Source: Acidovorax sp. T1 (GTDB lineage Bacteria > Pseudomonadota > Gammaproteobacteria > Burkholderiales > Burkholderiaceae_C). From it: a stretch of DNA of 64,000 bases. The translations under genes were made by a program, and so were the position numbers. Positions 1 through 64,000 of this stretch are shown here, one piece after another (the first letter of the stretch is position 1; each line of letters begins with the position of its first letter). The stretch is taken from the NCBI RefSeq assembly GCF_002176815.1, contig NZ_CP021648.1, positions 3,108,001 through 3,172,000 on the forward strand, written 5' to 3'. The notes under the pieces are model-generated. The model had not been told where the DNA came from. It did not search any database and worked only from the letters and a program-made list of their open reading frames with translations.

Positions 1-731
1 CGGCGCAGGCGGTCCACCGTGTCGTGCAGGTGCTGCGTCCAGGCGCGGCGGTCGCGGCCGCCGGCCTGCTCGGGCACGCCGTAGTGCACCACGGCCTCGA
101 TGGCGGGCGCGCGCAGGGTGCGCCAGATGGAGCCCACCAGGGTTTCGTCGCCGATGTAGCTGGGCGCAAAGCTGGTCACGCCAGTGGCCTTGTCGGCAAA
201 GTGCAGGCCCACCGGCTGCACAAAAGCGTCTGCCGTCACCGCCGCCTGCAGCAGGTTGGCATGGAACGGCAGCATCGCGCGGCCATCGCCCGTGGTGCCC
301 TCGGGAAACACCGCCAGCACCTCGCCGCGCTCCAGCGCCTCGTGCATGGAGCGCACCATGCGCAGCGCATCGCGGCGCGAGTTGCGTTCGATGTAGAGGG
401 TGCCTGCGGCGGTGGCCAGCGTGCCAATCAGCGGCCAGGCCTGCACATCCGATTTGGAGACAAAACGGCAATGCCGCGCCGCGTGCATGACCGGAATATC
501 CAGCCACGACAGGTGGTTGGCGACCAGCATCACCGGCCCGCTCACGGGCGGGGTGCCGATGATGCGCAGCGCAACGCCCGCATGGGCCAACAGCTCCATG
601 GACCAGGCCTGCACGCGGGCGTATTGCTGGTCGGGCGACAACACCGGAAAACGCACCGCCACAATCGCCAGGCCCTTGACGATGTGGCCCAGCACGCGCA
701 GCAGGCGCCAGCAGGCGCGCAGATTTCTCAT
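1..731 (-). CDS. plsC: 1-acyl-sn-glycerol-3-phosphate acyltransferase, 3' end off the window
   Basis: A PlsC-family lysophospholipid acyltransferase, which transfers an acyl chain to lysophosphatidic acid at the inner membrane. My reading of the minus strand from the ATG at 731 gives 243 codons before the left edge, so the C-terminus is missing. The family's H-x4-D motif is visible as NHLSWLD (His73, Asp78), and the glycerophosphate-binding block as FPEGTT (142-147). A hydrophobic N-terminal stretch (about 9-30) could be the membrane anchor. It lies 136 bp downstream of pyrC' on the same strand, with a GC hairpin in the gap, so co-transcription is possible but may be attenuated. The family is clear. 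The exact acyl substrate cannot be read from sequence. Confidence 0.9.
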   Translation of the reverse strand, partial: MRNLRACWRLLRVLGHIVKGLAIVAVRFPVLSPDQQYARVQAWSMELLAHAGVALRIIGTPPVSGPVMLVANHLSWLDIPVMHAARHCRFVSKSDVQAWPLIGTLATAAGTLYIERNSRRDALRMVRSMHEALERGEVLAVFPEGTTGDGRAMLPFHANLLQAAVTADAFVQPVGLHFADKATGVTSFAPSYIGDETLVGSIWRTLRAPAIEAVVHYGVPEQAGGRDRRAWTQHLHDTVDRLR

Positions 732-830
732 GTCAGTGAACCATTGCGCTGCGTTCCCCACGGCCCAAGAAACTGGCGTGTCGAAAGCCAGAGCCACCGT
801 GGAACCGGCTTTGTCGGGCCACTGGTAGCG

Positions 831-859
831 TCCCCTTGGGGGGAAGCGGCAAAGCCGCT
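831..859. repeat. GC-rich double hairpin between pyrC' and plsC
   Basis: Two small inverted repeats follow each other: CCCC-TT-GGGG at 832-841 and AGCGGC-AAA-GCCGCT at 845-859. A similar CCCCC/GGGGG element sits in the gap at 31.66 kb. Such elements are common between genes in this family, from general knowledge. It may attenuate or stabilise the pyr operon message, but there is no T-tract, so it is not a classical terminator. Confidence 0.45.
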
Positions 860-867
860 CAGGGCGG

Positions 868-2160
868 TCACCTTTCGAAAGCGACTTGGCCGCCGACCAG
901 CGTCATGCGCACACAGCCCGGCAGCTCGTAGCCCGAAAACGGCGTGTGCTTGCCCTGGCTGCGCAGTGCGCCGTCCTGCACCGTCCAGGCGGCCTGCGGG
1001 TCGAGGACGCACAGGTCACCCACGCCACCCTCGATGATCTGGCCGACGCTGGCCTGCAAGGTGCCCAGGGCGTTGCCCAGCACGCGCGCGGGCTCGGACG
1101 TGACCACGGCCAGCGCGCGCTGCAGCGGCACGCCGCTGTCCTGCGACCACTTGAGCGCCAGGCTCAGCAGCAGCTCCAGCCCGGTGGCGCCGGGCTCGGC
1201 CTCGGCAAACGGCAAGGTCTTGGCGTCTTCATCGACCGGGGTGTGGTCGGACACCAGCGCGTCGATGGTGCCGTCGGCCAGCGCGGCGTTCAGCGCATCG
1301 CGGTCGCGCTGCTGGCGCAGCGGGGGCGACAGGCGGGCGCGGCTGTCAAAAAAGCCGATGTCCACATCGGTGAGGTGCAGCGAGTTGATGCTGATGTCGG
1401 CCGTGACCTGGAGGCCCTCGGCCTTGGCGCGGCGCAGCAGCTCCACGCCCGCCGCGCTGCTGATGCGGCACAGGTGCACGCGGGCGCCGGTGGTCTTGAG
1501 CAGTTCAAAAATGGTGTGCAGCGCAATGGTTTCGGCCGCCACGGGCACGCCCGACAGGCCCAGGCGCGTGGCCAGCGGGCCGCTGGCGGCGACGCCTTTG
1601 CCCAGGTGCATCTCTTGCGGGCGCAGCCACACGGTGTAGCCAAAGGTGGCGGCATATTGCAGCGCGCGCTGCAGCACCTGGGTGCTGGCCAGCGGCACCT
1701 CGGCCTGGCCAAAGCCCACGCAGCCCGATTCGGTGAGTTCGGCCATTTCGGTCAGCACCTCACCCGCCAGGCCGCGCGTGAGCGCCCCCAGCGGGAACAG
1801 GCGCGACTGGTGCAGCTTCTCGGCGCGGAACTTGAGCATCTCCACCAGGCCCGGCTCGTCGAGCACGGGGTCGGTGTCGGGCGGGCACACGAGGCTGGTC
1901 ACGCCCCCGGCCACGGCGGCGGCCATTTCGGATTCGAGCATGCCTTCATGCTCATGGCCGGGCTCGCGCAGGCGCGCCGCCAGGTCCACCAGGCCGGGCA
2001 GCACGATGCAGCCTGCGGCGTCGATCACCCGCTTGGGGTCAAAGTCGGGCGGCACGCGGTTCACACCCACGATGCGGCCTGCGGCAATCGCAATGTCGCA
2101 GGTTTGATCGAGGCCCGAGGCGGGGTCGATCACACGGCCGTTCTGGATCAGTATCTTCAT
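868..2160 (-). CDS. pyrC': Dihydroorotase-like PyrC', probably non-catalytic
   Basis: A 430-residue protein of the dihydroorotase/amidohydrolase superfamily. It follows pyrB in the pyrR-pyrB operon. The usual first metal motif, D-x-H-x-H before LREPG, reads DLAARLREPG here (residues 59-68), so both histidines are replaced by Ala61 and Arg63. SDHTP near residue 305 keeps the aspartate region, but its surroundings differ from active enzymes. In Pseudomonas and relatives such PyrC' proteins are inactive and serve as scaffold subunits of aspartate transcarbamoylase. That is the likely role here, with an active PyrC encoded elsewhere. Many databases would name it simply dihydroorotase. The ATG at 2160 lies 18 bp past a dispersed palindrome. 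Confidence 0.85.
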   Translation of the reverse strand: MKILIQNGRVIDPASGLDQTCDIAIAAGRIVGVNRVPPDFDPKRVIDAAGCIVLPGLVDLAARLREPGHEHEGMLESEMAAAVAGGVTSLVCPPDTDPVLDEPGLVEMLKFRAEKLHQSRLFPLGALTRGLAGEVLTEMAELTESGCVGFGQAEVPLASTQVLQRALQYAATFGYTVWLRPQEMHLGKGVAASGPLATRLGLSGVPVAAETIALHTIFELLKTTGARVHLCRISSAAGVELLRRAKAEGLQVTADISINSLHLTDVDIGFFDSRARLSPPLRQQRDRDALNAALADGTIDALVSDHTPVDEDAKTLPFAEAEPGATGLELLLSLALKWSQDSGVPLQRALAVVTSEPARVLGNALGTLQASVGQIIEGGVGDLCVLDPQAAWTVQDGALRSQGKHTPFSGYELPGCVRMTLVGGQVAFER

Positions 2161-2171
2161 GATTTCAAGCC

Positions 2172-2216
2172 AAATTGGCTGCTAGCGCTTATGGGATAAG
2201 CGCTAGCAGCTATGAA
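2172..2216. repeat. Dispersed AGCGCTT palindrome, copy 1 (pyrB-pyrC' gap)
   Basis: A perfect 14-bp inverted repeat, gctgctagcgctta (2178-2191) and its complement (2197-2210), with a 5-base loop, in the 79-bp gap between pyrB and pyrC'. It belongs to the same family as the copies near 19.9, 23.6, 32.7, 44.3 and 62.9 kb. This is the most symmetrical copy. It is oriented opposite to the copies at 32.7, 44.3 and 62.9 kb. Confidence 0.85.
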
Positions 2217-2239
2217 AACAGGAGTATTCATTTCAAGCG

Positions 2240-3202
2240 TCACGCCTCGTTACCGGCAACGATGGACATGACCGCCATGCGCACGGCGATGCCGAAGGTG
2301 ACCTGCGGCAGGATCACGCTCTGCTGGCCATCGACCACGGCGGAGTCGATCTCCACGCCCCGGTTGATGGGGCCGGGGTGCATCACGATGGCGTCGGGCT
2401 TGGCCAGTTGCAGCTTTTCGGGCGTGAGGCCGAAGCTCTTGAAATACTCCTGGCTCGACGGCAGCAGCGCGCCGCTCATGCGCTCGTTCTGCAGGCGCAG
2501 GGTGATGACCACATCGGCGTCCTTGATGCCTTCTTCGAGCGTGTGGCACACGCGCACGCCCATCTGCGCCATGTCGGACGGCACCAGCGTGCGCGGGCCC
2601 ACCACGCGCACTTCGGGGCAGCCCAGGGTGGTCAGGCCATGGATGTCGGAGCGCGCCACGCGCGAGTGCAGCACATCGCCGACGATGGCCACGGTGAGGT
2701 TGCTGAAGTCTTTTTTGTAGTGGCGGATGGTGTACATGTCCAGCAGCCCCTGCGTGGGGTGGGCATGGCGGCCATCGCCAGCGTTGATCACATGCACATG
2801 CGGCGCCACATGCTGGGCAATCAGGTAGGGCGCGCCCGACTCGCTGTGCCGCACCACGAACAGGTCGGCCGCCATGGCCGACAGGTTGGCGATGGTGTCG
2901 AGCAGCGATTCGCCCTTGGATGCCGAGCTGCGCGCGATGTCCAGATTGAACACGTCGGCCGACAGGCGCTTGGCCGCGATCTCGAAGGTGGTGCGGGTGC
3001 GCGTGCTGTTCTCGAAGAACAGGTTGAACACGCTCTTGCCGCGCAGCAGCGGCACCTTCTTGACCTCGCGGTCGTTCACGCTGACGAAGTTGGCGGCGGT
3101 GTCGAGGATGTGCGTGACGATGTCGCGCGGCAGGCCCTCGATGGACAGCAGGTGGATGAGTTCGCCGTTGCCGTTGAGTTGGGGGTTGCGCTGGTGCAGC
3201 AC
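2240..3202 (-). CDS. pyrB: Aspartate carbamoyltransferase catalytic subunit
   Basis: Condenses carbamoyl phosphate with aspartate, the committed step of pyrimidine synthesis, in the cytoplasm. The 320-residue product has the carbamoyl-phosphate loop [11 protein letters not shown] (about 64-74), the [10 protein letters not shown] block (about 142-151) and HPGPINRG near residue 280. The start is a GTG (3200-3202), placed 2 bp after the pyrR stop, so the two genes are probably translationally coupled. No pyrI regulatory subunit is present. Together with the catalytically damaged PyrC' next door, this fits the Pseudomonas-type PyrB/PyrC' class of transcarbamoylase. Confidence 0.97.
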
Positions 3203-3204
3203 GG

Positions 3205-3726
3205 TCAGGCCTCTTTGACTTGGAATTGGAAGGTGCCACTGTCGTCACGCGCCAGGGCCAGCAACTGGGGAGCAGGCAGCGCCACGCGCGCAGCGGCAAA
3301 GTCGGCCTGCACCGGCAGCTCGCGCCCGCCGCGGTCCACCAGCACGGCCAGGCGCACGCTGGCGGGGCGGCCGTAGTCGAACAGCTCGTTGAGCACGGCG
3401 CGGATGGTGCGGCCGGTGTAGAGCACGTCGTCGAGCACCAGCACGTCGGCGCCGTTCACATCGAACGGCAGCGATGTTTGCGCGCTGGCGGACAGGCCGC
3501 GCTGGGCAAAGTCGTCGCGGTGCATCACCGACGAGAGCACACCGGGCGCGCCTTCCAGGCCCAGGTCTTTTTGCAGGCGCTCAGCCAGCCAGGCGCCGCC
3601 CGAGGCAATGCCCGCCAGGCGCGTGGTGGGGGTGAGCATGCTGCGCACGCCGCGCAGCAGTTCGCGATACAGCGCCTCGGCGTCAAGCACAAGGCTGCCA
3701 GAGGCCGCAGGGGATGGATGGCTCAT
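3205..3726 (-). CDS. pyrR: PyrR-type phosphoribosyltransferase / pyr regulator
   Basis: A 173-residue PRTase-fold protein with the PRPP-binding motif [16 protein letters not shown] (about 96-111). The family couples UMP/UTP sensing to pyr-gene expression in Gram-positives and often has uracil phosphoribosyltransferase activity. I chose the ATG at 3726 because it overlaps the ruvX stop as ATGA. A longer in-frame reading up to 3957 would lie wholly inside ruvX. I saw no PyrR-binding attenuator upstream, so whether it regulates here is open. It is followed after 2 bp by pyrB. Confidence 0.9.
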
Positions 3727-4142
3727 GGAAGATTCCTCAAAAACTGTTCCAGGATGATGCAGGCCGAGGCGGCGTCCGCGTCTTTCGCTCCACCGGAAAT
3801 GGCTTCGGTGGTGCTGTAGCGCTCGTCCACTTCGAACACCTGCAAACCAAAGCGCCCGCGCAGTTGGCGGCCGAACTTGAGCGCTTTCTCGGTGTTCTCG
3901 TGGCTGGCACCATCGGGGTGGTAGGGCACGCCGATCACCAGCGCGTCGGGCTGCCACTCCTGGATGCGCTGCGCCACCTGCACAAAACGCGCATCGCCCT
4001 CGGCCTTGATGGTGGCTTGCGGCGTGGCGCTGCGCAGCATGCGATTGCCCGTGGCCACGCCCGTGCGCTTGAGGCCAAAATCAAAAGCAAGAAAGGTCTG
4101 GAAATGCGCAGGAACAGCGGGCTGAGCGGGCAAGCCGGTCAT
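3723..4142 (-). CDS. ruvX: RuvX/YqgF RNase H-fold nuclease (16S rRNA maturation or Holliday resolvase-like)
   Basis: A 139-residue protein of the YqgF family. It shows the RNase H-fold first strand AFDFGLKRTGVA (about 19-30) and the conserved DERYSTTEA block (about 105-113), both carrying family acidic residues. In E. coli the homologue is essential and takes part in 5' processing of 16S rRNA. It is joined to its neighbours by ATGA overlaps on both sides (yqgE upstream, pyrR downstream), so the three genes are certainly one transcription unit. Confidence 0.93.
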   Translation of the reverse strand: MTGLPAQPAVPAHFQTFLAFDFGLKRTGVATGNRMLRSATPQATIKAEGDARFVQVAQRIQEWQPDALVIGVPYHPDGASHENTEKALKFGRQLRGRFGLQVFEVDERYSTTEAISGGAKDADAASACIILEQFLRNLP

Positions 4143-4738
4143 GCGTGCCCCACATCGGGCGAGAGCATCCAGGTCTGCAACCCGAGCAGCGCCAGCGCCT
4201 TGTCATAGCGCTGTGGCACGGGCGTGTCAAAAATCACCGACAGATCGGCCGCCACCGTGAGCCAGGCGTTTTCGGCCAGCTCCGACTCCAGCTGGCCCTC
4301 GCCCCACGATGAATACCCCAGCGTGACCAGCACCCTGCGGGGGCCGGCGCCGGTGGACAGCGCTTCGAGCACGTCCTTGGAGGTGGTCATTTCCAGGCCG
4401 CCGGGGATGGTCATGGTGGAGGCGTAGGCGGATTCGTCGGTTTCGGCGCGGTCCATCAGCATGGGATCGTGCAGCACAAAGCCGCGCTCGGTCTGCACCG
4501 GGCCGCCCTGGAAGACCGGCTCTGCGCGCAGGTCCTCGCGCCGCAAGGAAAGGTCGACCTTGTCAAAAAGGCCTTTGAGCGTGATGTCGGAGGGTTTGTT
4601 GATGATGAGGCCCAGGGCGCCGCGTTCGCTGTGCTCGCACAGGTACACGACACTGCGCGCGAAAGACTCATCTTCCAGACCGGGCATGGCGATCAGGAAA
4701 TGGTGCGTCAGGTTGATGGGCGCAGAATCAGGAGACAT
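4139..4738 (-). CDS. yqgE: YqgE/AlgH family protein (UPF0301)
   Basis: A 199-residue cytoplasmic protein of the YqgE/AlgH family (DUF179). The N-terminal block FLIAMPGLEDESFARSVVYL, the GALGLIINKP segment and the later GYSSWGEGQLESEL motif match this family well. Biochemical function is not settled; AlgH was named from alginate regulation in Pseudomonas. It heads the yqgE-ruvX-pyrR-pyrB-pyrC' run. Its start is only about 20 bp from the divergent photolyase gene, so the promoters of both genes must overlap the coding starts. Confidence 0.93.
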   Translation of the reverse strand: MSPDSAPINLTHHFLIAMPGLEDESFARSVVYLCEHSERGALGLIINKPSDITLKGLFDKVDLSLRREDLRAEPVFQGGPVQTERGFVLHDPMLMDRAETDESAYASTMTIPGGLEMTTSKDVLEALSTGAGPRRVLVTLGYSSWGEGQLESELAENAWLTVAADLSVIFDTPVPQRYDKALALLGLQTWMLSPDVGHA

Positions 4739-4759
4739 CGGCCAATTTTAACGGTGAAC

Positions 4760-6238
4760 ATGGCGCCCTCCCCCGAGCCTTCCTACACAGCCGGACTCGT
4801 CTGGTTCCGCCGCGACCTGCGCGCCCACGACCATGCAGCGCTTTACCGGGCGCTCACCCAGTGCCAGCAGGTGCATTGCGTCTTTGTTTTTGACCGCGAG
4901 ATTCTGGACCTTTTGCCCCGAGCAGACCGGCGCGTAGAGTTCATTCGCGCGTCGCTGGTCGAGCTGGATGCCGCGCTGCGCGCACTGGGCCAGCACGCCC
5001 ACGCCGGACTCATCGTGCACCACGCCGTTGCCAGCGATGCCGTGCCGGCACTGGCCCAGGCGCTGCAGGTACAGGCCGTGTTTGCCAACCACGACGACGA
5101 GCCCCAGGCCCTGCAGCGCGACAGCCGGGTGCGCACCCGGCTGGCCGCTGCAGGACGGGCTTTTCACACCTTCAAGGACCACACCCTGCTGGAGCGCAGC
5201 GAGGTGCTGACGCAGACCGGCAAGCCCTACAGCGTGTTCACGCCCTACAAGAACGCCTGGCTCCAGAAGGTGGATGCCTTTCAGCTCTCAAGCTACTCCG
5301 TGGAGCGCCATGCGCACCGCCTGGCGCCCCGCCCGCTGGAACACTGCCAACCGGTCCCCACGCTGGCGTCACTGGGGTTCGAGACCACGGCCCTGTCGCA
5401 GCCCAGACTGCCCACCGGTGCCAGCGGCGCACAGCAGTTGTTCAACGATTTCCTGGGGCGCATGGAGCGGTACGACGACACGCGCAATTTTCCGGCCATC
5501 AAGGGCCCCAGCTACCTGAGCGTGCACCTGCGTTTTGGCACCATCTCGCCGCGGCAGCTGGCGCGCACCGCGCACCGGCTCATGCAGCAGGGCAACCCGG
5601 GCGCCAGCACCTGGCTGAGCGAGTTGATCTGGCGCGACTTTTACTTTCAGATCCTGCACCACCACCCCCATGTGGTGGGGCACAGCTTCAAGCCGGCGTA
5701 TGACGCCATCGCGTGGGAATCAGGCCCCGAGGCCGACGCCCTGTTTGCCGCCTGGTGCCAGGGCCGCACCGGCTATCCGCTGGTGGATGCGGCCATGGCC
5801 CAGCTCAACCAGACGGGCTACATGCACAACCGCTTGCGCATGGTGGTCGCGAGTTTTCTGGTGAAGGATCTGGGCATCGACTGGCGCCGGGGCGAGGCCT
5901 ACTTTGCCTCGCAGCTCAATGACTTTGACCTGGCCGCCAACAATGGCGGCTGGCAATGGGCCAGCTCCAGCGGTTGTGATGCGCAGCCCTATTTCCGCAT
6001 TTTCAATCCGGTGAGCCAAAGCGAAAAATTCGACGCGGACGGCAAGTTCATCCGCCGCTACCTGCCGCAGCTGGCCCGGCTTCCCGCCAAGGCATTGCAT
6101 GCCCCCTGGCTGGCGCGCCCCCTGGAACTGCAGGAGGCCGGGGTGGTGTTGGGCAAGACCTACCCGCACCCCGTGGTGGACCATGACAGCGCCAGACTGC
6201 GCACGCTGCAGCGCTACGCGGTGGTCAAGGCGGGGTGA
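4760..6238 (+). CDS. phrB: Deoxyribodipyrimidine photolyase (class I)
   Basis: Light-driven repair of cyclobutane pyrimidine dimers with FAD as catalytic cofactor. The 492-residue product opens with the photolyase alpha/beta domain (GLVWFRRDLRAHD, about 11-23) and ends with the FAD-binding helical domain: GRTGYPLVDAAM, then NNGGWQWASSSGCDAQPYFR and FNPVSQSEKFD. The ATG at 4760 was preferred over the longer open frame because upstream codons run antisense to yqgE. A GTG two codons earlier is an alternative. It is a single-gene unit, divergent from yqgE and convergent with the PilU-like gene 39 bp away. Confidence 0.95.
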   Translation: MAPSPEPSYTAGLVWFRRDLRAHDHAALYRALTQCQQVHCVFVFDREILDLLPRADRRVEFIRASLVELDAALRALGQHAHAGLIVHHAVASDAVPALAQALQVQAVFANHDDEPQALQRDSRVRTRLAAAGRAFHTFKDHTLLERSEVLTQTGKPYSVFTPYKNAWLQKVDAFQLSSYSVERHAHRLAPRPLEHCQPVPTLASLGFETTALSQPRLPTGASGAQQLFNDFLGRMERYDDTRNFPAIKGPSYLSVHLRFGTISPRQLARTAHRLMQQGNPGASTWLSELIWRDFYFQILHHHPHVVGHSFKPAYDAIAWESGPEADALFAAWCQGRTGYPLVDAAMAQLNQTGYMHNRLRMVVASFLVKDLGIDWRRGEAYFASQLNDFDLAANNGGWQWASSSGCDAQPYFRIFNPVSQSEKFDADGKFIRRYLPQLARLPAKALHAPWLARPLELQEAGVVLGKTYPHPVVDHDSARLRTLQRYAVVKAG

Positions 6239-6277
6239 GCGCCCACTCAGCCCCTGCCTCCATGGCGCGGACGGTCT

Positions 6278-7432
6278 TTACGGGCGGGTTGGCGCATCCT
6301 GGGCGCTCTGGTCATTCATGCGCATCCCATCCACCCCCAGGGGCGCACCCGAGGCCAGGCGCAGGCGCAGCGATACATCGGTGCGGTTGTCAGCATTGGC
6401 CACGGCTTCGGCCGGCGAAATGACACCGCGCTCGTACAGGTCGAACAGCGACTGGTCGAAGGTGCACATGCCCTGCTCACCACTGCGAGCAATGGCCGTC
6501 TTGATCTCGTCGATCTGGCCTTTCTGAATCAGCTCCGACACATAGGTAGTGCGCAGCATCACCTCCGTTGCCGGCACGACCGGGCCCTGTACGCTCTTGA
6601 CGAGCCGCTGGGCCACCACCGCCTGCAGGTTCAGCGACAGATCCATCAGCAATTGGCGGTGGGCTTGCTCAGGAAAGAAATTCAGAATCCGTTGCACAGC
6701 CTGGTTGGCATTGTTGGCGTGCAGGGTGGACACGCACAGATGCCCCGACTCGGCGTAATGCAGCGCATGCTGCATGGTGGCCCGATCGCGGATCTCGCCA
6801 ATCATGATCACGTTGGGCGCCTCGCGCATGGCACGGCGCAAGGCCTCGTCATAGGACGCGGTATCGAGCCCCACCTCACGCTGCGTCACCAGCGATTTCT
6901 TGTGCGTGTGCAGGTACTCGATGGGGTCTTCCACCGTAAGGATATGACCCGCTGTGTGCTCATTACGATAGTCGAGCATGGCAGCCAGTGTGGTGGTCTT
7001 GCCTGACCCCGCCGAGCCCACCGCAAGCACCAACCCGCCCTTCAGGAAGGCAAGCTGTTTGAGCACCGGCGGCAAACCCAGCGCGTCAAGGCTTGGTATC
7101 CTGGCTATTACATGGCGAATAACCACGCCCACGTTGCCACGCTGCAGGTGCACGTTGACCCGAAAGCGCGACAAATCCTGGGCCTGAAACGAGAAATCGC
7201 ATTCCATCGAGGTTTCAAATTCGTCGATCTGCGCCTTACGCATGATCGAGTACACCATCGTCCGGATTTCTTCGGCAGTCACCGGCCCCTTGGTGATGGG
7301 CAAAAATGCCCCTTGCCGCTTGAGTGTGGGGGGCGCCCCGGCCAGCAGGAACAGGTCGGAAGCGCTTTCGCGCACCATCAATGCCAGGCAAGACAGCAGG
7401 CGGCTGTCAGCCGCAGAGGCCACCGAATCCAT
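6278..7432 (-). CDS. PilT/PilU-family pilus retraction ATPase
   Basis: A hexameric type IV pilus motor ATPase of the PilT/PilU family, 384 residues. Seen in order: the N-terminal PAS-like part (SASDLFLLAG), Walker A GSAGSGKTTT, the Asp box (VEDPIEYLH), Walker B VIMIGEIRD and the His box HYAESGHLCVSTLH. The long C-terminal tail, with no match to the short PilT end, favours a PilU-like assignment. The start at 7432 is chosen because AGGAGG lies at 7437-7442 just before the ATG. An in-frame ATG 90 bp upstream has no comparable site. It ends the pilGHIJ-chpA operon, 96 bp after chpA, which suggests its output is tied to chemosensory control of twitching. Confidence 0.9.
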   Translation of the reverse strand: MDSVASAADSRLLSCLALMVRESASDLFLLAGAPPTLKRQGAFLPITKGPVTAEEIRTMVYSIMRKAQIDEFETSMECDFSFQAQDLSRFRVNVHLQRGNVGVVIRHVIARIPSLDALGLPPVLKQLAFLKGGLVLAVGSAGSGKTTTLAAMLDYRNEHTAGHILTVEDPIEYLHTHKKSLVTQREVGLDTASYDEALRRAMREAPNVIMIGEIRDRATMQHALHYAESGHLCVSTLHANNANQAVQRILNFFPEQAHRQLLMDLSLNLQAVVAQRLVKSVQGPVVPATEVMLRTTYVSELIQKGQIDEIKTAIARSGEQGMCTFDQSLFDLYERGVISPAEAVANADNRTDVSLRLRLASGAPLGVDGMRMNDQSAQDAPTRP

Positions 7433-7528
7433 GAAACCTCCTGATCGTGCGGGCATCTTCCCGGCGGCGGTACCAGCAAGGATGCTGCCCTGATTGACCG
7501 GCCCATTCTCCAGGGCAGTCAACTCAGA

Positions 7529-13675
<6,147 letters not shown>

Positions 13676-13729
13676 GAATTCGTCCCCGGCTGCAATGAGC
13701 CGCTGGTTGATGACTGTTTGCGGGCGGCG

Positions 13730-16018
13730 TCAGGCGATCTTGAAACGTGCTACCGATTGGCGCAGCTCTTCCGCCATGTGCGAAAGTTCGCGCACCTGCT
13801 GTGCCGTTGTGCGAGTGCCTTCGCCTGTCTGCTCAGTCACGGCAAAAATGTGCTGGATGTTGTCTGCCACCTCGTTGGCCAGAACGGCTTCGCGGGATGT
13901 CGAGGACGAAATCTGCTCAATCAGCTCAGCCAGGCGGCGCGACACACGATCAATTTCGGTCAGTGCGGTACCGGCGCTATCGGACAGGCGAGCCCCTTCC
14001 ACCACGCCCTGCGTGGACCGCTCCATAGCTGCCACAGCATCCTGGGTGTCGGTCTGAATCGCTTTCACCAGAGCCGAGATCTGCCGCGTTGCATCAGCCG
14101 AGCGCTCAGCCAGCCGCTGCACTTCTTCGGCCACGACCGAGAATCCTCGGCCCGCATCACCCGCCGATGCAGCCTGAATGGCGGCATTCAGGGCCAGCAC
14201 GTTCGTCTGCTCCGTAATGTCGGAAATCAGCTCGGTAATTTCACCGATCTCCTGCGACGATTCGCCAAGACGCTTGATCCGCTTGGACGTGTCCTGGATC
14301 TGGTCTCGAATCGAGTTCATACCACCGATGGCGTTTTGCACGGCCTGCAAGCCCGAGTCAGCCGCCTGCAGCGACTGACGCGCCACCGTGGCGGACTCCT
14401 GCGCCTGCATGGACACTTCGTTGATTCGGGTCGCCATGTCCAGCACGGACCGGCCGGTTTCATGAATTTCGCGCAACTGCTCGGTGGATGCGGCCAGCAG
14501 TTCGGTGGACGTACTGTCCACCTGGGCTGTCGTCTGTGCCACACGGGTTACGGTGTTTTGAACGCTGCCCACCAGCTGGCGCAACTCTTCCACTGTGTAG
14601 TTCACCGAGTCGGCGATGGCGCCGGTGATGTCTTCCGTCACAGTGGCTTCCTGTGTCAGATCACCCTCGGCAACCGATTGCAGCTCGTTCATCAACCGCA
14701 AAATGGCAGCTTGGTTAGCGTCGTTGACGCGCTTGGCCTCTTGCTCCTGACGCTTTGCATCCTTTTGCTGCACTTCAGCTGCCACCTGACGGCCCCGGCT
14801 GTCCAGCAGTTGCACACGGGAAATACCGATACCGCACAGCAGCACGAACACGCCAGCCAAGGCCAAGGCGGCAAATTGCCCCGCACCCAGGCCCGTCTGC
14901 GAAGAAAGCTTATCCTGCATGCCTTCCAGTTGGCGGCGCAGCGGCTCGCTGTCAGCAATGATCGACGACTGCCCTTCACGTGCGGAAACCAGCCCCTGCA
15001 AGTTGCCCAGAATGGCACTGGCCTGCGTGCGGGTCTGCTCATAGAGCTTGATCAAGCCTTCGAGCTGCTCACGCGTCTGCGCATCTTTGGTGGCGGACAG
15101 CCGCATTTCAGGACTTCCATCGAGCAGCCCCTTGGCAATTTCCTGGAAAGAATTCAAGTCCTTGCCCAGCAAGAACACGGCCTCAGGACTCACACCCTCC
15201 ATGGTCTGGAACTCGTTGGCCGACTTGCCGATGCGTTGGGTCAACATCACCAGCTGGCCAGCCGCTGAAATTTCGGCCGCTGGTGCGTTTTGCTGCAGCT
15301 TGAGCGAAGACACGGTTTCCGCGATCTCCAGCAGATCAGCTGATTGGCGATTGATGGTGCGCAGCGCATCGCCCACCTGCGTCAGAATTTTCTGCTGTCC
15401 CATGACCACTTTGGCGTTACGTTCCGCGCGCTCTACGAGCGGAGTCACACTGTTCAGGTCGGACTCGAACTGTTCGCCAAGGGCCTGCACACCCAGCTCG
15501 CTATCGCCAGTGTTCAGCGCGCGCACATTGCGGGCCAGCACGCCAGAGCTTTCCACCACCTCCGGAAAAGCCTCAGCACTGCCCACCAGTGCCTGCGAAA
15601 CCGACTTGGCAAGCCGCTGCGACTGCATCAGCGACTGACCGGTAGCGGCCAGCTGCTGTGCAGAGCGGTTCGCCTGCTGAAGCACCCAACCCGCAATCAA
15701 TGCCAGCACCACCACACCAACGGCGAGCAATATGAGCAAACGCCGCTGGTGACCGGCCGCCGTGGAACTGCCCAGCAGCGGCAAGGAAATAAGGTCTTCG
15801 TCAGCGGCCGTGGTTGATGGTTCGGACGATGCGCCACCAGGATCACCCTGAACGCTGTTCATGGCATCGGTCTGATAAGAATCACGCAATGCGCTGGCAT
15901 CCATGGAACCCGTCGCCAGGACATTCTGACTATCGTCCACCACATCGGCACCTAGCCCTGTATCTGGTTCCGTGGGCTTGCGATTGAACAGTTTTCCAAA
16001 TTGATTCACAACGGACAT
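13730..16018 (-). CDS. pilJ: Type IV pilus methyl-accepting chemotaxis protein PilJ
   Basis: A 762-residue membrane receptor. It has a cytoplasmic N-terminal tail (1-88) and a first transmembrane helix (about 90-113). A periplasmic PilJ-type module follows, with two similar helical repeats, then a second transmembrane helix (about 385-407, AALALAGVFVLLCGIGIS), a HAMP-like linker and the MCP signalling domain. The MCP hairpin region (EISELISDITEQTNVLALNAAIQAA class) lies near 595-625. It passes signals to ChpA through PilI. It sits 21 bp after pilI and 54 bp before chpA. The long N-terminal cytoplasmic tail fits this family in Burkholderiales. Confidence 0.95.
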   Translation of the reverse strand: MSVVNQFGKLFNRKPTEPDTGLGADVVDDSQNVLATGSMDASALRDSYQTDAMNSVQGDPGGASSEPSTTAADEDLISLPLLGSSTAAGHQRRLLILLAVGVVVLALIAGWVLQQANRSAQQLAATGQSLMQSQRLAKSVSQALVGSAEAFPEVVESSGVLARNVRALNTGDSELGVQALGEQFESDLNSVTPLVERAERNAKVVMGQQKILTQVGDALRTINRQSADLLEIAETVSSLKLQQNAPAAEISAAGQLVMLTQRIGKSANEFQTMEGVSPEAVFLLGKDLNSFQEIAKGLLDGSPEMRLSATKDAQTREQLEGLIKLYEQTRTQASAILGNLQGLVSAREGQSSIIADSEPLRRQLEGMQDKLSSQTGLGAGQFAALALAGVFVLLCGIGISRVQLLDSRGRQVAAEVQQKDAKRQEQEAKRVNDANQAAILRLMNELQSVAEGDLTQEATVTEDITGAIADSVNYTVEELRQLVGSVQNTVTRVAQTTAQVDSTSTELLAASTEQLREIHETGRSVLDMATRINEVSMQAQESATVARQSLQAADSGLQAVQNAIGGMNSIRDQIQDTSKRIKRLGESSQEIGEITELISDITEQTNVLALNAAIQAASAGDAGRGFSVVAEEVQRLAERSADATRQISALVKAIQTDTQDAVAAMERSTQGVVEGARLSDSAGTALTEIDRVSRRLAELIEQISSSTSREAVLANEVADNIQHIFAVTEQTGEGTRTTAQQVRELSHMAEELRQSVARFKIA

Positions 16019-16039
16019 GGTGCAGCCTTACAGAAAAAC

Positions 16040-16567
16040 TCAAGCACTGATGCTCAGGAAAACAGGATTTTGGGACAGTATCTGGAGATTGATCTCTTGC
16101 CAGCGAGTCCCGCTCGAATCCACGTAGATGGTGCCAAAGAAGGCAGGCGCATCGTCGGCCGGAGGCTCCGACGAAACGAAGGCATCGGTGCCCCGCAGCC
16201 CCGCCAACCGATCTACCAGAAGGGCGGCATTGACTTCCAGCGCTGCATTGAAGGCAAGCAGACTGGCGTCAGACAGGTTTTGCTCGTTGCGCGTGACGGT
16301 TGACCCCAGCAGACCCGCCAGATCCACCACCCCCACAAGGCCTCCACGCAGGTTGGCAACACCAAGAAACCAATGTTGAGTGTAGGGAACCCGCTGAACT
16401 GCCACCCACGGGAAAATCTCACCCGATTGCCCCAGCGGCAACAAATAGGCCTGACCGGCAGCTTCTACCGCCAGCCAGGAGGAAACAGACACTCCCTCGC
16501 CCCTTGCAGCCTGAAGACGGCTGGCAAGACGGGTCTGGAGCTCTCGCAGTGCTTCGCGATTGGCCAT
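16040..16567 (-). CDS. pilI: CheW-like adaptor PilI
   Basis: A 175-residue CheW-domain protein that couples the PilJ receptor to the ChpA kinase. The CheW signature appears as FLGVANLRGGLVGVVDLAGLLG (split here: FLGVANLRGG at about 67-76, then LVGVVDLAGLLG). Its position between pilH and pilJ (15 and 21 bp gaps) identifies it as PilI rather than a flagellar CheW. Confidence 0.92.
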   Translation of the reverse strand: MANREALRELQTRLASRLQAARGEGVSVSSWLAVEAAGQAYLLPLGQSGEIFPWVAVQRVPYTQHWFLGVANLRGGLVGVVDLAGLLGSTVTRNEQNLSDASLLAFNAALEVNAALLVDRLAGLRGTDAFVSSEPPADDAPAFFGTIYVDSSGTRWQEINLQILSQNPVFLSISA

Positions 16568-16582
16568 GACCGCGCAAACGCC

Positions 16583-16948
16583 TTAGCTCAGCGCGTCAAT
16601 CCTGGCCTGCAGCTCGGCCGCATCCACCGGCTTGGTGATGTAGCCGCGTGCGCCTTGGCGCATCCCCCAGACACGATCCGTCTCCTGATTCTTGCTGGTG
16701 CACATGATGATGGGCACATCGGCATAGAGAGGATCACGCGTGATGGCGCGGGTCAACTGGAATCCGTTTTGCCCCGGCATCACCACATCCATCAATATCA
16801 AATCAGGCTTTTCTTCTGCCAGCCGGTGAAAGGCCTCTTCGGCATTTTCAGCGGTACGCACTTGCATGCCCTTTTTCTGCAGCAAGTCGGTCAGAAACAT
16901 CAACTCGGTCTTCGAGTCGTCAACGACCAGCACTTTCTGAATAGGCAT
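16583..16948 (-). CDS. pilH: Single-domain response regulator PilH
   Basis: A 121-residue CheY-like receiver. The acidic pair VVDDSKTE, the phosphoacceptor in ILMDVVMPGQNGF (about Asp52) and the late lysine in YITKPVD are all present. In Pseudomonas PilH acts with PilG downstream of ChpA to set pilus retraction. Its ATG overlaps the pilG stop by one base (TAATG), so translation is coupled. Confidence 0.94.
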   Translation of the reverse strand: MPIQKVLVVDDSKTELMFLTDLLQKKGMQVRTAENAEEAFHRLAEEKPDLILMDVVMPGQNGFQLTRAITRDPLYADVPIIMCTSKNQETDRVWGMRQGARGYITKPVDAAELQARIDALS

Positions 16949-17346
16949 TACATGGCTCCTTGTTGGGAATTACCAAATTGCTGCACCGCCTGCAACAACT
17001 GGTCTTTGGTAAAAGGTTTGGTGAGATATTCCTGGCAACCGACCATGCGGCCACGCGCTTTGTCAAATACGCCGTCCTTGGACGACAGCATGACCACCGG
17101 AGTATCGGCAAAACGGGCATTGCGCTTGATGATGGCGCAAGTTTGATACCCATCAAGCTTGGGCATCAGAATGTCACAGAAAATGAGCTGCGGTTGGTAG
17201 TCATTCACCTTGGCCAAGGCATCAAAGCCGTCATCTGCCAGCAGGACTTCATGCCCGCCCTGCTTGAGAAAAATTTCGGCGCTTCGGCGAATGGTATTGC
17301 TGTCATCCACCACGAGCACTTTGAAAGTTGCGCCTGTTGTAGTCAA
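16948..17346 (-). CDS. pilG: Single-domain response regulator PilG
   Basis: A 132-residue receiver protein with VVDDSNTIRRSAE, the phosphoacceptor region IFCDILMPKLDGYQ (about Asp56-58) and LTKPFTKDQLL with the conserved lysine. It is the first gene of the pilGHIJ-chpA set and lies 60 bp after the small rubredoxin gene on the same strand. In P. aeruginosa PilG promotes pilus extension through the adenylate cyclase branch; whether that branch exists here cannot be judged from this window. Confidence 0.94.
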   Translation of the reverse strand: MTTTGATFKVLVVDDSNTIRRSAEIFLKQGGHEVLLADDGFDALAKVNDYQPQLIFCDILMPKLDGYQTCAIIKRNARFADTPVVMLSSKDGVFDKARGRMVGCQEYLTKPFTKDQLLQAVQQFGNSQQGAM

Positions 17347-17406
17347 TTGTCACTGCTCCCGATGGAGAAAAACAAACAACGCAGCAGCACATGGTGCTAA
17401 TGCGCC

Positions 17407-17580
17407 TCAAAATTGAACCATCTCGAAATCTTCTTTGCGCGCACCACATTCAGGGCAAGTCCAATTCATGGGAACCTGGTCCCAGGGAGTGTTGGGAGCA
17501 ATGCCATGCTCAGGCGAACCTTTCGCCTCGTCATATATCCAACCGCAAATCAGACACATCCACGTTTTAGAGTCGATCAC
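17407..17580 (-). CDS. rubA: Rubredoxin
   Basis: A 57-residue rubredoxin that I read directly from the sequence. The Fe(S-Cys)4 ligands form two knuckles, CLICGW (about 9-14) and CPECGA (about 42-47), with the family's aromatic core residues Trp and Tyr around them. The start is GTG at 17578-17580, because an in-frame TAA lies two codons upstream and the next ATG would remove part of the first knuckle. It carries single electrons in the cytoplasm. It precedes pilG on the same strand and diverges from thiD, an order I recall from other Burkholderiales. Confidence 0.9.
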   Translation of the reverse strand: MIDSKTWMCLICGWIYDEAKGSPEHGIAPNTPWDQVPMNWTCPECGARKEDFEMVQF

Positions 17581-17674
17581 AGCTTAAGGGGCCTTCACAT
17601 AGAATGCAACGATTGTATCTAGTCATCACACCGGGCTGCTGCTTCTGTGCCACCCTTATCGCTGAATCAGGCCC

Positions 17675-18622
17675 ATGACATCACAAATTCTCCCTTCATC
17701 TGATATAGCGGACTTTGCCGATGAGGCATCGGACGAAGCCAGCCCCGCCTGTGTGCTGGTGTTCAATGCCAGCGACCCCAGCGGTGCGGGTGGCCTGACC
17801 GCCGATATCAGCACCATTGCGTCCGTGGGCGGACACCCCATTGCCGTTGTTACGGGTGCTTACGCCCGCGACACCGCCGAGATCTTCGACCACTTCAGCT
17901 TTGACGACGAGGCCGTGTCCGAGCAGGCGCGCGTTGTGCTGGAGGATTTGCCCGTGCAGGCCATCAAGGTCGGATTTGTGGGAAGCCCCGAAAACATCAG
18001 CGCCATTGCCGAGATCACCGCCGACTACGACGAGGTGCCCGTCATCGCCTACATGCCCAACCTTTCGTGGTGGCAGGATGACCTGATCGACCAGTACCTG
18101 GATGCCTTCCGCGAGTTGCTGTTGCCGCAAACTTCCGTTTTGGTGGGCAACCACAGTACGCTGTGGCGCTGGCTGCTTCCCGAATGGCGCGGCGACCGCA
18201 GCCCCACCGCACGCGACATCGCCCGGGCCGCCGCCGAAATGGGCGTGCCTTACACCCTGGTCACCGGCATCCCGCTGCCCGAACAGTTTGTCGAGAACGT
18301 GCTGGCCTCCCCCCAGACCGTGCTGGGCAGTGGCAAGTTCGAGCTGTTCGATGCCACGTTTTCCGGCGCCGGCGACACCCTCTCGGCCGCCCTGACGGCC
18401 CTGGTGGCCAGCGGCAACGACCTGGGCGAAGCCACCAGCGAGGCGCTGAGCTACCTGGACCGGTGCCTGGACGCCGGATTTCGCCCCGGAATGGGGCACA
18501 TCATTCCCGATCGCATGTTCTGGGCCCAGCCCGATGACGAAGATGGCGATGCAGACGAACCCCTTGACGAAACACAGGCCCTCGAAGGCTTTGTGATGCC
18601 CCCCCATGACACCAAGCACTGA
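17675..18622 (+). CDS. thiD: ThiD-like hydroxymethylpyrimidine (phosphate) kinase with GAGD active-site loop
   Basis: A 315-residue ribokinase-fold kinase annotated by family as HMP/HMP-P kinase of thiamin synthesis. The substrate loop reads ASDPSGAGG (32-40), close to the canonical GSDPSGGAG. The anion-hole loop is [12 protein letters not shown] (Asp234), whereas classical ThiD has GTGCT with a cysteine. The aspartate is typical of pyridoxal kinase and PfkB enzymes. There is an acidic N-terminal extension (1-25) and an acidic tail (about 288-305). The end overlaps hemL by 17 bp. The kinase fold is sure; the physiological substrate is less so. Confidence 0.8.
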
Positions 18623-19916
18623 CCTCAACATCCCCCTGTTCGAACGCGCCAAGGCGCTCATCCCTGGCGGCGTGAACTCGCCCGTGCGGGCCTTCAAGGC
18701 CGTGGGCGGCACGCCGCGCTTCGTCAAGCGCGCCCAAGGCGCGTATTTCTGGGACGCAAACGACCAGCGCTTCATCGACTACATCGGATCCTGGGGCCCG
18801 ATGATCCTGGGCCACGGGCACCCGGCCGTGCTCGAAGCCGTGCAGAAAGCCGCGCTGGAAGGCTTCAGCTTTGGCGCCCCCACCGAGCGCGAGATCGAGC
18901 TGGCCGAAGAAATCCTGGGCCTGGTGCCCTCCATGGAGATGATCCGGCTGGTCAGCTCGGGCACCGAAGCCGGCATGAGCGCGATTCGCCTGGCGCGCGG
19001 CGCCACCGGCCGCAGCAAGCTCATCAAGTTCGAGGGCTGCTACCACGGCCATGCCGACGCGCTGCTGGTCAAGGCCGGCTCGGGCCTGGCCACCTTTGGC
19101 AATGCCACCAGCGCTGGCGTGCCGCCCGAGGTGGTGCAGCACACCATCGTGCTCGAATACAACAACATCCCGCAGCTCGAAAAAGCCTTCGCCCTGCACG
19201 GCAAGGAACTCGCCTGCCTGATGATCGAGCCCATCGCCGGCAACATGAACTTCGTGCGCGCCAGCGTGCCCTTCATGCGCCGCTGCCGCGAGCTGTGCAC
19301 CGAATATGGCGCGCTGCTGGTCCTGGACGAAGTGATGACCGGCTTTCGCGTGGCCCTGGGCAGCGCACAAAGCCTGTATGCGCAAAGCATCCCGGGCTTC
19401 AAGCCCGACATCACGGTGCTGGGCAAGGTGATCGGCGGCGGCATGCCGCTGGCAGCCTTTGGTGCGTCGCGCGCCATCATGGAAAACCTCGCGCCGCTGG
19501 GCGCCGTGTACCAGGCCGGCACGCTGTCGGGCAACCCGGTGGCCACGGCCTGCGGCCTGGCCACGCTGCGCGAAATCCGAAAACCTGGCTTCTTTGATGC
19601 CCTGTCGGCCCGCACCCGCTCCCTCGCGGATGGCCTGGTTGCCGCCGCAGCCGCCGAAGGTGTGCCCTTCAGTGCCGACTGCGAGGGCGGCATGTTCGGC
19701 TTCTTCCTGCTGCCCCAGCTGCCGCAAAACTACGCACAGGTGCTGAAGACCGACGGCGTGCGCTTCAACCAGCTTTTCCATGGCCTGCTGGACCGCGGCG
19801 TTTACATCGCGCCCGCGCTCTACGAAGCCGGCTTTGTGAGCGCCGCCCACACGGCGCAGGACATTGCCGACACCGTGGCGATTGCCCGCGAGGTGTTCAA
19901 AACGCTCTCAAATTAA
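18606..19916 (+). CDS. hemL: Glutamate-1-semialdehyde 2,1-aminomutase
   Basis: A PLP enzyme making 5-aminolevulinate in the C5 haem pathway. The 436-residue length is normal for the family. Visible blocks are the N-terminal [14 protein letters not shown], the substrate-side [20 protein letters not shown] (about 117-136) and the PLP lysine in [16 protein letters not shown] (about residue 275). It overlaps the 3' end of thiD, so the two are coupled. A strong rho-independent terminator follows at 19981-20016, with a dispersed palindrome between. Confidence 0.96.
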
Positions 19917-19952
19917 GAGCTGCTTGCGCTTATTGGATAAGCGCTACAGGCC
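19917..19952. repeat. Dispersed AGCGCTT palindrome, copy 2 (after hemL)
   Basis: Arms gcgctta (19926-19932) and taagcgc (19938-19944) around a 5-base loop, with a degraded outer stem. The right flank reads tacaggcc, close to the family's tagaggcc. It begins right after the hemL stop. Confidence 0.75.
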
Positions 19953-19980
19953 AAAAACGCCTTAACTTTTTGTTCATCCA

Positions 19981-20016
19981 CCCCGTGGCAGCGCACCGCA
20001 TTGCCACGGGGTTTTT
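19981..20016 (+). terminator. Rho-independent terminator of thiD-hemL
   Basis: A perfect 10-bp stem, ccccgtggca (19981-19990) and tgccacgggg (20002-20011), followed at once by TTTTT (20012-20016). Confidence 0.92.
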
Positions 20017-20090
20017 GCGTTGTGCATGCGTTCACGCGCCCGTCACAACCGCCTGTCAGCCTTGGCGGTTTTGTACGGCACGCCACCACC

Positions 20091-21836
20091 ATGAAAACTC
20101 CTGTTCGCCCTACCTCCCACCCCATCCGCGACGCAGCCCCTGCCGATGAAGGCCGCCGCGTCTTCGTGCGCCAGCTGGCCCTGGGCGCCACGGCGCTCGG
20201 CACCTTGCCGCTGGCCGCCTGCGGTGGCAGCGACAACGACCCCGAAGTGCGCTTCGCCCACGGCGTGGCCAGTGGCGATCCACTGAGCGACCGCATCATG
20301 CTGTGGACCCGCGTCACGCCGCCTGCAGGCCACACCGCCGACATTCCAGTGCAGTGGGAGCTGGCCAGCGATGCCGCCTTCACCACCGTGGTTGCCAAAG
20401 GCGAGGTTCAAGCCACCGCCGCCAAGGACTTCACCGTCAAGGTCGATGCCACGGGCCTCAAGCCCGCCACAGCCTACCACTACCGATTCACCGCCTATGG
20501 CACCAAGTCGGCCGCAGCGCGCACCCGCACGCTGGCCACGGGCAGCATCGCGCAGGTCAAGCTGGCCGTGTTCTCGTGCGCCAATTACCCGGCGGGCTAC
20601 TTCAACGTATACGCCGAGGCCGCGCGCCGCAACGACCTGGATGCCACCGTGCACCTGGGCGACTACCTGTATGAATACGCCCGCGGTGGCTACGCCTCGG
20701 CCAATGCCGAGCAGCTGGGCCGCCTGTCGCAGCCCGCCACTGAAATCCTCACGCTGGCCGACTACCGCGCGCGCCACGCACAGTACAAGACCGACCCCGA
20801 CCTGCAGGCCCTGCATGCCGCCGCGCCCATGATCGCCGTGTGGGACGACCACGAGATCACCAACGACACCTGGGCCAATGGCGCCGAAAACCACCAAACC
20901 GCCACCGAAGGCAGCTTTGGCGTGCGCAAGGCTGCGGCATTGCAGGCCTACCACGAGTGGATGCCCACGCGCAACGCCCAGCCCGATCTCATCTACCGCA
21001 GCTTCAACTTCGGCAACCTGGTGGCGCTGCACATGCTGGACACACGCGTGGTCGGGCGCGATGAGCAGGCCGACTACACCCGCTTCATCACCGACAGCGG
21101 CTTTGACGCCGCCGGCTTTACCGCCGCCGTGGGCGCCCCCACCCGCCAGCTCCTGGGCGACACGCAGACCCAGTGGCTGCAACAGCAGATGGCCGCCTCC
21201 ACCGCCACCTGGCAGGTGCTGGGCCAGCAGGTGCTGATGGGGCGCATGAACATTCCGGCGCCGATCCTGATCGGGACCATCCAGCCCGGCGCGGGCGTGA
21301 CGGTGTCGGAATACGCGGCCATGGCAGCCAAGGCCCAGACAGCACCCGCCACGCTGACCGCCGCCGAGAAAGCCATCTTGGCCCAACCGTCGATTCCCTA
21401 CAACCTCGACGCCTGGGACGGCTACCAGGCCGCCCGCGAAACCGTGCTGGGCACGGCCCGCAGCCTGGGCAAGAACCTGGTCGTGCTGTCGGGCGACACG
21501 CACAACGCCTGGGCCAATGAGTTGGCGGACATGAACGGCAACGCGGTGGGCGTGGAATTCGCCACCTCGTCGGTGTCGTCGCCGGGCTTTGAGGAATACC
21601 TGCCCAAGGAAGACCCGGCCATGCTGGCGGGCGCGCTCCAGCAGCTGATTGCCCCACTCAAATACTGCGACACCGCGCGCCGGGGCTACATGCTGGTGAC
21701 GGCCACCGCCACCGAATGCCGCGCCGACTGGGTGTATGTGAACACCATCACCAGCCGCAGCTACACAGCCAGTACCGACAAGTCGCTCAAGGTGCTGGCC
21801 GGTGTCAGCGGACGCGGGCGCATCGTGGCGGTCTGA
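20091..21836 (+). CDS. phoD: PhoD-type alkaline phosphatase, Tat-exported
   Basis: A metallophosphatase of the PhoD family, 581 residues. The N-terminus carries a twin-arginine signal (RRVFVRQLAL, about 24-33) followed by a lipobox-like LAAC, so export folded through Tat and possible lipid anchoring are likely. A fibronectin-like PhoD N-domain follows (FAHGVASGDPLSDRIMLWTR). The catalytic part has VHLGDYLYE, VWDDHEITND and, near the end, LSGDTHNAW, the metal-ligand motifs. The ATG at 20091 was chosen because it places the Tat motif at a normal distance; the open frame extends 30 codons upstream. It stands alone between two terminators. Confidence 0.92.
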   Translation: MKTPVRPTSHPIRDAAPADEGRRVFVRQLALGATALGTLPLAACGGSDNDPEVRFAHGVASGDPLSDRIMLWTRVTPPAGHTADIPVQWELASDAAFTTVVAKGEVQATAAKDFTVKVDATGLKPATAYHYRFTAYGTKSAAARTRTLATGSIAQVKLAVFSCANYPAGYFNVYAEAARRNDLDATVHLGDYLYEYARGGYASANAEQLGRLSQPATEILTLADYRARHAQYKTDPDLQALHAAAPMIAVWDDHEITNDTWANGAENHQTATEGSFGVRKAAALQAYHEWMPTRNAQPDLIYRSFNFGNLVALHMLDTRVVGRDEQADYTRFITDSGFDAAGFTAAVGAPTRQLLGDTQTQWLQQQMAASTATWQVLGQQVLMGRMNIPAPILIGTIQPGAGVTVSEYAAMAAKAQTAPATLTAAEKAILAQPSIPYNLDAWDGYQAARETVLGTARSLGKNLVVLSGDTHNAWANELADMNGNAVGVEFATSSVSSPGFEEYLPKEDPAMLAGALQQLIAPLKYCDTARRGYMLVTATATECRADWVYVNTITSRSYTASTDKSLKVLAGVSGRGRIVAV

Positions 21837-21868
21837 CCGCCCGCGTTCCGCGCAGGCGCGCAGACAAC

Positions 21869-21894
21869 AAAAAAGCGGCCAAGGCCGCTTTTTT
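21869..21894. terminator. Bidirectional terminator shared by phoD and purH
   Basis: Six A, stem gcggcc/ggccgc with a 2-base loop, six T. This symmetrical A-stem-T structure lies between the convergent ends of phoD and purH, so it can stop transcription from both sides. Confidence 0.9.
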
Positions 21895-21921
21895 CATGGG
21901 GTGATGAACCGCGCGCGGATA

Positions 21922-23535
21922 TCAGTGCCTGAAATGGCGCACGCCGCTGAACACCATGGCCACACCGCGCTCGTTGGCGGCGTCAATCACTTCCTGGTCG
22001 CGCATGGAGCCGCCGGGCTGGATGACGCAGGTGGCGCCCGCATCGACCACCACATCCAGGCCGTCGCGGAAGGGGAAGAAGGCATCGCTGGCCACGGCCG
22101 TGCCCTGCAGGGTCAGGCCGGCGTGTTGCGCCTTGATGCTGGCGATGCGCGCGGAATCGAGGCGGCTCATCTGGCCTGCACCCACGCCCATGGTCATGCC
22201 GCCCTTGCAAAAGACGATGGCATTGCTCTTGACGTACTTGGCCACCTTCCACGCAAACAGCAGGTCTTGCATTTCTTCCAGCGAGGGCTGCTTGGTGGTG
22301 ACCACCTTCAGGTCGGTCAGCGCCAGCTCGTGGTTGTCGGCCGTCTGCAGCAGCAGGCCCGAGCCGATGCGCTTGGCGTCCATGGCGTTGCGGCCGCGTT
22401 CCCAATCTGTCAGGTTCTGGGTCTTGCCACCGTGTGCGGGCAGCGCGATCTTGAGCAGGCGCACATTGGCCTTGCCCTTGAAGATCTCCAGCGCCTCGGC
22501 GGTGAAGTCGGGCGCCATGAGCACTTCCACAAACTGCTTGCTGACCTGGGCGGCCGCTGCACCATCGACCACGCGGTTGAACGCGATGATGCCGCCGAAG
22601 GCGCTGGTCGGGTCGGTCTGGAAGGCTTTGCTGTAGGCGCTCAATGCGTCCAGGCCCACGGCCACGCCGCAGGGGTTGGCGTGCTTGACGATCACGCAGG
22701 CAGCGGCCTCAAAGCTCTTCACGCATTCCCACGCTGCATCGGCGTCGGCGATGTTGTTGTATGAGAGCTCCTTGCCCTGCAGTTGCACACCGGTGACCAG
22801 CGAGCCTGGCGCGGGGTAGAGGTCGCGGTACAGCGCAGCCTGCTGGTGGCTGTTTTCGCCGTAGCGCAGGTCCTGCACCTTGGTGAAGATGCCGTTGCTC
22901 TGGCCGGGGAACTGGGTGCGCGTGGGCACGTAGGTTTCCGACAGTTTTTCTTCTTCGAACGTGACGGACGAGAGATAGTCGCTGATCGCGCCGTCGTACT
23001 GCGCTATGCGGTTGAACGCGGCCACCGACAGCGCAAAGCGCAGCTTGTCGCTGAGCTTTCCGCCCGACTTCAGTTCGGCCAGCACGGCCTCGTACTGGTC
23101 GGCCGAGGTGATCACGCCCACGTCCTTCCAGTTCTTGGCGGCGCTGCGCACCATGGCGGGGCCGCCGATGTCGATGTTCTCGATGGCGTCGGCCAGCGTG
23201 CAGCCGGCCTTGGCCACGGTGGCTTCAAAGGGATAGAGGTTGACCACCAGCAGGTCGATGGTGTCGATGCCGTGTTCCTTGAGCGCCGCCATGTGTTCGG
23301 GCAGCTCGCGGCGGGCCAGCAGGCCGCCGTGCACCTTGGGGTGCAGCGTCTTCACGCGGCCGTCCAGCATCTCGGGAAACTGGGTGACCTCGGCCACTTC
23401 GGTCACGGGCAGGCCCTTGTCGGCCAGCAGCTTGGCGGTGCCGCCGGTGGACAGCAGCTTGATGCCCAGCGCGTGCAGGGCTTGCGCGAATTCGACGATG
23501 CCGGTCTTGTCGGAGACGGAGATGAGTGCGTTCAT
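21922..23535 (-). CDS. purH: Bifunctional AICAR formyltransferase / IMP cyclohydrolase
   Basis: Carries out the last two steps of IMP synthesis. The 537-residue product begins with the MGS-like cyclohydrolase domain ([27 protein letters not shown]). It continues with the AICARFT domain, which has the [13 protein letters not shown] block (about 217-229), [12 protein letters not shown] (about 280-291) and [11 protein letters not shown] near the C-terminus. It is the third gene of dusB-fis-purH, 95 bp after fis with a dispersed palindrome in the gap. Confidence 0.97.
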
Positions 23536-23564
23536 GGTGTGGGTGGGGAGAGTTTGAATAAAAA

Positions 23565-23605
23565 CAGGCTCTAGCGCTTATCCATCAAGCGTTAGTAGCT
23601 ATAAA
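23565..23605. repeat. Dispersed AGCGCTT palindrome, copy 3 (fis-purH gap)
   Basis: ctagcgctta (23571-23580) faces aagcgttag (23587-23595), one substitution in the right arm. It is oriented opposite to the copies at 32.7, 44.3 and 62.9 kb and lies just upstream of the purH start within the dusB-fis-purH unit. Confidence 0.8.
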
Positions 23606-23630
23606 TTAAATAGCAAATAACGCCATCATG

Positions 23631-23864
23631 TCAGAGCAGCTTGTGCTCGACCAGCTTCTTGCGCAGGGTGTTGCGGTTCAGGCCCAGCCATTCGGCGGCA
23701 CGCGACTGGTTGTTGTCGGCCTGCTGCATCACCACTTCGAGCAGCGGCTTTTCGACCAGGCGGACCACCATGGTGTACATGCCGTCGGGCGTCTCGCCGC
23801 CCAGGTCGCGAAAGTAGCCTTGCAGGCTCTCGCGCACGGATTCTTCGATGTTTTTCTTGCTCAT
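23631..23864 (-). CDS. fis: Fis family DNA-binding protein
   Basis: A 77-residue Fis-type protein. The C-terminal helix-turn-helix is QSRAAEWLGLNRNTLRKKLVEH (about 53-74; here named by its ends). The N-terminal part contains the dimerisation helices. The start at 23864 overlaps the dusB stop as ATGA. A longer in-frame reading to 23972 would lie inside dusB. The dusB-fis pair is conserved across proteobacteria. Fis shapes the nucleoid and activates stable RNA promoters. Confidence 0.93.
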   Translation of the reverse strand: MSKKNIEESVRESLQGYFRDLGGETPDGMYTMVVRLVEKPLLEVVMQQADNNQSRAAEWLGLNRNTLRKKLVEHKLL

Positions 23865-24907
23865 GCAGCCATTCCCTCTTGTTCTTCTGGTTCCGCATCC
23901 ACGCCACTGCGGGCGGGCAGCCGGTCCATCTGTTGCGCAAGGGCATCCAGATAATCGGCCACGGCCTGCCACTGCGTGGTGCAGTCTTCTATCGTATTGA
24001 TGTGTTGCCGCAAGGCCTCGCCCCCCGGCAAGGCCCGCAGGTACCAGGCAATGTGCTTGCGCGCGCTGCGCACGCCGGTACCTTCGCCATACAGGCTGTA
24101 GTGGTCTTGCAAATGGTCGAGCAGCAGGCGCCGCAGCTCGGCCACCAGCGGCGGCGCCAGGTGTTCGCCCGTGGCCAGGAAATGGCCTACCTCGCGAAAG
24201 ATCCAGGGCCGGCCCTGGGCAGCGCGGCCGATCATGATGGCGTCCGCGCCGGTGGTGGCCAGCACATCGCGCGCCTTCTCGGGCGAGGTGATGTCGCCGT
24301 TGGCCACCACGGGCACCTTCACCGCCGCCTTGACGGCCGCGATGGTGTCGTATTCCGCCTGGCCCTTGTACCCTTGCTCGCGCGTGCGGCCGTGCACCGT
24401 GAGCATCTGGATACCCACGTTCTCAAATTGCCGCGCCAAGGCGACAGCGTTCTTGTGCTGCTGGCACCAGCCGGTGCGCATCTTCAGCGTGACGGGCACG
24501 TTAAAGGGAGCGCAGGCCTCGACCACCGCAGCGGCAATTTCCACCGCCAGGGCTTCGTTCTGCATCAGGGCAGAGCCTGCCCATTTGTTACAGACCTTCT
24601 TGGCCGGGCAGCCCATGTTGATGTCGATGATCTGCGCGCCGCGTTCCACGTTGTAGAGCGCGGCCTCGGCCATCATCTGCGCTTCGGTGCCGGCGATCTG
24701 CACGGCAATGGGCCCCGGCTCCCCTTCATGGTTGGCGCGGCGCGAGGTTTTCAGGCTGTTCCACAGGTCCTTGCGCGAGGTGACCATTTCACTCACCGCA
24801 TAGCCCGCGCCCAGCGCCTTGCACAGCTGGCGAAACGGCCGGTCCGTGACACCCGCCATCGGGGCGACGAACAGGCGATTCGCCAAAGGGATGTGGCCGA
24901 TCTGCAT
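23861..24907 (-). CDS. dusB: tRNA-dihydrouridine synthase B
   Basis: An FMN enzyme that reduces specific uridines in the tRNA D-loop. With the start at 24907 the product has 348 residues. Features are the FMN-binding start FVAPMAGVTDRPFRQL, the catalytic-cysteine segment NMGCPAKKVCNKWAGSAL (about 100-117), KMRTGW, VHGRTREQGYKG and the phosphate-site ADAIMIGRAAQGRPW. An in-frame start 48 bp upstream is possible, but MQIGHIPLANR is the usual family N-terminus. It heads the dusB-fis-purH unit. Confidence 0.95.
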   Translation of the reverse strand: MQIGHIPLANRLFVAPMAGVTDRPFRQLCKALGAGYAVSEMVTSRKDLWNSLKTSRRANHEGEPGPIAVQIAGTEAQMMAEAALYNVERGAQIIDINMGCPAKKVCNKWAGSALMQNEALAVEIAAAVVEACAPFNVPVTLKMRTGWCQQHKNAVALARQFENVGIQMLTVHGRTREQGYKGQAEYDTIAAVKAAVKVPVVANGDITSPEKARDVLATTGADAIMIGRAAQGRPWIFREVGHFLATGEHLAPPLVAELRRLLLDHLQDHYSLYGEGTGVRSARKHIAWYLRALPGGEALRQHINTIEDCTTQWQAVADYLDALAQQMDRLPARSGVDAEPEEQEGMAA

Positions 24908-25086
24908 GAGGGAAGGGAATGGGCGTGCAGCGAATGCTGAAAAAGGAGGCGGCATTGTACCTGCTTAAATTTTCAGCAAACGAAATGGGCGCTCACGCCA
25001 GACAGAGGAAATAAATGGCCGGTCTCGCCCTCCATCCATCCACGCATGTCTTCTGACGCCAGCGCGCTGAGACCGCGTTCACGATC

Positions 25087-25641
25087 TCAGCGCGCCACCA
25101 AGTCCACTTCGGCCAGCGCCGGTTGCGGCGCGGCTTTCTGGGCAAAACGCCACCAGGCGTCCGGCAGGTTGTCGAACTGGTGGCGCGCCATGAGCGCGCG
25201 CAGCCACTGGCGGTTGTGCTGCACATCGGGCGAAAGATCCGCGTTGTAGCTGGCGGCGTTGGCGCCGCTCACCCCGGCGGGCGTTCCCATATCCACTGCC
25301 TCGCCTTCGGCCAGGGGGCCGCGCAGCACCTTGCTGGCACGCAAGCCGTCCACCACCTCCACCTGAACAGCCAGTGCACCCTGAGACGTCTGGCACGACG
25401 TCTTCAGCGCCAGCCCCTGGGCCTGCAACTCGCTGCGCACGCGCCCCACTGCTGCGCGCAGATGCTCACCACCGGCGCAGCCATCCACCGCGGCATCCCA
25501 GGCCATGGGCACCGGCGACAGTGTCGGTGCGGGCACGGCGGCCTGGGGGCTCTGGACACAGGCGGTCAGCCAGATGCCAGCGGCGAGCGAGAGCCAATAC
25601 GCATGGTAGGGAAATGACGTTTGTTGGGGGTTGTTGTGCAT
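25087..25641 (-). CDS. Degenerate VanX-like (M15D) lipoprotein, probably not a peptidase
   Basis: A 184-residue predicted lipoprotein: hydrophobic signal followed by lipobox LTAC (Cys28). The C-terminal half follows D-Ala-D-Ala dipeptidases of the VanX/DdpX family: VDMGTP (116-121), LSPDVQHNRQWLRALM (136-151), FDNLPDAWWRF (156-166). The zinc and catalytic residues are lost. The S-x-H-x-x-G-x-A-x-D site has no histidine in the matching segment (TSCQTSQGALAV, 81-92), and the E-x-W-W-H-F motif reads DAWWRF. I infer a periplasmic, membrane-anchored protein that may bind but not cleave peptides. The ATG at 25641 follows a GGAAGG ribosome site; an ATG 24 bp upstream is the alternative. Confidence 0.65.
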   Translation of the reverse strand: MHNNPQQTSFPYHAYWLSLAAGIWLTACVQSPQAAVPAPTLSPVPMAWDAAVDGCAGGEHLRAAVGRVRSELQAQGLALKTSCQTSQGALAVQVEVVDGLRASKVLRGPLAEGEAVDMGTPAGVSGANAASYNADLSPDVQHNRQWLRALMARHQFDNLPDAWWRFAQKAAPQPALAEVDLVAR

Positions 25642-25790
25642 CGCCAGCCTTCCGATATCTGCCAAAGGTTCGAGTTAGCTGACGATACGAACCCTGGCGC
25701 GCCCGGGCCGTGGCCAAACGGCGCAGCGCCGTGTAGGACGGCATCCTCAGGGCCCGCAGCACATGCGCTGCCGCCCTACACTTGCCGCCT

Positions 25791-26327
25791 ATGGAAATCT
25801 GGATGCACCAACTGCTGCAGTGGCTGGCTTTGCCGCAGTTCGGTCTGGGCACGGTCTTTGTCGTGTCGTTCATCTCGGCCACGCTGCTGCCGATGGGCTC
25901 GGAGCCGGCGGTGTTCGGCCTCATCAAGCTCAACCCCGACCTGTACTGGCCCGCCATCGCCGTGGCCACGCTGGGCAACACGCTGGGCGGCGGCGTCAGC
26001 TGGTGGATGGGCCTGGGTGCGCACCGCGCCTGGGATGCGGCACGGCGCCACCGGCGCGCCGGCCACCCCGCCAGCGCCGATGCCACACCGGCGCGCGAGC
26101 TCAGCCGCACGGAGCGCCGCGCGCGCATCTGGCTGCGCAAATGGGGGGCCAAGACCTGTCTGCTGAGCTGGCTGCCCGTGGTGGGCGACCCGCTGTGCGC
26201 CGTGGCGGGCTGGCTGAAGCTGCCGTTCTGGCCCTGCCTGGCCTACATGGCGGTGGGCAAGTTCTTTCGCTACCTGCTCATGACCAGCATGCTGCTGTAT
26301 TTCATGCCGGGACAACTGGCGATGTAA
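25791..26327 (+). CDS. YqaA family (DedA/SNARE-associated) inner-membrane protein
   Basis: A 178-residue membrane protein. It matches the YqaA branch of the DedA/VTT superfamily: FVVSFISATLLPMGSEPAVFG near the N-terminus, VATLGNTLGGGVSWWMG (about 65-81) and WLPVVGDPLCAVAGWLKLPFW (about 130-150). The family is linked to lipid scrambling and envelope homeostasis, but YqaA itself is uncharacterised. Its last 26 bp overlap the convergent APH/kinase gene. It diverges from the VanX-like lipoprotein gene. Confidence 0.85.
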   Translation: MEIWMHQLLQWLALPQFGLGTVFVVSFISATLLPMGSEPAVFGLIKLNPDLYWPAIAVATLGNTLGGGVSWWMGLGAHRAWDAARRHRRAGHPASADATPARELSRTERRARIWLRKWGAKTCLLSWLPVVGDPLCAVAGWLKLPFWPCLAYMAVGKFFRYLLMTSMLLYFMPGQLAM

Positions 26328-27942
26328 CCGGCGCCCCGCCATCGTCCGGCGGCAGCAGCACGCTCCAGTCCACCGGCCGTGTGGTGTCCACATGCACTGT
26401 CAGCGCCTCTTCCGCGGGCGAGAGCGGCTGGGCCGCCGCCCATTGCGCTTCCAGCACCTGCACCGAGGCCTCCGATGCATCGCCGCCGGCCTGCTCGCGG
26501 CTGCGCACCCGCTCGCGCAGCACGGCAAGAGGCGCCTCGAACAACAGGATGCGGCACGGCACCTGCGCCTGCACCGCCAGCGCCATGAAGCGCTCGCGCA
26601 TGGCCGGGTTCAGGAACGTGGCATCCACCAGCACGGTATAGCCCGCACCCAGCGCCCAGCGGGCCGCCTGCGCCAGGGCCTCGTGGGTGCGCAGCGAAAC
26701 CTCGGCCGTGTAGATGCCGCCCGGCACCGCCGCGCTCGACGCCTGCGGCGCCAGGCCGAACAGCCGCTTGCGTTCCACATCGGCGCGAACGCGCACCACG
26801 CCGCGTTCGGCGATCAGCGCCTGCGACTGCGTGCTCTTGCCCGCGCCCGAGAAGCCATGGGCCAGCCACAGCTCCACCGCCCGGGGCTCTGTGAAGCGCT
26901 GCGCCAGCGCCAGATAGCGCTGCAGCTCCCGCAGGCTGGCGGCGCGCGCGTCGCCCCCACCCTCCCCCTCCACCTGCGCGAGCCGCAGGCCCGCCACGCG
27001 GGCGCGCACCAGGGCCCGGTACACGCGGTAGTACTGCAGCACCTGCAGACCGGCGTAGTCGCCCGTGCACTCCAGCCAGGCATTCAGAAAGCGCCAGGCC
27101 AGGTCGGCACGGCCGCGCGCCTCCAGGTCCATGGCCAGAAAGGCGATGTCGGCCACGCAGTCGATCCAGCGCAGCGCCGGGTTGAACTCGATCGCATCGA
27201 ACAGCTGCGGCTGCCCATCAATCAGCACCAGATTGGCCAGGTGCAGGTCGCCATGGCATTCGCGCACGCGCCCGGACTGCAGGCGCTGCCGGAACACCTG
27301 CGCCAGCGCGGCGCCCTGCGCGGCACACCACTGCGCCACCTGGCGCAGCGCAGGGGCCATGTCTGGCAGGGCCTGCGCCACCAGCGGCTGCAGCGCCGCC
27401 AGGCAATCCTGCACCGGCGCCACCACGGCTTGGGCCGTGCCCCAGCCCTGCTCGGGCGTAGCCACCCCCGCCCCGGCGTGGAACTGCGCCACATGCTGCG
27501 CCAGAGCGTCGATGTGGCTGGGCAGCAGGCGCTGCTGCTCCAGCAGGTGGCTGAGCAGCGCCTCTTGCGCAAAGCGGCGCATGCGCACGGCGGGCTCCGC
27601 ATCGGCCGTGGCTGCTTCGGCAGGGTGCAACCGCAGGCTGCCTGCGGAGCCACTCAGCGCCACCAGCCCCAAGTACAGCGCCGGCGCAGTGCGCCGGTTG
27701 ATGCGCAGTTCTTCCTCGCAGGCGGCGCGCCGCAGCGCGGGGGTGCTGAAGTCCAGAAAATCCAGTTTCAGGGGCTTCTTGAACTTATAGACAAAGTCGC
27801 CCGCCAGCAGCAGCCAGGAGATATGGGTTTCGATCCACTCCATGGTGCCGGTGGGGTGGCCAAAGGCCTCGGGGCTGCGCTGCAACTGGCGCAGGCGCTG
27901 CTCAGCAGCGGAATAGGCCTCGGCAAGGGATTCAGGATGCAT
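26302..27942 (-). CDS. Fused aminoglycoside-phosphotransferase-like / P-loop kinase protein
   Basis: A 546-residue two-domain protein. The N-terminal half has the APH kinase-like fold, with the catalytic loop CHGDLHLANL (about 235-244) and metal-binding segment LFDAIEFN. The C-terminal half is a P-loop kinase (AAA_33/zeta-toxin-like) with Walker A GFSGAGKST (about 358-366) and VRADVERKRLFG. Proteins with this fusion are widespread in proteobacteria, usually annotated as a bifunctional APH/ATP-binding protein, without a known substrate. It is the last gene of the exporter operon, 14 bp after the adaptor gene, so the small molecule it phosphorylates may be related to transport. That link is inference. 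Confidence 0.85.
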   Translation of the reverse strand: MHPESLAEAYSAAEQRLRQLQRSPEAFGHPTGTMEWIETHISWLLLAGDFVYKFKKPLKLDFLDFSTPALRRAACEEELRINRRTAPALYLGLVALSGSAGSLRLHPAEAATADAEPAVRMRRFAQEALLSHLLEQQRLLPSHIDALAQHVAQFHAGAGVATPEQGWGTAQAVVAPVQDCLAALQPLVAQALPDMAPALRQVAQWCAAQGAALAQVFRQRLQSGRVRECHGDLHLANLVLIDGQPQLFDAIEFNPALRWIDCVADIAFLAMDLEARGRADLAWRFLNAWLECTGDYAGLQVLQYYRVYRALVRARVAGLRLAQVEGEGGGDARAASLRELQRYLALAQRFTEPRAVELWLAHGFSGAGKSTQSQALIAERGVVRVRADVERKRLFGLAPQASSAAVPGGIYTAEVSLRTHEALAQAARWALGAGYTVLVDATFLNPAMRERFMALAVQAQVPCRILLFEAPLAVLRERVRSREQAGGDASEASVQVLEAQWAAAQPLSPAEEALTVHVDTTRPVDWSVLLPPDDGGAPVTSPVVPA

Positions 27943-27956
27943 GGGCCAACGCTCCG

Positions 27957-29201
27957 TCAGGGGGTGCGCACCTTCACGCGGGCACCGTCAGTCAGCGCAG
28001 CGGGCGGGTAGACCACCACCTGCGCACCCGCCTGCAGCCCCTCTTTCACCCAGGCGTGGGTGCTGCCGCGCGCCTCCAGCACCACCGGCGTGCGCCGTGC
28101 CCGGCCACCATCGATCACAAACACCGCCATGCGCGGCGCGGGGGTATCCGCCATGGGGGCCGATGCGGCGGCGTCGCTGGCGGGCAGCGGGAACAGCGCG
28201 CTCACGGGCACCAGCGTGGCGTCTGGCGCCTCGCGGGTGAGCACACGCGCCACCACGCGGTAGCCGTCGCCCAGCGCCGCCCACTGCGCGGGCGGGCTGG
28301 TCAGGTCTATCAGCACGTTGACCCGCTGTTCTTCCACGCCCAGCGCCGACACCTTGGTGAACGCCGCCGGCTCCACGCTGCGCACACGTCCTTGCAACAC
28401 GCCCGGCCCACCCCAGCGCTCGATGCGCACGGGGCTGCCGGGGCGCACCTGCAGCGCATCGGTGGACAGCAGCGGCGCCACCACTTCGAGCTGCGCGGTG
28501 TCGCCCACCTCGACCAGCACCGTGCCCAGCGCTACCACGCCCTCGCTGGTCTGCGCCACGCGCAGCACGCGGCCGGCCACGGGGGACAGCACCTCAAAGG
28601 CCTTGGCCGACGGGGCGCTGCCGGGCCGCTGCACCACGTCGAGCGCCGCGCGCGCCTGGGCCAGATCGGCGCGTGCCACCTGCTGGTCCTGCACTGCGGC
28701 GTCGGTGTCTTTGTCGGCCGCCTGCAGCGCCAGGCGCTCGGTATCGAGCCGCGTGGGGGCCACAAAGCCTTGCTGCGCCAGCTGCTCGCTGCGGCGCAGG
28801 TCGTTGCGGGCCTGCTCCTGCGCCACGCGGCTGCGCTCGATGCGCACGGCGGCGCGCTGCACATTGGCCTGGGCGGCGGTGACGCGCGCCTGCTGCTCGC
28901 GCAGGCTGCGCTCGTCCAGCAACGCGGGCATGGCGGGGGTGATACGCGCCACCACGTCGCCCGCCTGCACCGCGTCGCCCTCGCGCAGCGCGATACGCGC
29001 CAGCCGCCCGGCCAGCGGGGCCGAGATGCTGTAGCGGTCGCGCAGGCGGGCCTTGGCGTCTTCGTCGATACCGGCCTCAAAGCGGCCCTGCACTACGGCG
29101 GCGGCCTCCACCTGCAGTGGCCGGGGAGCAAACGTCCACGCCAGCAATGCGCCCAGCACCACCAGTGCACCCACGCCCAGCATCACCGTCTTCTTTTGCA
29201 T
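27957..29201 (-). CDS. HlyD/RND-type periplasmic adaptor (membrane fusion protein)
   Basis: A 414-residue adaptor linking an inner-membrane transporter to the outer membrane. It has one N-terminal anchor helix (about 7-25), then a lipoyl half-motif (SISAPLAGRLARIALREGDAVQAGD, about 58-82, given by its ends). A long coiled-coil hairpin rich in Gln, Ala and Arg follows (about 95-190), then the second lipoyl half (VLSPVAGRVLRV) and beta-barrel domains. It follows the FtsX permease gene by 45 bp and belongs with the ATPase as a MacAB/Dev-like tripartite exporter. No outer-membrane channel gene is present here. Confidence 0.9.
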   Translation of the reverse strand: MQKKTVMLGVGALVVLGALLAWTFAPRPLQVEAAAVVQGRFEAGIDEDAKARLRDRYSISAPLAGRLARIALREGDAVQAGDVVARITPAMPALLDERSLREQQARVTAAQANVQRAAVRIERSRVAQEQARNDLRRSEQLAQQGFVAPTRLDTERLALQAADKDTDAAVQDQQVARADLAQARAALDVVQRPGSAPSAKAFEVLSPVAGRVLRVAQTSEGVVALGTVLVEVGDTAQLEVVAPLLSTDALQVRPGSPVRIERWGGPGVLQGRVRSVEPAAFTKVSALGVEEQRVNVLIDLTSPPAQWAALGDGYRVVARVLTREAPDATLVPVSALFPLPASDAAASAPMADTPAPRMAVFVIDGGRARRTPVVLEARGSTHAWVKEGLQAGAQVVVYPPAALTDGARVKVRTP

Positions 29202-29246
29202 TGCCCAGTTCCTGTTGCCTGCATTGTCGGCATTGTTGGCCGCATG

Positions 29247-31625
29247 TCATTCGCGCGTCTTGAGCGCAGCCACCATGTCCAGCCGGTCGATCTGCCGGCG
29301 CACCACGAGGGCGCTGGCCACGCCGGCCACCACCACGCACAGGCCCGCCCAGGCATAGGTGCGCGCACTGATGACCACCGGAAACAGAAACTGGTCGTTC
29401 TTGAGCAGCTCCACCAGCAAGTGCACCAGCCCCCAGCCCATGGCCATCCCCAATGGCAGCGCCAGCGCGATGCCAATCGCCAACTCGCCCAGCAGCAGTG
29501 CCGACACCTCGCCGCGCGTAAAGCCCAGCACGCGCAGGCTGGCCAGCTCCCAGGTGCGCTCGGCCAGCGCAATGCGTGCATTGTTGTAGACCACACCCAC
29601 CGCAATCACGGCCGCGAACAGCGTGAGGATGGTGCTCATGATGCGCACATTGCGCGCACTCACATCCTGCATGTTGCGCAGCAGCGTGGCCTTGCTGAAA
29701 GCGCCCGCCACGCGCGGCAAGGCCTTGGTGGCCTCCAGAAAGCGCGCCTCAGAGCCGGGCTCCAGCGCCACGTCAAACTGCGAGGCCACATCGCCCTCTT
29801 GCAGCCAACGGTTGAGCACATCGCGCTGCACATAGGCGTTCAGGCCCATCATTTCGCGCACGGTGGCCTGCACCGGCACTTGCAGCGTGCGCTGGCGGCC
29901 CTCCAGCACCTCTACGCGCACGCTGTCGCCCACGCGCACCCCGAGCTTGTCGGCCAGGCGGTCGGTGAACAGCAGGCCGGCTTCGGGCACGGGGCTCTGG
30001 CGGCCATCCACGTCAATGACGCGCAGCAGTTGCGCATCCGGCGCCACGCCTTCCAGCCCCACCCGCTCGCTGCGGTGGCCATAGCCCATGCGCACCGCCA
30101 CGCTGCGCGTGGGCTCCACGCCCGTCACCCCCGGCAGGCGCGCCAGCTGCAGGCGGGCCAGGGCATCCACCGGCTCGGTCATCCACACATTCACATCGCT
30201 GCGCATCGCGAGGTGAAAGGTGGTGTCCACAATATGGTCGATGGCATCGCGAAAGAAGTTGCCCATCACCACAATGGCCACCGCCGCCGCCGTGCCACCA
30301 ATGGTGAGCGTGGTGCGCAGCGGCTTGCGTTCCATGTTGCGCAGAATCATGCGCAGCCCGGCTGGAATGCGGCGCACCCCCAGGCGCTCCAGCACCGTGC
30401 GGTGGTACTGGCCCGGGGCCGGCGGGCGCATGGCCTCGGCCGGCACCAGGCGCACCGTGGCCCCAATGGCGCTGAGCGTGCCCAGCAGGGCCGTGGTGCC
30501 CGTCACCCCCGCGCCCACCAGAATCAGCCACGGCGCGATGCGGTGCTCGAACACCGGAAAGAAGAAAAACTCGGCGTACAACCCGGTCAGCATCGTCCCC
30601 AGCCAGTGGCCCAGCGCCACGCCCAGTACCAGCCCCACCACCACGATCACGGCCACCAGCTTGAGGTAATGCCCGGCAATGGCCGCATTGGCATAGCCCA
30701 GCGCCTTGAGCGCGGCGATCTGCTCGCGTTGCGTGGCCACCAGGCGCGACAGCACCACGTGCAGCAAGAAGGCCGCCACGGCCAGAAAGATGGCGGGCAG
30801 CAGGGTGCCCATCACGCGCTGCTCCTTGATCTCGTTGTCGAGCATGGCGTGCGATGCCTGGTCCTCGCGGCCGCGGGCGTCGCGCCCGCCGTAGGGCGCC
30901 AGCAAGCGCGAGAGGCCATCGAGCACGGCGGGCTCTGACGCCTGCGGCGCCAGCTTGACGGCCACGCGGTTGAACGCGCCCTGCATGTCGTAGGCCGCGG
31001 CCAGCGCCTCGCGGTCCACCCAGAACACGCCGAAGCCGCGCAGGTCGGGCATGCCCGCCATGCCCGCAAAGATGTATTCGGGCGACAGCGCCGTGCCCAC
31101 AATGCGCAGGGTGCGGCGCTTGCCATTAACCAGCGCAAGCAGCTCGTCGCCCGGGTGCAGGCCGCGCACGCGGGCAAAACCTTCGGACACCAGCGCATCG
31201 ATGGCGCTGTCGCTGCGGCCCTGCCCCGCACCGGGCGGCGCCAGCGCCCGGCCGCTGCGCACCGTGACCTGGTTCATGCGCGGCGGCTGGCGCAGGTCCA
31301 CGCCAATCAGCTGGCCGATGATGGGATCGACCAGCCCGGCGATCTCCACGCGGACCACCTGCTCCACCGTCACCTGCACGTCAGCCACGCCGGGCACGCC
31401 GCGCAGCACGTCGGCCAACGCCAGCGGCGCGCGCTTGACGGCGGCAAACGCATCGGCAAAGTGGCCCTGGGCATAAAACCGGTCACGCGCCAGCGCGAGC
31501 GAATCCACCGCCGACAAGGTGGTGATGAAGCCGCCCAGGCCGCTGGCCACCACCAGCGCGATGGTGAGGGCCTGGCTCCACATGCGGCGCAGGTCGCGCA
31601 GCAGTTTGCGGTCGAGGGCTTTCAT
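29247..31625 (-). CDS. FtsX-family ABC transporter permease
   Basis: A 792-residue MacB/FtsX-type permease with two FtsX cores. The first helix is WSQALTIALVVASGLGGFI (about 15-33), followed by a large periplasmic domain. A helix cluster comes near residues 265-420, a second periplasmic domain after TLTIGGTAAAVAIVVMGNFF, and the last helices in the C-terminal 120 residues. I chose the ATG at 31625 because it directly precedes the basic-hydrophobic start MKALDRKLLRDLRRMW; the open frame extends 59 codons further over a hairpin repeat. It works with the ATPase upstream and the adaptor downstream. Confidence 0.9.
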   Translation of the reverse strand: MKALDRKLLRDLRRMWSQALTIALVVASGLGGFITTLSAVDSLALARDRFYAQGHFADAFAAVKRAPLALADVLRGVPGVADVQVTVEQVVRVEIAGLVDPIIGQLIGVDLRQPPRMNQVTVRSGRALAPPGAGQGRSDSAIDALVSEGFARVRGLHPGDELLALVNGKRRTLRIVGTALSPEYIFAGMAGMPDLRGFGVFWVDREALAAAYDMQGAFNRVAVKLAPQASEPAVLDGLSRLLAPYGGRDARGREDQASHAMLDNEIKEQRVMGTLLPAIFLAVAAFLLHVVLSRLVATQREQIAALKALGYANAAIAGHYLKLVAVIVVVGLVLGVALGHWLGTMLTGLYAEFFFFPVFEHRIAPWLILVGAGVTGTTALLGTLSAIGATVRLVPAEAMRPPAPGQYHRTVLERLGVRRIPAGLRMILRNMERKPLRTTLTIGGTAAAVAIVVMGNFFRDAIDHIVDTTFHLAMRSDVNVWMTEPVDALARLQLARLPGVTGVEPTRSVAVRMGYGHRSERVGLEGVAPDAQLLRVIDVDGRQSPVPEAGLLFTDRLADKLGVRVGDSVRVEVLEGRQRTLQVPVQATVREMMGLNAYVQRDVLNRWLQEGDVASQFDVALEPGSEARFLEATKALPRVAGAFSKATLLRNMQDVSARNVRIMSTILTLFAAVIAVGVVYNNARIALAERTWELASLRVLGFTRGEVSALLLGELAIGIALALPLGMAMGWGLVHLLVELLKNDQFLFPVVISARTYAWAGLCVVVAGVASALVVRRQIDRLDMVAALKTRE

Positions 31626-31654
31626 CTTTTTTGCCGCCGGGCCGCCCCAAGGCA

Positions 31655-31705
31655 AAAAGCGACCCCCGTGGGGGGCAGCGGACCCCGCGCAGCGGACAAG
31701 CGTGG
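31655..31705. repeat. GC-rich hairpin element in the ATPase-permease gap
   Basis: A CCCCC-gt-GGGGG hairpin at 31663-31674 followed by cagcg/cgcag repeats. It resembles the element at 831-859. It lies between the ABC ATPase stop and permease start and may tune the ratio of the two products. Confidence 0.45.
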
Positions 31706-31719
31706 GGGCGTTGTTTTTT

Positions 31720-32475
<756 letters not shown>

Positions 32476-32663
32476 GGAGGGCAGCGCTGCGCGCCGGACA
32501 TCAGGACAATGCCGGACAGTGTGGACGCTGCCTGATGCGTGTCAACCACCCTGGGTCAAGCAAAGAACACGCCACCGCAGCAGCCGCGTGAACCCGCCTT
32601 GCGGGAAGCGCCCACCGCTCACCCGGTCCACGGCCAATAGCGCCCCATTTTCACTATTAAAAC

Positions 32664-32702
32664 AATAGCTACTAGCGCTTACCCCATAAGCGCTAGAGGC
32701 AC
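32664..32702. repeat. Dispersed AGCGCTT palindrome, copy 4
   Basis: A perfect 10-bp stem ctagcgctta (32672-32681) and taagcgctag (32687-32696) with loop cccca, flanked by tagcta on the left and aggc on the right. It is the best match to the family consensus. It stands in the 294-bp gap between the ABM protein and ABC ATPase genes; I see no gene in that gap. Confidence 0.88.
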
Positions 32703-32769
32703 TTTTATATCAAATTACCAGGCGCTGCAGCCTGTGTCTTTGTAGAGGTCGCCTACCTGTGCCTGCGGC

Positions 32770-33327
32770 TTACTTGTTTGAGCCAGAGTAGAGCCATGGC
32801 TTGAGCCACCGAGTCAGTTGCGGCGCCACAACCCAAGTCATCAAACCGACCACCAGTATGGTGATCAGCAGAATGCGAGCCCATAACGGCCAAGGCGCCA
32901 GCAAATCGCCCAGTGCCAGGAACAGCACGTAAACCGTAGGAAAGATGCCCAGCCAGGTGACAACGGCCACCTTCCATCGCGGCGGGGGCACCTGCTTGGA
33001 CTCGCCGCGCGGCAAAAACCAATGCGCCAAACCCGAAACATGCCGGATCAGGGCCTGGCCCTCGATGAACGGGGCTGCTGCTGCCAACCCAAGGGATCGG
33101 GCTGGCGAGTTCTGCCACAAATCAAGATTGGCTTCGCTGTCAAATGCCATCACAACATGGTGCAAGCTGTCATTGACACCCTGTTCATCGCCAGGGCGAA
33201 CCAGGTGAGCGCCCAAATAGCCCTTGAACGTTGCCGCAGTGGCAATGATTTGATCCATCACGCGTTCAAACTCCACCTCATACTCAGGCTTGACCTGCCG
33301 ACTGATCAAAACGGTTACAGCTTGCAT
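32770..33327 (-). CDS. Membrane-anchored ABM-domain (antibiotic biosynthesis monooxygenase-like) protein
   Basis: A 185-residue protein. Residues 1-95 form a dimeric alpha/beta-barrel (ABM) domain: VTVLISRQVKPEYEVEFE, then the GYLGAHLVRP strand and FDSEANLDLWQNS. Two transmembrane helices follow (about 119-140 and 147-168), ending in a short basic tail. Homologues are named antibiotic biosynthesis monooxygenase by domain only; substrate is unknown. It begins 11 bp after ychF on the same strand, so read-through is likely, though no functional tie is evident. Confidence 0.8.
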   Translation of the reverse strand: MQAVTVLISRQVKPEYEVEFERVMDQIIATAATFKGYLGAHLVRPGDEQGVNDSLHHVVMAFDSEANLDLWQNSPARSLGLAAAAPFIEGQALIRHVSGLAHWFLPRGESKQVPPPRWKVAVVTWLGIFPTVYVLFLALGDLLAPWPLWARILLITILVVGLMTWVVAPQLTRWLKPWLYSGSNK

Positions 33328-33338
33328 GGCAGTGAGTC

Positions 33339-34433
33339 TCAGACGTTGAACAGGAAATTCAGCACATCGCCGTCTTTCACCACATATTCCTTGCCTTCTG
33401 CGCGCATCTTCCCGGCGTCCTTGGCGCCCTGCTCTCCCTTGTAGGCAATGAAGTCCTCAAAAGCAATGGTCTGCGCGCGGATGAAGCCGCGTTCAAAGTC
33501 GCCGTGGATCACGCCGGCGGCCTGCGGGGCGGTGTCGCCAATGTGGATGGTCCAGGCGCGCACTTCCTTCACGCCGGCGGTGAAATAAGTCTGCAACCCC
33601 AGCAGCTTGAACGCACCACGGATCAGACGGGCCAGGCCGGGCTCGGTCTGGCCCATTTCGGCCAGGAACATGTCGCGGTCTTCGTCGCTCATCTCGGCCA
33701 TTTCGGCTTCCATCTTGGCGCAAATGGCCACCACGGGGGCGTTCTGGCTGGCCGCGTATTCCTTCAGGCGATCGAGGAACGGGTTGTTCTCGAAGCCGTC
33801 TTCACTCACATTGCCCACGAACATCGCCGGTTTGGCGGTGATGAGGCACAGGGACTTGAGCAGGGGCTGCTCTTCCTTGGTGATTTCCACGCTGCGTGCC
33901 GGCTTGCCTTCGTTGAGCGCGGCCTGGATGCGCGTGAGCAGCGCCACCAGCTTGGCGGCGTCCTTGTCGTTGCCCGACTTGGCGGCCTTGGTGTAGCGGT
34001 TGAGCGCCTTCTCGACGGTGCCCATGTCGGCCAGACACAGCTCGGTCTGGATGACCTCGATGTCGGAAATCGGGTCCACCCGGCCCGCGACGTGGATCAC
34101 GTTGTCGTCTTCAAAGCAGCGCACCACATTGACAATGGCGTCGGTTTCGCGGATATGGGCCAGAAACTGGTTGCCCAGGCCTTCGCCCTGGCTGGCGCCA
34201 GCCACCAGGCCGGCAATGTCCACAAATTCAACAATGGCCGGGACGATGCGCTCCGGATGAATGATCTCGGCCAGCTGCTGCAGGCGCGGATCGGGCACTT
34301 CCACCACGCCCACATTGGGCTCAATGGTGCAGAAGGGGTAGTTTTCGGCGGCAATGCCGGCCTTGGTCAGCGCGTTGAAAAGGGTGGACTTGCCGACGTT
34401 GGGCAGGCCCACGATGCCGCATTGGAGGCTCAT
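33339..34433 (-). CDS. ychF: Redox-regulated ATPase YchF (Obg-like)
   Basis: A 364-residue ribosome-associated P-loop ATPase. P-loop GLPNVGKST (about 9-17), the switch II region [19 protein letters not shown], the altered specificity motif that prefers ATP in this family, and the C-terminal TGS domain ending in [12 protein letters not shown]. The start at 34433 gives the standard N-terminus [16 protein letters not shown]. The usual upstream partner pth is absent. Instead, 20 bp before the start, a fragment of another ychF reads in the opposite direction. Confidence 0.97.
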
Positions 34434-34453
34434 GGAAAATCCTTTATGAATCA

Positions 34454-34511
34454 ACCCCTTTCGCACCATCGAGCCCAACACGGGTGTGGTGGAGGTGCCC
34501 GATCCGCGCGT
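34454..34511 (+). pseudogene. ychF fragment A (codons about 34-52), opposite strand
   Basis: Read on the plus strand, this segment encodes [19 protein letters not shown]. The intact YchF has [20 protein letters not shown], residues about 33-52. Several third-position differences show that it is not a recent perfect copy. It begins 20 bp from the real ychF start and points away from it. It continues, in codon order, the fragment at 36341-36422, as if one copy had been broken by an inversion between them. Confidence 0.85.
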
Positions 34512-34599
34512 TTGGCGAATGGCCGGCAATCACAGCGAACCGGGTGTCGGAATCTATGATTTTTGAGGACTTGGTCCTCGTTTTGCCAAGGGGAAACTG
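34512..34599. other. Short non-coding stretch with a small hairpin
   Basis: Holds gaggac-ttg-gtcctc (34565-34579) followed by gtttt, a weak terminator-like hairpin on the plus strand. Nothing else is recognisable. Confidence 0.3.
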
Positions 34600-34770
34600 A
34601 TGCCGATTGTACTGATCAGCGAATCTTTGCTACGTCGAAGCACCGTGGCTGACGGGCGGTTTCTCTGCGACCGCCTGCTATCCGGGTTTTGCATTCAGAT
34701 GCCCAAACGAGCAAAGCCACGGGCGCGCGTCCTCCAGCATTCTGATCTGCCGTCCGGAAAACTGCGATGA
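34600..34770 (+). CDS. Small ORF, possible integrase N-terminal remnant
   Basis: A 56-codon frame from an ATG at 34600. The segment FLCDRLLSGFCIQMPKRAK (21-39) resembles the first strand of the arm-binding domain of tyrosine recombinases (pattern D-x-x-L-x-G-F-x-I-x-V), but the match is short and the frame ends soon after. It lies in the accessory patch between the two ychF fragments, where an integration remnant would be plausible. No recombinase catalytic domain is present nearby. It may equally be a chance frame. Confidence 0.2.
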   Translation: MPIVLISESLLRRSTVADGRFLCDRLLSGFCIQMPKRAKPRARVLQHSDLPSGKLR

Positions 34771-35094
34771 ACAAGCTGGCTAAACGCTAACGCGACTTGC
34801 TGAATCTGGCGCTCTACGCGGGCTTGAGACGCAATGAATGCAGGTCGCCAGGGCGATGTGGAGAGTCCTGAACCACACGCACCCAGGACCGCCGTGCTGC
34901 ACCGTCACTGAGTTGGCTTGGGTGTTGAGGATGGGATGACCACCTCGACAGCGCTTAGTGCGAGCGTGACAAGCCGCCCCACGCGATGGCCAATAGAGGG
35001 CTCCACCTGATAATCTGCCGGGGCCCACCCAGGGACGACCGCCTGCGTGGGTCGAGCCTGCGTGGCAAGCACTACATTCTTTTGGAGAAAAACT
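34771..35094. other. Gap without recognisable gene
   Basis: About 320 bp before the DUF4189 gene. I see no convincing coding frame or repeat. The minus-strand frame over this stretch has no recognisable motif. The promoter of the DUF4189 gene must lie here. Confidence 0.4.
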
Positions 35095-35910
35095 ATGGTC
35101 TCTGCACTGATAACTGTTGTTGCCAGGTTGGCCGTTGGCATGCTGCTGCTTGCGGGCAGCCATGCCATGGCATCGGGCTCCTTGGCCATCGACACCCTAC
35201 AGGGCGAGAAATACGGTTTTTCCTTCAACCACCCCAACATGGATCAGGCCGATCAGCGCGCCTTGCGCGAATGCGGTGCGGACTGTTCCGTCGTGCTGCG
35301 CTTCGCCGGCCAATGCGGCGCCTACGCCGCCGACTTGGCCAAGGGCTCCAACGCCTATGGGTGGGGCACAGGCAACACCAGCTCCAACACCCAGGCGCGG
35401 GCCATGTCGGAATGCCGGGCCAGAGGCGGCTCCAGCTGCAAGGTACGCGCATGGGGCTGCGATGCCAAGGTGTCGTCCACGCCGCAGACCACAACCCTGC
35501 CCCCCGCCCAGGTCGCACGTCCACCCACACCTCAAGATAGCAACAAGGCGACCGCCGGCGGCTTCCCCCTGCTGGGCGAGTGGTTGGTGGACTATGTGTC
35601 CCAGACCAGCTACACCGCCACCGGCACTTTGCGCGTGACAGAGAGCCTGGGCAATGACAGCTTTCGCGGGGTGCTGGTGCTGGCCTATGTCGCTACATCG
35701 GGCGAGTCCAAACGGGTGCAGCAGGACGCGACCATCACCGTACGGGGCGACACCGTGACCGTCAACGCCAGCAACCCGGTCTACCTGCTGGGATCCGGGG
35801 TGTACTACCCCGACAACTACACCCTCGTCATCGCCAGCCCCAACCTGATGCGTGGTCAAAACTCCGACGCAAAGGGTTTGAGCGGCGCCGTGGTGATCAG
35901 CAGGAAGTAG
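35095..35910 (+). CDS. Exported DUF4189-domain protein with a second C-terminal domain
   Basis: A 271-residue secreted protein. The signal peptide covers about 1-27 (ends SHAMASG). Residues 38-122 match DUF4189: CGADCSVVLRFAGQCGAYAAD, then YGWGTGNTSSNTQARAMSEC and CKVRAWGC, with paired cysteines likely forming disulfides. After a Thr/Pro linker, residues 155-271 form a probable beta-barrel domain starting with LLGEWLVDYV, which I do not recognise. The ATG at 35095 has GGAG 10 bp upstream. The gene stands alone inside the ychF-bounded rearranged patch. DUF4189 function is unknown, though it occurs in secreted bacterial and mycobacterial proteins. Confidence 0.75.
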   Translation: MVSALITVVARLAVGMLLLAGSHAMASGSLAIDTLQGEKYGFSFNHPNMDQADQRALRECGADCSVVLRFAGQCGAYAADLAKGSNAYGWGTGNTSSNTQARAMSECRARGGSSCKVRAWGCDAKVSSTPQTTTLPPAQVARPPTPQDSNKATAGGFPLLGEWLVDYVSQTSYTATGTLRVTESLGNDSFRGVLVLAYVATSGESKRVQQDATITVRGDTVTVNASNPVYLLGSGVYYPDNYTLVIASPNLMRGQNSDAKGLSGAVVISRK

Positions 35911-36340
35911 CACCCGCCGCTTACCTCGGTTTACGGCCTGGCGGGACAGCATGACAGACACGAGCACCTGAGGGCCTGCGCCCCGCCGGACCACGACTCC
36001 GCACAGTGGGGCAAACGCCTGCGCGCTGCTCCCCCCTTTGCTGCGAGATCAACAGCGATAGGGCCAGCTTCGCCGATCTGCAGCCCTCGGACGACTTATA
36101 GGCCGCGTCGAAAGCGGCCGAAGAAATTAGCGGCTGTCCTGATGGACTACTTTCACGCATAAAGCAAATAGTCTTGCCCGCCTGCTCCAGCACATCACTC
36201 GGCTACGCCCCGCCTGCACTGCGACCGACAACGGCCATCGTAGGATGGCCTTTGTGGTTCTCCGCATTTTTGTCCTGGCTTTGTATGCCGCGCCCTGAAA
36301 GCGCGTGATCCTGCTGGGGTCCTCAGCCCATCCTGCCTGC
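35911..36340. other. Gap without recognisable gene
   Basis: About 430 bp between the DUF4189 gene and the second ychF fragment. Short minus-strand frames exist (for example 36127-36360), but none shows a domain or conserved motif. Base composition looks less GC-biased at third positions than in surrounding genes, consistent with decayed or non-coding DNA. Confidence 0.4.
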
Positions 36341-36422
36341 GAGATACTTTTCGGCGGCAATGCCGGCCTTAGTCAGGGCGTTGAAAAGGGTGGCCTTGCC
36401 GAGGTTGCCCCATTGGAGGCTC
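36341..36422 (-). pseudogene. ychF fragment B (start region, codons 2-35)
   Basis: The minus strand from 36422 reads [20 protein letters not shown] and IAAEKYL. The intact YchF start is [33 protein letters not shown]. The start codon is changed (ATG to AAG), and a 15-bp deletion removes five residues of the P-loop, so it cannot be functional. The match fades just after AAEKY, where fragment A at 34454 takes up the sequence on the other strand. Confidence 0.88.
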
Positions 36423-36475
36423 TTGGCAGGACTTTCTGGTTTTCTTTACGGACCTGGGGGCAAAGCCCCCTCCGT

Positions 36476-37345
36476 TCATTTGAAAGGCACATCCGCCGCA
36501 ATGGACTGGCCCACCCGCAGCACCTGCCCGGCCCCCTGCCGCACGATGGCATTCATGCCGAAGGTGACGGCGCCGCCCAGGCGCTCGTCCTGCCGGTAGG
36601 TCTGCAGGGTGTCGGCCACAGCCGGGCTGCTTTGTGCGGTGGCCGGATCGATATTGGGGATGGGGCAGCGCGAACAGGGCTTGACGGGCTGCAAATGCAC
36701 CTCGTGCCCCCCAGCATCCACACGCACCATGTCCACACGGTCTTCATCGTGCGCCCCGAAGCCCGCCAGCACCACATTGGGCCGAAAACGCTCCATACCC
36801 ACCCCCTCCTGCCCGGTGGCCGCCAGCCGTGCATTCAGCTCCGCCAGCGATGCCTCGCTGGTCACGAGCAGCGGAAACGCGTCCGCAAACTGATTGGGCG
36901 CCTCCACCCCCTCGGTCCAGTCCATGCTCGACAGGCGGCGGTAATCCGGATCAAACCGCACCAGGCTGCAGGGCTGCCCCAGAAAATCGCTGAACCATTG
37001 TGCAGCCAGTGGGCCCATGTCCCAGGCGGGCACGGTGTCCTCCCATACCGTGACGGTGGCGGGGCCTTCCACGGCATCGATGGCCACATGCAGCGCCAGC
37101 ATGCCCGGCGCGCGCAGCACCAGTTCCGAGGTTTTGAGCTGGGGGCGGATCAGCGCCATGCGAGGCAATGTGCGCTGGGTCAAAAACACGCCCTCTGCAT
37201 CGACCACCATCCAGGCACGGTCCAGATCCAGGCCCGTATCGGTGAGCAGAGCCTCTTGCACCGCGATGCCCGCGCAGGACTTGACCGGGTACACAAACAA
37301 GCGCGAGATCGTGCCGGACAGATCGGAATCAGGAAGGGAAGTCAC
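36476..37345 (-). CDS. MOSC domain protein (YcbX-like)
   Basis: A 289-residue protein with the MOSC N-terminal beta-barrel domain (LFVYPVKSCAG, about 16-26) and the MOSC domain. The MOSC cysteine motif is VKPCSRCPIPNIDP (about 219-232), where the conserved cysteine would bind the molybdenum cofactor. E. coli YcbX, of this build, reduces N-hydroxylated bases together with a ferredoxin; this protein has no C-terminal 2Fe-2S domain, so it would need a separate electron donor. The start is GTG at 37343-37345. It diverges from the FAD monooxygenase gene. Confidence 0.87.
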   Translation of the reverse strand: MTSLPDSDLSGTISRLFVYPVKSCAGIAVQEALLTDTGLDLDRAWMVVDAEGVFLTQRTLPRMALIRPQLKTSELVLRAPGMLALHVAIDAVEGPATVTVWEDTVPAWDMGPLAAQWFSDFLGQPCSLVRFDPDYRRLSSMDWTEGVEAPNQFADAFPLLVTSEASLAELNARLAATGQEGVGMERFRPNVVLAGFGAHDEDRVDMVRVDAGGHEVHLQPVKPCSRCPIPNIDPATAQSSPAVADTLQTYRQDERLGGAVTFGMNAIVRQGAGQVLRVGQSIAADVPFK

Positions 37346-37433
37346 GCGGGGAAGCTCCAGTCAGCGGCGCCATGGGCCGGATGGGCCATTTTGCCCCGCC
37401 TGCTGACCGGTGGCCCCCTCCTACAATGCCGCC

Positions 37434-38567
37434 ATGGCGAAAACCTTTGACATCTGTATCCGTGGCGCCGGCGTGGTGGGCCGCACCCTGGCCTTGCTGC
37501 TCGCCCGCGAGAGGCTGCGCGTGGCCCTGGTGGCTGCGCCCGCTCCTTCGTTGGCGCCCGCGGGCGACGTGCGGGCCTACGCACTGAACGCAGCATCGCG
37601 CCAGTTGCTCGATTCATTGCGCAGCTGGCCAGATCCGGCCCATGCCACGGCAATTACCCAGATGCAGGTTTTTGGCGACCAGGGAGGCGCCGTGCGCTTT
37701 GATGCCACCACGCAGGGCGTTGATGCACTGGCCTGGATCGTGGACGTTCCCGCACTCGAAGCCCGCCTGGCGGAAGCCGTGCGCTACCAGCCCCAGGTCG
37801 AGGTGGTTTCCGAGCCGGTGCCGGCAACCCTCACCGTGGTGTGCGAAGGCCGAGCCAGCCGCACCCGTAGCGAGTTTGGCGTGGCCTTCGAGGTGACCGC
37901 CTACGAGCAGCACGCCATCGCCACCCGGCTGGCCTGCGAATCCCCCCACGGCCAAGTCGCCCGCCAGTGGTTTTTGCCCGACGGCATCCTGGCCTTTTTG
38001 CCGCTGGACGGCGCGCAGGGGAACTCTGTGGCAGTGGTGTGGTCTGTTCTCAAGGAACAGGTGCCGCAGTTGCTGGCGCTGGCGCCGCAGGAATTTGCCC
38101 AGCGCCTCGAAGCCGCCAGTCAGGGTGCGCTGGGAACGCTGCAATTGCAGGGCGAACGTGCCGCATGGCCCCTGCAACAGGCGCAGGCCAACCGCTGGTG
38201 CGGCGCCTTGCCAGCCCAGGGCAGCCAGGCACGCAGCTGGGTGCTGGCCGGCGATGCAGCGCACAACGTGCATCCACTGGCCGGGCAGGGGCTGAACCTG
38301 GGACTGGCTGATGCGCAGGCCCTGGCCCGCGTGCTGCATGGGCGCGACTACTGGCGCAGCGTGGCCGACCTGCGCTTGCTGCGCAGTTACGAGCGCGAGC
38401 GCAAGGCGGCCATGCTGCCCATGGGGCTGGCCACTGACGGACTGCAGCAACTTTTTGCGCGCACCGAAGGGCCTTGGCAGGCGCTGCGCAACTGGGGCAT
38501 GAAGGGCTTCGAGCACAGCGGCCCCCTTAAAGATTGGATGGCCCGCCAGGCCATGGGAACCCACTGA
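37434..38567 (+). CDS. UbiH/VisC-family FAD-dependent monooxygenase
   Basis: A 377-residue flavin hydroxylase. The N-terminal dinucleotide fold is GAGVVGRTLALLLAR (about 11-25). The second FAD motif is VLAGDAAHNVHPLAGQGLNL (about 272-291), diagnostic of the UbiH/COQ6 group. The enzyme probably hydroxylates the ubiquinone ring at the membrane; which position (UbiH, UbiF, UbiL or UbiM type) cannot be told. The start at 37434 removes a short upstream extension. dsbC follows 50 bp later. Confidence 0.88.
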   Translation: MAKTFDICIRGAGVVGRTLALLLARERLRVALVAAPAPSLAPAGDVRAYALNAASRQLLDSLRSWPDPAHATAITQMQVFGDQGGAVRFDATTQGVDALAWIVDVPALEARLAEAVRYQPQVEVVSEPVPATLTVVCEGRASRTRSEFGVAFEVTAYEQHAIATRLACESPHGQVARQWFLPDGILAFLPLDGAQGNSVAVVWSVLKEQVPQLLALAPQEFAQRLEAASQGALGTLQLQGERAAWPLQQAQANRWCGALPAQGSQARSWVLAGDAAHNVHPLAGQGLNLGLADAQALARVLHGRDYWRSVADLRLLRSYERERKAAMLPMGLATDGLQQLFARTEGPWQALRNWGMKGFEHSGPLKDWMARQAMGTH

Positions 38568-38617
38568 TACCCGCGGCTGCAAACGCAGCCGCCGCGACAA
38601 CACCGAACGAGAACACG

Positions 38618-39343
38618 ATGCAATTGATTCCCACCCTGCTGGCTGCAGCCACTTTCGCCCTGAGCTTTACCGCCTCCGCCCAGGAAGCCGCCATCCGTAA
38701 AACGCTGGCCGAACGCATTCCGCAAATGGAAAAAATCGACGAGGTCCGCACCACGGCCATGCCGGGCCTGTATGAAGTGCGCATCGGCACCGACCTTTTC
38801 TACACCGATGCCAAGGGCAACTACGTCATCCAGGGCGAACTGATCGACACCAAGGCACGCCGCAACCTGACCGAAGACCGCATCAACAAACTCACTGCGG
38901 TGGATTTTGCGGCGTTGCCCCTGAAGGATGCCTTCACCATCGTGCGTGGCGATGGCAAACGCAAGCTGGCGGTGTTTGAAGACCCGAACTGCGGCTATTG
39001 CAAGCGTTTCGAGCGAGACCTGCAAAACGTGGACAACATCACGGTCTATCTGTTTCTGTATCCCATCCTGAGCCCCGACTCAGCAGAAAAATCCCGCAAC
39101 ATCTGGTGCGCCAAAGACAGGGCGACCACCTGGCACGACCTCATGCTGCGCGACAAGACGCCCAACACGGCCAGCTGCGACACCAGTGCCCTGCAGCGCA
39201 ATCTTGCATTCGGCAAAAAATACAAGATCACCGGGACCCCCACGCTGATTTTTGCGAACGGCGCGCGCGTTCCCGGCGCCATCAGCGCCCAGGATGTGGA
39301 AAAGCGCCTGGCGGAAGCCGGCGGCGCCCCGAGCAGCAACTGA
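38618..39343 (+). CDS. dsbC: Periplasmic thiol:disulfide interchange protein DsbC
   Basis: A 241-residue protein with a cleavable signal peptide (LAAATFALSFTASAQ, about 8-22), the N-terminal dimerisation domain, and a thioredoxin domain with active site CGYC (about 124-127) inside FEDPNCGYCKRFE. The cis-proline loop is ITGTPTLIFANG. A second cysteine pair (NIWCAKD and ASCDTS) is also present, as in DsbC. It isomerises wrong disulfides in the periplasm and needs DsbD-type reduction, not encoded here. Confidence 0.94.
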   Translation: MQLIPTLLAAATFALSFTASAQEAAIRKTLAERIPQMEKIDEVRTTAMPGLYEVRIGTDLFYTDAKGNYVIQGELIDTKARRNLTEDRINKLTAVDFAALPLKDAFTIVRGDGKRKLAVFEDPNCGYCKRFERDLQNVDNITVYLFLYPILSPDSAEKSRNIWCAKDRATTWHDLMLRDKTPNTASCDTSALQRNLAFGKKYKITGTPTLIFANGARVPGAISAQDVEKRLAEAGGAPSSN

Positions 39344-39446
39344 GTTCATGCGAGGGGGCACCCCCTCCCTCCCCTTCGAGCCCCAGAGACCCCACGGGTG
39401 ACGTGCGCACCAGCACCAGGCACCCGCCTTCCGCGACGCCGCACCC

Positions 39447-41276
39447 ATGCCCACCACCCGCCCCCCCGCCACGCAGGCCCCCGTTCATTACCGCGTGGAA
39501 GCCGCCGACCTGCATGCACGCCTGTTCACCATCACGCTCACCGTGGCGCAGCCCCAGGCGCAGCAGGAGTTGTCGCTTCCTGTCTGGATACCGGGCAGCT
39601 ACCTGGTGCGCGAATTTTCCAAAAACCTTCAGCGGCTGGTGGCACAGCAGGGGCGGCGCGCTGTTCCACTGGTCCAGCTCGACAAGCACCGCTGGCAGGC
39701 CAACTGCCGCACCGACCGGCCCCTTGTGCTGACTTACGAAGTGTGCGCTTACGACACCTCGGTACGCACGGCATGGCTGGATGCCTCGCGCGGCTTCTTC
39801 AACGGCACCAGCCTGTGCCTGCGGGTGCACGGGCAGGAAGACGCGCCCCACGCGCTCGACATCGCCAGTACGGCGGCCACTGCGCACTGGTCCGTCGCCA
39901 CGGGCCTCACGCCGCAAGCCGTCGACAAGAAGGGCTTTGGGGTTTATGCAGCAGGCCACTATGACGAACTGGTGGATTGCCCGGTCGAAATGGGCACCTT
40001 CTGGAGTGGCCAATTCACGGCCTGTGGCGTGCCCCACCGCTTCGTGGTGGCCGGGGCCGCGCCCTCTTTTGACGGCAAGCGCCTGCTGGCCGACACCCAA
40101 AAGATCTGCGAGACCGCCATCCGCTTCTGGCACGGCAAGGGCAAGCCGCCCATCAAGAACTACCTGTTCATGCTCAATGCCGTTCACGACGGCTATGGCG
40201 GCCTGGAGCACCGCAACTCCACGGCCCTGATTTGCGGCCGGCGCGACCTGCCCCGCACAGGCGAGGCGCGCGCCAGCGATGGCTACACCACCCTGCTCGG
40301 ACTCATCAGCCACGAATACTTTCACACCTGGAACGTCAAGCGCCTGCGCCCAGCAGAGTTTTCTCGCTACGACTACAGCCAGGAAAACTACACCCAGCTG
40401 CTGTGGTTCTTCGAGGGGTTCACCAGCTATTACGACGACCTGCTGCTGCGCCGCGCTGGCCTGATCGACGATGCCACCTACCTCAAGCTGCTGGCCAAGG
40501 CCACCAACCAGGTCCTGCAGACACCGGGCCGCACCGTGCAGACGGTGGCGCAGGCCAGTTTCGATGCCTGGGTGAAGTATTACCGCCAGGACGAAAACAC
40601 CCCCAACGCCACGGTGAGCTACTACACCAAGGGCTCACTGGTCGCCCTGTGCCTGGACCTGACTCTGCGCCGTGAAGGCAAGACCACGCTCGACGACGTG
40701 ATGCGCGCCCTGTGGAAACGCTGCGCCGGTGGCCCCATGAGCGAGGCCGATCTGCGCGCCGAACTGGCCACGCTGGCGGGGCGGTCTTTTGACACAGAAC
40801 TCGACCAGTGGGTGCACAGCACCGCCGAACTCCCGCTGGACGAGCTGCTGGCCGCCCACGGCGTGGCACTCCAACCCGAGCAGCCCCAGCTGGCGCAGCG
40901 CCTGGGCCTGCGCGTCACGGAAAACCACAGCGTGCAGATCAAGACCGTGCTGCGCGGCGGGCCCGCCGAAAAGGCAGGCCTGGCCGCTGGTGACGAATGG
41001 CTGGGCCTGGATGTACAAGGCCAGGGCTGGCGGATTGCCCGGCTGGAGGATGTGGCGTTCTATGCCGGCCAAGCCACTCAGATCACCGCCGTGGTGGCGC
41101 GCGATGGCCGCCTGCTGCAGTTGCCACTGACCCTGCCGGCCATTGCCCCCGCCACGTCCAAGCCGGCAGGGCAGCGCAGCCGCAAGGCACCTGCGGCAAC
41201 GCCAGACACCATCAGCCTCACCGCAACCGGCAGCGCCGCGCTGAGGCGTTGGCTGACCGGAACGGCAGCGCCATGA
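39447..41276 (+). CDS. M61 family metallopeptidase with PDZ domain
   Basis: A 609-residue zinc peptidase of the glycyl aminopeptidase family. The N-terminal beta domain leads to the catalytic domain with HEYFHTWNVKRLRP (zinc motif H-E-x-x-H, about 289-293) and the downstream glutamate in FFEGFTSYYDDLLLRRAGL. The gluzincin-like half extends to about 480. A PDZ domain follows (VLRGGPAEKAGLAAGDEWLG, about 500-519). No signal peptide is evident, so it is probably cytoplasmic. Members remove N-terminal glycine or alanine in known cases. Stands alone on the plus strand after dsbC. Confidence 0.92.
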   Translation: MPTTRPPATQAPVHYRVEAADLHARLFTITLTVAQPQAQQELSLPVWIPGSYLVREFSKNLQRLVAQQGRRAVPLVQLDKHRWQANCRTDRPLVLTYEVCAYDTSVRTAWLDASRGFFNGTSLCLRVHGQEDAPHALDIASTAATAHWSVATGLTPQAVDKKGFGVYAAGHYDELVDCPVEMGTFWSGQFTACGVPHRFVVAGAAPSFDGKRLLADTQKICETAIRFWHGKGKPPIKNYLFMLNAVHDGYGGLEHRNSTALICGRRDLPRTGEARASDGYTTLLGLISHEYFHTWNVKRLRPAEFSRYDYSQENYTQLLWFFEGFTSYYDDLLLRRAGLIDDATYLKLLAKATNQVLQTPGRTVQTVAQASFDAWVKYYRQDENTPNATVSYYTKGSLVALCLDLTLRREGKTTLDDVMRALWKRCAGGPMSEADLRAELATLAGRSFDTELDQWVHSTAELPLDELLAAHGVALQPEQPQLAQRLGLRVTENHSVQIKTVLRGGPAEKAGLAAGDEWLGLDVQGQGWRIARLEDVAFYAGQATQITAVVARDGRLLQLPLTLPAIAPATSKPAGQRSRKAPAATPDTISLTATGSAALRRWLTGTAAP

Positions 41277-41351
41277 TTGCGCTCAACAGCCAAAATTCGC
41301 GCTTCGGTATAGTCCTCAAAGTTGTTTGAACCCATCAACCCAGGAGATTTC

Positions 41352-42131
41352 ATGGCCTACGAAACCATTGAAGTTCGCACCGAAGCGGACAAGGTTGGCG
41401 TCATCACGCTCAACCGCCCCAAACAACTCAATGCCCTGAACGACCAGCTCATGAACGAGCTGGGCGAGGCGCTCAAGGCTTTTGACGCCGATGAAAAGAT
41501 CGGCTGCACCATCATCACGGGCAGCGAAAAGGCGTTTGCGGCGGGTGCCGACATTGGCGCCATGGCCAAATACAGCTTTGCCGACGCCTACAAGGGCGAC
41601 TACATCACCCGCAACTGGGAAACCATCCGCTCCATCCGCAAACCCGTGATTGCCGCCGTGAGCGGCTTCGCACTGGGCGGCGGCTGCGAACTGGCCATGA
41701 TGTGCGACTTCATCATCGCCGCCGACAACGCCAAGTTCGGCCAGCCCGAAATCAAGCTCGGCGTCATTCCCGGCGCGGGCGGCACGCAGCGCCTGCCGCG
41801 CGCGGTGGGCAAGGCCAAAGCCATGGACATGGCCCTCACCGCGCGCATGATGGACGCGGTGGAAGCCGAACGCGCCGGCCTGGTGAGCCGCGTGGTCGCC
41901 CTGGACAAGCTGATGGAAGAAGCCCTGGGCGCTGCCCTGACCATTGCGAACTTCTCGCAGATCGCCGTCATGGCGGCGAAGGAGTCGGTGAACCGGGCCT
42001 TCGAGAGCTCCCTGTCCGATGGCGTGATGTTTGAGCGCCGCCTGTTCCATGCGCTGTTCGCCACCCAGGACCAGAAGGAAGGCATGGATGCTTTTGTGAA
42101 CAAGCGCGCGGCGAACTTCACCCACCAGTAA
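41352..42131 (+). CDS. Enoyl-CoA hydratase
   Basis: A 259-residue crotonase-fold enzyme, close in length and motifs to beta-oxidation enoyl-CoA hydratases (ECHS1/PaaF type). The oxyanion-hole blocks are [11 protein letters not shown] (about 66-76) and [16 protein letters not shown] (about 103-118). The two catalytic glutamates sit in GGGCELAM and [18 protein letters not shown]. The ATG at 41352 follows AGGAG. The promoter of the tRNA gene lies inside its last codons. Confidence 0.93.
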
Positions 42132-42145
42132 ATTTGTTCTATAAT
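42117..42145 (+). promoter_or_regulatory. Sigma-70-type promoter for tRNA-Met
   Basis: A perfect TATAAT (42140-42145) with TTCACC (42117-42122) exactly 17 bp upstream. The -35 element lies in the last codons of the enoyl-CoA hydratase gene. The tRNA begins 11 bp after the -10 box. Confidence 0.8.
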
Positions 42146-42155
42146 ATTGCTCTTC

Positions 42156-42232
42156 GGTGATATAGCTCAGTTGGTTAGAGCGCAGCATTCATAATGCTGA
42201 TGTCGGTGGTTCAAATCCACCTATCACCACCA
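42156..42232 (+). tRNA. tRNA-Met (CAT)
   Basis: A 77-base cloverleaf with encoded CCA. Acceptor stem GGTGATA/TATCACC, anticodon stem CAGCA/TGCTG with loop TTCATAA (anticodon CAT), T-arm GGTGGTTCAAATCCACC. The stem pattern fits elongator methionine rather than initiator or the lysidine-modified Ile tRNA, but this last point is inference. Confidence 0.95.
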
Positions 42233-42236
42233 AATC

Positions 42237-42265
42237 AAAAAAGCCAGCCTCGCGCTGGCTTTTTT
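42237..42265 (+). terminator. Rho-independent terminator of tRNA-Met
   Basis: AAAAAAGCCAGC - CTCGC - GCTGGCTTTTTT. It begins 4 bp after the tRNA CCA end; the A-tract also makes it active in reverse. Confidence 0.93.
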
Positions 42266-42317
42266 CTTGGCCCATAAAATCGGGCTCCTTTGCCCCCACA
42301 GCCTCTGGATACACACC

Positions 42318-42764
42318 ATGAACCGCTGCCACTTCAAGTCGCTTTCGGCCACCGCGTCACCTCGCCACTGTGGTCGCGCCCTTGCGAGCGCATGGATCAC
42401 AGCACTGGTGCTGACCATGACCCCCGCCACCGCCCAGGTGCCTTCGGGCATGGGCATGGTGCGCAACTTTCCCGAAGCCGCGCTGCGCGGCAATCTCACC
42501 CTCAACAGCACCGCCGATGCCACCCTGAACGGGCGCGCCATCCGCATGGCGCCTGGCATGCGGCTGTTCAGCCCGCAGAACACGCTGGTCATGGCGCACA
42601 CGGTCTTGGGGCAAAGCTTCAAGGTCAACTACGTCATCGAGCCCGGCACGGGCCTGTTGATTTCTGCCTGGATCCTCACCCAGGCAGAGGCGAGCCAGCC
42701 ACGCAAGGGCAGCGACTCCGTCGAGCGCAACTTCCGCGCCGAGTCGGATTCGGCACAGAAATAA
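42318..42764 (+). CDS. Small exported protein of unknown function
   Basis: A 148-residue protein I do not recognise. It has a basic N-terminus and a hydrophobic stretch (about 22-38, ending ATAQ), which looks like a cleavable signal peptide. The mature part contains [20 protein letters not shown] and [16 protein letters not shown], suggesting a small beta-rich periplasmic domain, and a charged tail. It lies between the tRNA and miaB. No motif indicates an enzyme. Confidence 0.7.
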
Positions 42765-42855
42765 CCGTTGCCACCACTGGCCTGCCCGGTGGTGCGCAGT
42801 CCACGCCACGACGCCCCTGTGCGCCATGGCGTGCATTCCCGTTGAAGAAATCGCC

Positions 42856-44190
42856 ATGTCCAAAAAAGTCTTTATCAAAACCTTCGGCTGCCAGATGAAC
42901 GAGTACGACTCGGACAAGATGGCCGACGTGCTGGGCGCCGCCCAGGGTTACGAAGCCACGCAAAACGTGGATGAAGCCGACCTGATCCTGTTCAACACCT
43001 GCTCGGTGCGCGAAAAGGCGCAGGAAAAGGTCTTCAGCGACCTCGGGCGCATCAAGCACCTCAAGGAAAAGGGCGTGCTCATCGGCGTGGGCGGCTGCGT
43101 GGCCAGCCAGGAGGGTGCCGAGATCATCAAGCGCGCGCCTTATGTGGATGTGGTGTTTGGCCCGCAAACCCTGCACCGCCTGCCCGAGATGCTGAACCAG
43201 CGTGCGCGCCTGAACAAGCCCCAGGTGGACATCAGCTTCCCCGAGATCGAGAAATTCGACCACCTGCCGCCTGCACGGGTCGAGGGCGCATCGGCCTTTG
43301 TATCGATCATGGAAGGCTGCAGCAAATACTGCAGCTACTGCGTGGTGCCCTACACGCGCGGCGAAGAAGTGAGCCGCCCGTTTGACGACGTGCTGGTCGA
43401 AGTGGCGGGCCTGGCCGACCAGGGCGTGAAAGAAATCACCCTGCTGGGTCAGAACGTCAACGCCTACCTGGGCAAGATGGGCGACACGGCAGAAATTGCC
43501 GACTTCGCCCTGCTGCTCGAATACGTGGCCGACATCCCGGGCATTGAGCGCATCCGCTACACCACCAGCCACCCCAACGAGTTCACGCCCCGGCTGATCG
43601 AGGCCTACGCCAACATCCCCAAGCTGGCCAGCCACCTGCACCTGCCGGTGCAGCATGGCAGCGACCGCATCCTGATGGCCATGAAGCGCGGCTACACCGC
43701 CATGGAATACAAGAGCACGGTGAAGAAGCTGCGCGCCATCCGCCCTGACCTGGCGATGAGCAGCGATTTCATCGTGGGCTTCCCCGGCGAGACGGAAGAC
43801 GACTTCAACAAAATGATGAAGCTGATTGACGACATCCACTTCGACAACAGCTTCAGCTTCATCTTCAGCCCCCGCCCCGGCACACCGGCGGCGGGCCTGC
43901 ACGACGACACGCCGCACGATGTGAAGCTGCGCCGCCTGCAGCACCTGCAATCTGTCATCAACGCCAACATCAAGTCCATCAGCGAAAGCCGCGTGGGCAC
44001 GGTGCAGCGCATTCTGGTGGAAGGCGCCTCCAAGCGCGACGCCACCGAGCTGATGGGCCGCACCGAATGCAACCGCGTGGTCAACTTTGTCGGCCAACCC
44101 CGCCTGGTGGGGCAAATGGTGGATGTGAGCATCACTGAAGCCAAGGCCTACACACTGCGCGGCGAGGTGCTGGTGCGCGAAAACGCTTGA
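42856..44190 (+). CDS. miaB: tRNA-2-methylthio-N6-dimethylallyladenosine synthase MiaB
   Basis: A radical-SAM methylthiotransferase acting on A37 of tRNAs after MiaA. 444 residues. The N-terminal UPF0004 domain carries three cluster cysteines: FGCQMN (Cys12), NTCSVRE (about 48) and GGCVASQ (about 82). The radical-SAM motif C-x3-C-x2-C is [16 protein letters not shown] (about 155-170). A TRAM domain forms the C-terminus ([12 protein letters not shown] onward). The start at 42856 gives the standard [15 protein letters not shown]. An upstream in-frame ATG (42826) is less likely. Confidence 0.96.
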
Positions 44191-44212
44191 GCACCTGCGC
44201 ATCCAATCCATC

Positions 44213-44237
44213 CAAAACCGGCCTTGCACCGGTTTTT
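44213..44237 (+). terminator. Rho-independent terminator of miaB
   Basis: caaaaccgg - ccttgca - ccggtttttg. The stem ends in a T-run, and the structure follows the miaB stop by 22 bp. Confidence 0.85.
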
Positions 44238-44249
44238 GCTTCTGTTTTT

Positions 44250-44288
44250 ATAGCTACTAGCGCTTACCACACAAGCGCTTGAGGCCAA
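44250..44288. repeat. Dispersed AGCGCTT palindrome, copy 5
   Basis: tagctactagcgctta on the left and aagcgcttgaggcc on the right, between the convergent miaB and ffh genes. The right arm has one change (ctt for cta). It is in the same orientation as the copy at 32.7 kb. Confidence 0.85.
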
Positions 44289-44301
44289 AAACACCAAAAA
44301 A

Positions 44302-45678
44302 TCAGAACGGCATCTTGGGCATGCCACCGCCCAAGCCTTTCATACCGCCCATCTTCTTCATCATCTTCATCAGGCCGCCGCCCTTCATCTTTTTCATCAT
44401 GCCCTGCATCTGCTCGAACTCCTTGAGCAGGCGGTTGACCTCTTGCACATGCACGCCCGCACCATTGGCGATGCGCTTCTTGCGCGTGGCCTTGATGAGC
44501 TCGGGCTTGCGGCGCTCCAAGGGCGTCATGCTCTGGATGATGCCTTCCTTGCGTTTGATGTCTTTTTCGGCCTTGTCCATGTCCAGGGCACCGGCCTTGG
44601 CGGTCAGCTGAGACGGCAGCTTGTCCATCAGGCTGGACAGACCGCCCATCTGCTTCATCTGCTGGATCTGCGAGAGAAAGTCGTTCAGATCAAAGCCGTC
44701 GCCGCTCTTGACCTTGGCAGCCAGCTTCTGGGCGGCTTCGATGTCCACGCCCGCAGTCACCTGCTCAACCAGCGCCACGATGTCGCCCATGCCCAGGATG
44801 CGGCCGGCGTGGCGCTCGGCGTCGAACACTTCCAGGCCATCGAGCTTTTCGGACACCCCGGCAAACTTGATGGGTGCCCCCGTGATCTGGCGCACCGACA
44901 GTGCGGCACCGCCACGCGAATCACCATCGAGCTTCGTCAGCACGATACCGGTCAGCGGCAGCGCCTCCTTGAAAGCCTTGGCGGTGTTGATGGCGTCCTG
45001 GCCCTGCATGGCATCGACCACGAACAGGGTTTCGACCGGATTCAGCGCGGCATACAGATCCTTGATTTCCTTCATCAAGGCTTCATCGATGGCCAGGCGG
45101 CCCGCGGTGTCCACCAGCAGCACATCAAAGTAATGCTTCTTGGCGTAGTCGAGGGCGGCCAGAGCGATATCGAGCGGCTTCTGATCGGGCGTGCTGGGGA
45201 ACCACTCGGCACCGGCCTGCCTGGTCACCGTCTTGAGTTGCTCGATGGCGGCTGGGCGGTACACGTCGCCGGACACGGTCAGCACCTTCTTCTTGCGCTT
45301 TTCGATCAGGTGCTTGGCCAGCTTGGCGGTGGTGGTGGTTTTGCCCGCGCCCTGCAGGCCGGCCATCAGGATCACGGCAGGCGGCTGGGCGGCCAGGTTG
45401 ATGTCGGCCACGCCCTCGCCCATGGTGGCGGCGAGTTCGCGGTTGACGATGCTGACCAGCGTCTGCCCGGGTTTGAGCGAGCCCAGCACCTCCTGGCCCA
45501 GCGCCTTGTCCTTGACGCGGGCAATGAAGTCGCGCACCACGGGCAGGGCCACGTCGGCTTCGAGCAGGGCCATGCGCACCTCGCGCAACATGTCCGTAAC
45601 GTTGGACTCGGTGATGCGGGCCTGGCCACGCATCTCCTTGACGAGGCGCGTGAGTTTGTCGGTAAGGGCGGATGCCAT
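44302..45678 (-). CDS. ffh: Signal recognition particle protein Ffh (SRP54)
   Basis: The GTPase that binds signal peptides and 4.5S RNA for co-translational targeting to the membrane. 458 residues: N domain (1-85), G domain with GLQGAGKTTTTAKLA (about 104-118), DTAGRLAIDE (about 190) and TKLDGDSRGG, then the methionine-rich M domain. The C-terminal tail is very rich in Met, Gly and Lys (MQGMMKKMKGGGLMKMMKKM). It is divergent from the ccsA-like gene 86 bp away. Confidence 0.97.
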   Translation of the reverse strand: MASALTDKLTRLVKEMRGQARITESNVTDMLREVRMALLEADVALPVVRDFIARVKDKALGQEVLGSLKPGQTLVSIVNRELAATMGEGVADINLAAQPPAVILMAGLQGAGKTTTTAKLAKHLIEKRKKKVLTVSGDVYRPAAIEQLKTVTRQAGAEWFPSTPDQKPLDIALAALDYAKKHYFDVLLVDTAGRLAIDEALMKEIKDLYAALNPVETLFVVDAMQGQDAINTAKAFKEALPLTGIVLTKLDGDSRGGAALSVRQITGAPIKFAGVSEKLDGLEVFDAERHAGRILGMGDIVALVEQVTAGVDIEAAQKLAAKVKSGDGFDLNDFLSQIQQMKQMGGLSSLMDKLPSQLTAKAGALDMDKAEKDIKRKEGIIQSMTPLERRKPELIKATRKKRIANGAGVHVQEVNRLLKEFEQMQGMMKKMKGGGLMKMMKKMGGMKGLGGGMPKMPF

Positions 45679-45764
45679 AGGGTATTCCGGTAGTGCCCGC
45701 GAGCGCCATCGGCGCGCGGACCCGCCAGGGCGCTGGCGGTGGGCGAAAGGCTAAACTGTCAGTC

Positions 45765-46562
45765 ATGATTTTACCCAGTGCTTCCCCTGCCAGTTGGCTA
45801 TTGGCCCTGGCAGCCGCTGCCGCGTATGCCGTGTCGGCGGCGGCGTCCTCGCGCCTGAGCGCCACCGCAGCGCGCAACGCGCTGCTGCTGGCGTGGGTGC
45901 TGCACGCCGCCGTGCTGGTGTGGGGTCTATGGGGCGAAGCCCCCCGCTTCGGTTTCGCGCCCGCGCTGTCGATGACCGCGTGGCTGGTGCTCACCATGTA
46001 TGCCGTGGAGCGGCAGCTTTTCCCACAGTTGCAGGCCCGCTGGATCCTGGCGATGCTGGGCGCGGCGGCCATCGTGCTGAGCCTGCTGTTTCCTGGCCAG
46101 CCCCTGCATGTGGCCGCTTCGGCCTGGCTGCCGCTGCACCTGGCACTGGGCATTGCCTGCTACGGACTTTTCGCCGCGGCGGTAGTGCATGCTTGGCTCA
46201 TGACACGCGCCGAGCGCCATATCCGCCAGGCCGCAGACCCGCAAAACGGCATCCCGCTGCTCACGCTGGAGCGGCTCACCTTCCGCTTCGTGACCGCCGG
46301 CTTCGTGCTGTTGACGGCCACCCTGCTGGCTGGCTGGCTGTTTGGGGAAACGCTTTACGGGCATGCAGGGCGTTGGGACCACAAGGCGATCTTCTCGCTG
46401 CTGTCATGGATCACCTTTGCGGCCCTGCTGCTGGGCCGCTCGCGCTTTGGCTGGCGGGGGCGCAATGCTGTGCGCATGCTCTACGCTGGCGCCGGGCTTT
46501 TGTTGCTGGCCTATGTGGGTTCGCGCTTCGTGATGGAAGTCGTATTGGGTCGCAACGCATGA
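45765..46562 (+). CDS. CcsA/HemX-like cytochrome c assembly membrane protein
   Basis: A 265-residue integral membrane protein with about eight hydrophobic helices. It shows the cytochrome c assembly (CcsA/ResC) pattern, including WLPLHLALGIACYGLFAA (about 123-140) and the haem-handling WDHKAIFSLLSWITFAALL (about 205-223) with conserved Trp and His. In many betaproteobacteria this gene lies divergent from ffh, as here. Whether it acts in cytochrome c maturation or is the HemX-like regulator is not certain. Its stop overlaps the next gene as ATGA. Confidence 0.85.
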   Translation: MILPSASPASWLLALAAAAAYAVSAAASSRLSATAARNALLLAWVLHAAVLVWGLWGEAPRFGFAPALSMTAWLVLTMYAVERQLFPQLQARWILAMLGAAAIVLSLLFPGQPLHVAASAWLPLHLALGIACYGLFAAAVVHAWLMTRAERHIRQAADPQNGIPLLTLERLTFRFVTAGFVLLTATLLAGWLFGETLYGHAGRWDHKAIFSLLSWITFAALLLGRSRFGWRGRNAVRMLYAGAGLLLLAYVGSRFVMEVVLGRNA

Positions 46563-46786
46563 AATACCTCGTTTTGCTGGTGGTTCTGGTGGTGGCCGTG
46601 GGCATCTGGCGCAGCCGCCGCCCCACCGCATCCGGCGCCGCAAAGGCAGCGCCCCGCCCGCCCGCCCTGCCGCAGGACATGGTGGCCTGCGACCACTGCG
46701 GGTTGCATGTGCCACGCACTGAGGCCCTGATGCTGGGGCAGCACGCCTACTGCTGCGCCGAGCACAGGCGCCAACACAGCGCCTGA
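46559..46786 (+). CDS. PP0621-family small zinc-ribbon-like membrane protein
   Basis: A 75-residue protein: one N-terminal helix (about 3-17, LVLLVVLVVAVGIW) and a cytoplasmic tail with the cysteine set CDHCGLHVPRTEA and YCCAEHRR, a probable zinc site. It overlaps the upstream gene by ATGA and precedes pilS by 4 bp. The family is conserved directly before pilS in Burkholderiales and pseudomonads. Its function is unknown; the placement suggests a tie to PilSR. Confidence 0.85.
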   Translation: MKYLVLLVVLVVAVGIWRSRRPTASGAAKAAPRPPALPQDMVACDHCGLHVPRTEALMLGQHAYCCAEHRRQHSA

Positions 46787-46790
46787 CGCA

Positions 46791-48494
46791 ATGCCTCTCC
46801 TGCCCGCCGGCCTTTCTCTTTCTGCCGTCGATGCCCCTTTTGTGCGCCTGTGGCGGGGGTTCCTGACCGGCCGCGTCATGGTCGCGCTGGCACTGCTTTT
46901 TTTGCAGGGCCTGGGCCAGTTCATCAACCTGGGAGCCGAGCCGGCCGTGCTGGCGGTGTGCCTGGCCTATCTGGCAGCCACCGTGGCCGAGCGCGCCCTG
47001 ACAGGCCGCGCCCCTCCGCAGCCCGCGGCGGGCCCGCAATGGCTCCCGTTCATCGGCGTGGATCTGGCGGCCGTGTGCGCCTTGCAGTTGCTGCAGGCCG
47101 GCACGATGAATTACACGCCCCTGTTCGGCCTGCCCATCCTGATGGCGGCTGTGCTGGGCACGCTGACCCTGGCCCTGGGCACGACGGCGGGCGTCACCTT
47201 GTTGTTGCTGGCCTGGGCCTGGTGGCAGGGCCAGCACAACGGGGGCGATGACGCCGCGCGCTATCTCCAGAGCGCCCTGACAGGCACCGGCTTTTTCATC
47301 ATCAGCTACCTGGTGCACCAGCTGTCGGTGCGACTGGCGCGCGAACAGCAGCTGGCCCAGCAAAGCCAGCTGGCCGCGAGAGTGCAGTCCCAGGTGAACG
47401 CGCTGGTGATCGAGCATCTCACCGACGGCGTGCTGGTGCTGGACAGTCAGGACATGGTGCGGATTGCCAACCCTGCCGCACTGCTGTTGCTGGGCGGCCC
47501 CAGCGCGCTGAAGCCCCCTTTTGCCCTGGACGACAGCCCCGCCTGGCAACCGCTGGTACGACTGGCGCAACGCACGTTTCGCCAGGACCAGCCCGTCACG
47601 GCCGACACAGACCTGTTTCACCCCGGGCAGAGCCCCACCGGGCTGCATGTGCGCACCTGGCTGACCGCCGCGCGCCATGAATCCCTGCAAGAGGCCGGCG
47701 AGCGCTTGTGCGTGATGTTCCTGCACGATCTGCGCGAGCTCGAGGCCCGTTTGCGCACCGAAAAGCTGGCCTCCATGGGCCGCATGTCCGCTGCCGTGGC
47801 CCACGAAATACGCAACCCGCTGGCGGCCATTGTCCAGGCCAATGCCTTGCTCGAAGAGGATCTGCACGACCCGGGCCAGAAACGACTCGCCCAAATGGTG
47901 CGACAGAACGCGGAGCGCCTGGCGCGCATCGCCGAGGAGGTGCTGGACATTGCGCGGGTGCAACACCAGATCAGCCACGCGCCCGCCTCCACACTGATGC
48001 TGGACGAATCCGTGGCCCAGATCTGCGCTGACTGGCAACGCCATGATCCGGCGCAGCGCCGCGCCACCATTTCACTGATGGCCCAGGGCGCCCAGATCGA
48101 GTTCGATACCGAGCATCTGCGGCGTGTCCTTTTCAACCTGCTGGACAACGCCCTGCGCTACAAGAGCCAGGAAAACGATTCCCTGATCATCACCACGCGC
48201 GTCAGCCCCTCAGGGCCCATCAGCCTGCAGGTGTGGAGCGATGGCGCGCCCATGGACAAATCAGTGGAGCGCCACCTGTTCGAGCCCTTCTTTTCCTCGG
48301 AAAGTCGATCCAGCGGACTGGGCCTGTATATCTGCCGTGAGCTGTGTCAGCGCCACGGCGCCTCCATTGGTTACCAGCGCCTGGTGTACGCCACAGCGCG
48401 CGGCAAGATCGGCGGTAATGCGTTCACCGTAGGTTTTCGCCGCAACACACGCCCCGCCGAAAATGCCACCCTTTTTGACACCATCGTGGTCTGA
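46791..48494 (+). CDS. pilS: Sensor histidine kinase PilS
   Basis: A 567-residue membrane kinase. Six predicted transmembrane helices occupy about 20-180, as in P. aeruginosa PilS. A PAS-like region follows (VIEHLTDGVLVLDSQDMVRIANPAA, about 205-229, given by its ends). The dimerisation H-box is VAHEIRNPLAAI (about 335-346), then HATPase boxes NLLDNALRYKS and SSGLGLYICREL. PilS monitors pilin level in the membrane and controls PilR, which sits 15 bp downstream. Confidence 0.95.
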   Translation: MPLLPAGLSLSAVDAPFVRLWRGFLTGRVMVALALLFLQGLGQFINLGAEPAVLAVCLAYLAATVAERALTGRAPPQPAAGPQWLPFIGVDLAAVCALQLLQAGTMNYTPLFGLPILMAAVLGTLTLALGTTAGVTLLLLAWAWWQGQHNGGDDAARYLQSALTGTGFFIISYLVHQLSVRLAREQQLAQQSQLAARVQSQVNALVIEHLTDGVLVLDSQDMVRIANPAALLLLGGPSALKPPFALDDSPAWQPLVRLAQRTFRQDQPVTADTDLFHPGQSPTGLHVRTWLTAARHESLQEAGERLCVMFLHDLRELEARLRTEKLASMGRMSAAVAHEIRNPLAAIVQANALLEEDLHDPGQKRLAQMVRQNAERLARIAEEVLDIARVQHQISHAPASTLMLDESVAQICADWQRHDPAQRRATISLMAQGAQIEFDTEHLRRVLFNLLDNALRYKSQENDSLIITTRVSPSGPISLQVWSDGAPMDKSVERHLFEPFFSSESRSSGLGLYICRELCQRHGASIGYQRLVYATARGKIGGNAFTVGFRRNTRPAENATLFDTIVV

Positions 48495-48509
48495 ATCGCT
48501 CCTGCACCC

Positions 48510-50000
48510 ATGAACGCCCCAACCGCCTCCATCCTTGTGATCGACGACGAGCCCGATCTGCGCACCCTGTACGAACTGACGCTGCTGCGCGAAGGCTACC
48601 GCGTGGAGACCGCCTCCAGCGTGCAGGAGGCGCGCCAGCAACTGAAAGACCAGCGGTTTGACGCCGTCATCACCGACATGCGCCTGCCCGACGGCTTTGG
48701 CATGGAGTTGTTGCAGGATTTGCGGGACCAGCAGCGCCGGGAGCGCTGCGTGGTCATGACGGCTTACGGCTCGGCCGAGAACGCCGTCGAGGCCCTGCGC
48801 GCAGGGGCATTCGACTACCTGACCAAGCCGGTGGATCTGAAACAGTTTCGCTCTGTGGTGGCATCTGCCATCCAGGGCACCGGCGGTGTGCCTGCCCCGC
48901 GCTCCAGCCGCAGCCCGGGTCGCCCAGGCAGCAGTGCGACCGAGCAGGCCGGCACCGGCGAGGCGCTGGACCGCCTCGTGGGCGATTCGCAGGCCATTCG
49001 CAATGTCAAGCAGCGCATCGCCAAGGTGGCCCGCAGCATGGCCCCGGTGCTGATACATGGCGAATCCGGCACAGGCAAGGAACTGGTGGCCAAGGCGCTG
49101 CACGCCAGCAGCCAGCGCTCTGACGGCCCGCTCGTTGCCGTCAATTGCGGTGCCATCCCTGAAAATCTGCTGGAAGCCGAATTTTTTGGCGCCCGCAAGG
49201 GTTCGTACACCGGCGCCAGCCAGGATCGCGACGGATATTTTCAGGCAGCACGCGGCGGCACCCTGTTTCTCGACGAAATCGGCGACCTGCCCCTGGCAAT
49301 GCAATCGAAACTGCTGCGCGCCATACAAGAGCGCAGCGTGCGCCCCCTGGGTTCGACCCAGGAGGAGACCGTGGACGTGCGCATCGTGAGCGCCACCCAC
49401 CGCGACCTCGCTGCCGACGTGCTGTCGGGGCGATTCCGCCAGGACCTGTATTACCGCCTGAACGTGATCGAGATCGTCATTCCGCCGCTGCGCGAGCGCC
49501 GGGAGGACCTGCCCGCCCTGTGCGCCGCCTTGCTGGCCCGCATTGCGCACGAATCGGGCATCAAGCCACCGGCGCTGACAGAGCGTGCGCTGAGCGCCAT
49601 CGCCAGCCATCCCCTCACCGGCAACGTGCGCGAGCTGGAAAACCTGCTGCACCGCGCCGTGGCGCTGAGTGACGGAGACGAACTGCATGTGGAGTGCGCC
49701 ACTTCCACCGCAGAGGCCTTCGGCACCCGGCCCGCCCCGCCAGCACCCATCACCGAAGTACCCTCTGGCACGCACGGGGCCAGTGGGCCACCCCCATGCG
49801 CCACGTTGCCCAATGACCTTCAGGCCTGGCTGGACCAGCAGGAGCGGGAGATCCTGGTGCGCGCACTGCGCGAGTCCCACTTCAACCGGACAGCCACTGC
49901 AGCACGGCTGGGCATCAGCCTGCGCCAGATCCGCTACCGCATTGCCCGCTTGAACATTGCTGCGCCGAACGACAACGACGTACATGACGACCTTGCCTGA
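48510..50000 (+). CDS. pilR: Sigma-54-dependent response regulator PilR
   Basis: A 496-residue activator of pilin transcription. The receiver domain (1-120) has VIDDEPDLR and phosphoacceptor ITDMRLPDGFG (about Asp56). The AAA+ domain has Walker A GESGTGKEL (about 184-192) and the sigma-54 contact loop GARKGSYTGA, a variant of GAFTGA (Tyr for Phe). Walker B is LFLDEIGDLPL. The Fis-type helix-turn-helix ends the protein (TATAARLGISLRQIRYRI). The final 17 bp overlap ampD. Confidence 0.96.
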   Translation: MNAPTASILVIDDEPDLRTLYELTLLREGYRVETASSVQEARQQLKDQRFDAVITDMRLPDGFGMELLQDLRDQQRRERCVVMTAYGSAENAVEALRAGAFDYLTKPVDLKQFRSVVASAIQGTGGVPAPRSSRSPGRPGSSATEQAGTGEALDRLVGDSQAIRNVKQRIAKVARSMAPVLIHGESGTGKELVAKALHASSQRSDGPLVAVNCGAIPENLLEAEFFGARKGSYTGASQDRDGYFQAARGGTLFLDEIGDLPLAMQSKLLRAIQERSVRPLGSTQEETVDVRIVSATHRDLAADVLSGRFRQDLYYRLNVIEIVIPPLRERREDLPALCAALLARIAHESGIKPPALTERALSAIASHPLTGNVRELENLLHRAVALSDGDELHVECATSTAEAFGTRPAPPAPITEVPSGTHGASGPPPCATLPNDLQAWLDQQEREILVRALRESHFNRTATAARLGISLRQIRYRIARLNIAAPNDNDVHDDLA

Positions 50001-50604
50001 CGAACCTGCAGCGCGAACTTTGTGGGACGCGGGCTGGCATCGGAACGCCCTCAGGCAGCCCTCGCCTAATTTTGGTCCACGACCCCATGGCGCCGGCATC
50101 GACCTGATCGTTGTCCACTCCATCAGCCTTCCGCCGGGACAATATGGCAGCGGGGCAGTGCAGCAGTTGTTTGCCAACACCCTCGACTGGGACGCGCACC
50201 CGTACTTTCAAAGCATCCGCGGGCTGCAGGTGTCGTCGCACTTCTTCATAGAGCGGGATGGCACCCTCTGGCAATTTGTCGACTGCGACCAGCGCGCCTG
50301 GCATGCTGGCCAGTCCTGCTATCGCGGCCGCGCCCAATGCAACGACGACTCGATTGGTATCGAGCTGGAGGGACTCGAAGGACGGACCTTCGAGCCGGCG
50401 CAATACGAGGTGCTGGCCCGCCTGTGCGTCGACCTTGCAGGGCGCTACCCCGTGGCCCATGTGGCGGGACATGAACATATCGCCCCAGGACGCAAGCAAG
50501 ACCCCGGCCCGGGATTCAACTGGACGCAGCTGCAAAACCTGCTCGCGTGGCCCCTCGCGCGGTTCCCCATCGAAACCCGAGGCGCTGCCAACACCATCCG
50601 ATGA
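49984..50604 (+). CDS. ampD: 1,6-anhydro-N-acetylmuramyl-L-alanine amidase AmpD
   Basis: Cytoplasmic cleavage of anhydro-muropeptides in peptidoglycan recycling. 206 residues. The zinc ligands appear as VVHSISLPPGQYG (His, about 39) and later VAGHEHIAPGRKQDPGPGF (His and Asp, about 157-175). A third, SSHFFIERDGTLWQFV, is the standard substrate-side block. The ATG at 49984 lies inside the 3' end of pilR; the open frame starts nine codons earlier. In enterobacteria loss of AmpD induces AmpC beta-lactamase; no ampC is in this window. Confidence 0.95.
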   Translation: MTTLPDEPAARTLWDAGWHRNALRQPSPNFGPRPHGAGIDLIVVHSISLPPGQYGSGAVQQLFANTLDWDAHPYFQSIRGLQVSSHFFIERDGTLWQFVDCDQRAWHAGQSCYRGRAQCNDDSIGIELEGLEGRTFEPAQYEVLARLCVDLAGRYPVAHVAGHEHIAPGRKQDPGPGFNWTQLQNLLAWPLARFPIETRGAANTIR

Positions 50605-50831
50605 TGCCGCTGTAGCACGCAAACATCAGCACTGGCGCCGCCATCCGGCGGCTTAAAAAAAGTCTGCCGCAATATCCATGCGGCTCGCTATCGGAAAACC
50701 GCCTGTATCGCCCTATTTTGCTTGATTTCGGTCATGGAAAGCCCGCTGCATGGGGCTTGCCGGGCCTGTCGATGTCCTACTTCGCGCCCTATCAACAACT
50801 TGTTTGAGACAGGAAGGGTTTTCCCGGCTGT
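50605..50831. other. Intergenic stretch upstream of nrdA
   Basis: A non-coding stretch between ampD and the NrdR boxes. No repeat or terminator with a T-tract is evident after ampD. Confidence 0.5.
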
Positions 50832-50847
50832 ACACTACCGGTAGTGT
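50832..50847. promoter_or_regulatory. Putative NrdR box 1
   Basis: acactaccggtagtgt, a perfect 16-bp palindrome. It matches 12 of 16 positions of the NrdR consensus acactatatatagtgt and keeps all outer positions. Confidence 0.7.
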
Positions 50848-50848
50848 C

Positions 50849-50877
50849 TTGAACACTCACGACACACCACATATAGC
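50849..50877 (+). promoter_or_regulatory. Putative nrdAB promoter
   Basis: TTGAAC (50849-50854) and TATAGC (50872-50877) with 17-bp spacing. The -10 box lies inside NrdR box 2, so bound NrdR would block the polymerase. Confidence 0.55.
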
Positions 50878-50879
50878 GT
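50864..50879. promoter_or_regulatory. Putative NrdR box 2
   Basis: acaccacatatagcgt matches 13 of 16 positions of the NrdR consensus. Start-to-start distance from box 1 is 32 bp, about three DNA turns, which is the spacing known for NrdR box pairs. Confidence 0.7.
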
Positions 50880-50972
50880 GCTGCTGATTGAAAGCCGTTG
50901 CACCCTGCGAATTCCGCGACTGCTTTTCCAGCCCGCCAGCCCATCCCGCACAGCCCACAGAAGAGGACACCC

Positions 50973-53903
50973 ATGCAAGCTGCTTTGAACACCCCGCCCG
51001 CCGCCCTCGCCGCCACCCCGCAGGGGTTGCCCACTCACGGCGGCGCTGCGGCCAACGTGCTGACGCACTACCAGATCATTCGGCGCAACGGTGCTGTCGT
51101 CCCGTTTGAGCCGCAAAAAATAGCTGTCGCCATGATGAAAGCCTTCCTGGCCGTGCACGGCACGCAGGGCGCTGCATCAGCCAGCGTGCGCGAGGTGGTG
51201 GATGCGCTAACGCAAAACGTGATTCGCGCGCTGATGCGCTCACGCCCCGGCGGAGGCACCTTCCATATTGAAGACGTGCAAGACCAGGTGGAACTGGGCC
51301 TGATGCGCGGCGGCCACCATGAAATTGCCCGGGCCTATGTGCTTTATCGCGAGCGCCGCACCCAGGAACGCGCCCGGCAAACCGAAGAGCAGACGCCTGC
51401 CGCCCCCCAGCTGCATGTCATTGACGGCGGCGAGCGTGTGGCGCTGGACCTGGCACGCCTGCAGTCGCTCATTGCATCGGCCTGTGTCGGCCTGGGTGCA
51501 GACGTCAGCGCCCAGCCCATCGTGGCGGAAACCATGCGCAACCTGTATGACGGCGTTCCGATGGAAGAGGTCTACAAGGCATCCATCCTCGCCGCGCGCA
51601 CCCTGATCGAGAAAGATCCGGACTACACCTACGCCACGGCGCGCCTGCTGCTGCACACCATCGTGCGGGAAGTGCTGGGCCGCGAAGTCACCCAGAGCGA
51701 CATGGCGCAAAGCTATGTGGACTATTTCCCGCAGTTCATCAAGAAGGGGGTGGAAAACGACCTGCTCGATGAACGCCTGCTGCAATACGACCTGCAGCGC
51801 CTGGGCGCCGCGCTCAAGGCGGACCGCGACCTGAAATTCGATTACCTCGGTCTGCAGACCCTGTATGACCGCTACTTCCTGCACGTCAAGAAAAGCCGCA
51901 TCGAACTGCCCCAGGCTTTCTTCATGCGCGTGGCCATGGGCCTATCCCTGAACGAAATCGACCGCGAAGCCCGCGCGATCGAGTTCTATGAAATCCTCTC
52001 CAGCTTCGACTTCATGTCCAGCACGCCCACGCTGTTCAACAGCGGCACGCTGCGCTCGCAACTGTCGAGCTGCTACCTGACCACGGTGCCCGACGACCTC
52101 GATGGCATATACGAGTCGATCAAGGAAAATGCCCTGCTGTCCAAGTTTGCCGGCGGCCTGGGCAACGACTGGACCCGCGTGCGTGCCCTGGGCAGCCATA
52201 TCAAGGGCACCAACGGCGAATCGCAGGGCGTGGTGCCCTTCCTCAAGGTGGTCAACGACACGGCTGTGGCCGTGAACCAGGGCGGCAAGCGCAAGGGCGC
52301 CGTCTGCACCTACCTGGAAACCTGGCATCTGGACATCGAAGAGTTCCTGGAGCTGCGCAAGAACACCGGCGACGACCGCCGCCGCACGCACGACATGAAC
52401 ACGGCCAACTGGATCCCCGACCTGTTCATGCGCCGCGTGATGGAAAAGGGCACCTGGACCCTGTTCTCGCCGTCCGACGTGCCCGACCTGCACGACCTGT
52501 TCGGCGCCGCCTTCGAAAAGGCCTATGTCGCCTACGAAGAGAAGGCAGCGCGTGGCGAGATCAAGCCCGCCAAGACCGTGCAGGCCACGGACCTGTGGCG
52601 CAAGATGCTGACCATGCTGTTCGAGACCGGCCATCCCTGGATCACCTTCAAGGATGCCTGCAATGTGCGCTCGCCCCAGCAGCACGCCGGCGTGGTGCAT
52701 TCGTCCAACCTGTGCACCGAGATCACGCTCAACACCAGCGACACCGAAACCGCTGTGTGCAACCTGGGCTCGGTCAATCTGCTGCAGCACATCAAGGACG
52801 GCCAGATCGACCACGACAAGCTCAAGAAGACCATCACGGTGGCCATGCGCATGCTCGACAACGTGATCGACATCAACTACTACGCCGTCAAGAAGGCCCG
52901 CGACTCCAACCTGCGCCACCGCCCGGTGGGCCTGGGCGTGATGGCCTTCCAGGACAGCCTGTACGATTTGCGCATTCCTTACGCTTCGCAGGAAGCCGTG
53001 GAGTTTGCCGACCAGTCGATGGAAGCCATCTGCTACTACGCCTACTGGGCGTCCACCGAGCTGGCCCGGGAGCGCGGCAAGTACTCCAGCTACAAGGGCT
53101 CGCTGTGGGATCGCGGCATCCTGCCTTTCGACACGCTGAACATGCTCTCGCAAGCCCGTGGCGGCTATGTGGAAGTGGACCGTTCGTCCACGCTGGACTG
53201 GGAAGCCCTGCGCAAGAAGATCGCGCAAGACGGTATGCGCAACTCCAACTGCGTCGCCATCGCCCCCACGGCGACCATCTCGAACATCATCGGTGTCGAT
53301 GCGTCGATCGAACCGTCGTTCGGCAACCTGTCGGTCAAGTCCAACCTGTCGGGTGAGTTCACGGTCATCAACGGCGGCCTGGTGCGCGACCTCAAGCGCC
53401 TGGGCCTGTGGGACGACGTAATGATCATGGACCTCAAGCACTTCAAGGGCTCGCTGCATCCTATCGACCGCGTGCCGCAGGACATCAAGGCGCTGTACTC
53501 CACGGCGTTTGAAGTCGAACCCCAGTGGCTGGTGGAGGCCGCATCGCGTCGCCAGAAGTGGATCGACCAGGCGCAGAGCCTGAACATCTATATGGCAGGT
53601 GCATCAGGCAAGAAACTGGACGACACCTACAAACTCGCCTGGGTACGCGGCCTCAAGACTACGTATTACCTGCGCACACAAAGCGCGACCCACGTCGAGA
53701 TGAGCACCGTAAATACGCGCCAGCTCAACTCGGTTTCGTCTGGCACCGATGGTGGCGCAACTGCGGCTTCGGCACCTGCACATGCCAAGCCCACCGCACT
53801 GGAAGCGGCAGCCGCTGCGGCGGCCAATCAAGCAGCAGCGGTGCCTGCCACGGACGTCAAGTTCTGCGCCATCGACGATCCTGGCTGCGAAGCCTGCCAA
53901 TAA
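50973..53903 (+). CDS. nrdA: Ribonucleoside-diphosphate reductase class I, alpha subunit
   Basis: Reduces ribonucleotides to deoxyribonucleotides. 976 residues. An N-terminal ATP-cone (IIRRNGAVVPFEPQKIAVAM, about 39-58) binds the allosteric effector. Active-site elements are the SSCYLTT cysteine, the N-x-C-x-E motif in NLCTEITLN (radical cysteine), the paired cysteine in ETAVCNLGSVN, and the C-terminal relay ending CEACQ. The ATG at 50973 follows GAGGAC. A pair of NrdR boxes precedes it. nrdB follows after 135 bp. Confidence 0.97.
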   Translation: MQAALNTPPAALAATPQGLPTHGGAAANVLTHYQIIRRNGAVVPFEPQKIAVAMMKAFLAVHGTQGAASASVREVVDALTQNVIRALMRSRPGGGTFHIEDVQDQVELGLMRGGHHEIARAYVLYRERRTQERARQTEEQTPAAPQLHVIDGGERVALDLARLQSLIASACVGLGADVSAQPIVAETMRNLYDGVPMEEVYKASILAARTLIEKDPDYTYATARLLLHTIVREVLGREVTQSDMAQSYVDYFPQFIKKGVENDLLDERLLQYDLQRLGAALKADRDLKFDYLGLQTLYDRYFLHVKKSRIELPQAFFMRVAMGLSLNEIDREARAIEFYEILSSFDFMSSTPTLFNSGTLRSQLSSCYLTTVPDDLDGIYESIKENALLSKFAGGLGNDWTRVRALGSHIKGTNGESQGVVPFLKVVNDTAVAVNQGGKRKGAVCTYLETWHLDIEEFLELRKNTGDDRRRTHDMNTANWIPDLFMRRVMEKGTWTLFSPSDVPDLHDLFGAAFEKAYVAYEEKAARGEIKPAKTVQATDLWRKMLTMLFETGHPWITFKDACNVRSPQQHAGVVHSSNLCTEITLNTSDTETAVCNLGSVNLLQHIKDGQIDHDKLKKTITVAMRMLDNVIDINYYAVKKARDSNLRHRPVGLGVMAFQDSLYDLRIPYASQEAVEFADQSMEAICYYAYWASTELARERGKYSSYKGSLWDRGILPFDTLNMLSQARGGYVEVDRSSTLDWEALRKKIAQDGMRNSNCVAIAPTATISNIIGVDASIEPSFGNLSVKSNLSGEFTVINGGLVRDLKRLGLWDDVMIMDLKHFKGSLHPIDRVPQDIKALYSTAFEVEPQWLVEAASRRQKWIDQAQSLNIYMAGASGKKLDDTYKLAWVRGLKTTYYLRTQSATHVEMSTVNTRQLNSVSSGTDGGATAASAPAHAKPTALEAAAAAAANQAAAVPATDVKFCAIDDPGCEACQ

Positions 53904-53914
53904 AGACTTTACGT

Positions 53915-53944
53915 GCAACGCCTCGAACTCTTCCGAGGCGTTGC
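53915..53944 (+). other. Strong hairpin between nrdA and nrdB
   Basis: An 11-bp perfect stem gcaacgcctcg / cgaggcgttgc with an 8-base loop, 11 bp after the nrdA stop. There is no T-run, so it may slow decay of nrdA mRNA or reduce read-through to nrdB rather than terminate. Confidence 0.6.
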
Positions 53945-54038
53945 GCATGTGCTGTGAAGCAACAAATCGTTGCTGCACAACGCTTCAGTGCTTTTCTTTT
54001 TGCAGCACTGCTTTCATAATCCGAACACTGGAAAATCT

Positions 54039-55235
54039 ATGTTGACCTGGGACGAAGAAGTCAAGCCCTCATCGCAAAATCAACTGGACGGTGGACTGCA
54101 CAAAAGCCACCCGGCGGGACAGCCGCCTTTGCCTTTCCCAGCCCCTTCCCTGCAGGAAGTACATGCATCAATGCCTGCCCCCGCAGCACTGCAAGCAACA
54201 CCTGCTGCAGCCACGCAACGCCGCGTGAACGCCGCCGACAAGCGCATCATCAACGGCCAGACCGACGTCAACCAGCTGGTGCCCTTCAAGTACAAGTGGG
54301 CGTGGGAAAAATACCTGGCCACCTGCGCCAACCACTGGATGCCGCAAGAGGTGAACATGACGCGCGACATCGCGTTGTGGAAAGACCCCAACGGCCTGAC
54401 CGAAGACGAGCGCCGCATCATCAAGCGCAACCTCGGCTTCTTCGTCACCGCCGATTCGCTGGCTGCCAACAACATCGTGCTGGGCACCTACCGTCACATC
54501 ACCGCGCCTGAGTGCCGACAGTTCCTGCTGCGCCAGGCGTTTGAGGAAGCCATCCACACGCACGCCTACCAGTACATCGTCGAGTCACTCGGCCTGGATG
54601 AGAGCGAGATATTCAACGCCTATAACGAAGTCCAGTCGATTCGCGACAAGGACCAGTTCCTGATCCCCTTCATCGAAGCGATCATGGACCCCAACTTCCA
54701 CACCGGCACGCCCGAAACCGATCAGACTCTGCTCAAGTCGTTGATCGTGTTCGCCTGCCTGATGGAAGGGCTGTTCTTCTACGTCGGCTTCACCCAGATC
54801 CTGGCGCTGGGCCGCCAGAACAAGATGACCGGTGCGGCCGAGCAATACCAGTACATCCTGCGCGATGAGTCCATGCACTGCAACTTCGGCATCGACCTGA
54901 TCAACCAACTCAAGCTTGAAAACCCCCACCTGTGGACGGCAGAGTTCAAGGCCGAGATCAAGGCGCTGTTCCTCAAGGCTGTCGAACTCGAATACCGCTA
55001 CGCCGAAGACACCATGCCCCGTGGCGTGCTGGGCATGAACGCCTCGATGTTCAAGGGTTATCTGCGCTACATCGCCAACCGCCGGGCCACGCAGATCGGG
55101 CTGGAGACACTGTTTCCCAACGAAGAAAACCCTTTTCCGTGGATGAGCGAGATGATCGATTTGAAGAAGGAACGCAACTTCTTCGAGACCCGGGTTATTG
55201 AATACCAGTCCGGTGGTGCGCTGTCCTGGGATTAG
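54039..55235 (+). CDS. nrdB: Ribonucleoside-diphosphate reductase class I, beta subunit
   Basis: A 398-residue R2 protein that holds the di-iron centre and tyrosyl radical. Ligands are visible in TADSLAANN (Asp), [12 protein letters not shown] (Glu, His and the radical Tyr four residues after the His), [11 protein letters not shown] (Glu) and [10 protein letters not shown] (Glu, His). The N-terminal 65 residues are an Ala/Pro-rich extension not needed for the fold. The start at 54039 gives MLTWDEEV, common for relatives; an in-frame ATG 69 bp upstream is a weaker option. Confidence 0.96.
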
Positions 55236-55422
55236 CGCCCCTTTTTGCAGGCATCACACCACCATGGATTTTTACACCACACCCCACACAGACAGTGCCG
55301 CAGAGCGCCGCCTGGTGGGGCGTTCCCGTGTTCATGGGGATGGAGCTCTTCTCCATCCCCATGGATCGCTTTCTGTCCACTGCAGACAGGAAGTGCTCTT
55401 TGCAAATTGACCCAAGGAGAAC

Positions 55423-55965
55423 ATGATGGCAACTGCGAAAAAACCGGCCGCCAAGAAGGCTGCACCAGCGAAGAAAGCTGCTCCTGCCAAAAAGGTAGTG
55501 GCCGCCAAGAAGGCTGCACCAGCAAAGAAAGCCGCTCCTGCCAAAAAGGTAGTGGCCGCCAAGAAGGCTGCACCAGCAAAGAAAGCTGCTCCTGCCAAGA
55601 AGGTAGTGGCCGCCAAGAAGGCTGCACCAGCAAAGAAAGCCGCTCCTGCCAAAAAGGTAGTGGCGGCCAAGAAGGCTGCACCAGCGAAGAAAGCTGCTCC
55701 TGCCAAGAAGGTAGTGGCCGCCAAGAAGGCTGCACCAGCAAAGAAAGCCGCTCCTGCCAAAAAGGTAGTGGCCGCCAAGAAGGCTGCACCAGCGAAGAAA
55801 GCTGCTCCTGCCAAGAAGGTAGTGGCTGCAAAGAAGGCTACTGCATCTGCCCCAAAGGCAGCCCCCGCAAAGAAAGCCGTGAAGGCCCCTGCGGCCGCGC
55901 CATCTGCGCAAACCACGCTGAACCCCCAGGCCGCTTGGCCCTTCCCGACCGGCACCAAGCCGTAA
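55423..55965 (+). CDS. Histone H1-like Lys/Ala/Pro repeat protein
   Basis: A 180-residue very basic protein built of seven 18-residue repeats (AAPAKKAAPAKKVVAAKK) after a 12-residue start, with a 42-residue non-repetitive end. Such AlgP/HctB-like proteins bind DNA non-specifically and help pack the nucleoid. A ribosome site (AAGGAG) stands before two adjacent ATG codons (55423 and 55426); either may start translation. The gene regularly follows nrdB in this family, from my general knowledge. A terminator follows at 55986. Confidence 0.88.
   Translation: MMATAKKPAAKKAAPAKKAAPAKKVVAAKKAAPAKKAAPAKKVVAAKKAAPAKKAAPAKKVVAAKKAAPAKKAAPAKKVVAAKKAAPAKKAAPAKKVVAAKKAAPAKKAAPAKKVVAAKKAAPAKKAAPAKKVVAAKKATASAPKAAPAKKAVKAPAAAPSAQTTLNPQAAWPFPTGTKP
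55459..55836. repeat. Seven tandem 54-bp repeats
   Basis: Seven copies of a 54-bp unit. Even copies (2, 4, 6) carry gccgct and aaaaag; odd copies 3, 5 and 7 carry gctgct and aagaag. Copies 2 and 6 are identical. The alternation shows a two-unit, 108-bp higher-order repeat. Confidence 0.95.
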
Positions 55966-55985
55966 ACCAGGCCCATTCAGTGCCC

Positions 55986-56013
55986 AACCCGGTGCTCGTG
56001 CACCGGGTTTTTT
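55986..56013 (+). terminator. Rho-independent terminator of the nrdAB-histone region
   Basis: aacccggtgc - tcgt - gcaccgggtt followed by TTTT. A stable 10-bp stem, 20 bp after the histone-like stop. Confidence 0.93.
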
Positions 56014-56090
56014 ATGCCCAGAACAATGGTGGCCAGACGTCTGGGCTGCTATCGGCAGCACAGACCGCAAACTCCGGCATGCACGCCGCG

Positions 56091-56987
56091 TCAGGCTGGG
56101 GTGAAGTCCAATGTGTAGTTCTGCGGTCCACGCTGTGCAATTTTGAGAGCCCCCACGCGATTGCCCAACTCGGCGCAACGCACGAGCGACCAGCCACGCT
56201 CCAACCCAAAAAGCAGCGCACCCCGCCATGCATCGCCACATCCCGTCGGATCTACCACCTGTGCGGGTTTTACAGCAGGGACCAACGTCTTTTCTCCGTC
56301 AATCCACACCTCACAACCCTGCGCCCCCAACGTGACGATCAGCCCCTTCACCTTGCGCGAGATTTCCGCGCATGACCAGCCCGTGCGCTCGCACAGCATC
56401 TTGCCTTCATAGTCGTTCACAGTGACCCAGGTGGCCTGCTCGACAAACCGGGACAGTTCAGCTCCGCTGAACATGGGCAGACCCTGGCCTGGATCGAAGA
56501 CAAACGGAATATCTGCCGCCACAAACTGCGCCGCATGCTCCAGCATTGCGTCCCGACCATCGGGCGCAACAATGCCAAGACGCGCATCCGTCCAAGGCTC
56601 AATGCGGTTCGCATGGGCCTGCATCATGGCCCCGGGGTGAAATGCCGTGATCTGGTTGTTGTCACGGTCCGTCATGATCATGGCCTGCGCCGTGTAGGTG
56701 TCATGGCTCTGACCTACGTGTGCCGTGCTGATGCCCAACTCCTTCAGTCGCAACAGATAGTCGGTGCCGTCGCTACCCAGCATTGCCATGGGCAGCGGCT
56801 CGCCACCCAGCAGCCGCAGACTGTAGGCAATATTGCCAGCGCATCCTCCAAAATCGCGCCGCAAGGAGGGCACCAGAAACGAGACATTGAGGATATGCAA
56901 CTGATCGGGCAAGATCTGCTCGGCAAACCGCCCTTCAAAAGTCATGATGGTGTCAAACGCAAGTGAACCGCAAATCAGTACAGCCAT
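56091..56987 (-). CDS. PfkB-family carbohydrate/nucleoside kinase
   Basis: A 298-residue ribokinase-fold kinase. Start MAVLICGSLAFDTIM, glycine-rich substrate loop FGGCAGNIAYSLRLLGG (about 46-62) and the anion-hole/catalytic motif DPTGCGDAWRGALLFG (about 247-262). The usual DTTGAGD is altered to DPTGCGD, but the catalytic Asp is kept. Nearest family members are adenosine-kinase-like sugar kinases; substrate is not clear. It starts 21 bp after the DUF3426 gene on the same strand. Confidence 0.87.
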   Translation of the reverse strand: MAVLICGSLAFDTIMTFEGRFAEQILPDQLHILNVSFLVPSLRRDFGGCAGNIAYSLRLLGGEPLPMAMLGSDGTDYLLRLKELGISTAHVGQSHDTYTAQAMIMTDRDNNQITAFHPGAMMQAHANRIEPWTDARLGIVAPDGRDAMLEHAAQFVAADIPFVFDPGQGLPMFSGAELSRFVEQATWVTVNDYEGKMLCERTGWSCAEISRKVKGLIVTLGAQGCEVWIDGEKTLVPAVKPAQVVDPTGCGDAWRGALLFGLERGWSLVRCAELGNRVGALKIAQRGPQNYTLDFTPA

Positions 56988-57008
56988 GGCAAAAGATAGA
57001 TAGAAAGA

Positions 57009-58484
57009 TCAGGGATAAAACGCCAGCAGCCGATAGCCCGCCACGCGTGCCCCGCCAGTGGTCACGTTGACCGCAACCGAAGCGGTCCAATCGCCCAAGG
57101 CAGGCAGTTCCGTGGGAGCCGCCATCTCTTGCGGCAAAAACACCCGCCGGAGCACAGGCTGGTCCTGTGCATCGGTCAAGGTCAATTCCATGGCAGGCGT
57201 GGCAAGGGGCACGGTTGCACGGTTCTTGATGGCAAAGGTCAGCTGGTAGCTGTCTGCGCGCCCCTTGTGGAATGAAGAGCTGTCGATCATGACATCCGAT
57301 ATCTGCCGCAGCGGAGCCAACGCACATTGGAAGGGTTCACACAGCATCTGAAGCCAAGGGCGAACACGCGCATCCATGGCAGCAATGCGATCGCGCTCCT
57401 GCAGCACCACCTGCAATGCCAATGTGCACAACAGCACGAACACAACGGCCCCCAACGCCACCCGCACAAGGGGGCGCCGCCAGAAGGCCTTGCGCTTCGC
57501 CGCGCGCACGAAACTCACCTCATCTGCGCCCAAAACCCCGTCGTGCAAGTCATCCTCTTGCTGATCTTGCGGCATGCTGTCACGAAGGTTCCCATCCAAC
57601 GCATCCCCCAGCCCCATGCCGGACGGCGACTTGCAGGAAGACGATTCAGACAATGAGGGCTCATCGAATGACATGTCAGGACCCTGCTCTGACCCGTTCT
57701 CCTGCGCCTGCGCACTGTCAAGCGCATCCGCGAAATCACCAATGTCCTGCTCCTCAACCGATTGCTTGCGCAGCAACTCCGTAGGTGGATGCAACGCACC
57801 GGCTGCAGCGGTCGAATTTTCGCCCCGCAACTCTTCTGGCCACTCCGCGTCACGCCATTCGGCAGATGGCAGCTCATAGCCGGCCGGACTCTCGCACATC
57901 TCGACCGCAGGCGTTTCTTCCTTGGACGATTCTTCACCACCCATCTGCGTGAACGGCGACAACGTATCGGATATCGGCGCCATATCGGTGGCACCTGCAG
58001 ACACACCAGATCGCCAGGGAAATGGACTGGATGACTGCGGTATCGTCTCTGTCTCTGTCTCTGTCTCTGTCTCTGTCTCTGTCTCTAAGGAAGATGCAAC
58101 CGCTGTTTCCGTAACAAGAAATGCAGGAACCACCGGGCCCGGCACATCCAGCACAGCGTCTCGCGCAGAGGAATCCCACGATGTGTCGTGCGAGTCGGTG
58201 GGCGGCATGGATGGCGCGGAAGAAGCAGAGTTGTCCCCAGCTGTGGGGGCGCCCCAGGCGCGCCCTGCATCGGTGGCACGCGCCACAGGTGTCAGCGGTG
58301 GGCGCGCGGCGGTCATGGACACATCCGGCAGCAAGGCCTGCGGCTCCGAGGGCAGCAGGTGGGCCGATGCATCAAAAACCTCCTTGCATTGCCCGCATCG
58401 CACCCAGCCGTCGGAAATGCGCAACTGGTCGGCCACCACCTTGAACTTGGTCGTGCAGGACGGGCAGCGTGTAATCTGGCTCAT
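57009..58484 (-). CDS. Zinc-ribbon / DUF3426 membrane protein
   Basis: A 491-residue protein. The N-terminal MJ0042-type zinc ribbon has CPSCTTKF (8-15) and CGQCKEVFD (31-39). A long acidic, low-complexity region follows (about 45-325), including seven Glu-Thr repeats. A single transmembrane helix (about 339-360, VALGAVVFVLLCTLALQVVL) leads to the periplasmic DUF3426 domain. Proteins of this build lie beside prmA in most betaproteobacteria. Function unknown; the layout suggests a DNA/protein-facing sensor with an outer domain. Confidence 0.9.
   Translation of the reverse strand: MSQITRCPSCTTKFKVVADQLRISDGWVRCGQCKEVFDASAHLLPSEPQALLPDVSMTAARPPLTPVARATDAGRAWGAPTAGDNSASSAPSMPPTDSHDTSWDSSARDAVLDVPGPVVPAFLVTETAVASSLETETETETETETETIPQSSSPFPWRSGVSAGATDMAPISDTLSPFTQMGGEESSKEETPAVEMCESPAGYELPSAEWRDAEWPEELRGENSTAAAGALHPPTELLRKQSVEEQDIGDFADALDSAQAQENGSEQGPDMSFDEPSLSESSSCKSPSGMGLGDALDGNLRDSMPQDQQEDDLHDGVLGADEVSFVRAAKRKAFWRRPLVRVALGAVVFVLLCTLALQVVLQERDRIAAMDARVRPWLQMLCEPFQCALAPLRQISDVMIDSSSFHKGRADSYQLTFAIKNRATVPLATPAMELTLTDAQDQPVLRRVFLPQEMAAPTELPALGDWTASVAVNVTTGGARVAGYRLLAFYP
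58045..58086. repeat. Hexanucleotide tandem repeat inside the DUF3426 gene (7 units)
   Basis: Seven uninterrupted copies of gtctct on the plus strand, coding (Glu-Thr)x7 on the minus strand. It resembles, but differs in base sequence from, the Thr-Glu tract in chpA. Confidence 0.95.
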
Positions 58485-58539
58485 CTGCGATCCATGGTAG
58501 TTGGCGCCCCCTTAGGCAATCGGCTGCGGCACAAGAAAT

Positions 58540-59442
58540 TCAGCGGGAGCCCGTCATGAGAATCCAGCCATCCTCGGCATCGGCAACCTCCAGGCGGATC
58601 CACGGTGCGTAGGCTTCCTGCAGCTCCTGCGCCTGGCGCTCCAGGATACCCGCGAGCACGAGGTGCCCGCCTGAAGCGACATGCGCGCACAGCAAGGGGG
58701 CCAGCACCTTCAGCGGAGTGGCCAGAATGTTAGCCAGCACGGTCTGATAAGTCCCAAGGGCCTTGTCCGGCAGGCCAGCCTGTACCTGCACACCATTGGC
58801 CTGCGCGTTCTGCACCGTGGATTCGACGGCCGCCGGGTCAATGTCCACGGCATCAATATCCGTAGCACCGAACTTGGCCGCACCGATGGCCAAGATGCCC
58901 GAGCCACAACCGTAGTCCAGCACACGCCCCAGCGGATTTCCAGCCTCGGCACCCGCCGCACCATGGCGCGCAATCCATCGCAGGCACATGCGCGTGGTGG
59001 GATGGGTGCCCGTGCCAAAGGCCAACCCCGGATCCAGCCGGATGCTGCGCAGCGCCTGCGCAGGCAACTCGTGCCAAGTGGGAACAATCCAGAAGTCGGG
59101 GGTGATATCGACCGGCGCAAACTGAGACTGCGTCAGCCGCACCCAGTCCTGTTCCGGCACGGTCGCCAGACCCAGCACCTGGCAGCCTGCGAAAAAGTCC
59201 TGCACGGCCAAGAGTTGCTGCGCGTCGCGCGCGGCGGCTTCCGTCGCAAACAAGGCCACCACCCGGCTGCGTTGCCAGCCATCCTTGGGCGGCGGCATGC
59301 CCGGCTCCCCGAACAATGCCTGCTCGGCGTCGGTCTGTGCGTCTGCGTCCTCCACCGACACACTCAGGGCATCCAGCGCGTCCAGCGCATCGCTCACCGC
59401 CTCAATGCGGTCTTCCGGACACATCAGACTCAGCTCAAACAT
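58540..59442 (-). CDS. prmA: Ribosomal protein L11 methyltransferase
   Basis: A 300-residue methyltransferase that trimethylates L11. The N-terminal substrate-recognition part includes ELSLMCPEDRIEAVSDALDA. The Rossmann part has the SAM motif VLDYGCGSGILAIGAAKFGA (about 165-184) and FGTGTHPTTRMCL before it. It lies 77 bp downstream of accC in the accB-accC-prmA order known from proteobacteria. Confidence 0.96.
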   Translation of the reverse strand: MFELSLMCPEDRIEAVSDALDALDALSVSVEDADAQTDAEQALFGEPGMPPPKDGWQRSRVVALFATEAAARDAQQLLAVQDFFAGCQVLGLATVPEQDWVRLTQSQFAPVDITPDFWIVPTWHELPAQALRSIRLDPGLAFGTGTHPTTRMCLRWIARHGAAGAEAGNPLGRVLDYGCGSGILAIGAAKFGATDIDAVDIDPAAVESTVQNAQANGVQVQAGLPDKALGTYQTVLANILATPLKVLAPLLCAHVASGGHLVLAGILERQAQELQEAYAPWIRLEVADAEDGWILMTGSR

Positions 59443-59519
59443 GGGACACGCCTCTCAGAAAAAATGAAATGCTGGCACCCGTTGCCAGGAGCCAGCATAG
59501 AACGATGCACAAGGTGACT

Positions 59520-60869
59520 TCACCGCTTGCGCTGTGACAACCACTCTTCCAGATAGTGAATGTTGGTGCCACCCGCCACAAACTTGGCATCCACCATCAA
59601 CTCGCGGTGCAGCGGTACATTGGTGCTGATCCCCTCAATCACCGTCTCCGACAGCGCCGTGCGCATGCGGGCCAGGGCCTGCTCACGCGTATCGCCATGC
59701 ACAATAATCTTGCCGATCATCGAGTCATAGTTCGGGGGAACAAAATAATTGGCATAGGCATGCGAATCCACGCGCACACCCGGGCCGCCCGGTGCATGCC
59801 ACATGGTGATGCGTCCCGGCGAAGGAGTGAACTTGTAGGGATCTTCCGCATTCACCCGGCATTCGATGGCATGGCCACGAATCTCGATCTGCCGCTGGGT
59901 GAAGGGCAGCTTTTCACCGGCGGCCACCATGATCTGCGTGCGCACGATGTCCACGCCCGTGATCCATTCGGTCACCGGGTGCTCCACCTGCACGCGCGTG
60001 TTCATCTCGATGAAGTAGAACTCACCGTTTTCATACAGGAACTCGAACGTGCCCGCGCCGCGGTAACCGATCTTCTTGCAGGCCGCCACACAGCGCTCAC
60101 CAATCCGCTCGATCAGCTTGCGGGGAATGCCGGGCGCCGGCGCCTCTTCAATCACCTTCTGGTGGCGCCGCTGCATGGAGCAGTCGCGCTCGCCCAGATA
60201 CACAGCATTGCGGTGCTTGTCGGCGAGAATCTGGATCTCGATATGGCGCGGGTTCTGAAGAAACTTCTCCATGTACACCGCAGGATTGCCAAACGCAGCG
60301 CCCGCCTCGGCCTTGGTCATCTGCACGGCGTTGATCAGGGCAGCCTCGGTGTGCACCACGCGCATCCCGCGGCCACCACCGCCACCAGCGGCCTTGATGA
60401 TCACCGGGTAACCCACGGCCTTTGCAATGCGGCGAATCTGCACCGGATCGTCCGGCAACTCGCCGTCAGACCCGGGCACGCAGGGCACGCCAGCGCGGAT
60501 CATGGCCTGCTTGGCCGACACCTTGTCACCCATCATGCGGATGTTTTCGGGCGTGGGGCCAATGAACTGGAAACCGCTTTTTTCCACCCGCTCGGCAAAG
60601 TCGGCATTTTCGGACAGGAAACCATAACCCGGGTGGATGGCTTCCGCATCCGTCACCTCGGCCGCCGAGATGATGGCGGGCATGTTGAGGTAGGACAGTG
60701 GCGACGGCGCCGGGCCAATGCAGACGGCCTCTTCGGCCAGCTTCACATACTTGGCATCACGATCGGCCTCTGAATAGACCATCACGGCTTTGACGCCCAG
60801 TTCCTGGCAGGCGCGCTGGATGCGAAGGGCGATTTCGCCGCGATTGGCAACAAGAATCTTTTTAAACAT
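59520..60869 (-). CDS. accC: Acetyl-CoA carboxylase, biotin carboxylase subunit
   Basis: ATP-dependent carboxylation of biotin on AccB. 449 residues, standard length. [17 protein letters not shown] start, ATP-grasp glycine loop [14 protein letters not shown] (about 159-172), [16 protein letters not shown] (about 287-302) with catalytic Glu and Arg residues. The ATG (60867-60869) overlaps the stop of a 38-codon frame that opens with a near copy of the AccC N-terminus. Ribosomes leaving that frame could restart on accC. Confidence 0.97.
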
Positions 60870-60978
60870 AGGCTGTCTCGCGGCTCATCGCCCGCACGCT
60901 GGCGCGTGCCAGGGCAATCTGCTTCGCCTTGCCTTCGGCAAGAACGCCGCGGTTAGCGACCAGAATCTTTTTAAACAT
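60862..60978 (-). CDS. 38-codon frame carrying a partial copy of the AccC N-terminus
   Basis: My reading of the gap between accB and accC. From ATG at 60978 the frame begins [11 protein letters not shown], identical to residues 1-11 of AccC, then runs on for 27 codons ([27 protein letters not shown]) and stops at TAA (60862-60864). The stop overlaps the accC start as ATGTTTAA. The DNA match in the first 33 bases has only a few third-position changes. It starts 9 bp after the accB stop, with no clear ribosome site. It may be a relic of a local duplication or a leader peptide coupling accB to accC. Confidence 0.6.
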
Positions 60979-60987
60979 GGGCAGGGG

Positions 60988-61437
60988 TTACTCAATCACG
61001 AACAGCGGCTGTCCGTATTCCACGGCCTGGCCGTTTTCACCCAGAATCTTCGTCACGGTGCCGGCTTTGTCGGCCTCGATTTCATTGAGAATCTTCATGG
61101 CTTCAATGATGCAGATCGTCTCGCCTTCCTTGACCTGGCTACCCACCTCGACGAACGCCTTGGCGCCGGGGCTCGACGAGCGGTAGAACGTGCCCACCAT
61201 GGGAGACTTCACCACATGACCGGTCGGCGCTGCTGCCACCGGGGCCGGCAACTCCGCCACAGCTGCGGGTGCAGCGGCAGCCGCCGGAGCGGGCATGGGG
61301 GCCGGAACATATTGCTGCACCACGGCGCCGCCACTCTTGACGATACGGACCTTGCCCTCGGCTTCGGTGATTTCGAGTTCGGACACATTCGACTCGGATA
61401 CCAGGTCGATCAGGGTTTTGAGTTTTCGCAAATCCAT
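60988..61437 (-). CDS. accB: Acetyl-CoA carboxylase, biotin carboxyl carrier protein
   Basis: A 149-residue BCCP. An N-terminal helix-rich part (1-45), an Ala/Pro-rich linker (about 46-75), and the biotinyl domain with [12 protein letters not shown] (about 113-124), where the lysine accepts biotin. The thumb region is [13 protein letters not shown]. It is the first gene of accB-accC-prmA in this window. A type II dehydroquinase gene (aroQ), often just upstream in relatives, is absent; the next gene is a TlpA-like protein 149 bp away. Confidence 0.96.
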
Positions 61438-61586
61438 GGGAGCTCCAACGGCTATAAAACTAAATAGGGCGCGAATTTACTCCAATTTCAGCCTACTTCA
61501 GTCTTCGGAGCACATTTTCCACCGCTGACATCAGGGCATTACCAATGCCATGTGACGTTAAAGTGCCATTTTGCAGCGCGATTCCA

Positions 61587-62168
61587 TCAGCGCAGGATGG
61601 TCCACTTTTGCAAATCTTCCGGGGTCACTTGGCCCATTTTACGATGTGCCACACGCCCGTCCCCACTGAACACCACCGTAAAGGGCAGCCCCCCCGTCAG
61701 ATTGCCCAGCGAACGCCCCAACTCCGAGCCCCCCAGCCCCGCCAGGCCCACGGGAAAATCGAGCGGCAACCGCGCCAGGAATTTCCGCACCGAAGACGGC
61801 TGATCAATCGCCAGCCCCACCACTTGCCAGCCGTTGGCCTGGTTCTCGCGATAAAAGGCATTGAGCATGGGCAACTCGTCCACACAGGGCGGGCACCAGG
61901 TTGCCCAAAAGTTGAGCAGCAAGGGCTTGCCCGCAAACGCCCCCATGGCCAGGCGCGCGCCCTCGGGCGTATCGAACGCCTGCGCCCATAGCGCCTGCTC
62001 TGCGCCCGCCTGCACGGCATGGGGTTGCAGGCGCCACCATGCCAGACCGGCACCGCCAACGGCGGCCGCTGCGGCCACACCGGCATACAGGGCCCGGCGC
62101 CGGCTCACCGGCTTTGTGGCGTGAGGGGGCACAGAAGAAGCAGAAGATTCCATCATGGGCGCGGTCAT
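61587..62168 (-). CDS. TlpA-like membrane-anchored thioredoxin
   Basis: A 193-residue protein with an N-terminal signal anchor (about 28-46) and a thioredoxin domain. The active site is WATWCPPCVDELPMLNAFY (CPPC at about 91-94), and the cis-Pro loop is TGGLPFTVV. Twin arginines (SRRRALYAG) precede the hydrophobic stretch, so Tat export is possible but not proven. It is probably a periplasmic reductant for disulfides or for cytochrome c maturation. The start overlaps the upstream gene as ATGA. Confidence 0.9.
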   Translation of the reverse strand: MTAPMMESSASSVPPHATKPVSRRRALYAGVAAAAAVGGAGLAWWRLQPHAVQAGAEQALWAQAFDTPEGARLAMGAFAGKPLLLNFWATWCPPCVDELPMLNAFYRENQANGWQVVGLAIDQPSSVRKFLARLPLDFPVGLAGLGGSELGRSLGNLTGGLPFTVVFSGDGRVAHRKMGQVTPEDLQKWTILR

Positions 62169-62761
62169 GGAACATTTTCCTGGAGAAGGCGCCGCACGGC
62201 GGTGATGTCACCACGCGGCGATCGCCCCTTGGCATCGGGGCGCAAAGCCCCGCGCAAATCGTCAAGATCGTAGATCAGCAAATGCACGCCGATCATTTCA
62301 CCCAGTTCAGGACACATGCTGCCCACACTCAGGGCCTCCACAGAATCGCCGTGAAAGCCCGGAACAGTGCGCGGCTCGTAATCGACGTTGTGGTCTATCA
62401 ACGCGATTTCGGCCGATTTGGAGTCATCGCAGAACAACTGCAAATAAATATCTGACAGCCGCGTGGCCGTACCACGCCACACCGCCCCTCCCAAGTGGGG
62501 CCGAAAGGCCGCCATGCGTTCCATCCAGACCAGCGCCAGCTGGCGCAGGGCACGCAATTCGTTTGGCTGGGTGTCGGCGCAAAAGAGCGCGATGTATTCG
62601 CGCACCGCCTCTTCCACCGCGTCGTTGTCGGGCAGCGGGGTGCGCGCTGGCAGGCCGAGTTCACGCAGCGCGCGGCGCTTGGCAGGGCCCCATTCCAGCC
62701 CCTCTTCCACGACCAGCCGGGCAGTGGTGCTGACGATTTCGGCGCTCAAAGATGTTGGCAT
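62165..62761 (-). CDS. Conserved protein of unknown function upstream of TlpA-like gene
   Basis: A 198-residue soluble protein. I do not recognise a named domain. Visible blocks are REYIALFCADTQPNELRALR (about 62-81) and RLSDIYLQLFCDDSKSAEIA (about 116-135), then DHNVDYEPRTVPGFHG. Similar proteins sit next to mpl in other Burkholderiales and are sometimes wrongly named after it. The start at 62761 is an assumption: the open frame extends 47 codons upstream, but that part is Pro/Gly-rich and unlike the rest. It is joined to the TlpA-like gene by ATGA and divergent from mpl. Confidence 0.7.
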   Translation of the reverse strand: MPTSLSAEIVSTTARLVVEEGLEWGPAKRRALRELGLPARTPLPDNDAVEEAVREYIALFCADTQPNELRALRQLALVWMERMAAFRPHLGGAVWRGTATRLSDIYLQLFCDDSKSAEIALIDHNVDYEPRTVPGFHGDSVEALSVGSMCPELGEMIGVHLLIYDLDDLRGALRPDAKGRSPRGDITAVRRLLQENVP

Positions 62762-62889
62762 GGCAGAACCGGATGGCGTTGGAGGCGCTATTGTGGCGCG
62801 AACCCATGACAGACCGCCACTGCGCACCCCATGGCCCGGCGGCGACACGGCCATTGGTGGCCACAGGCCACCGATGACACTATGTTTTT

Positions 62890-62930
62890 CATAGCTTCTC
62901 ACGCTTACCGCTCAAGCGCTACAGGGCGTT
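62890..62930. repeat. Dispersed AGCGCTT palindrome, copy 6 (upstream of mpl)
   Basis: atagcttctcacgctta and aagcgctacagggcg with a 5- to 6-base loop. The left arm is more degraded than in other copies. It ends about 29 bp before the mpl start, so it lies in the mpl leader or promoter. Confidence 0.7.
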
Positions 62931-62958
62931 TTCTGGTTGAACCTTAGAATCTGCGCCC

Positions 62959-64000
62959 ATGCACATACACATACTGGGGATCTGCGGCACCTTCATGGGG
63001 GGTCTGGCCGCGCTGGCCCGCGAAGCCGGACACAGGGTAACGGGCTGTGATGCCGGCGTTTACCCACCCATGAGCGACCAGTTGCGGGCCCTGGGCATCG
63101 AATTGATCGAAGGATTTGGCACCGACCAGCTGGCGCTGCGCCCCGATGTGTTCGTCGTGGGCAACGTGGTCAGCCGGGCCCGCTTGGCAGACGGCAGCCC
63201 GAAGTTTCCCCTCATGGAAGCCATCCTGGATGCCGGCCTGCCCTACACCAGCGGCCCGCAGTGGCTGGCCGAACAGGTGCTGCAGGGCCGGCATGTGCTG
63301 GCAGTGGCAGGAACCCATGGCAAGACGACCACCACGTCAATGCTGGCCTGGATTCTGGATAGCGCCGGGCTGCAGCCGGGCTTCCTGATTGGCGGCGTGC
63401 CACTGAACTTTGGCGTCTCCGCCCGCCTGGGCGCCCCGCAGCGTCCCGGCGCAGGCGACGGGGCGCTCGACACCCGCCCGCTGTTTGTGATCGAGGCCGA
63501 CGAATACGACACCGCCTTCTTCGACAAGCGCAGCAAGTTCGTCCACTACCGCCCGCGCACGGCGGTGCTGAACAACCTGGAGTTCGACCACGCCGACATT
63601 TTTGACGATCTGGCCGCCATCGAACGCCAGTTTCACCACCTGGTGCGCACCGTGCCGCCTTCGGGCCGCGTGGTGGTCAACGGGCTCGAAGAGAGCCTGG
63701 CCCGCGTGCTGCACACGGGTTGCTGGAGCACGGTGAGCAGCTTCGGTGCCGCAGTGAGCGATTTTTCTGCCGTGGGCGACCCGCAGGCTTTTGACGTGCT
63801 GCACCAGGGCGAAGCCGCAGCGCGCGTGCAATGGGGCCTGACTGGCGTGCACAACCAGCTCAATGCGCTCGCCGCCATCGCAGCGGCGCACCATGTGGGC
63901 GTGCCGGTGCAGCAGGCGGCACAGGCGCTGGCCGATTTTCAGAATGTCAAACGCCGCATGGAGTTGCGCGGCACCGTGGGCGGCATCGCCGTGTACGACG
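62959..64000 (+). CDS. mpl: UDP-N-acetylmuramate:L-alanyl-gamma-D-glutamyl-meso-diaminopimelate ligase, 3' end off the window
   Basis: Attaches recycled murein tripeptide to UDP-MurNAc. My reading from ATG 62959 gives 347 codons up to the right edge. Start MHIHILGICGTFMGGLA (Rossmann-like), P-loop VAGTHGKTTTTSMLAWIL (about 116-133) and IEADEYDTAFFDKRSKF (about 176-192), the Mpl-type block. Murein recycling links it to ampD at 50 kb. The gene is truncated by the window, not by mutation as far as can be seen. Confidence 0.96.
   Translation, partial: MHIHILGICGTFMGGLAALAREAGHRVTGCDAGVYPPMSDQLRALGIELIEGFGTDQLALRPDVFVVGNVVSRARLADGSPKFPLMEAILDAGLPYTSGPQWLAEQVLQGRHVLAVAGTHGKTTTTSMLAWILDSAGLQPGFLIGGVPLNFGVSARLGAPQRPGAGDGALDTRPLFVIEADEYDTAFFDKRSKFVHYRPRTAVLNNLEFDHADIFDDLAAIERQFHHLVRTVPPSGRVVVNGLEESLARVLHTGCWSTVSSFGAAVSDFSAVGDPQAFDVLHQGEAAARVQWGLTGVHNQLNALAAIAAAHHVGVPVQQAAQALADFQNVKRRMELRGTVGGIAVYD

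Follow-up and report, generated by a model that had tools for sequence, protein, structure and literature searches.

A probable relic of a small integrative element at the 5′ coding end of ychF in Acidovorax sp. T1

The ychF locus and its second gene start

The gene ychF codes for a conserved GTPase, and in Acidovorax sp. T1 it lies within the stretch of 64,000 nucleotides analysed here (the window; contig NZ_CP021648.1, positions 3,108,001 to 3,172,000). Next to the intact gene the window holds two partial copies of the gene start, a broken integrase gene, one intact gene of another kind and a MOSC-domain gene, laid out as follows in window positions.

33339–34433, minus strand: intact ychF (Pfam YchF-GTPase_C and MMR_HSR1)
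34434–34453, minus: new ychF leader with a ribosome-binding site, of the type found at element-bearing loci of other genera
34454–34509, plus: fragment B, an inverted copy of ychF nt 95–150 (codons 32–50)
34565–34587, plus: conserved-looking stretch between fragment B and the integrase, candidate left arm-type repeats (seen by eye in the leaders)
34600–34932, plus: broken tyrosine integrase with internal deletions and in-frame stops (tblastn of the L078 protein)
34606–34611, minus: TACAAT, candidate −10 box of a new ychF promoter
35095–35910, plus: intact DUF4189 gene (Pfam PF13827, E 6e-20)
36266–36284, plus: candidate right-end arm motif (TTTTGTCCTGG at 36268)
36345–36422, minus: fragment A, the displaced and decayed original 5′ end of ychF (attR side)
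36423–36475, minus: original ychF leader, partly deleted, aligning with the ychF leader of MOSC-linked relatives
36476–37345, minus: MOSC-domain gene, native upstream neighbour of ychF (Pfam MOSC and MOSC_N)

Fragment A lies approximately 1.9 kb upstream of the intact ychF in direct orientation and is 92% identical to it over 63 nt (36345–36407). A gapped alignment extends the match from around the ATG to roughly codon 33; the P-loop region lacks 15 nt and the start codon is altered, which confirms the P-loop deletion and lost start that a sequence-only reading of the window had described. Fragment B stands directly upstream of the intact start and is identical to inverted ychF at 48 of 56 positions. 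It had correctly been recognised as a coding piece of the gene, although the residue numbers assigned to it (34–52) were about two too high. In ychF coordinates the two fragments abut with an overlap of about 1 nt, in line with the continuous YchF N-terminus that had been described. Searched against the whole genome, they give E values of 1.1e-19 (A) and 8.8e-12 (B), the best matches after ychF itself, and fragment B scores 72 against a maximum of 22 among 200 shuffles. Chance similarity, the outcome that the sequence-only reading had set against itself, is ruled out by these E values and shuffles, and the presence of a second, two-piece ychF start region is borne out. Over nt 104–143 fragment B agrees with the ychF of a Hydrogenophaga (L139) at 38 of 40 positions and with that of its own genome at 34 of 40; the silent differences noted earlier are real, and the extra copy is not a very recent duplicate.

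The intact gene had also been said to lack its usual neighbour pth, consistent with a rearranged locus. This is correct as an observation, pth being found at 875 kb of contig C1 and ychF at 3,141–3,142 kb. As a sign of rearrangement it fails, since in 16 of 20 relatives ychF follows a MOSC gene and pth lies elsewhere. The genus has 46 other genomes, and the 20 relatives are those of them in which 19–20 kb around ychF were examined. In the 16, MOSC is directly upstream of ychF with 87–118 nt between aligned ends, compared with approximately 2 kb in the window, and in the other 4 it is absent from that place. That the window's ychF locus is altered was rightly seen.

The 16 MOSC-linked relatives share one type of ychF leader. 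The leader before fragment A aligns with it apart from a deletion, whereas the leader of the intact window gene is unlike it. Comparison of the leaders thus identifies fragment A as the displaced native start of ychF, still beside MOSC with its old leader, and not as a stray copy. The intact ychF would then owe its first ~31–33 codons and its new leader to an incoming element (attL side), and the rest of the gene would be native. Apart from two matches of 26 and 34 nt, the DNA between the fragments (34512–36340) has no counterpart in the other 46 genus genomes. The window has a displaced 5′ end beside the native neighbour, and its relatives have the gene uninterrupted; L098, from the genus of L081, likewise has an empty site with MOSC and the native leader. 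Four genus members without MOSC beside ychF (L052, L054, L055 and L057) have a different ychF leader. When these were checked for element remains, the best match to fragment B was 19–22 of 40 and no integrase match was found.

An integrase family at ychF

A tblastn of an intact relative, the L078 integrase (open frame of 381 aa with Phage_integrase and Arm-DNA-bind_3 domains), against the whole window gave collinear pieces of residues 1–39 (69% identical, E 2e-10), 191–212 and 211–239 (E 5e-8), and 341–358, the last weak when taken alone (E 0.07). One stop falls inside the relic and another where the predicted catalytic tyrosine would stand, and the window integrase is dead. Pfam and PHROGs did not recognise the relic pieces alone. 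Against 399 genomes of the family, the insert has matches in 47, its own included and many of them short. Nineteen other loci were read from this search, 14 of which have a full ychF directly beside the match, and in these the match falls on the beginning of a tyrosine integrase gene that points away from ychF. Open integrase frames of 361–416 aa were found in 22 loci, which were chosen by the authors and are not every such locus. Six aligned integrases share invariant R234, H313, R316, H339 and Y351, which we take to be the catalytic residues.

A scan of genome contigs with the six aligned integrases returned 34 loci, and ychF sequence stands beside the integrase in 31 of these relatives. In L139 the integrase is about 1.3 kb from ychF, and in L117 and L118 only the first ychF codons lie beside it. 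The relatives without ychF are L133 (Thiomonas), L137 (a contig-end piece) and L143 (25% identical). Among 399 genomes of the order, the integrase was found at E ≤ 1e-30 in 5, in all 5 at ychF. Host genera include Comamonas, Curvibacter, Hydrogenophaga, Limnohabitans, Polaromonas and Rhodoferax, and further Burkholderia, Duganella, Limnobacter, Gallionella and Sideroxydans, with several of the loci coming from metagenome bins. A tyrosine integrase beside a restored gene end is the arrangement found, in the window as a relic.

Some loci depart from it. In Thiomonas sp. FB-6, L133 10001–10843 and L092 2268–3110 are the same piece of one contig, a partial integrase (residues 96–377, 61% identical) beside which the stretches read show no ychF; the family may thus not be confined to ychF and perhaps has another target there. 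A distant integrase (35–36% identical) lies at the 5′ end of ychF in L108 and L138, where fragment B is absent and the leaders are near-identical. A second integrase piece follows ~1.2–2.1 kb past the end of the first match in L113 (13264–13416), L134 (5161–5361) and L135 (11940–12101), perhaps from a stacked element. L117 2152–2346 consists of ychF codons 1–33, fragment B and integrase with the rest of ychF absent, possibly the junction of two tandem elements. The 7101-bp contig of L118 has both ends inside ychF codons 16–17, with an overlap of 8 nt by eye and none of 11–400 nt by script; the contig may represent a circle, or the assembly may have broken in the repeat.

Ten loci, among them the window, allowed both ends to be aligned, and all ten carry direct repeats of ychF that start near the start codon and end at nt 92–107. 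Seven elements have an open integrase frame and both ends in the same order (L078, L081, L090, which is the same as L121, L115, L122, L128 and L130), and their repeats reach nt 99–104. The repeats are perfect in L078 (94/94), L081 (104/104) and L115 (93/93), near-perfect in L128 (114/115) and L130 (106/112), and more diverged in L121 (116/127) and L122 (127/144); further repeats are those of L140 (116/126) and L080 (82/99). In the window the repeat covers nt 33–92 only (56/60) and the copy is heavily decayed, which counts against reading it as an element, as does the lack of a detectable displaced ychF start in six remnants that have MOSC in reach (L079, L082, L083, L084, L085 and L091). The seven elements span 10.5, 10.4, 9.6, 9.3, 7.0, 6.5 and 5.1 kb. 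Shorter are L140, which has a truncated integrase (3.7 kb), the window (2.0 kb) and L080 (1.3 kb). In L121 (Comamonas testosteroni, 14880–15712) and L122 (Comamonas avium, 19011–19746) the displaced ychF start has a leader of the element type, and a second, older remnant apparently lies between it and MOSC.

The cargo was scanned in part of the open reading frames of L078, L081, L090, L113, L115, L116, L122, L128 and L130 and in one of L140, 38 proteins in all; no far end was located for L113 and L116, and their cargo was assigned by nearness. A serine resolvase is present in 7 of the 9 partly scanned elements (not recognised in L113 and L128) and a defence-type match in 6 of the 9, including a complete type I restriction-modification set in L081. 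PADLOC, run on proteins from neither L090 nor L128, matched 8 of 10 proteins tested, some weakly, in L078, L113, L115, L116 and L122, and none from L130 and L140. No phage structural or packaging gene and no conjugation gene was recognised by Pfam among the 38 proteins, a cargo unlike that of a prophage or phage satellite. The window insert has no plasmid match and the integrase no plasmid relative at E ≤ 1e-30, which speaks against a plasmid origin. A phage origin is set aside likewise, as the integrase has no relative in viral contigs and the phage search returned integrases only 22% identical, in 3 Moraxella phages. What the window keeps is the DUF4189 gene, the only match of its kind in the genome at E ≤ 0.001, with 77–78% DNA matches in two other genomes outside the genus (L059 and L060), where no ychF was found in the ~3.5 kb read. 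It is either cargo or a later passenger.

The leaders contain several candidate motifs. TACAAT or TATAAT, reading toward ychF, occurs 156–183 nt upstream in 36 of 37 leaders, that is, in 15 of 15 classed by us as integrase-dead and 21 of 22 classed as integrase-intact. As 12 of the 15 integrase-dead leaders (the window among them) were not found independently of DNA matches to this region, the sample is biased and retention of the motif was set aside as proof of a new promoter. A scan of the window for the sigma-70 consensus called no promoter. A gene whose start has been replaced must still be transcribed, and a new ychF promoter is what we infer. A hairpin beside the integrase was rejected as a terminator, since the scan did not call it and relatives have two repeats at that place, which are candidate arm sites. 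At the other end, TTTTGTCCTGG also occurs near the right end of L078 (15262), and a search of the right ends of L081, L115, L121, L122, L128 and L130 did not find the exact pattern.

Origin of the locus and of its inverted copy

Compared across genomes, the target, the direct repeats, the displaced start, the empty sites, the integrase homology and the recurrence of fragment B point to one reading: the locus is very probably what remains of a small integrative element, a genomic island belonging to a family with a tyrosine integrase that targets the 5′ coding end of ychF. The integrase would insert the element near codons 31–35. The element would carry its own leader and ychF codons 1 to ~33, so that recombination with the chromosomal site would yield an intact ychF with an element-supplied leader at one end, and the original start and leader would be pushed to the far end beside MOSC, decaying there. 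Fragment B would be part of the left end of the element, an inverted copy of ychF just past the crossover. In the window the integrase is broken and little of the element is left, next to a DUF4189 gene. Actual integration and excision are events that we infer from these arrangements. No excised circle was seen, and this counts against the reading, as do the relatives whose integrase has no ychF beside it, the silence of Pfam and PHROGs on the isolated relic pieces and a right-end motif that has an exact match only in L078.

Foreign DNA with a ychF start could also have entered by a plain single crossover (Campbell type) or by illegitimate insertion, with no dedicated recombinase, and would likewise leave a truncated and an intact ychF around it. 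We consider this very unlikely, as a related integrase stands beside ychF in many genera, all ten loci with both ends have repeats that stop within one narrow stretch, and the window itself contains an integrase relic.

The sequence-only reading had instead assumed a partial ychF duplicate split by a 1.9-kb inversion, which would explain why the fragments abut in ychF coordinates in opposite orientation. Such an inversion is needless and highly improbable: the inverted fragment is not peculiar to the window and recurs in 33–35 of 42 non-redundant leaders from many genera, also in complete elements of 5–10 kb with other contents, and abutment is expected if both fragments end at the crossover, given that the direct repeats end at nt 92–107 and fragment B starts at nt 87–104.

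The counts for fragment B derive from 53 loci, of which 5 without a usable ychF start were left out. In 38 of the remaining 48 leaders it scores above the best of 200 shuffles, and after 6 near-identical leaders were dropped it is present in 33 of 42, window included, or in 35 at a threshold of 26/40. It recurs on the integrase side and similarly far from the start of ychF, in many genera and in elements of other sizes and contents, and because of this recurrence we conclude that it came with the element. In the 38 positive leaders it starts at ychF nt 87–104, close to the end of the direct repeats, and its far end is ragged, falling at nt 134–160.

Fragment B resembles the ychF of its own host (33.3 of 40 on average) more than that of others (30.5 of 40; permutation p 1e-4; Mantel r 0.28, p 2e-4). 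In the 17 loci that combine fragment B with an open integrase frame, the divergence of the fragment tracks that of host ychF (partial Mantel r 0.36, p 0.0016) and does not track that of the integrase (r 0.01, p 0.47). The ychF of some other host is nevertheless the better match in 24 of 35 loci, the window among them, and renewal from the host can for this reason not be constant.

Two explanations of fragment B have to be weighed. It could be a by-product, recopied from host ychF beside the crossover, for instance by aborted strand exchange or by template switching between inverted repeats. A start near the crossover with a ragged far end, the closer average match to the host's own ychF and the divergence that follows ychF and not the integrase are all consistent with this. 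The 24 of 35 loci in which a foreign ychF fits better argue against it, and selection for pairing would yield the same pattern; we regard the chances of this explanation as about even. Fragment B could also be a functional mirror of the attachment site, kept by selection for integrase binding or for control of int or ychF through a hairpin. Its presence in 17 of 22 open-integrase loci at the 26/40 threshold and its tracking of host ychF would fit, as would the very strong hairpin predicted around the ychF start in a transcript through fragment B (−178.8 kcal/mol, compared with a mean of −123.1 for 100 shuffles; z −10.4). The inverted repeat by itself entails this hairpin, which does not prove that it is used. 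Five of the 22 loci lack fragment B, a sixth (L120, 26/40) is not above shuffles, and neither are the remnants L084, L091 and L096. A functional role is quite possible, with our judgement leaning slightly against it.

More tentatively, and with some doubt, we suggest that the islands keep a mirror of their host's half of the attachment site beside the integrase and renew it from the ychF of each new host as they move, the host imprint being written by the integrase reaction or by selection for pairing. If true, a host imprint carried in the element may set integration, excision or ychF expression.

Significance and known systems

ychF is listed as a species-tree marker (PMC13046425). In beta-proteobacteria it is a recurring landing site for small islands, several of them with defence-type genes, and each landing would replace the coding start and leader of ychF and presumably its promoter. 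Remnants such as that in the window are easily misread as duplications or inversions, and the host-tracking mirror copy poses a testable question of how integrases meet their targets. The window itself holds a dead copy, and the family behind it is of moderate interest.

Integrases that replace the start of a core gene are known from SXT/R391 ICEs, large conjugative elements that insert in the 5′ end of prfC. Unlike these, the ychF elements have no recognised conjugation gene among their 38 scanned cargo proteins. Among the matches listed, the open-access literature on ychF together with an integrase or site describes no islands inside the ychF of beta-proteobacteria. In Streptococcus pneumoniae, the DNA upstream of ychF is the integration site of a prophage and of a satellite prophage, and the promoter region of the gene is altered (PMC6375853, PMC10383233). 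The ychF islands are like these in that their integration would alter the promoter region of the gene. The pneumococcal case, for which a circular form was shown (PMC6375853, PMC10383233), differs in its place upstream of the gene and not inside the coding start, in its 14-bp or 26-bp att and in its hosts, which are Firmicutes.

The closest parallel is that of the dusA islands, which use a family of integrases that target the 5′ end of a single housekeeping gene, supply a new 5′ end, rejoin the original one on excision and are flanked by imperfect direct repeats, with a 21-bp att consensus, 48 of 94 being prophages and a cargo that includes restriction-modification (Farrugia et al. 2015, PMC4482086). 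An integrase at the 5′ end, a new gene start supplied by the element, direct repeats and restriction-modification cargo are common to both (PMC4482086). The ychF integrases do not belong to the dusA family proper, which inserts in dusA or dusB, as 31 of 34 relatives and the window relic are at ychF; their direct repeat takes in the greater part of codons 1–33, in contrast to the 21-bp att. Unlike a group in which 48 of 94 are prophages, the ychF integrase has neither plasmid (E ≤ 1e-30) nor viral-contig relatives and reaches only 22% identity in 3 phages. An inverted copy of the target is found in the ychF elements, and the word ‘inverted’ is absent from the text of the dusA paper (PMC4482086). 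The ychF islands hence resemble the dusA islands in kind, and their unusual feature is the host-tracking mirror copy.
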